34,630 nucleotides of DNA from assembly GCA_035536535.1 (NCBI GenBank), contig DATLNZ010000128.1, forward strand, positions 1-34,630, given 5' to 3'. The position numbers and the translations under genes were made by a program. The notes under the pieces were generated by a model, which worked only from the letters and a program-made list of their open reading frames with translations, ran no database searches and had not been told where the DNA came from. Below, in pieces: positions 1 through 34,630 of the stretch; the stretch's first letter is position 1, and each line of letters opens with the position of its first letter. The DNA is from Actinomycetota bacterium. GTDB taxonomy: Bacteria; Actinomycetota; JAICYB01.

Positions 1-648
1 GGCGAATCGCCGGTGCTCGGCGATGTCGACGACGGACTGGTCCTTGAGCTGAAGACCGGATCGATGTTCAGGGCCAGGCGGGGGGCCGGGACCAGCTTCG
101 TGATCGCTGGGGAGTCCAGGAGCCCGGCGCCTTCGGCCGCCACGGGTCTGGACGGCGCCTTTTGGACCTATGGCCTGCGTGGCAGGCCGACCATGCCGTC
201 GGCGATCGTCCTCGAGGAGCTGATAGACCGGACCGGCGTTTCCAGCGGGACCTTCGACCTCGGGTCGGCGGCCTTCGGCATGACCCGCGTCGCCACTGGG
301 CAGCTGGACGCCTACGTCGACCACGGCCAGCGTCTCATCGACGACCTGCCGCAGACGCGCGAGCTGTTCGAGCGCATCGCCGGAGGCGCGGTCCTCAACA
401 ACAGCCCGTACGACGTCGCCGCGGCGCTGCTGATCTGCACAGAGTCCGGCTGCACCGTCACGGACGCGGGAGGACGGCCCCTGGAAGGCCGGGCCCTGGT
501 CGGGTCGGGCCCCGACGAGCAGCTGTCGACCCTCGCCGCCGGCACCCCCGAGTTGCACGCCCAGATCCTCCAGGCGCTGGACCGGGGGATCGACCGGCTG
601 CGCGCGGCGATGCACCAGGGACGGGGATCGGCGCGCCCGATCGGGTAG
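1..648 (+). CDS. Inositol monophosphatase-like family protein, C-terminal part (5' end outside window)
   Basis: The frame is open to the left edge, so the N-terminus with the usual metal-binding site is missing; about 215 residues are visible. What remains resembles the C-terminal half of the inositol monophosphatase/FBPase-like phosphatase fold: a 'SPVLGDV..GLVLEL..GSMFRARRGAG' stretch like the 'GVV.dP...elF.A..G.GA' region, then 'FDLGSAAFGMTRVATGQLDAYVD' like the family's 'GSAALdla.VA.GrlDgy', and 'SPYDVAAALLICTESGCTVTDAGG' like the 'WDvAAG.LIv.EAGG.vtd..G' metal and substrate segment. The canonical W-D-x-A is changed to Y-D-V-A, with the Asp kept. Members dephosphorylate inositol phosphate, histidinol phosphate, PAP or related sugar phosphates; the substrate cannot be told from this fragment. 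The M48 protease gene starts 12 bases after the stop. Confidence 0.75.
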   Translation, partial: GESPVLGDVDDGLVLELKTGSMFRARRGAGTSFVIAGESRSPAPSAATGLDGAFWTYGLRGRPTMPSAIVLEELIDRTGVSSGTFDLGSAAFGMTRVATGQLDAYVDHGQRLIDDLPQTRELFERIAGGAVLNNSPYDVAAALLICTESGCTVTDAGGRPLEGRALVGSGPDEQLSTLAAGTPELHAQILQALDRGIDRLRAAMHQGRGSARPIG

Positions 649-660
649 GGTCGGCTGACC

Positions 661-1557
661 ATGGCCCGCAAGTTCACCCGGAAGCGCTGGCGGCGGCCGC
701 AGCGGCTCAGACTCGACGAGACGCCGGTCGTTCGCAGAAAGGACATGGCCGTACTCACGATCCTGCCCATAGGCCCTCAGGAGGCCTGGCCCGAAAACCG
801 GCGCAGGATCATCGGACTGCTGGTGCTGTTCCTAGCCGTCTGTGCCCTGGAGGGCGCGGCTGTGGCGGCGACGCCGCTCGCCTGGTGGACGGGTCTGTTC
901 CCGCCGGTCTTTGGATTGCTCTACCTCGCGGGGGGCGCGCGGTGGGGCGACGCCTGGATCCAGCGGGCCCTCGGCGCCGCCGGCCACGACTCGCCGCAGC
1001 TGCTGGGGCAGATCAAGGCGCTGGCGGCGAGGATCTCGATGGACGTTCCCGATCTCCTGGTGGCGCCCGGAGAGACCCCCAACGCATTCGGATTCGGCCT
1101 GCGGCGCAAGTGGATCGTGACCACCGCGGGCGCTTCCTCGCTCGGTCTCCTGGAGGCCGAGGCGATGCTCGCCCACGAGATCGTCCACCTTCGCGACGGA
1201 GACGCCACCGTCAGCTCCGTCTATGTCCTTCTCGCCGGAGCGGCAGACGTCGTGGTCAAGGCGATGGGAGCCCCGGCCGGTGTGGTGGCCCTCCTGTCGA
1301 TTCCCGTCTGGCCGGCCTGCCTTGTGGTGAGGGTCCTGGGTGCACGGGCTTTTCCGCGCGACCGGGAGCATCGGGCCGATGTCGCCGCGGCGCTTCTCAC
1401 CCGCTACCCGCCGGCGGTGGGCAAGCTTCTGTCCGGCGTTCCCCGTGAGCAGGCCGGCTCGCCCCTCGGCGCAACCGACAGGTTCTGGCTGGCTCCTCGC
1501 GCTGCGGGGCCCGGCATGACGGTCGACGAGCGCACCGCCGCGATCGGCGAGATGTAG
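661..1557 (+). CDS. M48 family membrane zinc metalloprotease (HtpX-like)
   Basis: A 298-residue protein with two hydrophobic segments near residues 45-90 (IIGLLVLFLAVCALEGAAV and the stretch after it) and a further hydrophobic region around 185-225. The zinc motif HEIVH is at residues 172-176, and the third ligand lies in the downstream 'FPRDREHRADV' segment (Glu 236), the E-x-x-x-D arrangement of M48 peptidases. The catalytic domain is preceded by the family-typical 'PNAFGFGLRRKWIVTTAGASSLGLLEAEAMLAHEI'. The family degrades misfolded membrane proteins (HtpX) or processes other substrates, with the active site usually on the cytoplasmic face. ATG 661 is chosen because it follows GGGTAGGG at a workable distance; ATG 745 is an in-frame alternative that would remove a basic N-terminal extension. 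The C-terminus is short compared with HtpX, so the substrate is uncertain. Confidence 0.85.
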   Translation: MARKFTRKRWRRPQRLRLDETPVVRRKDMAVLTILPIGPQEAWPENRRRIIGLLVLFLAVCALEGAAVAATPLAWWTGLFPPVFGLLYLAGGARWGDAWIQRALGAAGHDSPQLLGQIKALAARISMDVPDLLVAPGETPNAFGFGLRRKWIVTTAGASSLGLLEAEAMLAHEIVHLRDGDATVSSVYVLLAGAADVVVKAMGAPAGVVALLSIPVWPACLVVRVLGARAFPRDREHRADVAAALLTRYPPAVGKLLSGVPREQAGSPLGATDRFWLAPRAAGPGMTVDERTAAIGEM

Positions 1558-1571
1558 GACCGTCACTCAGC

Positions 1572-1586
1572 GGCCCCCTTGGGGCC
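1572..1586. terminator. GC hairpin after the M48 gene
   Basis: GGCCCC-CTT-GGGGCC forms a perfect 6-bp stem with a 3-base loop 15 bases after the protease stop. No T-run follows, so it is at best a weak terminator or a transcript-end stabiliser. Confidence 0.35.
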
Positions 1587-1606
1587 TGTCGTGGCCGGGC
1601 GCCCGA

Positions 1607-1612
1607 TACGAT
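1607..1612 (+). promoter_or_regulatory. Putative -10 element (TACGAT) for pdxS
   Basis: TACGAT lies 27 bases before the pdxS ATG, which would give a leader of about 20 nt containing the GAGGAGG ribosome-binding site at 1629-1635. No clear -35 hexamer is seen at 16-18 bp spacing. Confidence 0.35.
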
Positions 1613-1639
1613 GGGTCCCACGGCGGCTGAGGAGGACGG

Positions 1640-2515
1640 ATGGAACGGGGCACGGTCAGGGTCAAGCGCGGTCTGGCGGAGATGCTCAAGGGCGGCGTCA
1701 TCATGGACGTCACCGACTCCGAGCAGGCCAAGATCGCCGAGAACGCAGGCGCCGTCTCGGTCATGGCGCTGGAGCGGGTGCCCGCCGACATCCGCGCCGA
1801 GGGCGGAGTGGCGCGCATGGCCGACGTCCGCAAGATCGAGGAGATCATGTCCGCCGTCTCGATCCCGGTAATGGCCAAGGCCCGCATCGGGCACTTCGTG
1901 GAGGCCCAGGTCCTGGAGTCGGTGGGCGTCGATTTCATCGACGAGTCGGAGGTCCTGACACCGGCCGACGAGGAGCACCACATCGACAAGTGGGCGTTCA
2001 CCGTTCCGTTCGTGTGCGGCTGCCGGAACCTCGGCGAGGCGCTGCGGCGCATCGGGGAAGGAGCGGCCATGATCCGGACAAAGGGCGAAGCTGGGACCGG
2101 TGACGTGGTGGAGGCGGTTCGCCACATGCGCACGGTGTCGTCCGGCATCCGCAGGTTGTCGGGGCTGCGTCCGGAGGAGCTCGCGGCGGAAGCCAAGGAG
2201 CTACAGGCGCCTCTGGACGTCGTCACCGAGGTCTCCCGGACTGGCGCCCTTCCCGTCGTCAACTTCGCGGCAGGGGGCATCGCGACCCCGGCCGACGCGG
2301 CGCTGATGATGCAGCTGGGGTGTGACGGCGTGTTCGTCGGAAGCGGCATCTTCAAGAGCGAGGACCCCTCGGCGCGCGCCCACGCGATCGTCATGGCCGT
2401 GTCGCAGTTCGAGGATCCCGAGGCGGTGGCCCGCGCCAGCAGGGGGCTGGGCGAGGCCATGCGCGGCGAGGAGGTCTCCAAGCTGGGACAGCGGCTGGCC
2501 GACCGCGGCTGGTGA
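1640..2515 (+). CDS. pdxS: Pyridoxal 5'-phosphate synthase lyase subunit PdxS
   Basis: A 291-residue (beta/alpha)8 protein of the usual family length. PdxS condenses ribose 5-phosphate, glyceraldehyde 3-phosphate and ammonia to pyridoxal 5'-phosphate in the DXP-independent vitamin B6 pathway; it forms a dodecamer decorated with PdxT, which supplies the ammonia. Visible active-site residues are Asp23 in 'GVIMDV', the imine-forming Lys80 in '[10 protein letters not shown]' and the second catalytic Lys148 in '[11 protein letters not shown]'; the phosphate-binding '[20 protein letters not shown]' and '[11 protein letters not shown]' are intact. ATG 1640 follows GAGGAGG four bases away. The partner gene pdxT begins 4 bases after the stop, the standard actinobacterial order. 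Confidence 0.98.
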
Positions 2516-2519
2516 GGCG

Positions 2520-3098
2520 GTGAAGGCCGGCGTCCTCGCCCTGCAGGGCGACGTCCGTGAACACCTCGACATCATCGGGCGGGGCGGCTGCGCGGCGGTC
2601 CCCGTTCGCAACGCCTCGGACCTGCAGGCCATCGACGCGCTGATTCTTCCGGGCGGGGAGTCCACCACTATCGGCAGCCTCCTCGAGCGCCACGAGATGC
2701 TCGACCCCCTGCGCAAGCGCATCGAGTCGGGAATGCCCGCCTTCGGCACCTGCGCCGGAGCGATCCTGCTGGCCCGGGAGGTGCTGGGGGGCGACGTCCC
2801 CCGGCCCGGCGGCATGGACCTGGTCGTCCATCGCAATGCCTACGGGCGACAGGTGGACAGCTTCGAAGAGGACGTGGACGTTCGGGGGCTGGGGACGGTC
2901 CGCGGCGCATTCATCCGGGCCCCCCGGATCGAGCAGACGGGCGAGTCGGTGGACGTCCTCGCCGAACGCCACGGCCGTGCGGTGGTCGTCCGGGAGGGTC
3001 ATCTGCTGGCAGCCACCTTCCACCCGGAGATAACCGGCGACGATCGCCTGCACCGCTGGTTTCTGGAAGAGATCTGCGGCCCCGCCGGGCGGGCCTAG
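2520..3098 (+). CDS. pdxT: Pyridoxal 5'-phosphate synthase glutaminase subunit PdxT
   Basis: A 192-residue class I glutamine amidotransferase that hydrolyses glutamine and channels ammonia to PdxS. The start is GTG 2520, giving the family N-terminus 'VKAGVLALQGDVREH'. The 'LILPGGESTTIG' oxyanion region is at residues 41-52, the nucleophile Cys78 is in 'AFGTCAGAILLA', and the catalytic His168 and Glu170 are in 'ATFHPEITGD'. The length is normal. The gene is only 4 bases from pdxS and is followed by a methyltransferase gene 2 bases after its stop, suggesting translational coupling. No key residue is missing. Confidence 0.97.
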   Translation: MKAGVLALQGDVREHLDIIGRGGCAAVPVRNASDLQAIDALILPGGESTTIGSLLERHEMLDPLRKRIESGMPAFGTCAGAILLAREVLGGDVPRPGGMDLVVHRNAYGRQVDSFEEDVDVRGLGTVRGAFIRAPRIEQTGESVDVLAERHGRAVVVREGHLLAATFHPEITGDDRLHRWFLEEICGPAGRA

Positions 3099-3100
3099 AG

Positions 3101-3862
3101 TTGGCGGACGTAAGGGGGACCTGGGGCGCCCACGCCGGGAGTTTCGCCTCGGAAGCGGCCGACGCCGAGGAACGGCCGCCGATGCGCAGGCTGCTGGAGC
3201 TTTGCGGCCCGCCGTCCGGACGAGCCCTGGACGTCGGCTGCGGCGCCGGCTTCACCGGGTTTGCCTTGGCCCGCGCGGGGTGGGACGTGGTCTATCTGGA
3301 CCCGACCCACGAGATGCTCTTGGAGACGCGGGCGGGACGGCGGGCGCGCAACCTGCCCGGTGAGGAGCGGGTCGTGGAGGCCTGGGCGGAGGCCGGGCCA
3401 TTCCGCAACGGGTCCTTCCGTCTGGTGGTGTCCCACCGCGCGCCCCACCAGTTCCGCGACGTCGCCGAGTTTTTGGCCGAGGCCCGCAGGCTCACGGCTC
3501 CCGGAGGTCTCGTGGGGATAGCCGACCAGTCGCCGATGGACGGCTGGGAGGAATGGCATAACGACCTGGAGCGCCTCCGCGACCCCACCCACGGCAGTGC
3601 CCTGAGCCTTTCGCAGTGGAACCAGGCGTTCGAGGAGGCCGGGCTGCAGATCCTCCAGGCCGGGTCCGTGGACCAGCCGCGGGAAGTTGAGTCCTGGATC
3701 CATCGGGTCGGCTGCACGGACGAGGTCCGCGATGAGATCCTGCGAACCGTGCGGTCCATGCCGGAGGACCTGGAGTCATGGCACCGGCCCCACACGGACG
3801 CCGAGGGGCGCCTGATCGTCCAGGCCCCTCACGCGGTGGTCGTGGCTCGGTCCCCGGGATAG
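3101..3862 (+). CDS. Class I SAM-dependent methyltransferase (UbiE/SAM MTase type)
   Basis: A 253-residue protein with the Rossmann SAM-binding motif 'ALDVGCGAGFTGFALARAGWDVVYLDPT' (motif I plus the acidic residue ending beta 2) near residues 42-69, and later 'VVSHRAPHQFRDVAEFLAEARRLTAPGGLVGIADQ', the motif II/III layout of methyltransferase types 11/25. The substrate is unknown. The start is taken as TTG 3101, two bases after the pdxT stop, which keeps the N-terminal 'TWGAHAGSFASEA' typical of this group; no good Shine-Dalgarno is visible, so initiation probably relies on coupling, and ATG 3182 is a less likely alternative. Position at the end of the pdxST unit does not prove a role in B6 metabolism. 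Confidence 0.85.
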   Translation: MADVRGTWGAHAGSFASEAADAEERPPMRRLLELCGPPSGRALDVGCGAGFTGFALARAGWDVVYLDPTHEMLLETRAGRRARNLPGEERVVEAWAEAGPFRNGSFRLVVSHRAPHQFRDVAEFLAEARRLTAPGGLVGIADQSPMDGWEEWHNDLERLRDPTHGSALSLSQWNQAFEEAGLQILQAGSVDQPREVESWIHRVGCTDEVRDEILRTVRSMPEDLESWHRPHTDAEGRLIVQAPHAVVVARSPG

Positions 3863-3865
3863 GCT
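3860..3865 (+). promoter_or_regulatory. Putative -10 element (TAGGCT) for yebC, possibly leaderless
   Basis: TAGGCT includes the stop codon of the methyltransferase gene and ends 6 bases before the yebC ATG. A start site about 7 bases downstream would coincide with the ATG, giving a leaderless mRNA. No strong Shine-Dalgarno is present before this ATG, and no convincing -35 is seen. Confidence 0.4.
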
Positions 3866-3871
3866 CGACGC

Positions 3872-4621
3872 ATGGCGGGGCACTCGCACTGGGCGGGGAT
3901 CAAGCGCAAAAAGGCCGTGGTGGACGCGCGGCGCGGGAAGGTGTTCGCCAAACTCATCCGCGGCATCGAGGTGGCGGCCCGCGAAGGGGGGACATCCAAC
4001 CCCGAAAACAACATGACGCTTGCCGCCGCGATTGAGCGCGCCAAGGAAGCATCCTGCCCGGTGGACACGATCGAGAAGGCGGCCAAGCGCGGCGCCGGTG
4101 AGCTCGACGAGGGACTCCGCTACGAGCGGGTCGTCTACGAGGGGTACGCCCCCGGCGGCGTTGCGCTTCTGGTCGAGACGCTGACCGAAAACCGCAACCG
4201 GACCGGCTCCGACGTCCGCGCCGTGTTCGCACGCGGTGGCGGCAGCATCGGCGAGCCCGGGTCGGTCGCCTGGATGTTCGAGCGCAAGGGCGTGGTCCTC
4301 GTCAGGGGCGACGCCGCGGAGGACGACGTCCTCACGGCCGCTGCCGAAGGGGGGGCCGAGGACGCGCACCGCTCCGGCGATGCCTGGGAGATTGTCTGTG
4401 AGCTGAAGGACTTCGGCGCCGTAAGAGATGCCGTCAAGGGGGCCGGGCTCCCGGTCGAGTCCGCGGACCTGGCGATGATTCCGACGACGACGATGGACCT
4501 CGACGCCGACGCTGCCCGCAAGGTGCTGCGGCTCGTGGACGTGCTCGAGGACCTGGACGACGTGCAGGTGGTGTCGACGAACTTCAACGTGTCCGACGAG
4601 GTCTTCGCGCAGATCTCCTAG
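3872..4621 (+). CDS. YebC/PmpR family protein
   Basis: A 249-residue protein of standard family length, with the signature N-terminus 'MAGHSHWAGIKRKKAVVDARRGKVFAKLIRGIEVAAREGG', the 'NPENNMTLAAAIERAKEASCPVDTIEKAAKRG' segment, and 'YERVVYEGYAPGGVALLVETLTENRNRTGSDVRAVFARGGGSIGEPGSVAWMFERKG'. The family is usually annotated as a transcriptional regulator and is related to mitochondrial TACO1, which acts in translation. In actinobacteria it normally lies directly upstream of ruvC; here two membrane genes separate them. The stop codon shares a CTAG palindrome with the stop of the convergent minus-strand gene. Confidence 0.95.
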   Translation: MAGHSHWAGIKRKKAVVDARRGKVFAKLIRGIEVAAREGGTSNPENNMTLAAAIERAKEASCPVDTIEKAAKRGAGELDEGLRYERVVYEGYAPGGVALLVETLTENRNRTGSDVRAVFARGGGSIGEPGSVAWMFERKGVVLVRGDAAEDDVLTAAAEGGAEDAHRSGDAWEIVCELKDFGAVRDAVKGAGLPVESADLAMIPTTTMDLDADAARKVLRLVDVLEDLDDVQVVSTNFNVSDEVFAQIS

Positions 4622-5814
4622 AACGTCCAGGCGCCCCGGGCGAACCGCCAGAAGAACACCACCTGAGCGGCTGCCCCAAGTGCACAAAGTCCCCACATCA
4701 CCGGCTTCTTCGACGTCACCCGTCCGAGGACGAGGAACAGCGGGTAGATCCCCAGCAGGTAGCGGGGCAGGCTCAGCAGCCAAGAGGCCGAAGTGACCAG
4801 GATCAGCGCCGCCCAGCCGTACACACGGTCCGCCGGTCGCAGCCGTCTCCATCCCGCGAGCAGGACTGCCGCCCCCGCGGCGAACCCGAGCAGCCTCCCC
4901 CAGAAGATGATCGCGTAGTCGCCGCGCAGGTCCGGACCCGTCACGTGGCCCAGGGCCTCACGCAGCGGAACCCACGGCGGAACCAGCCGCTGGGACCAGT
5001 GACCTGCCTGGATCTCCAGGAAACGGAAGGGGTCGCCGTACACGACCTGGTTCAAGGCCAGGTAGCCCGCGAATCCGAGCGGGACCACCAAGAGCGTCCA
5101 CGCCACCCGCCGGCCGAGCTCGCGGCCGTCTCTGTCCCTGAGCCCAGCGACCGCCTCGGCCAGCAGGCCCGGGATTAACGCCGCTCCCGCCACCCGGGTT
5201 GCGGTGGCGGCCGCTCCAGCAATTCCGGACCACCCCCAGGCGCCTGTCCGGGCCGCGTAGACCGACGCGAGGACCGCCGTCAGGAACAACGCCTCGGTGT
5301 ACGGAGCCGCGAGGAAGAGGGCCGTCGGAAAGGCGAAAAGCAGCAGGACGCACCCCCAAGCCTCCCGGTGGCCGGTGTCCAACCGTGCCAGCCGGTACAG
5401 AAACCAGCCGGCTCCCACGCTCGCCACGAAGGAGACCGCCAGCGCGGACACCACCAGGTTCGGCACCACGAACGAGACGATCCGGACAAGTAAGGGGTAC
5501 AGCGGGAAGAACACGATGTACAGGCCGTCCTCGCCCGAGGACTTGTAGCCCACCTCCGCGATGCGCAGGTAATGGTGCGCATCCCATCCAGTCCACATGT
5601 CCAGGACCCCCCGGCCGGGGATGCCGGATATAGCCACGGTCCCGACGGACCACAGGACCACGCGGATGGCGGCGGCAAGGGCGGCGATGCGCAAAAGGAC
5701 CGTGCCAGCCCCGGGCTCGTCCGGTGGGGGCGTCCCTGCCTCCGGACTGCGGGCAGCAGCAGAGCCGGGCTCGTCCTGCTCGTCGACGGGCGGATTGGGT
5801 CCGGGCGTCTTCAA
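4618..5814 (-). CDS. PIG-V-like polytopic mannosyltransferase family protein
   Basis: About 398 residues with many hydrophobic segments after a Pro/Glu/Asp-rich cytoplasmic N-terminus. After the first membrane segment comes the loop motif 'WTGWDAHHYLRIAEVGY', followed by 'YIVFFPLYPLLVRIV'; the WD..HY..IA..GY plus FFPLYP pair is characteristic of the bacterial relatives of GPI mannosyltransferase PIG-V (GT-C fold, polyprenol-phosphate sugar donors). It probably transfers a mannosyl-type sugar outside the membrane; the acceptor is unknown. TTG 5814 is preferred because GAGGA precedes it at about 5 bases; TTG 5856 would add 14 residues and overlap the start of the divergent gene. It converges on yebC, the two stop codons overlapping in CTAG. 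Confidence 0.8.
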   Translation of the reverse strand: MKTPGPNPPVDEQDEPGSAAARSPEAGTPPPDEPGAGTVLLRIAALAAAIRVVLWSVGTVAISGIPGRGVLDMWTGWDAHHYLRIAEVGYKSSGEDGLYIVFFPLYPLLVRIVSFVVPNLVVSALAVSFVASVGAGWFLYRLARLDTGHREAWGCVLLLFAFPTALFLAAPYTEALFLTAVLASVYAARTGAWGWSGIAGAAATATRVAGAALIPGLLAEAVAGLRDRDGRELGRRVAWTLLVVPLGFAGYLALNQVVYGDPFRFLEIQAGHWSQRLVPPWVPLREALGHVTGPDLRGDYAIIFWGRLLGFAAGAAVLLAGWRRLRPADRVYGWAALILVTSASWLLSLPRYLLGIYPLFLVLGRVTSKKPVMWGLCALGAAAQVVFFWRFARGAWTF

Positions 5815-5855
5815 GTGGTCCTCAACGGAGCCCGCCAGCGGTGACAATCGACGCA

Positions 5856-7991
5856 ATGGCCGGGCTGCTCGTTCTGATCGCGTGCGTGTGGTGGGGCTTC
5901 AGCCTGCTCAGGTTACTGGGGGTCGGACTGAAGCCGGAACTGCGGTGGGCGGTGGCTCCCGTGGCGGGCCTGGCGGCCGGTGTCTGGGTCCTGTACCTGC
6001 TGTGCTCGGCGGCCGGGTCCATGTCGTTGGTTCCCTTGGCGGGAGCCGTCGTGCTGTTCGCGCTGACGGCCGCGGCGGCGCGCCTGCGACCGTCGTCCCC
6101 GCCCGGCCGACCCGCGCCGTGGTTCGTGCTCACCGCCGTCTGCATCGGCGGGGGACTTCTCGCGCTGAACGTCTACGGCGTGCTGCCGGTGCTGGCGGAC
6201 GGCAACGTCTGGGCGGCCGAGCACGTGTGGGCCGACACCCCTTTCCACTCCGGGATCATCAACACCTTCGCCCACGGCGGGAACTTTCCCCCTCAGAACA
6301 CCCTGGCCCTGGGCCACCCCCTCAAGTACCCGTTCCTGGTGGACTTCGCCTCGGCTGTGGTGGTCTGGGGCGGAGGCAGCCTGCGACTGGCGCTGGTGTC
6401 GGTCAACCTGCTCGTCGGTGTCGCCTTCTTCTGCGGCCTGGCGGCGCTGACGCACCGCGCCACCGGCTCCCGGCGCGCGGCCGTTCTGGCCTGCCTGCTG
6501 TTTTTCTTTCTGGGGAACCTGGGCTGGCTGTCGATCCCGGGTGACGTGGCCCGGGCCGGGGGGCTCCTGGACTGGCTCGGGGACCTCCCCTGGAGCTATA
6601 CCGGCGACTCCCTGGGGAACAAAGGCCGCGACCGCCTGGGGATCGGGGTCTATCTGGGCAATCCGGTGTTCATGTTCCTTTTGCCGCGCCGCTCGGGCGC
6701 GTTCGGACTTGCCACCGGGACCGCCGTCCTGCTGCTCGCCGACGATCTTGTGGACCTCGCGCGACTGGGCAAAGCCGCGCTAATGGGCCTGCTGCTCGGG
6801 GTCCTTCCGCGGATCCACGCGCATACCGCGATGGCGATGGCCGTCGCGCTGCCGGTGTGGTTCATGCTGTCCCCCTTGCGAGAGCCCGACGGGGTCCCCC
6901 GTCGCTGGCTTCGGGCCTGGCGCAGGCTGGCACCCTCGGCAGCGGTCGCCGGGACCGTCGCGCTGGCGGTCGCCCTTCCGCAGGTCCTGGCGATGACGCG
7001 CCAGCCAGAGGGCTTTTCGTCCGGCTCCTACGGCTGGATCGGAGAGGCGCAGGAGGCGGGGCTGCGGCTCGTGGGCGGGGAGTGGGGGGCCCTCGCCACG
7101 ATCGGGCTGTTCTGGCTGCTCAACGGGGGTCTTCTGCTCCTCGCGGCGGTGCCCGGCCTCCTGCTGGGCGGCAGGCGGCTCGCGGTGTTCTACCTGCCGT
7201 TCGCGCTGCTATGGCTGCTCGGAAACCGCCTGCGGACCCAGCCGTACGAGTGGGACAACAGCAACCACTTCGTCTGGTGGCAGGTCGGTACCACCGTGGT
7301 GGCCGCCGGACTGCTCGCCCGCTGGCTCGACCGCAGCCGGTCCGGCCCCCCGGCCCCGGCCCCAGATCCGCGCACACCAGGTCAAGCCCCGGTCCCCGGC
7401 ACCGCTGCGCGGCAGCGCGTCTCCCCGGACCCCCGCCCTGCCCGGCTCTGGACGGGCGTCCGGCCCTTTGTCGCGGGATTGGCCATCGCGGGGATCGGAC
7501 TCGGCGGCGTCCTGTCCTTCACTTACTCCTCGCAGCACAGAATGTTTCTCTGGACGGCCGGCGACATCGAGTTCGCGCGCCGCGTCCGCGCGTCGACCCT
7601 TCCGGGCGACGTCGTGCTCACCGCCGCGTACGAGTCCCACTCCCACCCTGTCAACGCGCTTTCCGGACGCCAGATGTACATGGGATGGGGAGGGTGGCTG
7701 GAGGCGCACGGTGTGGATTCGCAGGCCTACGTCGAGCGCGTGCTGCGCATGTACTCCGGCGACACCGGCCTCATGCGCCTCCTCGGCGTCGACTACGTGG
7801 TCCTCGGCCCCCACGAGCGGGGGCACGTTCAGAGGGCCTACGAAAGCCAGAGACCGGAGCTTCAGGGTCCGGACCCGTCCCCGGGCCTTCTGGCCAACCC
7901 CGAGCTGAGGACGGTCCTGCGTGCGGACGTCAACGGCCACGAATGGAGGCTCCTGAGACTGGTGCCCGGGCCCGGGCAGCGTCGTCAGTGA
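5856..7991 (+). CDS. Large polytopic membrane protein, GT-C glycosyltransferase-like
   Basis: A 711-residue protein with roughly 12 or more hydrophobic segments and a soluble C-terminal region of about 140 residues after the last one (following 'FVAGLAIAGIGLGGVLSFTYS'). An extracytoplasmic loop near residue 125 reads 'WADTPFHSGIINTFAHGGNFPPQNTLALGHPLKYPFLVDF', an acidic/His loop with a downstream 'YPFLVDF' as in GT-C fold enzymes that use lipid-linked sugars. The C-terminal part ('DVVLTAAYESHSHPVNALSGRQMYMGWGGWLEAHG', 'LMRLLGVDYVVLGPHE') resembles the tail seen in many large bacterial GT-C-like proteins of unknown function. ATG 5856 starts a membrane helix at once. It is divergent from the PIG-V-like gene with about 41 bases between, so the two may form an envelope-glycosylation pair. 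The exact reaction is not known. Confidence 0.65.
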   Translation: MAGLLVLIACVWWGFSLLRLLGVGLKPELRWAVAPVAGLAAGVWVLYLLCSAAGSMSLVPLAGAVVLFALTAAAARLRPSSPPGRPAPWFVLTAVCIGGGLLALNVYGVLPVLADGNVWAAEHVWADTPFHSGIINTFAHGGNFPPQNTLALGHPLKYPFLVDFASAVVVWGGGSLRLALVSVNLLVGVAFFCGLAALTHRATGSRRAAVLACLLFFFLGNLGWLSIPGDVARAGGLLDWLGDLPWSYTGDSLGNKGRDRLGIGVYLGNPVFMFLLPRRSGAFGLATGTAVLLLADDLVDLARLGKAALMGLLLGVLPRIHAHTAMAMAVALPVWFMLSPLREPDGVPRRWLRAWRRLAPSAAVAGTVALAVALPQVLAMTRQPEGFSSGSYGWIGEAQEAGLRLVGGEWGALATIGLFWLLNGGLLLLAAVPGLLLGGRRLAVFYLPFALLWLLGNRLRTQPYEWDNSNHFVWWQVGTTVVAAGLLARWLDRSRSGPPAPAPDPRTPGQAPVPGTAARQRVSPDPRPARLWTGVRPFVAGLAIAGIGLGGVLSFTYSSQHRMFLWTAGDIEFARRVRASTLPGDVVLTAAYESHSHPVNALSGRQMYMGWGGWLEAHGVDSQAYVERVLRMYSGDTGLMRLLGVDYVVLGPHERGHVQRAYESQRPELQGPDPSPGLLANPELRTVLRADVNGHEWRLLRLVPGPGQRRQ

Positions 7992-8000
7992 CGTGTCACT
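7987..8000. promoter_or_regulatory. 14-bp inverted repeat at the ruvC promoter
   Basis: AGTGAC-GT-GTCACT is a perfect 6+2+6 palindrome overlapping the stop codon of the upstream membrane gene and the likely ruvC -35 (GTGTCA, 7993-7998). It could be an operator. It does not match the actinobacterial LexA box (TCGAAC-N4-GTTCGA). Confidence 0.3.
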
Positions 8001-8015
8001 GTCTCCCGGCCCTCA

Positions 8016-8021
8016 TAGGCT
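8016..8021 (+). promoter_or_regulatory. Putative -10 element (TAGGCT) for ruvCAB, possibly leaderless
   Basis: TAGGCT lies 17 bp after GTGTCA (7993-7998, four matches to TTGACA) and ends 7 bases before the ruvC ATG, so transcription would begin at or next to the start codon. Confidence 0.45.
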
Positions 8022-8028
8022 CGGGGTC

Positions 8029-8526
8029 ATGCGTGTCCTCGGCCTCGACCCCGGCCTGACCAGCGCCGGCTACGGCGTGGTCGAGGACGGTCGCGAACTG
8101 GCAGCCGTGGCCTTTGGAGCCATCCGGACCCCCCAGGGCCCGGTCCCGGAGCGGCTTCTGTCCCTGCACGCCCGGCTGACCGAGCTGCTGGCGGAGCACA
8201 GTCCGGACGCCGTCGCTGTGGAGCGGGTCGTGTTTAACGCCAACGTCCGAACCGCCATGTCGGTCGGGCAGGCGGCCGGCGTCGCATTCCTGGCCGCCGC
8301 CCAGCGGGGCTGCGAGATCGCCGAGTACGCCGCCGGCGAGGTGAAGGTGGCCGTGTGTGGCGACGGTTCGGCGGGCAAGCGCCAGGTCCAGGAAATGGTG
8401 GCCCGGCTGCTCCGCCTGCAGCAGGCCCCCTCTCCGCCGGACGCCGCGGACGCGCTTGGCCTGGCCATAACCCACCTGCGGACGCGCCGGATGCGGTCGT
8501 TGGAGAAGCGGACCGCCCGTGCTTGA
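8029..8526 (+). CDS. ruvC: Crossover junction endodeoxyribonuclease RuvC
   Basis: A 165-residue Holliday-junction resolvase; it cuts the four-way junction symmetrically while bound to the RuvAB motor. Residues matching the catalytic acidic tetrad are Asp7 ('VLGLDPGLTSAGYGV'), Glu65 ('AVERVVFN'), Asp138 and Asp141 ('SPPDAADALGLAITH'), essentially the numbering of the E. coli enzyme. ATG 8029 is chosen because it gives the canonical N-terminus and follows the TAGGCT element; an upstream in-frame start at 7993 would add a non-conserved extension. ruvA overlaps its end by 8 bases, so the ruv genes are translationally coupled. Length is normal. Confidence 0.97.
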   Translation: MRVLGLDPGLTSAGYGVVEDGRELAAVAFGAIRTPQGPVPERLLSLHARLTELLAEHSPDAVAVERVVFNANVRTAMSVGQAAGVAFLAAAQRGCEIAEYAAGEVKVAVCGDGSAGKRQVQEMVARLLRLQQAPSPPDAADALGLAITHLRTRRMRSLEKRTARA

Positions 8527-9088
8527 CCACGTCCGCGGACAGGTCGCGCGGGTGACCGGTGACGCCGCCATCCTGACGGTGGGCGGCATCGGGCTCCGGA
8601 TCGAGATGCCGACCTCCGATCTCGCCTCGCTGGACGGCGTCGCCACCGTCCACACCGTGCTCATCGTTCGCGACGACAGCGTCCAGCTTTTCGGGTTCGC
8701 CACGGAGCGCGGCAGGGAGCTGTTCCGAGCCTTGACGTCGGTCGGCAGCGTGGGGCCGAGGCTCGCGCTGGCCGTGCTTTCGTTCCACCCCGTGACCGCG
8801 CTGGAGCGCGTGCTTGCCGCCGGTGACGCCGACGCCATAACGCTGGTGCCGGGGATCGGCCGCAAGACGGCTCAACGGATCGTCCTGGAGTTGCGCGACA
8901 AGCTGGGGGTCGTGGACACCCCGGTCACGACCGGACCCATAGCCGACGTACGGGAAGCGCTCAGGGGAATGGGGTTCTCGCCGCAGGAGGTACAGGAGAT
9001 GGTGTCGGACCTGCCCGCCGATGGCGACGTTGACACGCTCCTGCGCCACGCGCTGAAGGCCGGGGACGCCGCGAGGGCCGAGCGCTGA
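8519..9088 (+). CDS. ruvA: Holliday junction branch migration protein RuvA
   Basis: A 189-residue DNA-binding subunit of the RuvAB branch-migration complex. Domain I (OB fold, about 1-64) starts '[31 protein letters not shown]'. Domain II carries two helix-hairpin-helix motifs, '[18 protein letters not shown]' and '[19 protein letters not shown]'. The RuvB-contacting domain III is at the C-terminus ('[20 protein letters not shown]...[10 protein letters not shown]'). The start is GTG 8519, overlapping ruvC by 8 bases. Length is slightly below the usual 190-205 because the linker before domain III is short. Confidence 0.97.
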
Positions 9089-9119
9089 CCGGCGTCCCGC
9101 ACCCACCGGAGGCCGGACC

Positions 9120-10223
9120 TTGACCGGGTCAAACGGCAAGCCGCCGGCCAGGTCGCTGCCGCCCGAGCCCCCGCTCGACGACGCCGCGGACGAGGTCATG
9201 CCTGACCCGGCTCTGCTCACGCCCGACCCCCTCGAGGGCGAGCTCGAGGTCGACCGGTCGCTGCGGCCCCGGGTCCTGGCCGACTTCGTGGGCCAGACCG
9301 ACGCCAAAGAGCGGCTGTCGATCGTCCTGGAGGCGGCGCGCGGCAGGGGAGAGCCCTGCCCCCACCTGCTCTTCAGCGGACCCCCGGGCCTGGGCAAGAC
9401 GTCGCTTGCCCACATCGTGGCCAACGAGATGCAGACCCAGATCCGAGTGACGTCCGGACCGGCCATGGAGCGTCCGGGGGACCTGGTGGCCGTCCTATCC
9501 AACCTAGAGTCCGGCGACATCCTTTTCGTGGACGAAATCCACCGCCTGAACAGGGTCGTGGAGGAGGTCCTGTACCCGGCGATGGAGGACGGCGCCGTCG
9601 ACATCGTCCTGGGCAAGGGGCCTTCCGCGCGCACCCTGCACTACCGCCTGGAACCGTTCACCCTGATCGGAGCCACCACCCGCACCGGGATGATCACCTC
9701 CCCCCTGCGCGACCGGTTTGGCTTCTCTTCGCGCCTGGACTACTACACGCCTGAGGAGTTGACGCAGGTGGTGATGCGCTCGGCCGGCCTTCTGGACGTC
9801 CTCATCGAACCGGCGGGCGCCCGCGAGATCGCGTCTCGGTCGCGGGGGACCCCTCGAATCGCCAACCGCCTGTTGCACCGTGTCCGGGACTTCGCCCAGG
9901 TCAGAGCGGATGGGCACATCTCCGCCGACGTGGCGTCCAGGGCGCTGTCCGTGTTCCACATCGACCCGCTTGGCCTGGACCAGGTGGACCTGGCCATCCT
10001 GCGGTCGTTGGTCGAGAAGTACGACGGTGGACCGGTGGGCGTCTCGACCCTGGCCATCGCGGTGGGGGAGCAGCCCGAGACGATAGAGGACGTCCACGAG
10101 CCCTACCTCGTCCAGACCGGCTTTCTGGCCCGCACCCCCCGCGGCCGGGTCGCCACCGCCTCCGCGTGGCGGCACCTGGGACTGGAGCCCCCAGAGCGTC
10201 CCCAGGGCGACCGCCTGTTCTGA
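9120..10223 (+). CDS. ruvB: Holliday junction branch migration ATPase RuvB
   Basis: A 367-residue AAA+ hexameric motor driving branch migration with RuvA. Walker A GPPGLGKT is at 87-94, Walker B with DEIH at 138-141, sensor 1 'GATTR' near 184-188, the arginine-finger region 'SPLRDRFG' near 194-201, and the C-terminal winged helix ends with '[24 protein letters not shown]'. TTG 9120 is supported by GGAGG at 9108-9112, 7 bases upstream. The N-terminal tail of about 45 residues before '[12 protein letters not shown]' is longer than in E. coli and rich in Pro, Asp and Glu; extended acidic N-termini are common in actinobacterial RuvB. Confidence 0.97.
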
Positions 10224-10253
10224 AAACCGGCTGACCCGGGGGGCCCGGGGCGA

Positions 10254-10259
10254 TATCCT
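10254..10259 (+). promoter_or_regulatory. Putative -10 element (TATCCT) for the Fe-S carrier gene
   Basis: TATCCT ends 29 bases before ATG 10289. A start site about 7 bases downstream would lie after the upstream ATG at 10262 and leave a leader of about 20 nt containing GAAAGGGA (10274-10281), which supports ATG 10289 as the true start. Confidence 0.35.
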
Positions 10260-10288
10260 TGATGGACCAGACCGAAAGGGACCGCCAG

Positions 10289-10627
10289 ATGGAAACCCGC
10301 ACGATCGTCTCTCTGACTCCCGCCGCCGCGGCCAAAGTCCGTGAGTTCATCGCCGCCGAGCCGAATGCCGACGACCTCGTGCTTCGCATCGAGGTGCAGC
10401 CCGGAGGGTGCGCCGGGTTCCGCTACGGACTGTTCTTCGACGATCAGGTCGCGGAGTCCGACCTCGTCGAGGAGGTCGAAGGCGTGCGCGTGGCCGTGGA
10501 CCCCATGTCGGCGCCGTACCTGACGGGCGTGGTCGTGGACTGGACGGAGTCCCTCCGGCAGTCCGGCTTCCAGATCAGCAACCCCAACGCCGGCGGCGGC
10601 TGCGCCTGCGGCGACTCCTTCCAGTAA
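10289..10627 (+). CDS. erpA: Iron-sulfur cluster insertion protein, ErpA/IscA (HesB) family
   Basis: A 112-residue A-type carrier that receives Fe-S clusters from the assembly scaffold and hands them to apo-proteins. The family fold is recognisable: 'VSLTPAAAAKVREFIA', 'LRIEVQPGGCAGFRYGLFFDD' with Cys41, 'VAVDPMSAPYLTGVVVDW', and the C-terminal 'NPNAGGGCACGDSF' with Cys105 and Cys107. All three cluster-binding cysteines are present. ATG 10289 has a good GAAAGGGA ribosome-binding site 7 bases upstream; ATG 10262 would add nine residues and has none. The probable Sec-peroxiredoxin frame begins 7 bases after the stop, so the two are likely cotranscribed. The ErpA versus IscA/SufA assignment is by general resemblance only. 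Confidence 0.92.
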   Translation: METRTIVSLTPAAAAKVREFIAAEPNADDLVLRIEVQPGGCAGFRYGLFFDDQVAESDLVEEVEGVRVAVDPMSAPYLTGVVVDWTESLRQSGFQISNPNAGGGCACGDSFQ

Positions 10628-10634
10628 GGCCCCC

Positions 10635-11084
10635 TTGATCGACCAGGGCACCAGGGCTCCGGACATAGACACCCCCTCCACCACGGGGCACTTCCGCCTG
10701 GCGGAGGCCCTGGAGCGGGGGCCGGTGGTGCTGTGGTTTTACCCCCTTCCCGACACCCCGGGCTGAACGATCGAGGCCCTCGAGTTCGAGGGATGGCTGG
10801 ACTCGTTCCAGGAGCTGGGCGTCTCGGTCGTCGGGTGTTCGCCCGACCCCCTTGAGGCCCAGCAGTCGTTCGCCACCCGGCAGACCCTGAGGTTCCCGCT
10901 TCTCGCCGATCCTGATGGCAAGATCTGCAGGGCCTACGGCGTGCTGCCGGAGGGAGGGGGGTTCGTCACCCGCGGCACGGTTGTCATCGGAACCGACGGC
11001 ACCATCACCCTCGCCTACCCGCAGGCCAGGGTCAGGGGGCACGCCGAACAGGTGCTGAACGACCTCCGGACGGAGCTGGCCTGA
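10635..11084 (+). CDS. Probable selenocysteine-containing peroxiredoxin (BCP/PrxQ family), in-frame TGA at 10764-10766 read as Sec
   Basis: One frame runs from TTG 10635 to TGA 11082-11084 with a single internal TGA at codon 44; read through, it gives 149 residues. The signature P-x3-T-x2-C of peroxiredoxins reads P37-L-P-D-T41-P-G-U44, so the TGA falls exactly on the peroxidatic Cys. Both halves are intact BCP/PrxQ sequence: 'APDIDTPS', 'VVLWFYPLPDTPG' before it, and 'FQELGVSVVGCSPDPLEAQQSFA', 'LRFPLLADPDGKICRAYGV', 'TRGTVVIGTDGTI' (active-site Arg113) after it. The usual resolving Cys five residues later is absent (Leu49), leaving Cys68 and Cys98. A SECIS-like hairpin follows at 10777-10792. 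It would reduce hydroperoxides. TTG 10635 has AAGG at 10626-10629 and is 7 bases from the upstream stop. Alternatives are a nonsense mutation or a base-call error; the exact site and intact downstream frame argue against both. No selA, selB, selD or tRNA-Sec lies in the window. Confidence 0.8.
10777..10792 (+). promoter_or_regulatory. SECIS-like hairpin downstream of the in-frame TGA
   Basis: CCCTCG-AGTT-CGAGGG forms a perfect 6-bp stem with a 4-base loop. The loop begins 17 bases after the TGA and its second base is G (10784) followed by U, agreeing with the bacterial SECIS model: a short hairpin just downstream of UGA with a G among the first two loop bases at about 16-37 nt. It would recruit SelB with Sec-tRNA. 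A competing weaker hairpin (TCGAG-GCC-CTCGA) overlaps its 5' arm. Confidence 0.6.
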
Positions 11085-11389
11085 CCGCACCTGCCAGGCA
11101 CCCGGACTGTGAGCTGTGCCTGGCGCACCGCCTGACTCCGTGGCTCCACGAGGACGAGGACTGCTGGATCGCCGAGTGCTTGATCTGCGCGACCCCCATG
11201 GTCGTATGGCGGTCCCACGGCTTCCCGGACCAGGCCACGGAGCAGCGAATGGTGCAGCAGCTCGAGAGGGTCGCCGACGCCGTGTACGGCCAGGGTGGGT
11301 GGTGGACCGATGGCAGGATGCGGAACATCCCCGACCACTGGCACCGTCACGCGCGCCCGGCCGGGGGTTTCTTCGGCCCCCGCCGCTGA
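11081..11389 (+). CDS. Small Cys-rich HIT-like protein, probable CTG start
   Basis: A 102-residue frame whose only plausible start covering the Cys-rich N-terminus is CTG 11081, which overlaps the TGA of the peroxiredoxin (CTGA) and has GGAG five bases upstream. Two C-x-x-C pairs occur (Cys10/13 and Cys33/36), then 'PMVVWRSHG', 'EQRMVQQLERVADAVYG' and 'MRNIPDHWHRHARP'. The last contains H86-W-H88-R-H90, matching the H-x-H-x-H core of the histidine triad (HIT) fold, and the C-x-x-C plus 'R.H' pattern recalls zinc-binding HIT proteins. It is smaller than typical HIT hydrolases. If CTG is not used, TTG 11180 would start a truncated 69-residue product lacking all but the last Cys. The function is unknown; coupling to the peroxiredoxin suggests coexpression. 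Confidence 0.6.
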   Translation: MTAPARHPDCELCLAHRLTPWLHEDEDCWIAECLICATPMVVWRSHGFPDQATEQRMVQQLERVADAVYGQGGWWTDGRMRNIPDHWHRHARPAGGFFGPRR

Positions 11390-11449
11390 CGACCCTGCGA
11401 GCGTCATCGGCCTCCGGTACTCTGTCTTCGCGAGTGATCCGCCGGGGAC

Positions 11450-11477
11450 TTGCGAAACCCCGTGGAGCATGTAAGAT
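11450..11477 (+). promoter_or_regulatory. rRNA operon promoter
   Basis: TTGCGA (11450-11455) and TAAGAT (11472-11477) are separated by 16 bp, a good sigma-70-type promoter about 217 bases before the 16S gene. The expected start is near 11484. The 304-base stretch 11390-11693 otherwise holds only the rRNA leader and its hairpins, with no gene. Confidence 0.65.
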
Positions 11478-11528
11478 CGTAGGTCGCGGGTGGTTCGGCC
11501 CCCCGCGGGGACCCTCTCCGGGACCCGA

Positions 11529-11548
11529 TCCTTGAGAACTGCATAGTG
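11529..11548 (+). promoter_or_regulatory. boxA-like antitermination element in the rRNA leader
   Basis: A CCTTGAGAACTGCATAGTG sequence occurs in the leader and a related CTTTGACAACaaCATAGTG recurs in the 16S-23S spacer. Both resemble rRNA boxA elements (core CTTTGA-A/C-AAC) that load the NusB-S10 antitermination complex. Confidence 0.5.
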
Positions 11549-11617
11549 CAGGGTGTCTGAGGGCACCCCGTCTGTTCTCTGCCAGTAACCCCGCCGAACC
11601 CGGGCACCGAGTCGTGC

Positions 11618-11636
11618 CGAGAGATCCTCTCGGGGC
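11618..11636 (+). other. Leader hairpin before 16S rRNA
   Basis: CCGAGA-GATCC-TCTCGG makes a 6-bp stem in the 16S leader, about 60 bases before the mature 5' end. It is likely part of pre-rRNA folding or processing. Confidence 0.35.
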
Positions 11637-11693
11637 AGCTCGGAGACGGCCCGGCGACGCGGGGGCCCTATCAAGGGAATCGCTCATTGATTT

Positions 11694-13239
<1,546 letters not shown>

Positions 13240-13366
13240 CGGAGCAATCCGCTCGGCTCTCGATGCTTGCATCGGGACTGGGACCATGGCGAGAACGTAC
13301 TGGACCCTCAGACACCCGCACTTGCAGCTCTGAGGGATCGGTCATTCCAAAAGATGGCCGCTCAGA

Positions 13367-13388
13367 GCTCTTTGACAACAACATAGTG
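13367..13388 (+). promoter_or_regulatory. boxA-like element in the 16S-23S spacer
   Basis: GCTCTTTGACAACAACATAG in the spacer closely matches the boxA consensus TGCTCTTTAACA. The 171-base spacer (13237-13407) contains no tRNA gene, which is usual in actinobacteria. Confidence 0.55.
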
Positions 13389-13407
13389 AGCGTAGGCATC
13401 TTCATAT

Positions 13408-16480
<3,073 letters not shown>

Positions 16481-16536
16481 AAGATGTCTGCGCTCACTAT
16501 AGGGTTGTCGAAGCTCTGACTCCCTCAAAAAAGGAT

Positions 16537-16654
16537 TCCCGGTGCCTATGGCGGAGGGGTCACACCCGGTCCCATTCCGAACCCGGAAGTTAAGCCCTCC
16601 AGCGCCGATGGTACTGCCCTACAACCGGGGTGGGAGAGTAGGTCGGTGCCGGGG
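16537..16654 (+). rRNA. 5S ribosomal RNA
   Basis: About 118 nt, with closing helix CCCGGTGCC/GGTGCCGGG, the conserved CCCATTCCGAACCCGGAAGTTAAG core (16570-16593) and GGGAGAGTAGGTCG near the 3' end. It follows the 23S gene by about 56 bases, completing a 16S-23S-5S operon. Confidence 0.95.
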
Positions 16655-16664
16655 TTTTCTTGAA

Positions 16665-16694
16665 CGAGAGCGGCTCCTTCGGGGGCCGCTCTCG
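16665..16694 (+). terminator. rRNA operon terminator hairpin
   Basis: CGAGAGCGGCTCC-TTCG-GGGGCCGCTCTCG: a 13-bp stem (one G-U) with a stable TTCG tetraloop just after 5S. A TTTT tract precedes the stem but no U-run follows, so termination may be intrinsic without a tail or Rho-assisted. It is also suited to the convergent minus-strand transcript. Confidence 0.7.
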
Positions 16695-16718
16695 CATATT
16701 CGCCGTAGTCTGGTGCCG

Positions 16719-16928
16719 CTATGAGGGCGGCGTGGAGTCGCAGAAACTCTCCACCCAGTTTCGAACCGCCGCGTACAGTTCCTCGGGACTGCTGGCACTG
16801 GCCATCGAGTGCTTGCGGTTCATGGAGTCGAGGGTCTGGGTGACGCGCGCTCGGAACCTCTTGAGGCCGTGGGGCTCCATCCAAACTCGGACGATCAGTA
16901 TCCCCGTACGGTCGGGCTGAGTGGTCAT
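16719..16928 (-). CDS. Small conserved-type protein next to the SARP-like regulator
   Basis: A 69-residue product starting at ATG 16928: an N-terminal beta-rich 'RTGILIVRVWMEPHGLKRFRARVTQTLDS', then 'SPEELYAAVRNWVESF' at the C-terminus. Small proteins with the pattern 'vRvW.E....lraRit.t.d.......a.s.eel..av..Wl..F' recur in actinobacterial genomes, so I think it is real. No function can be assigned. It lies 58 bases downstream of the regulator gene on the same strand and could be cotranscribed. The ribosome-binding site is weak. The reading frame is open further upstream, but those codons lack a protein-like character. Confidence 0.55.
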   Translation of the reverse strand: MTTQPDRTGILIVRVWMEPHGLKRFRARVTQTLDSMNRKHSMASASSPEELYAAVRNWVESFCDSTPPS

Positions 16929-16986
16929 CGGCCGATACTGCCCGGCCCCCGTCACGTGACTGTTACCGGGAGCTGCGCGCAGGCTT

Positions 16987-17730
16987 TCAGCCGGAGGTGT
17001 CGATGAGGTGGGCCACCAGTCCCTGTATGGACTCGGACGGCTCGAGCTCCAGCTCGGCATGCAGGAGCTGCCTGAACGAGTCGTACTCTCTGATGGCGGC
17101 GGCGACGTTCTCTTCCGCGAGGTGCGCCTGGATCAGGGCGTGCCGCGCGCTTTCTCTCAAGGGCTCTCCTGCCACGGCCGCCATTCCGGCCTGGACCGCT
17201 TGGCCGAAGCGCTTCTCCTCCGTCAGCCGGCGGCAGAGGGCCTCCAGGGCGCGCAACCGGAGTTGGTGGTAGGACTCGCGCTCCAGGAGCACCCAGTCCT
17301 CGGTCCAGTCCGGGAGCAGGTCCGCCGACAGGACCAACTCGCTTGCCTCGACGATCCCCTCCAGCGGCTGGTCCGGGTCAAGGACTCGGCGGGCCAGCGC
17401 CTCGCCCTCCCGGTAGTCCACCTCGACAGCCGGAGACAAGACGATGTGGTCGGTGGTGAGAGCGACGAGCGACGGTCCCGGGCTGGTGAGGCGCCACAGC
17501 GTGGACCGCAGACTTCCCGCAGCGCGCCCGTCGGTCGAGTCGCCCCACAGGGATCCGGAGACGAAGGTCCTCAGAAGCGGCCGTTCCTGGAGGGCGAGAA
17601 AAGTGACGAGCCGCTGCGCGTTCATGGGCAGCACGACCTCTCTTCCCTGAACGCTCAGGCGGAACCCGCCGAGTAGCCCCAGCCGCACTTGTCCGGGGGG
17701 CACCTCTGCCGCCTTCGTCTCGGCAACCAC
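16987..17730 (-). CDS. SARP/BTAD-family transcriptional regulator
   Basis: About 247 residues. The N-terminal third, 'VRLGLLGGFRLSVQGREVVLPMNAQRLVTFLALQERPLLRTFVSGSLWGDSTDGRAAGSLRSTLWRL', is the OmpR-like winged-helix DNA-binding domain of SARP activators. The remainder ('DYREGEALARRVL', 'DLLPDWTEDWVLLERESYHQLRLRALEALCRRL', 'GQAVQAGMAAVAGEPLRESARHALIQAHLAEENVAAAIREYDSFRQLLHAELELEPSESIQGLV') is a bacterial transcriptional activator (BTAD) TPR-like domain. There is no ATPase domain, so it is the small SARP form. GTG 17730 is preferred because GAGGAGG lies 7 bases upstream and the likely -10 (TACAAT, 17788-17783) overlaps the alternative ATG 17784. The target genes are unknown; no antibiotic cluster is nearby. 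Confidence 0.88.
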   Translation of the reverse strand: MVAETKAAEVPPGQVRLGLLGGFRLSVQGREVVLPMNAQRLVTFLALQERPLLRTFVSGSLWGDSTDGRAAGSLRSTLWRLTSPGPSLVALTTDHIVLSPAVEVDYREGEALARRVLDPDQPLEGIVEASELVLSADLLPDWTEDWVLLERESYHQLRLRALEALCRRLTEEKRFGQAVQAGMAAVAGEPLRESARHALIQAHLAEENVAAAIREYDSFRQLLHAELELEPSESIQGLVAHLIDTSG

Positions 17731-17782
17731 CGCACAGCCTCCTCGTGGTCCGAGCCCCCCAATTCGATTCGATAGCCACCTC

Positions 17783-17788
17783 ATTGTA
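17783..17788 (-). promoter_or_regulatory. Putative -10 element (TACAAT) for the SARP-like gene
   Basis: On the minus strand TACAAT overlaps ATG 17784, so a transcript starting about 7 bases later would exclude that ATG and use GTG 17730 with its GAGGAGG site. No clear -35 is present. The flanking gap 17785-18086 has no gene. Confidence 0.4.
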
Positions 17789-18035
17789 AAGCGGCCTTTT
17801 TGGCCAGCGACTCCTCAAGGTCGAGTCTCGCCCCCGTCTTCGCTGGTCAGCGCCGAGTGAGCCGCGACGCGGCGATAACGGAGCGGTCAGGCCCGTTGTG
17901 ACACCTAGGCCGCGGGCGGTATCTGCCGCGCACGCACCGAACTTCAGGCCCTCCGATTCGGTGGTGTCGACCGGAGCCTGCCCCGGTGGCGTGGGGTGGG
18001 ACAGTAGGGGATGACGAATCTTCTGCAACGGAAGC

Positions 18036-18051
18036 GGTCCCTTCGGGGGCC
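18036..18051. other. Hairpin upstream of the THUMP methyltransferase gene
   Basis: GGTCCC-TTCG-GGGGCC forms a 6-bp stem (one G-U) with a TTCG loop, followed by TCTTTCG on the plus strand. It could be a weak terminator or leader structure. Apart from this, the roughly 300-base gap 17785-18086 shows only the SARP-gene -10 at its left edge. Confidence 0.3.
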
Positions 18052-18086
18052 TCTTTCGACTTGCGGGTGGAACCTGCCCGGGGAAA

Positions 18087-19307
18087 GTGGTCCTGTTGCC
18101 TCCGGGTGACGGACGCGGTCCGGCCGGCGGTGTCGCGGTCTGGGCGCGGGTCACCCGCGGGGTGGAGTGGGTGTGTGCGGCCGAGGTCCGGGGACGGCTG
18201 GGGGGCCGGATCACGGGACGAGGACACCGGTCCGTCCTGTTCGACGTCCCGCAGGAGCGCCTGCAGGACGTCCTTCTGGCGGCCACGGCCGACGACGTGT
18301 TCATTTGGGCCGGAACGGCCGGGGGCATCGGAAGGACGCGGTCCTCGCTGGGTGAGCTCTCGGGCCGGGTGGACGTCCGGGGGGTGGTGGAAGCGGCCGA
18401 TCTGGTCCGGCTGGTCCGGCCGGTAGCAGACCGGCCGGCGTTCGACGTCTCGGCCAGCTTTCTCGGCTCCCGGAACTTCAACCGCTACGAACTGGAGGAC
18501 GCGGTCGGGACCGCCGTGGCCGGACACACTGGGTGGCTGTACTCGTCCAGAAGCGCCTCGGCCGCGGGCCCCCCGCCGCAGCTCGTCGCGACGTCTTTCA
18601 GCATTCGGGTGCACGTGGACCACGAAGAGGCGATGCTCGGCGTGAGGGTGGGGGATGCGCCGCTGCACCGGCGGTCCTACAAGCGCAACCGTCCTACGGG
18701 GACGCTGCATCCGCCGGTCGCCGCGGCCTTGGCCCTTCTGGCGGGCCTGCGGCCGGGGTCGGTCCTGTTCGACCCATATTGCGGAGCGGGAACGATCGCG
18801 ATCGAGGCGGCCAAACTGGAGCCGGCCATGCTTTGTATGGGTGCCGACGCCGACGCCGGCGCGGTGGCCGGAGCCTCAGAGAACGCAGTTCTGGCGGACA
18901 CGACAGTCCGGTTCGCCGTCGCCGATGCGCACGATGCGCCCCTGCCGGACGGCTCCATAAGCCGGGTGGTGACCAACCCGCCGTGGGGACGAACGGTCCC
19001 GGCCAGGCGCGGTCCGGGTGGCGCCCGGCCAGCGGCCGAGGTCTGCTTGCGGCTGGTCGAGCGCGAGGGGCGGACCGTGGTTCTCAACGATGCGGAGACG
19101 GAGGCAGCCAGCGGACGTGAGGGTCTCACGCCGCTCCTATCCGTACGAATGAGGGTCTCAGGGCGCGTGGCCGTCGCGTCCGTGGCAACGGCAGGGTCCG
19201 GATCGCCGATCGACCCCAAGGGTCTGCTGGGTCCGGAGTTGAGCGAAGAGCTGGAGACGTGGGAGCCGCTCCAGGCCTCATCGTCGTCCGAAGTCGAGGC
19301 CACCTGA
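18087..19307 (+). CDS. THUMP-domain class I RNA (guanine/adenine-N) methyltransferase-like protein
   Basis: About 406 residues. The N-terminal half (about 20-165, 'WARVTRGVEWVCAAEVRGRLGG...DVLLAATADDVFIWAG...FDVSASFLGSRNFNRYELEDAVG') matches the ferredoxin-like plus THUMP RNA-binding arrangement. The C-terminal half is a UPF0020/Trm14-type methyltransferase: 'LHRRSYKRNRPTGTLHPPVAAALALLAGL', the SAM motif 'LFDPYCGAGTIAIEAAKLEP', and the catalytic 'VTNPPWGRTVP' (N-P-P-W for exocyclic or ring nitrogen methylation). The likely substrate is tRNA or rRNA guanosine. The start is uncertain: GTG 18087 has GGGGAAA too close, while TTG 18096 is spaced better. It is an independent gene facing away from the SARP-like regulator. 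Confidence 0.85.
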   Translation: MVLLPPGDGRGPAGGVAVWARVTRGVEWVCAAEVRGRLGGRITGRGHRSVLFDVPQERLQDVLLAATADDVFIWAGTAGGIGRTRSSLGELSGRVDVRGVVEAADLVRLVRPVADRPAFDVSASFLGSRNFNRYELEDAVGTAVAGHTGWLYSSRSASAAGPPPQLVATSFSIRVHVDHEEAMLGVRVGDAPLHRRSYKRNRPTGTLHPPVAAALALLAGLRPGSVLFDPYCGAGTIAIEAAKLEPAMLCMGADADAGAVAGASENAVLADTTVRFAVADAHDAPLPDGSISRVVTNPPWGRTVPARRGPGGARPAAEVCLRLVEREGRTVVLNDAETEAASGREGLTPLLSVRMRVSGRVAVASVATAGSGSPIDPKGLLGPELSEELETWEPLQASSSSEVEAT

Positions 19308-19360
19308 CGGGTGGGCTCGACTTCCAGGTGCGGTGTGATCCTTGACGCAAAAAGGGTTCG

Positions 19361-19434
19361 TGGGCCCGCCAGGGATCGAACCTGGGACCAACCGATTATG
19401 AGTCGGCTGCTCTGACCGTCTGAGCTACGGGCCC
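19361..19434 (-). tRNA. tRNA with CAU anticodon, probably tRNA-Ile2 (elongator tRNA-Met less likely)
   Basis: A 74-nt cloverleaf on the minus strand: acceptor GGGCCCG/CGGGCCC, D-arm 'TAGCTCAGACGGTCAGAGCAG', anticodon stem-loop GCCGA-CTCATAA-TCGGT (anticodon CAT), variable region 'TGGTC' and T-arm 'CCAGGTTCGATCCCTGG'. The CGACTCATAATCG.TTGGTC context and the C4-G69 and C5-G68 acceptor pairs match tRNA-Ile2, whose C34 is changed to lysidine by TilS. The discriminator is A and CCA is not encoded. A TTTTT tract follows 12 bases downstream. Confidence 0.9.
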
Positions 19435-19443
19435 GGACGGTGG

Positions 19444-19449
19444 ATGCTA
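19444..19449 (-). promoter_or_regulatory. Putative -10 element (TAGCAT) for the tRNA gene
   Basis: TAGCAT on the minus strand ends 9 bases before the mature tRNA 5' end. No clear -35 is present. Confidence 0.3.
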
Positions 19450-19497
19450 CAGCGCGACGTCCGCATCCGGGCCCTGCCGGCGGCCGCCGGCCGTGGA

Positions 19498-19503
19498 TAC
19501 GAT
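19498..19503 (+). promoter_or_regulatory. Putative -10 element (TACGAT) for the ThDP-enzyme gene
   Basis: The same hexamer as before pdxS, 43 bases ahead of TTG 19547, which carries GGGAGGGG (19537-19544) as ribosome-binding site. Confidence 0.3.
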
Positions 19504-19546
19504 CGCGTGAAGCCGGACGCGGCGAGGTCACCGACCGGGAGGGGCT

Positions 19547-21160
19547 TTGGAGGGAAACGGCGGACAGCAGATCGCGGAAGTCCTGAAGCGGCACGGGGTG
19601 ACGGCGATCTACAGCCTGTCCGGAGCCCAGATCTGGCCCATCTACGACGGCTGCGTCGCCCGGGACATCCGCATCGTGGACGTCCGCCACGAAGCCACTG
19701 CCGGTTTCGCCGCCGAGGGGCACGCGAAGCTGACACGGTCCATCGGCGTGGCGGCCGGCACTGCGGGTCCGGGCGTGACAAACCTCGTCAGCGCGGTTGC
19801 CTCGGCCGCCGCCGCGGGGTCGTCCCTGGTGGCGCTCGGGGGCCGGGCCCCCCAGGGTCGGTGGGGGTCCGGGAGCCTTCAGGAGCTGGACCACGTCCCG
19901 ATCCTGGATTCCCTGTGCAAGGTGGCCAGGACGGTCTTCGATCCCGCGGAGGTTGCGGCCGGGACGCACGACGCCGTCGTGGCCGCGCTCACGCCGCACC
20001 GCGGCCCCGTGTTCGTGGACGTCCCGCTCGACACGATGTTCTCCACAGCCGAGGCCCGGGTCCCTGAGGCGGGCGAGCGTCCTCGCGGCTCGGATCCCGA
20101 TCCGGAGTCGGTGGGGGCGGCGGCCGCTGTGCTGGCGGAGGCGCGTCGTCCGGTGGTCGTCGCCGGGTCCGACGTGTGGTGGGAAGGCGCATGGGAGCCC
20201 CTGCGCCGGTTGGTCGAGCACCTTCGCCTGCCGGTGGTTTGCAACGGGCTCGCCCGCGGCTGCATCCCCGCCGGGCACGAGCTAGCAGTCTCCAGGGCCC
20301 GGTCCGTCGCCCTGAAGGAGGCGGACGCGGTGATGGTGGTCGGGACGCCCCTGGACTTCCGCCTGGGCTTCGGGCGGTTCGGAGACAGCCGCGTGATCCA
20401 CGTCCAGGACGACCCTTCGGTGCTGGGCACCCATGCCACCCCGGCCGCCTCGGTGGCGGGCGACCTGCCCGGGGCGCTGGATGCCATTGCGTCGGCCGTG
20501 ACCCCGCAGCCGCAGTGGAGTGACTGGGCGGCCCGGCTCCGGGAACACGAGCTGTCCCGGCGGGAAGCAGAGGGCGCCGATCTGCTCAACGACTCCAGTC
20601 CCATCCACCCGGCCCGCGTCTACGGCGCGCTGCGCGAGGTCCTGGACCCCGACGCGGTGGTCATTTGCGACGGGGGCGACTTCGTGTCCTACGCGGGAAA
20701 GTACGTGGACAGCTACACGCCCGGCTGCTGGCTTGACCCGGGTCCGTTCGGCTGCCTCGGGACCGGGCTCGGTTACGCGATGGCCGCACGTGTGGTGCAC
20801 CCCGGACGCCAGGTCGTCCTGCTGCTCGGGGACGGCGCGTTCGGCTTCAGTGGGATGGACTTCGACACCCTCGTCCGCCACGATCTGCCCGTCGTGGCCG
20901 TAGTCGGCAACAACGGCATCTGGGGACTTGAGAAGCACCCGATGCGCGGGCTGTACGGCTGGGACGTGGCCGCCGACCTGAGGCAGGAGACGCGCTATGA
21001 CGACGTCGTCACCGCGCTCGGGGGGGCCGGGGAGACAGTCTCGGAGCCGTCGGGGATCGCGGACGCCCTGAAAAGGGGGTTCGACTCGGGGGTCCCGTAC
21101 CTGGTGAACGTCCTGATCGACCCGTCCGTGGCCTACCCGCGGTCGTCCAACCTCGCCTGA
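19547..21160 (+). CDS. Thiamine diphosphate-dependent enzyme, acetolactate synthase/2-hydroxyacyl-CoA lyase-like
   Basis: A 537-residue member of the acetohydroxyacid synthase superfamily with the three-domain order PYR, central, PP. The catalytic Glu49 is in 'VDVRHEATAGFAAEGHAKLTRSIGVA'; the 'TAGPGVTNLVSAVASAAAAGSSLVALGGRAP' turn follows. The PP domain has the ThDP-Mg motif 'LLGDGAFGFSGMDFDTLVRHDLPVVAVVGNN' (GDG...NN) near 427-457. The central domain 'EADAVMVVGTPLDFRLGFG' resembles nucleotide/CoA- or FAD-binding folds. The 'GPFGCLGTGLGYAMAARVVHPGRQ' segment and lack of a neighbouring regulatory subunit (ilvN) suggest a relative of oxalyl-CoA decarboxylase or 2-hydroxyacyl-CoA lyase rather than the biosynthetic IlvB. 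It has its own promoter candidate and no operon partner. Confidence 0.85.
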   Translation: MEGNGGQQIAEVLKRHGVTAIYSLSGAQIWPIYDGCVARDIRIVDVRHEATAGFAAEGHAKLTRSIGVAAGTAGPGVTNLVSAVASAAAAGSSLVALGGRAPQGRWGSGSLQELDHVPILDSLCKVARTVFDPAEVAAGTHDAVVAALTPHRGPVFVDVPLDTMFSTAEARVPEAGERPRGSDPDPESVGAAAAVLAEARRPVVVAGSDVWWEGAWEPLRRLVEHLRLPVVCNGLARGCIPAGHELAVSRARSVALKEADAVMVVGTPLDFRLGFGRFGDSRVIHVQDDPSVLGTHATPAASVAGDLPGALDAIASAVTPQPQWSDWAARLREHELSRREAEGADLLNDSSPIHPARVYGALREVLDPDAVVICDGGDFVSYAGKYVDSYTPGCWLDPGPFGCLGTGLGYAMAARVVHPGRQVVLLLGDGAFGFSGMDFDTLVRHDLPVVAVVGNNGIWGLEKHPMRGLYGWDVAADLRQETRYDDVVTALGGAGETVSEPSGIADALKRGFDSGVPYLVNVLIDPSVAYPRSSNLA

Positions 21161-21171
21161 AGCGCGGGCCG

Positions 21172-21558
21172 TCACCAGCCCAGTTCGTCCAGCCTTTCGT
21201 CGGAGATCCCGAAGTGGTGGGCGATCTCGTGCACCACGGTCACGGCTACCTCCTCGCGCACCTCATCGGCATCTGCGCACGCCCGCAGGATCGGGCCCCT
21301 GTAGATCGTGATCTTGTCCGGCATCACGAACGTGTACCAGCCGGTCCTTTCGGTCAGGGGGACCCCCTGGTACAGGCCGAACAAGGTTGCACCGGGGCCC
21401 ACGTCGGCACGCTCGAGCTCGTCGCGTGTCGGCTCGCCCGAGATGACGACGTCCACGTTCTCCAGCCTGGCCCGGAGCGGCTCCGGCAGCCCGTCCACGG
21501 CCTCCGCCACGAGCGACTCGAACTCCGCGTCCGACATCCGGACGGCCACGCGCCTCAC
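21172..21558 (-). CDS. Minimal zincin-type metallopeptidase family protein
   Basis: A 128-residue protein ending in 'VTVVHEIAHHFGISDERLDELGW', the HExxH-x-x-G-I-S-D-E-R-L signature of the minimal zincin family (PF06262-like). The preceding 'LFGLYQGVPLTERTGWYTFVMPDKITIYRGPILRAC' is also typical. Whether these proteins are active proteases is not well established. GTG 21558 overlaps the stop of the upstream thioesterase gene (GTGA), indicating coupled translation; ATG 21537 is an alternative. Confidence 0.88.
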   Translation of the reverse strand: MRRVAVRMSDAEFESLVAEAVDGLPEPLRARLENVDVVISGEPTRDELERADVGPGATLFGLYQGVPLTERTGWYTFVMPDKITIYRGPILRACADADEVREEVAVTVVHEIAHHFGISDERLDELGW

Positions 21559-21944
21559 CCGCGCTGCTGAGCTGCGGCAAGAAACGCATCCCGGCGGACG
21601 ACCACCCGGACGTGCAGGCCCGTAGCGATCGTCCCGGCTCCGTCACTCGCCTCGACCAAAAACTCCAGGGTGCGGTCCTGAACCCGCTCCAAGCGGGCGG
21701 TGGCGGTGACCGTGCGGCCGACGGCGGTGGGGGCCAGGTGGTCCAGGGAGATCCGGGCCCCGACGGTCGTGGTCCCCGGTTCCAGGGAATCGGCCACCGC
21801 TGCCACCGCGGCGGCCTCGCAGAGGGCCACGACGGCAGGCGTCGCAAGGACGTCCACATCCCCGGAACCTGCCACGCGGGCGGTGTCGGCGTCGGTGACC
21901 ACGCGCTGGACCCGTCCCTCGGTTCCCGCTGACACCTCGACCAT
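21555..21944 (-). CDS. FlK-like (fluoroacetyl-CoA thioesterase family) hotdog thioesterase
   Basis: A 129-residue single hotdog domain: 'GSGDVDVLATPAVVALCEAAAVAAVADSLEPGTTTVGARISLDHLAPTAVGRTVTATARLERVQDRTLEFLVEASDGAGTIATGLHVRVVVRRDAF'. The 'VLATPAVVALCEAAA' helix, the 'TTVG..I...HLAPTAVG' turn and 'G.H.R.VV....F' end match the FlK-like group. The helix carries Thr and Glu in the usual positions. The cellular acyl-CoA substrate is unknown; the fluoroacetyl activity of the namesake need not apply. ATG 21944 follows GGGAGA. It is coupled with the downstream zincin gene. Confidence 0.85.
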   Translation of the reverse strand: MVEVSAGTEGRVQRVVTDADTARVAGSGDVDVLATPAVVALCEAAAVAAVADSLEPGTTTVGARISLDHLAPTAVGRTVTATARLERVQDRTLEFLVEASDGAGTIATGLHVRVVVRRDAFLAAAQQRG

Positions 21945-22003
21945 GGCTCTCCCGCGACTCGTTCCGGCGAGGTCAGTGTAGGCACTGTCGACGCTGTGTT
22001 ATG

Positions 22004-22009
22004 TAGGCT
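22004..22009 (+). promoter_or_regulatory. Putative -10 element (TAGGCT) for the aquaporin gene
   Basis: TAGGCT, the same hexamer seen before yebC, ruvC and pilB, lies 20-40 bases ahead of the candidate starts. No clear -35 is present. Confidence 0.3.
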
Positions 22010-22047
22010 GACCGGCGTCGTCACAGCAGGTGACCAAGGGGGTGCGC

Positions 22048-23118
22048 TTGTCCGACACGCCGAGAGCCGCTTTCGCAGAGTTGATCGGGACTTTCGTGTT
22101 CGTCACGATCGGCGCCGGAGCCGTGATCGTGTCCCACTCGACCCAGCAGGTCTCCCTGCTGGGGATCGCCGCCGCCCACGGGCTGGCTCTGGCCGTGATG
22201 GTCACCGTCTTCGGCGGGATCTCCGGAGGACACTTCAACCCCGCGGTGACCATAGGCGTCCTTGCGACGGGCAAGATCAAGGCCGAGCGGGCGGCAGCCT
22301 ACGTGGGCGCCCAGCTCGCGGGGGCCACACTGGCGGGCCTGCTCCTGAGGATGCTGTTCGTTCCGCAGGACTGGAGCGGAGTCAACCTGGGCACCCCGGG
22401 CATCCTTGTCAACAGCGTTGGCCGCGCGATCCTGTTCGAAGCCGTACTCACACTGTTCCTCGTGCTTGCCGTGTGGGGGACTGGGGTCGATCCCCGCGGC
22501 GCCAACGTCGGCGGCTTCGGGATCGGGCTGATGGTGTTTGCCTGCATCCTCGTCGGCGGCCCGATCACCGGCGCGGCCATGAACCCGGCACGTCACTTCG
22601 GGCCCGCGCTCGCGTCGGGGTTCTTTCCCGACTGGTGGGTTTACTGGCTGGGCCCGGTAGCCGGTGCGGCAATCGGCAGCCTCGTCTGGAGGACGTTCTT
22701 CTCGCCGGACGACCTCGAGCTCACACCGTCGGTGGCGGCGGGTGCGTCCATGCCCCCTTCGGAGCCGGCCGACGCGGACCGGTGGAGACAGTGGGACGAA
22801 GACTCGGCCCCCGCGTCCGAAGCCCGGGAGCCTGCCACGCAGGACATCGCGCCCGGTACCGGCTACGACGAAGCCCAGGGGGGCGGCTCGGGGCCCGGCT
22901 ACGGCGCAACCCAAGAGTCGAGCCCCGGCTACGGACAGCCGGCCGGACAGCAGAGCCCTCCCCCGGCGGCATACCCGCCGCCGGCCGGACAGCAAGGTTC
23001 CCCTCCCGCGGCATACCCGCCGCCGGCCGAAGACCCCAGCCGCTACGGCACCACAGGCACGGGCCAGACCCCACCACCACCCCCGCCGCCCGCCACGGGC
23101 GGCTCCCCCCCGGGCTGA
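22048..23118 (+). CDS. Aquaporin / MIP family channel with long disordered C-terminal tail
   Basis: About 356 residues. Residues 1-230 form a six-helix major intrinsic protein with both NPA half-helices: 'SGGHFNPAVTIG' (NPA at 64-66) and 'GPITGAAMNPARHFGPALASG' (NPA at 179-181), with the selectivity-filter Arg after the second. It mediates passive water and perhaps small-solute flow. The remaining roughly 120 residues are Pro/Gly/Gln/Ser-rich and should be cytoplasmic and disordered, with a tandem 14-residue repeat (PAGQQSPPPAAYPP then PAGQQGSPPAAYPP). TTG 22048 is preferred because AAGGGGG ends 5 bases upstream; GTG 22030 and 22042 are in frame. It is longer than ordinary bacterial aquaporins (about 230-280). 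Confidence 0.9.
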   Translation: MSDTPRAAFAELIGTFVFVTIGAGAVIVSHSTQQVSLLGIAAAHGLALAVMVTVFGGISGGHFNPAVTIGVLATGKIKAERAAAYVGAQLAGATLAGLLLRMLFVPQDWSGVNLGTPGILVNSVGRAILFEAVLTLFLVLAVWGTGVDPRGANVGGFGIGLMVFACILVGGPITGAAMNPARHFGPALASGFFPDWWVYWLGPVAGAAIGSLVWRTFFSPDDLELTPSVAAGASMPPSEPADADRWRQWDEDSAPASEAREPATQDIAPGTGYDEAQGGGSGPGYGATQESSPGYGQPAGQQSPPPAAYPPPAGQQGSPPAAYPPPAEDPSRYGTTGTGQTPPPPPPPATGGSPPG

Positions 23119-23152
23119 TCCTGCGGCCCGGGGACGCCGGCGCCCGGGCCGT

Positions 23153-23158
23153 TTAGTC
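23153..23158 (+). promoter_or_regulatory. Putative -10 element (TAGTCT) for alaS
   Basis: TAGTCT ends 10 bases before ATG 23169, predicting a leader of only a few bases. No Shine-Dalgarno is visible before alaS, consistent with leaderless translation. Confidence 0.35.
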
Positions 23159-23168
23159 TGGACATCCC

Positions 23169-25781
23169 ATGCGTGCCGAGGACATCCGGCGCAACTTTCT
23201 GTCGTTTTTCGCCGAGCGCCAGCATCAGGTGGTGCCGTCGGCGTCGCTGATCCCTGCCGACGCGACGGTGATGTTCGCCGTGGCCGGGATGGTGCAGTTC
23301 GCGCCCTACTTCCTCGGCTCCCCGGCCCCCCACCCACGCGCGGCCAGCATCCAGAAGTGCATGCGGGCGGGCGGGAAGCTCAACGACCTGGAAGAGGTCG
23401 GGCACACGCCGATCCACCACACGTTCTTTGAGATGGCCGGCAACTTCTCATTCGGCGACTACTTCAAGCCCGACGCGATTCGGTTCGCCTGGGACCTGCT
23501 GACGGGTCCGTTCGGCATCGATCCCGACCGCATCTGGGTGACGGTGCACGTGAGCGACGACGAGGCGGAGCAGATCTGGCGCGAACAGATCGGCCTGGCC
23601 GCGGCGAAGATCAACCGTCTGGACAAAGAGAACTTCTGGTCCATGGGTGGGGCGGGTCCCTGCGGGCCGAGCTCGGAGATCTTCGTGGACCGCGGTCCGG
23701 ACTACGGCCCGGCACGCGAGCAAGGTCCCCTGGACGACGAACGCCGGTACCCGGAGGTCTGGAACCTCGTGTTCATGCAGTACACCCAGGACGACGACGG
23801 AAACATCACCGGGGAACTGGCGCGCAAGGGCATCGACACCGGCATGGGATTCGAACGAATGGCATCGGTGCTCCAGGACGTGCCCACCAACTACGACACG
23901 GACGTGTTCGTGCCCATCATGCAGCGCGCCGAGCAGATTACCGGCGCCCGCCGCGACGGTCCAGAGGCCGAGCAGCGCCTGCTGAAGATCCTGTCCGACC
24001 ACGCCCGGTCGCTGACCTTCCTGGTCGCCGACGGCGTGATGCCCTCCAACGAGGGTCGCGGCTACGTTCTGCGCCGCATCCTGCGCCGGGCCGTTACGAA
24101 GGCCCGCCTCGCGGGAGTGACGGATCCGGTGCTGGCGGAGCTGTGCAAGGTGGTGGTCGACCTGTTCGGCAGCGCCTACCCGGAGGTGATGCGCGAGCGC
24201 CGATCGATCGTGGAGATCGCGTCCCTCGAGGAGCAGCGCTTTGCCCGGACGCTGGAGGCCGGACTTTCCCTGCTGCAGGCGGAGCTGCAGACGGCCGGCG
24301 GCGTCCTGCCGGGACAGGTCGCCTTCCGGCTGCACGACACCTACGGCTTTCCGCTCGAGATCACGCAGGACGTTGCCAAGGACCATGGCATCGAGGTCGA
24401 CCAGCCGGGATTCGAGGCCGCGATGCTCGAGCAGCGGGAGCGGTCCCGCGCCGACACCCACGCCGGCAAGGCGGGGGATGTCCGGACGCTGGACATCGAC
24501 CTGCCGCCGGCGGAGTTCGTGGGATTCGAGGGTTTGGAGGCCGACACGCGGGTCCTGGCCGTCCTGCAGGACCTGCGCGCGGTCTCAGCTGCCCCGGAGG
24601 GACAGGAGGCGGAGCTGGTGCTGGACGCCACCCCCTTCTACCCGGAGGGCGGCGGACAGGTCGGCGACCGGGGCTGGATCCAGGGCGGCGAAGGCAGCGC
24701 GGACGTCCTGGACTCGCGGCGGCACGCCGGGGTCATCGTCCTGCGCGTGCGGGTGACGTCCGGACGGCTGCAGCCGGGCGACGACGTCCGGGCGATCGTG
24801 GACCCGCGGCACCGCGCGGGGGCCGAGCAGGCGCACACCGCTACGCACATGCTCCACCACGTCCTGCGGGAGAGCCTTGGCGAGCACGTCCGGCAGATGG
24901 GGTCGCTTGTGGAGCCGGGACGGCTGCGCTTCGACTTCTCCCACTTCTCCGGACTGACCCCGGACCAGCTCGCTGAGATAGAGGAGTTGATCAACACCCG
25001 CGTCGAGGATGACGACGGAGTGCGTTGGTTTGAGACCGGCTACCGCGAAGCGGTCGAGGAGCTCGGCGCGATGCACTTCTTCGAGGAGAAGTACGGCGAC
25101 GTGGTGCGCGTCGTGGAGGTCGGCGACTACTCGCGGGAGCTGTGCGGCGGCACCCACGTCCGGCAGACCGGACGCATCGGCCTGGTCAAGGTCCTCGGCG
25201 AGGGCAGCATCGGATCGAACCTGCGGCGAGTTCAGGCCCTGACGGGCACCGATGGCCTGCGGTGGGTGAACGAGCGCCTGCGCCAGGCGGAGCGGGCCGC
25301 GGAGCTTGCTCGCGTCAGCCCCGAGCAACTGGCTTCGGGGGTCGAGCGGCTGCTTGCGACGCAGAAGGATCTACAGAAGGCGCTGGAGGCCCAGGAGCGC
25401 GACCGGGTCCAGGCCGCGGTCGAGCAGCTGATCCCCACGGCCAGGACCGCCGGCAGCGGACGGCTGGTGTCCGCCCGCCGCAGCGAGGACTCCGGCACGC
25501 TTCGCAAGGTGGCAGTCGCCGTCCGGGACAGGCTGGACAGGTGTGTGGTGATCCTCGGGTCCGCCGGCGAAGGAGGCGCGAACATCGTCGCCGCAGCGTC
25601 GCCGTCCCTGGTTTCGGAAGGTCTCGACGTCCGGGCGATCCTGCGTCCGGCGGCCGCGCACATCGGAGGAGGCGCCGGCGGCAAGGAGAACCTCGCCTCG
25701 GCAGGGGGCCGCAACACCGCGGGCCTGGACGAGGCACTGGCGGCGGCCGCGGCGGAGGCCGAGGGGGTCCTGTCCGCGTGA
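23169..25781 (+). CDS. alaS: Alanine--tRNA ligase
   Basis: An 870-residue class IIc synthetase that charges tRNA-Ala and edits mischarged Ser/Gly. The catalytic core starts 'MRAEDIRRNFLSFFAERQHQVVPSASLIP' and includes 'FFEMAGNFSFGDYFK', 'NFWSMGGAGPCGPSSEIFVD' and 'GIDTGMGFERMASVLQ'. The editing domain has H556-T-A-T-H560 and the zinc-site Cys659/His663 in 'LCGGTHVRQTGRIG'. The C-terminal DHHA1/C-Ala domain is complete, ending with 'AAAHIGGGAGGKENLASAGGRN'. Length is normal. ATG 23169 is the only good start. ruvX overlaps its stop by 4 bases (GTGA), beginning the coupled run alaS-ruvX-mltG-aroE. Confidence 0.99.
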   Translation: MRAEDIRRNFLSFFAERQHQVVPSASLIPADATVMFAVAGMVQFAPYFLGSPAPHPRAASIQKCMRAGGKLNDLEEVGHTPIHHTFFEMAGNFSFGDYFKPDAIRFAWDLLTGPFGIDPDRIWVTVHVSDDEAEQIWREQIGLAAAKINRLDKENFWSMGGAGPCGPSSEIFVDRGPDYGPAREQGPLDDERRYPEVWNLVFMQYTQDDDGNITGELARKGIDTGMGFERMASVLQDVPTNYDTDVFVPIMQRAEQITGARRDGPEAEQRLLKILSDHARSLTFLVADGVMPSNEGRGYVLRRILRRAVTKARLAGVTDPVLAELCKVVVDLFGSAYPEVMRERRSIVEIASLEEQRFARTLEAGLSLLQAELQTAGGVLPGQVAFRLHDTYGFPLEITQDVAKDHGIEVDQPGFEAAMLEQRERSRADTHAGKAGDVRTLDIDLPPAEFVGFEGLEADTRVLAVLQDLRAVSAAPEGQEAELVLDATPFYPEGGGQVGDRGWIQGGEGSADVLDSRRHAGVIVLRVRVTSGRLQPGDDVRAIVDPRHRAGAEQAHTATHMLHHVLRESLGEHVRQMGSLVEPGRLRFDFSHFSGLTPDQLAEIEELINTRVEDDDGVRWFETGYREAVEELGAMHFFEEKYGDVVRVVEVGDYSRELCGGTHVRQTGRIGLVKVLGEGSIGSNLRRVQALTGTDGLRWVNERLRQAERAAELARVSPEQLASGVERLLATQKDLQKALEAQERDRVQAAVEQLIPTARTAGSGRLVSARRSEDSGTLRKVAVAVRDRLDRCVVILGSAGEGGANIVAAASPSLVSEGLDVRAILRPAAAHIGGGAGGKENLASAGGRNTAGLDEALAAAAAEAEGVLSA

Positions 25782-26230
25782 CTGCTGCGGAGGCTGGGGT
25801 GGTGCTGGGCGTGGACTACGGCGCCAGCCGGATCGGCCTGGCCGTGTCCGACCCATCGGGGGCCATCGCGCTGCCGCTGGAAGTTCTGCGCCGTCGCAAG
25901 GGCCACAGCCTGGTCCGCGACGTGCTCGACGTGGCCGAGCAGAAGGGTGCTACGCGGATCGTGGTCGGCCTGCCGCTGGCCCTGGACGGCACGAAGGGCG
26001 GCTCTGCGACGTCCGCGGAGGCCTTCGCGCAGGCCCTTGGCCGCAGGACGTCCGTACCGGTGGTCCTGTGGGACGAGCGGCTGACCACGGTGGAGGCATC
26101 CCGACGGCTGCAGGACGCCGGCCAGTCGGCTCGCCAACAGCGCGGTCTGGTGGACAAGCACGCGGCGTGCCTGATGCTGGGCTCCTATCTCGAGTCGCTT
26201 CGCGCCGGGGGCGCGCGCACCGCCGGATGA
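25778..26230 (+). CDS. ruvX: Putative pre-16S rRNA nuclease RuvX/YqgF
   Basis: A 150-residue RNase H-fold protein: 'VVLGVDYGASRIGLAVSDPSGAIALPLEVL' with the first catalytic Asp, 'IVVGLPLALDGTKGGSA', the acidic 'LWDERLTTVEASRRL' and the C-terminal 'VDKHAACLMLGSYLES' with the last Asp. The family (YqgF) trims the 5' end of pre-16S rRNA. GTG 25778 overlaps the alaS stop (GTGA); GTG 25799 with GGAG upstream is an alternative. mltG overlaps its stop by 4 bases. Confidence 0.95.
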   Translation: MTAAEAGVVLGVDYGASRIGLAVSDPSGAIALPLEVLRRRKGHSLVRDVLDVAEQKGATRIVVGLPLALDGTKGGSATSAEAFAQALGRRTSVPVVLWDERLTTVEASRRLQDAGQSARQQRGLVDKHAACLMLGSYLESLRAGGARTAG

Positions 26231-27225
26231 TTCGCAAGACCCTGCTCATCGCGGTTGTTCTGTCCCTGGCCATCGGGGGTGCGGCGGCCTACGCGCTGGT
26301 TCGAACTCCGGAGCCGGGGGAGCGGGTCCAGGTCGAGGTCCAGGCGGGGCAATCGACGACCGCGGTCGCCGCCATGCTCGAGCGCCGGGAGATCGTCCCT
26401 TCGGCGCTCGCGTTCCGGCTGGTGGCCAAGGCGCGCCGCCTGGACGGGCGCATCGAGGCCGGCAGCTACGAGCTGCGCAGGAACATGGGGGTCCAGGCGG
26501 CACTGGACGCCCTGTCCCGAGGAGCGGTGACCAAGTCCGTCACGATCACGATCCCCGAGGGGTACACCGTCAAGCAGGTTGCCCGGAAGGTGGGTAGCCG
26601 CGGTCCGGTGTCGCAGCAGGACTTCATGCAGGTGGCGGAGTCCGGACGGGTCCGGCCGAAGATCCTGCCGGACCGCGTCCGCAGCCTCGAGGGCTTTATC
26701 TTCCCGGAGACCTACGTCATCGAGGAAAAGGACACGGCCGAGCAACTGCTGACTCGGATGGTGCAGGAGTTCGAATCGAAGACCTCTGCCCTGGACTGGT
26801 CGGAGGCCGAGTCCAAGGGCCTGACGCGTCACCAGGCCCTCGTCCTGGCATCACTGGTCGAGCGGGAGGCCAAGGTGGCGGAAGACCGCGCGAAGGTGGC
26901 TGCCGTCATCTACAACCGCCTCGCAAAGGGCATGGCGCTTCAGATCGACGCGACTCTTCTGTACGAGCTGCCGGCACACAAGGTCCCTACGCGCAAGGAC
27001 CGCAAGCGCGACTCGCCGTACAACACCTATACCCGCAAGGGCCTTCCTCCCACGCCCATAGCAAACCCGGGACTGGAGGCCATCCGGGCGGCGCTTCAGC
27101 CGGCGCCCATAGACGCGCTGTACTACGTCGTCATCGACAAGTCGGGGCGCCACGGCTTCACCAAGGACTACAACGAGTTTTTGCGACTGACCAAGCTCAC
27201 GCCGCGGGAGTCAAGGGGAGGGTGA
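26227..27225 (+). CDS. mltG: Endolytic peptidoglycan transglycosylase MltG
   Basis: A 332-residue membrane-anchored protein: one N-terminal transmembrane segment (residues 5-24), a LysM-like region ('VEVQAGQSTTAVAAMLERREIV'), then the YceG catalytic domain with 'LEGFIFPETYVI', the catalytic Glu212 in 'LASLVEREAK', 'VIYNRLAKGMALQIDATLLY' and 'SPYNTYTRKGLPPTPIANPGLEAIRAALQPAP'. It cleaves nascent glycan strands to release 1,6-anhydro ends and helps set strand length. ATG 26227 overlaps the ruvX stop (ATGA), and aroE overlaps its own stop (GTGA). Confidence 0.96.
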   Translation: MIRKTLLIAVVLSLAIGGAAAYALVRTPEPGERVQVEVQAGQSTTAVAAMLERREIVPSALAFRLVAKARRLDGRIEAGSYELRRNMGVQAALDALSRGAVTKSVTITIPEGYTVKQVARKVGSRGPVSQQDFMQVAESGRVRPKILPDRVRSLEGFIFPETYVIEEKDTAEQLLTRMVQEFESKTSALDWSEAESKGLTRHQALVLASLVEREAKVAEDRAKVAAVIYNRLAKGMALQIDATLLYELPAHKVPTRKDRKRDSPYNTYTRKGLPPTPIANPGLEAIRAALQPAPIDALYYVVIDKSGRHGFTKDYNEFLRLTKLTPRESRGG

Positions 27226-28112
27226 GCAAGGGTCCGGGCGCGCCGCCGAGGCCGGGCAGGCTCGACTCCGCCACCCGCTTCGCGGCGCTGCTCGGGCACC
27301 CGGTGTCCCATTCGTTGTCCCCGGCCCTCCACAACGCCGCATTCCGGGAAATCGGGCTCAACGCCGCTTACCTCGCTTTCGACGTGCCGCCGGAGGCCCT
27401 GCGAGCGGCGGTCGCGGGCTTGTCGGCGCTGGGGGCGGCCGGCGCGAACGTCACGGTCCCGCACAAGGAGCGGGTTCTCCAGATCGCGGACGCAGTGTCG
27501 CCCGAAGCCGAAAGGATCGGCTCTGCGAACACGCTCGTTTTCGCCGCCGGGGGCGTGCACGCCCACACGACCGACCCGGAAGGCGTCCTGGGCGGGCTTC
27601 GGGCGCTGGGAGTGGAGCCGGCGGGGCGGACGGTGCTGGTGCTTGGAGCTGGCGGGGCAGGCAGGGCGGCGGCATGGACTGTTGGGGGAGCCGGGTCCAA
27701 GCGCGTGCTGCTGGCGAACCGCTCTGGGGACAGAGCCAAGGCGGCCGCCGTGCACCTGGGCGGCCCGGTGGAGGCGCTGGCCTTGGAGGGGATCCGTTCG
27801 GCCGCCCAGGAGGTGGACCTGGTGGTGAACGCGACCTCCGCTGAGCTTTCGGGGGGCACGGTTCTGGGTCCGGAGGTGCTCCGCCGCTTGGCGGCCCGGG
27901 GCGCGGCGCTGCTCGACCTCGTCTACGCGCCGGGGGAGACGGCGCTGGTCCGGGAGGCGAGGAACTGCGGGATGAGGGCCGTCGACGGCCTGGAGACACT
28001 GGTCGTGCAGGCGGGGGCGTCGTTTGAGCTGGTGTGGGGCGTTGGGGCTCCCGTGGCGCGGATGCGCCAGGCGGCGGACGAGGCCGCGGGCCGGGCGCCT
28101 GAGAAGCGCTGA
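27222..28112 (+). CDS. aroE: Shikimate dehydrogenase
   Basis: A 296-residue NADP-dependent enzyme converting 3-dehydroshikimate to shikimate. The substrate domain shows 'LLGHPVSHSLSPALHNAAF', catalytic Lys82 in 'NVTVPHKE', 'GSANTLVF' and the Asp118 of 'HTTDPEGVL'. The cofactor domain has GAGGAG at 142-147 and 'LLANRS' with the Arg that favours NADP. The end 'VDGLETLVVQAGASFELVWG' is complete. A proline-rich N-terminal extension of about 18 residues precedes the family start. The GTG start overlaps the mltG stop by 4 bases. It is the last gene of the coupled unit, followed by a strong hairpin before pilB. Confidence 0.96.
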   Translation: MSKGPGAPPRPGRLDSATRFAALLGHPVSHSLSPALHNAAFREIGLNAAYLAFDVPPEALRAAVAGLSALGAAGANVTVPHKERVLQIADAVSPEAERIGSANTLVFAAGGVHAHTTDPEGVLGGLRALGVEPAGRTVLVLGAGGAGRAAAWTVGGAGSKRVLLANRSGDRAKAAAVHLGGPVEALALEGIRSAAQEVDLVVNATSAELSGGTVLGPEVLRRLAARGAALLDLVYAPGETALVREARNCGMRAVDGLETLVVQAGASFELVWGVGAPVARMRQAADEAAGRAPEKR

Positions 28113-28185
28113 CCGCCGGTCGCGCGCCTCGCGCCTTCAGCCGGGGCCCAAATCAGCCGATCTAACTGCATGAATGCGGATTGCT

Positions 28186-28209
28186 CCAGCCTGCCCGGGG
28201 GTAGGCTGG
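28186..28209. terminator. Strong hairpin between aroE and pilB
   Basis: CCAGCCTGCC-CGGG-GGTAGGCTGG pairs over 10 bp (one G-U) with a 4-base loop. It lies 73 bases after aroE and 28 bases before pilB. No U-run follows. It overlaps a TAGGCT -10-like hexamer (28202-28207), so it could be a terminator for the aroE unit or a regulatory structure for the pilus operon. Confidence 0.45.
28202..28207 (+). promoter_or_regulatory. Putative -10 element (TAGGCT) for the pilus operon
   Basis: TAGGCT lies 30 bases before the pilB ATG, giving a leader of about 24 nt with GAGGA just ahead of the start. TTGCTC at 28181-28186 is a possible -35, but only 15 bp away. Confidence 0.35.
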
Positions 28210-28237
28210 TCAAGCCACCCAGAGCAGCTGAGGACGC

Positions 28238-29911
28238 ATGATCACCAGGAAGGGCAACAAGAACCGGCTCCAGGACTTCGTCAACACCGGCCTGCTCACC
28301 GAAGAGCAGCTCCGGATCGCGGTGGCCGAGCAGAAGCGGACGAAGAAGACGGTCCTTCGCGTGATGCTCGAGCATGGGTTCGTCAACGAAGACGACATCC
28401 GGTCCATCAGCGCGGGCTGGATGGGCTTCGAGTGGGTGAACCTGAATGAGTACGAGATGGACCCCACCGTCCGGGGCCTGATCCCCACGGCGGTGGCCCG
28501 CCGGTACTCGGCCCTGCCGCTGGCGTCGGAGGACGGAAAGCTGGTCGTGGCCATGGCCGACCCCACCAACGTCATCGCGGTGGACGACATCCGGACGATG
28601 ACCGGCCGCGACATCAAGATCGTCGTGGCGCCGAAGTCCAACATCGAAGATTTCCTGGCAAAGGGGGCCGAACTGGACTCCTCCGTCCAGGGCCTCATCG
28701 ACGAGGCGAGCGTCGAAGACGAGCCCGAGGAGGAGCTGGAGGCCGCGGACGCCCCCGTCGTCCGGCTCATAAACGAGATCATTTCCAAGGCGGTGCAGTC
28801 GCGGGCCTCCGACGTCCACGTGGAGCCGGCGGAGCGGGACGTGCGGATCAGGTTCCGTATCGACGGCGTGCTCCACCAGGCGATGCGGCCGATCCAGAAG
28901 TCGCTTCAGGCTCATATCGTGTCGCGCGTGAAGGTCATGGCCGACCTGAACATCGCCGAGCGCCGGGTCCCGCAGGACGGGCGGATCACTCTCAAGATCA
29001 AGGACCGGGCCGTCGACTTCCGGGTGGCGACCCTTCCTACCGCATGGGGCGAGAAGATCGTCCTCAGGATCCTGGACCGGGCCTCTTCGGTAATGTCGCT
29101 GCAGGACATCGGCTTCACCGACCACTCGTTCAAGCGCTTCGAGGAGTCCTTCCGCCGTGCGTACGGAGCCCTCCTCGTAACGGGGCCGACCGGATCGGGG
29201 AAGTCGACCACCCTCTACGCAACGCTGAACATCCTCAACGACCCGGGCAAGAACATCATCACCGTCGAGGACCCGGTCGAGTACCGGCTGCCGGGACTGT
29301 CCCAGGTCCAGGTGAACCCGAAAGCCGGGCTGAACTTCGCCGGCGCGCTCCGGTCGGTCCTGCGCTCGGACCCGGACATCATCATGGTGGGCGAGATTCG
29401 GGACTCCGAGACGGCCAGCATGGCCATCGAGTCGGCGCTCACGGGACACCTCGTCCTTTCGACCCTTCACACCAACGACGCCCCTTCGGCCCTCACTCGG
29501 CTGAGCGAGATGGGGGTGGAGCCGTTTCTTGTGGCATCGGCAATCGACTGCGTGGTGGCGCAGAGGCTGGCCAGGCGCCTGTGCATGAAGTGCCGGGACC
29601 CCTACGAACCCACTCGCGAGGCTCTGGAGGCGGCACGGATTTCCTGGCCGGAGAATGAGCCGCTCCCCACGCTCTACCGCGCCGCCGGCTGCACGGCGTG
29701 TTCCAAGACCGGCTACAGGGGACGCGTGGCGCTACTCGAGGTCCTGACGATGACCGAGGAGATGGAGCGCCTTGTCGTGGAGCGGCGGTCCTCCGACGAG
29801 ATCGCCCGCCTGGCGGTGGCGCAGGGCATGAAGAAGCTGCGCGACGACGGCATCGAAAAGGTCGTGGCGGGGCTCACCACCATGGAGGAGATCCTAAGAG
29901 TCGTGGTTTAG
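28238..29911 (+). CDS. pilB: Type IV pilus extension ATPase PilB (GspE family)
   Basis: A 557-residue hexameric secretion ATPase that powers pilin polymerisation at the cytoplasmic face. An N-terminal MshEN-like domain (about 8-140) begins 'NRLQDFVNTGLLTEEQLRIAVAEQ' and repeats the pattern in 'TVLRVMLEHGFVNEDDIRSISAG'. The ATPase core follows: Asp/Glu-rich linker at 155-172, Walker A GPTGSGKST at 316-324, Asp box 'ITVEDPVEYR', Walker B 'IIMVGEIRD' at 381-389, His box 'TGHLVLSTLHTND'. The zinc cysteines Cys449, Cys452, Cys485 and Cys488 of the C-terminal C1 domain are intact, a mark of PilB/GspE rather than PilT. ATG 28238 follows GAGGA. It is the first gene of pilB-pilT-pilC-pilA. Confidence 0.96.
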   Translation: MITRKGNKNRLQDFVNTGLLTEEQLRIAVAEQKRTKKTVLRVMLEHGFVNEDDIRSISAGWMGFEWVNLNEYEMDPTVRGLIPTAVARRYSALPLASEDGKLVVAMADPTNVIAVDDIRTMTGRDIKIVVAPKSNIEDFLAKGAELDSSVQGLIDEASVEDEPEEELEAADAPVVRLINEIISKAVQSRASDVHVEPAERDVRIRFRIDGVLHQAMRPIQKSLQAHIVSRVKVMADLNIAERRVPQDGRITLKIKDRAVDFRVATLPTAWGEKIVLRILDRASSVMSLQDIGFTDHSFKRFEESFRRAYGALLVTGPTGSGKSTTLYATLNILNDPGKNIITVEDPVEYRLPGLSQVQVNPKAGLNFAGALRSVLRSDPDIIMVGEIRDSETASMAIESALTGHLVLSTLHTNDAPSALTRLSEMGVEPFLVASAIDCVVAQRLARRLCMKCRDPYEPTREALEAARISWPENEPLPTLYRAAGCTACSKTGYRGRVALLEVLTMTEEMERLVVERRSSDEIARLAVAQGMKKLRDDGIEKVVAGLTTMEEILRVVV

Positions 29912-29988
29912 GCAGCCGACTAAAGCAAAAGACAAGAAGACTCGCGGCCGGCAGGAGTCCTTCCGGACGCAAGGATCCGGGAGTAAAG

Positions 29989-31620
<1,632 letters not shown>

Positions 31621-31637
31621 CATGGAGGTTCTGAGCG

Positions 31638-32855
31638 ATGGCTGAGTTCGCGTACCGCGCCCGCGACGCCGGTGGTGGAGTCCGCACCGGGACCCTGGAG
31701 GCCGACTCCGAGGTAGCCGCCGTCGGGCGGATCCGTCAGGAGGGATGGCTGCCCGTCCAGGTTCTGGAGAAGAAGACGGGCGGCGTCAAGACCGAGATCA
31801 GGATCCCCGGGATCGGGAACAAGATTTCGCTCAAGGACGTGGCCGTGGGCTCCCGTCAGCTGGCGACGATGATCAACGCCGGACTGCCCATGCTCCGCGC
31901 TCTGACCGTCATGACGGAGCAGACGGAGTCGAAGCCGCTGGCCAAGGTCTGGAACGAGGTGCGGGGTGACGTCCAGGCCGGCTCTTCGTTCTCCGCGGCC
32001 TTGTCCAAGCACCCGAAGGCCTTCAACGGCCTCTACGTCTCCATGGTCCGGGCCGGCGAGACCGGGGGAGTTTTGGACGACGTCCTGATCCGCGTCGCCG
32101 ACACCCTCGAGAAGGCGGTCGAGCTACGCAACAAGATCAAGTCCGCGATGACCTACCCCGTGATGGTCGGGGCCCTGGTTTTCGTCATCCTGATGGCGAT
32201 CCTGCTGTTCGTCGTACCGACCTTTCAGGAGCTCTACGCGGGTCTCGGCGGGGTCCTTCCGGTCCCGACGCGGATCCTGCTCGTGATCAGCAAGATCGTC
32301 AGGAAGTTCTTCCCCTTTGTAATCCTCGCCATCTTCGGGGGCGCGTTCGCGCTGCGTCGATACGTGGCGACCGAGGGCGGGCGCAACCACATGGACATCC
32401 TCAAGCTGAAGATGCCGGTGTTCGGCGAGCTGTTCCGCAAGGTCGCGATGTCGAGGTTTTCGCGGACGCTGGGCGTCCTGATGAGGTCCGGCGTGCCCGT
32501 GCTGCAGAGCCTGGACATCACGAGCGAAACCGTCCAGAACACGGTCGTGGCGAGGGCCGTCAAGGACGTGCAGAACTCCGTGAGGGAAGGTGAGAGCCTG
32601 GCGCGGCCGCTGGAACGCCACAAGGTGTTCCCCCCGATGGTGGTGCAGATGCTGGCGGTGGGTGAGGAAACGGGAGCCGTGGACGGCATGCTGGAGAAGG
32701 TCGCCGACTTTTACGACGCGGAGGTTGACGCGACCGTGGACGCCCTGACGTCTCTCATCGAGCCGATGCTGATCGCGTTTCTGGGGGTCGTGGTTGGGGG
32801 AATACTCATATCGCTGTACCTGCCGATGTTCAAGATCGTGAACCTGATCCAGTAG
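31638..32855 (+). CDS. pilC: Type IV pilus inner-membrane platform protein PilC (GspF family)
   Basis: A 405-residue platform protein that couples the ATPases to the pilin. The N-terminal 'MAEFAYRARDAGGGVRTGTLEADSEVAAVGRIRQEGWLPVQV' is the PilC start. Two T2SF domains follow, beginning 'GSRQLATMINAGLPMLRALTVM' and 'MSRFSRTLGVLMRSGVPVLQSLDI'. Hydrophobic helices are at about 174-196 ('MVGALVFVILMAILLFVVPTF'), 213-240 and the C-terminal 'PMLIAFLGVVVGGILISLYLPMF'. The length is standard. A GGAGG at 31623-31627 precedes ATG 31638. The gap to pilA (120 bases) is rich in hairpins. Confidence 0.96.
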   Translation: MAEFAYRARDAGGGVRTGTLEADSEVAAVGRIRQEGWLPVQVLEKKTGGVKTEIRIPGIGNKISLKDVAVGSRQLATMINAGLPMLRALTVMTEQTESKPLAKVWNEVRGDVQAGSSFSAALSKHPKAFNGLYVSMVRAGETGGVLDDVLIRVADTLEKAVELRNKIKSAMTYPVMVGALVFVILMAILLFVVPTFQELYAGLGGVLPVPTRILLVISKIVRKFFPFVILAIFGGAFALRRYVATEGGRNHMDILKLKMPVFGELFRKVAMSRFSRTLGVLMRSGVPVLQSLDITSETVQNTVVARAVKDVQNSVREGESLARPLERHKVFPPMVVQMLAVGEETGAVDGMLEKVADFYDAEVDATVDALTSLIEPMLIAFLGVVVGGILISLYLPMFKIVNLIQ

Positions 32856-32862
32856 GAGTCCC

Positions 32863-32959
32863 CCGGATGGGGGATACCCGTACCACTCAAGGTGCCCCCT
32901 CGGGGGGACGATGAAGAAGGAATGGCGGCTGGGCCCAATGGGCCGTGCCGACCCCATAG
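32863..32959 (+). promoter_or_regulatory. Structured leader between pilC and pilA
   Basis: Three hairpins are stacked before pilA: CCCCC-GGAT-GGGGG (about 32863-32876), CCCCC-TCG-GGGGG (about 32894-32906) and GGCCC-AAT-GGGCC (about 32932-32944, with flanking CGGC/GCCG). They could attenuate read-through from pilC, protect a processed pilA mRNA, or sense a signal. I do not recognise a c-di-GMP riboswitch consensus here. Confidence 0.4.
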
Positions 32960-32975
32960 GAAAGGAGGGAATCGA

Positions 32976-33500
32976 ATGTTCAAAATGATGCAAAAGCGCT
33001 TGTCGCGCGAGGAGCAGGGATTCACGTTGATCGAGCTGATGGTCGTTGTCCTTATCATCGCCATCCTGATCGCGATCGCAATCCCGACGTTCCTCGGCGC
33101 TCGCAAGCGTGCACAGGACCGTGCAGCTCAGACGGCTGTGAGGCAGACGCTCGGGACGGCGAAGACGATCTTCACCGACAACGAGAGCTACACCGGCCTC
33201 ACCGTGGCCCAGCTGACAGCTGGGGAGCCGAGCTTGAAGTACACGGCCAAGGGAGGGTCCAGCACAGGCCCGAAGACGGTGGGCTGGGACTTCTCGGATA
33301 CAGCGAACGTCGGGGATGTCTTCTCGGCGTCGGTGCTCGCCGAGACCGACAACTGCTGGAAGATCTACGAGAACAGCAAGACGGGACCGACGCAGTTCGG
33401 AGTCACCGGAAGCTCTTCGGCGACTACGTGTACGCCGCCGGACCCCGACGCCGCTGTGCCCGCTGGGTATAGCGACGACAAGTTCCCAGCGGCACCGTAA
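32976..33500 (+). CDS. pilA: Type IV major pilin (prepilin)
   Basis: A 174-residue prepilin with the class III signal: basic leader of 15 residues ending 'REEQG', then the mature 'FTLIELMVVVLIIAILIAIAIPTFLGARKRAQDRAAQ' with Glu5. PilD-type peptidase should cut after Gly15 and methylate Phe16. Two cysteines ('ETDNCWKIYENS', 'SSATTCTPPDPD') could form the C-terminal D-region disulfide. The rest is Gly/Ser/Thr-rich, as in surface pilins. ATG 32976 has a near-perfect AAAGGAGGG 6 bases upstream, the strongest ribosome-binding site in the window, fitting high expression. It is the only pilin here, downstream of pilBTC. Confidence 0.96.
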   Translation: MFKMMQKRLSREEQGFTLIELMVVVLIIAILIAIAIPTFLGARKRAQDRAAQTAVRQTLGTAKTIFTDNESYTGLTVAQLTAGEPSLKYTAKGGSSTGPKTVGWDFSDTANVGDVFSASVLAETDNCWKIYENSKTGPTQFGVTGSSSATTCTPPDPDAAVPAGYSDDKFPAAP

Positions 33501-33521
33501 CCCCGCGCTGGGACCTATGGA

Positions 33522-34630
33522 TCAAGAGGGGCCCCCGCGAGGGGGTCCCTCTTCCATTGCGGCGAGGGCAGAGGCACCCTTCATGGCGTCGATCTGTCGC
33601 TTCTCCACCTGCCGGAGCACGGCTCGTGCCCTGCGGTCGAAGGGTCGGATCTCAAGAGCGCGTGACGCGAATTGCTTCGCCAGGCCCAGGTCCCCTTCGG
33701 ACAAGAACAATTGCGACGCCGAGGAGAGCGTCGCGTAATCGTTCGGGAATCGCCCCACTTGTTCTACCAGCCACACTCTCGCCTGCTCAAAGTCTCGCGC
33801 TACGAGTGACACATCCGCCGCAAGAGACCGAACTGTCGGCTCCCAGCGGTGCTCCCGCACCGTCGAGGAAGAGATCCGGAAAGCCTCCGATGCGGCGCCG
33901 CTTCTGCCGGCCCTGCTGTCGATCGCCAGCGACAATGCCAGCTCATGAGGGGCGCGGACCCGCCAAGGGTCGAGGCTGCTGGCCCGCCTCAGGGCTGTCT
34001 GCGACCCATAGATCCGGCCGGAACGCTCCGCCCAGCTCGCCCCAAAGCGCATGCAGCTGAGAACCACCCCGACCGCCAATAGGGCGACCACGCCATGCCG
34101 GAGAGCCTTCCACTCCTGCGCGGCTTCTTTGAGCAACATGCCGCCGAACAGGAACAACATGGGCGTGAGGATGACACTCAGGGGCTGCAGGAGGTGGTAC
34201 ACGCCAAGAGCGGCCACGGCGCCGAAAATCCACGCCTCCCCCGGTTTGCGCCAAGCTTTCGCCGCGACCACGGCCCAGAGAGCTATGAGCGCGACCGTAC
34301 CCAGGACCCCAGTCGTGGTGGCGGACTGCACGAACAGGTTGTGGGCGTCGGCCCACCCGCGACCTAGGACTCGCATATCCCGCACGCCGGCGGAGGAGAG
34401 AAAGGCCCCCTGGCCCGTGCCGGGCCCCCAGCCGGACAGCGGTTTGTCGAGCCAGCCGCGGGAGAAGACCTTCCAGACCCGCACCCGCTCGCTGAGGGAC
34501 TCGTCTACCTGATCTGCGCGCGCAGCGGCCGACAGAGGCCGGAGACCGTCGGTCGTGGCATCAACGATCGCCCACGATGCGAAAGTGACGGCGACTGCGG
34601 CCGCAGGCGCGGCGTCTCGAACCAGCCCGG
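33522..34630 (-). CDS. Wzy_C/O-antigen ligase-like membrane protein with TPR-like C-terminus (5' end outside window)
   Basis: The frame is open to the right edge; 368 C-terminal residues are visible. 'ERVRVWKVFSRGWLDKPLSGWGPGTGQGAF...ADAHNLFVQSATTTGVLGTVALIALWAVV' is the Wzy_C/O-antigen ligase periplasmic loop with the conserved R...W and the H-N-L-F region before the next helix. Hydrophobic segments follow ('GAVAALGVYHLLQPLSVILTPMLFLFGGM', 'HGVVALLAVGVVLSCM'). The last ~170 residues are soluble and TPR-like ('LAADVSLVARDFEQARVWLVEQVGRFPNDYATLSSASQLFLSEGDLGLAKQFASRALEIRP'). Family members polymerise or ligate lipid-linked glycans, or transfer them to pilins. It converges on pilA, and its C-terminus ('EEGPPRGGPS') is encoded within the pilA terminator hairpin. 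Confidence 0.82.
   Translation of the reverse strand, partial: GLVRDAAPAAAVAVTFASWAIVDATTDGLRPLSAAARADQVDESLSERVRVWKVFSRGWLDKPLSGWGPGTGQGAFLSSAGVRDMRVLGRGWADAHNLFVQSATTTGVLGTVALIALWAVVAAKAWRKPGEAWIFGAVAALGVYHLLQPLSVILTPMLFLFGGMLLKEAAQEWKALRHGVVALLAVGVVLSCMRFGASWAERSGRIYGSQTALRRASSLDPWRVRAPHELALSLAIDSRAGRSGAASEAFRISSSTVREHRWEPTVRSLAADVSLVARDFEQARVWLVEQVGRFPNDYATLSSASQLFLSEGDLGLAKQFASRALEIRPFDRRARAVLRQVEKRQIDAMKGASALAAMEEGPPRGGPS
33524..33553. terminator. Bidirectional terminator between pilA and the convergent ligase gene
   Basis: AAGAGGGGCCCCC-GCGA-GGGGGTCCCTCTT forms a 13-bp stem (one G-U) with a GCGA tetraloop, starting 24 bases after the pilA stop. It sits inside the last codons of the minus-strand gene. 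Only short T-runs flank it. Confidence 0.75.

Follow-up and report, generated by a model that had tools for sequence, protein, structure and literature searches.

A probable selenocysteine peroxiredoxin gene with an in-frame TGA

The window (the whole stretch of 34,630 nucleotides that we analyzed) carries on its plus strand ruvB (9120..10223; PF05496, 245 bits), a gene for an ErpA-like A-type Fe-S carrier (10289..10627, likely start ATG 10289; PF01521, 63 bits; TIGR00049, 115 bits), a peroxiredoxin (Prx) gene of the BCP/PrxQ type (10635..11084) and a small gene (11081..11389) whose product holds the motifs CELC, AECLIC and HWHRHARP. A complete 16S-23S-5S rRNA operon lies directly downstream of this operon, at window positions 11694-16654. 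The Prx frame starts at TTG 10635, with AAGG upstream and 7 bases past the stop codon of the erpA-like gene, ends at TGA 11082-11084 and contains a single internal stop, TGA 10764-10766 (plus strand, codon 44); with that codon read as selenocysteine (Sec, U), the predicted product has 149 residues. The TGA replaces the peroxidatic Cys codon of the motif P37-x3-T41-x2-U44, and in a 24-sequence alignment the TGA column of the Sec forms aligns with the peroxidatic Cys of the Cys forms.

When Cys was put for U, PF00578 (AhpC/TSA) matched residues 5-125 at 104.2 bits, against a cut-off of 26. The best NCBIfam matches were PrxQ models, all of them under their equivalog cut-offs (NF053650, 74 vs 260 bits; NF006960, 72 vs 140 bits). 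An AlphaFold2 model built from the 24-sequence alignment had a mean pLDDT of 96.5 and matched BCP/PrxQ crystal structures at TM ~0.9, its nearest solved structures including a BCP, M. tuberculosis BcpB and Xanthomonas PrxQ; the alignment behind this model and the tree below did not include one Cys form (G108). A preliminary description of the locus, made from the DNA letters, had proposed a complete BCP/PrxQ frame with TGA at the peroxidatic Cys, and rereading of the frame, the PF00578 match (104 bits) and the structure match bear this out in both coordinates and motif. The active-site Arg113 that it named proved invariant in the 24-sequence alignment.

Conservation of the TGA codon and selection on the protein

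The window's class is represented in our sample by three genomes, each from a different genus. Those of the other two genera of the window's family (G001 and G002) have TGA at the same codon, in proteins 58% and 49% identical to that of the window. When 397 genomes of the phylum were searched with a profile of these three sequences, the seven top matches were all TGA forms, three being the profile's own rows and four coming from another family (f27), and five more TGA forms ranked further down, interspersed with many Cys forms. Thus counted, 12 of 12 Sec forms (the window and eleven other genomes) have their TGA at the peroxidatic position of the alignment. This far exceeds a chance origin of TGA at codon 44, because TGA persists at this codon even in relatives of ~40% identity and below.

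Under standard annotation the frame is broken by a stop, which fits a pseudogene in which a nonsense mutation has hit the catalytic codon and the remainder has not yet decayed. However, three genera, as well as other families of the phylum, share this stop at this codon and show neither further stops nor frameshifts. Furthermore, dN/dS in the close pair G250/G043 was ~0.14 before the TGA and 0.20 after it, and the corresponding values for the window and G001, a pair near saturation, were ~0.30 and 0.33. The ratios are alike on the two sides, and the downstream part therefore appears to be selected as protein; these codon comparisons indicate purifying selection both before and after the TGA. 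Decay of a former gene is effectively refuted by the shared TGA and the downstream selection, and we regard it as wrong with near certainty. An error of sequencing or assembly that turned TGC or TGT into TGA would be easier to entertain in a draft genome such as this one, but independent assemblies of other genera show the same TGA, which effectively refutes this explanation too and leaves it with a negligible probability. The preliminary description had held that the TGA is not random and that the codons after it are clean, and it had pointed to close relatives as a check; both statements stand, since there is no other stop in the frame, selection is purifying, and the relatives keep TGA at codon 44 with no scattered stops or frameshifts.

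The tree places the seven nearest Sec forms in a single group (support 99/96). The sample requires three changes between Sec and Cys, at least two of which are forced by well-supported branches. A Sec form from G263 (L075), in which a resolving Cys is retained (UTRESC), clusters at support 99/98 with a Cys form from G052 (L061); this grouping suggests a separate Cys/Sec switch within the phylum.

Sec machinery and other candidate selenoproteins of the host

The host genome is a 2.62 Mb draft in 205 contigs with 2.6% contamination. The preliminary description had named selA, selB, selD and a tRNA-Sec with the anticodon UCA as genes to look for, and all four are present above their cut-offs: tRNA-Sec (TCA in the DNA) at 79.5 bits, SelA at 511 bits, SelB at 342 bits and SelD at 380 bits. 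SelD itself carries one in-frame TGA near its start, read as G-U-A-C-K (L024, minus strand, TGA near 2390). The SelB gene sits alone on a 3.2 kb contig (C149, L012), next to a divergently oriented gene whose product is secreted and probably has a thioredoxin fold. A second PF00578 gene of the host, also Prx-like, lies on contig C38 (L002:1492-2031) and has a lone in-frame TGA at 1612-1614 in the context FLRHFGUIHC, which is of the UxxC type; judged by its reading frame, it is a second selenoprotein candidate of this genome. We also considered a binning error as the source of the Sec machinery and rejected it: the contigs with the machinery and C38 have a GC content and tetranucleotide usage in agreement with those of the window, and relatives carry the Prx gene and tRNA-Sec together.

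Across the sample, a tRNA-Sec match was found in all 12 genomes with the TGA form, whereas 257 of the full 397 genomes exceeded the family cut-off. We attach no probability to this comparison, since the genomes are not independent. SelA was found in six of the seven genomes examined, the exception being the draft assembly of G002. These data also bear on the proposal that UGA is read as some other residue, through general recoding or suppression. Any code of this kind would leave the frame open, yet in each of the 12 forms the TGA coincides exactly with the column of the redox Cys, TGA also serves as the stop of the Prx gene itself, and the genome has machinery dedicated to Sec; we consider insertion of another residue extremely improbable.

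A predicted SECIS hairpin downstream of the UGA

A predicted SECIS hairpin, CCCUCG-AGUU-CGAGGG, lies at 10777..10792 on the plus strand and is indicated by its fold, by compensatory changes in seven genomes and by published rules. It consists of a 6 bp stem and an AGUU loop, with 16 nt between the UGA and the loop (the loop starts 17 nt after the UGA), and a 49 nt segment folds at -19.9 kcal/mol. Bacterial SECIS elements have been described as having a loop of 3-9 nt, a stem of 4-16 bp, a G in the first two loop bases, a distance of 16-37 nt from the UGA and an MFE <= -7.5 (PMC13188914), and the predicted hairpin agrees with all of these rules. The AGUU loop is invariant in the seven genomes, and three of the six stem pairs change on both sides. 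Pairing of the stem holds in 88% of cells in these seven genomes, and the covariation score was reached by none of 500 shuffles, a result to be read with the caveat that the hairpin overlaps conserved codons and that coding constraint acts on the same bases. The outermost stem pair fails in four of the seven genomes, and the folding energy by itself is not exceptional within the window's family. For the one lower-scoring Sec form of family f45 that was folded, this hairpin was not obtained.

Taken together, the machinery, the conservation of the TGA and the covariation of the hairpin strongly support the Sec reading put forward in the preliminary description. On this genomic evidence we are highly confident that window positions 10635-11084 represent a functional selenoprotein gene in which UGA codon 44 is decoded as Sec. 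The same UGA could also act as a terminator part of the time. Standard annotation would truncate or drop the gene and so would probably miss it, and the locus clearly illustrates how a selenoenzyme that probably works would escape in this way.

Proposed mechanism and the resolving step

In the mechanism that we propose, the host SelB and tRNA-Sec would decode UGA codon 44 as Sec, helped by the hairpin just downstream, and the product of this read-through would be a BCP/PrxQ-type peroxiredoxin. By analogy with the Prx family, the Sec44 selenolate, activated by T41 and R113, would attack a hydroperoxide and be converted to a selenenic acid.

How the selenenic acid would be resolved is a separate question. 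The position of the usual PrxQ resolving Cys, residue 49 (+5), is Leu in the window protein, which thus lacks the residue that marks the 2-Cys PrxQ/BCP type; a resolving Cys at +5 is missing in 11 of 12 Sec forms and present in that of G263. The preliminary description had stated that the resolving Cys is missing, and this holds for the usual position (Leu49), but the protein has two other cysteines, C68 and C98, so that it may still hold a resolving thiol. It may be that C68 serves as the resolving residue, or an outside thiol may do so. In the former case, Sec44 would be resolved within the protein in a Sec-Cys mechanism and no special reductant would be needed. C68 is invariant in the three members of the window's family, and other Sec forms have Ile, Val or Met in this column; against such a role, C68 is absent from all nine other Sec forms aligned, and known PrxQ resolving positions are at +5 or in the third helix, as in E. 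coli BCP and Xanthomonas PrxQ. We think resolution by C68 unlikely, though with a real chance of being correct. With no resolving Cys at the usual +5 position, an external thiol or a partner, for instance a thioredoxin, a glutaredoxin-like protein or mycothiol, would most likely resolve the selenenic acid. A 1-Sec mechanism or an external reductant, as the preliminary description had suggested, is an inference.

Gene neighborhood

The gene order ruvB, erpA-like, Prx and small CxxC/HxHxH gene is common to the window, G001 and G002, that is, to three genera, with ruvB upstream in each. The carrier has all its Cys and no Sec, and its gene ends 7 bases before the Prx start. Its naming as ErpA in the preliminary description was correct as to the A-type carrier subfamily, for which the model TIGR00049 was passed, but the protein falls just below the ErpA equivalog cut-off (113 vs 117 bits). 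The small gene probably starts at a CTG that overlaps the stop codon of the Prx gene, and its counterparts in the same place in the other two genera, whose products are 58% and 71% identical to that of the window, start over this stop codon with TTG (G001) and GTG (G002), which suggests translational coupling. The small protein, with its CxxC pairs and HWHxHARP motif, has no relative in Pfam, NCBIfam or the PDB.

We examined the small gene as a Sec-specific partner and rejected this role. It is present in 37 of the 397 phylum genomes, and in five loci that were inspected other genes precede it. Its distribution, mostly in families with no noted Sec Prx, is not that of a partner dedicated to Sec. 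A general Sec operon was likewise rejected. The setting with the erpA-like and small genes was seen only in the window's family, and the Sec forms of f27 sit in other settings, such as downstream of a carA-like gene in G043.

The place of the Prx gene after that of an A-type Fe-S carrier might, speculatively, reflect protection of Fe-S assembly from peroxide. We give only a slim chance to a broader proposal, in which the window protein belongs to a one-Sec Prx lineage resolved by a dedicated partner, perhaps the coupled CxxC/HxHxH protein, and together with the A-type carrier makes up a small shield that keeps peroxide from Fe-S cluster assembly.

Comparison with known systems

Sec-containing Prx with TxxU are frequent among the selenoproteins of bacteria: previous surveys counted 43 for the Sargasso Sea, classed as COG1225 (PMC1088965), 12 for early genomes, where five Cys-to-Sec events were noted (PMC1794560), 253 for GOS (PMC2398784) and 91 from 78 organisms (PMC5029168), and the motif PxxxTxxU of the bacterial forms has been described (PMC13188914). 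The window Prx is an additional member of this published family and establishes no new principle. Like the other bacterial Sec Prx (PF00578/COG1225), it has Sec for the peroxidatic Cys in P-x3-T-x2-U, belongs to the BCP/PrxQ (COG1225) class, and has a predicted SECIS just past the UGA and the full Sec machinery in its host. Unlike them, it has conserved erpA-like and small CxxC/HxHxH neighbors, has no resolving Cys at +5 and comes from a small uncultured class. The preliminary description had called both host and neighborhood notable; Sec Prx are a common published family, but the erpA-like neighborhood is indeed conserved across three genera, and it is the only mildly novel part. The interest of the window Prx lies in the certainty of the case, its expected escape from annotation and this neighborhood, through which it adds a conserved Fe-S-related setting to the Sec peroxiredoxins; it also raises the testable question of what reduces a Sec Prx with no usual resolving Cys.

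Two further systems are close. With the Cys forms of PrxQ/BCP (E. coli BCP, M. tuberculosis BcpB, Xanthomonas PrxQ), the window protein shares the modeled fold (TM ~0.9), T41, R113 and the TPG-x-T active-site context, and it differs from them in having Sec for Cys and no usual resolving Cys. With the Prx-like thiol:disulfide selenoproteins (UxxC), of which the C38 candidate in the same genome is one, it shares a thioredoxin fold and Sec, but its active site is TxxU and the C38 protein is only 26% identical to it.
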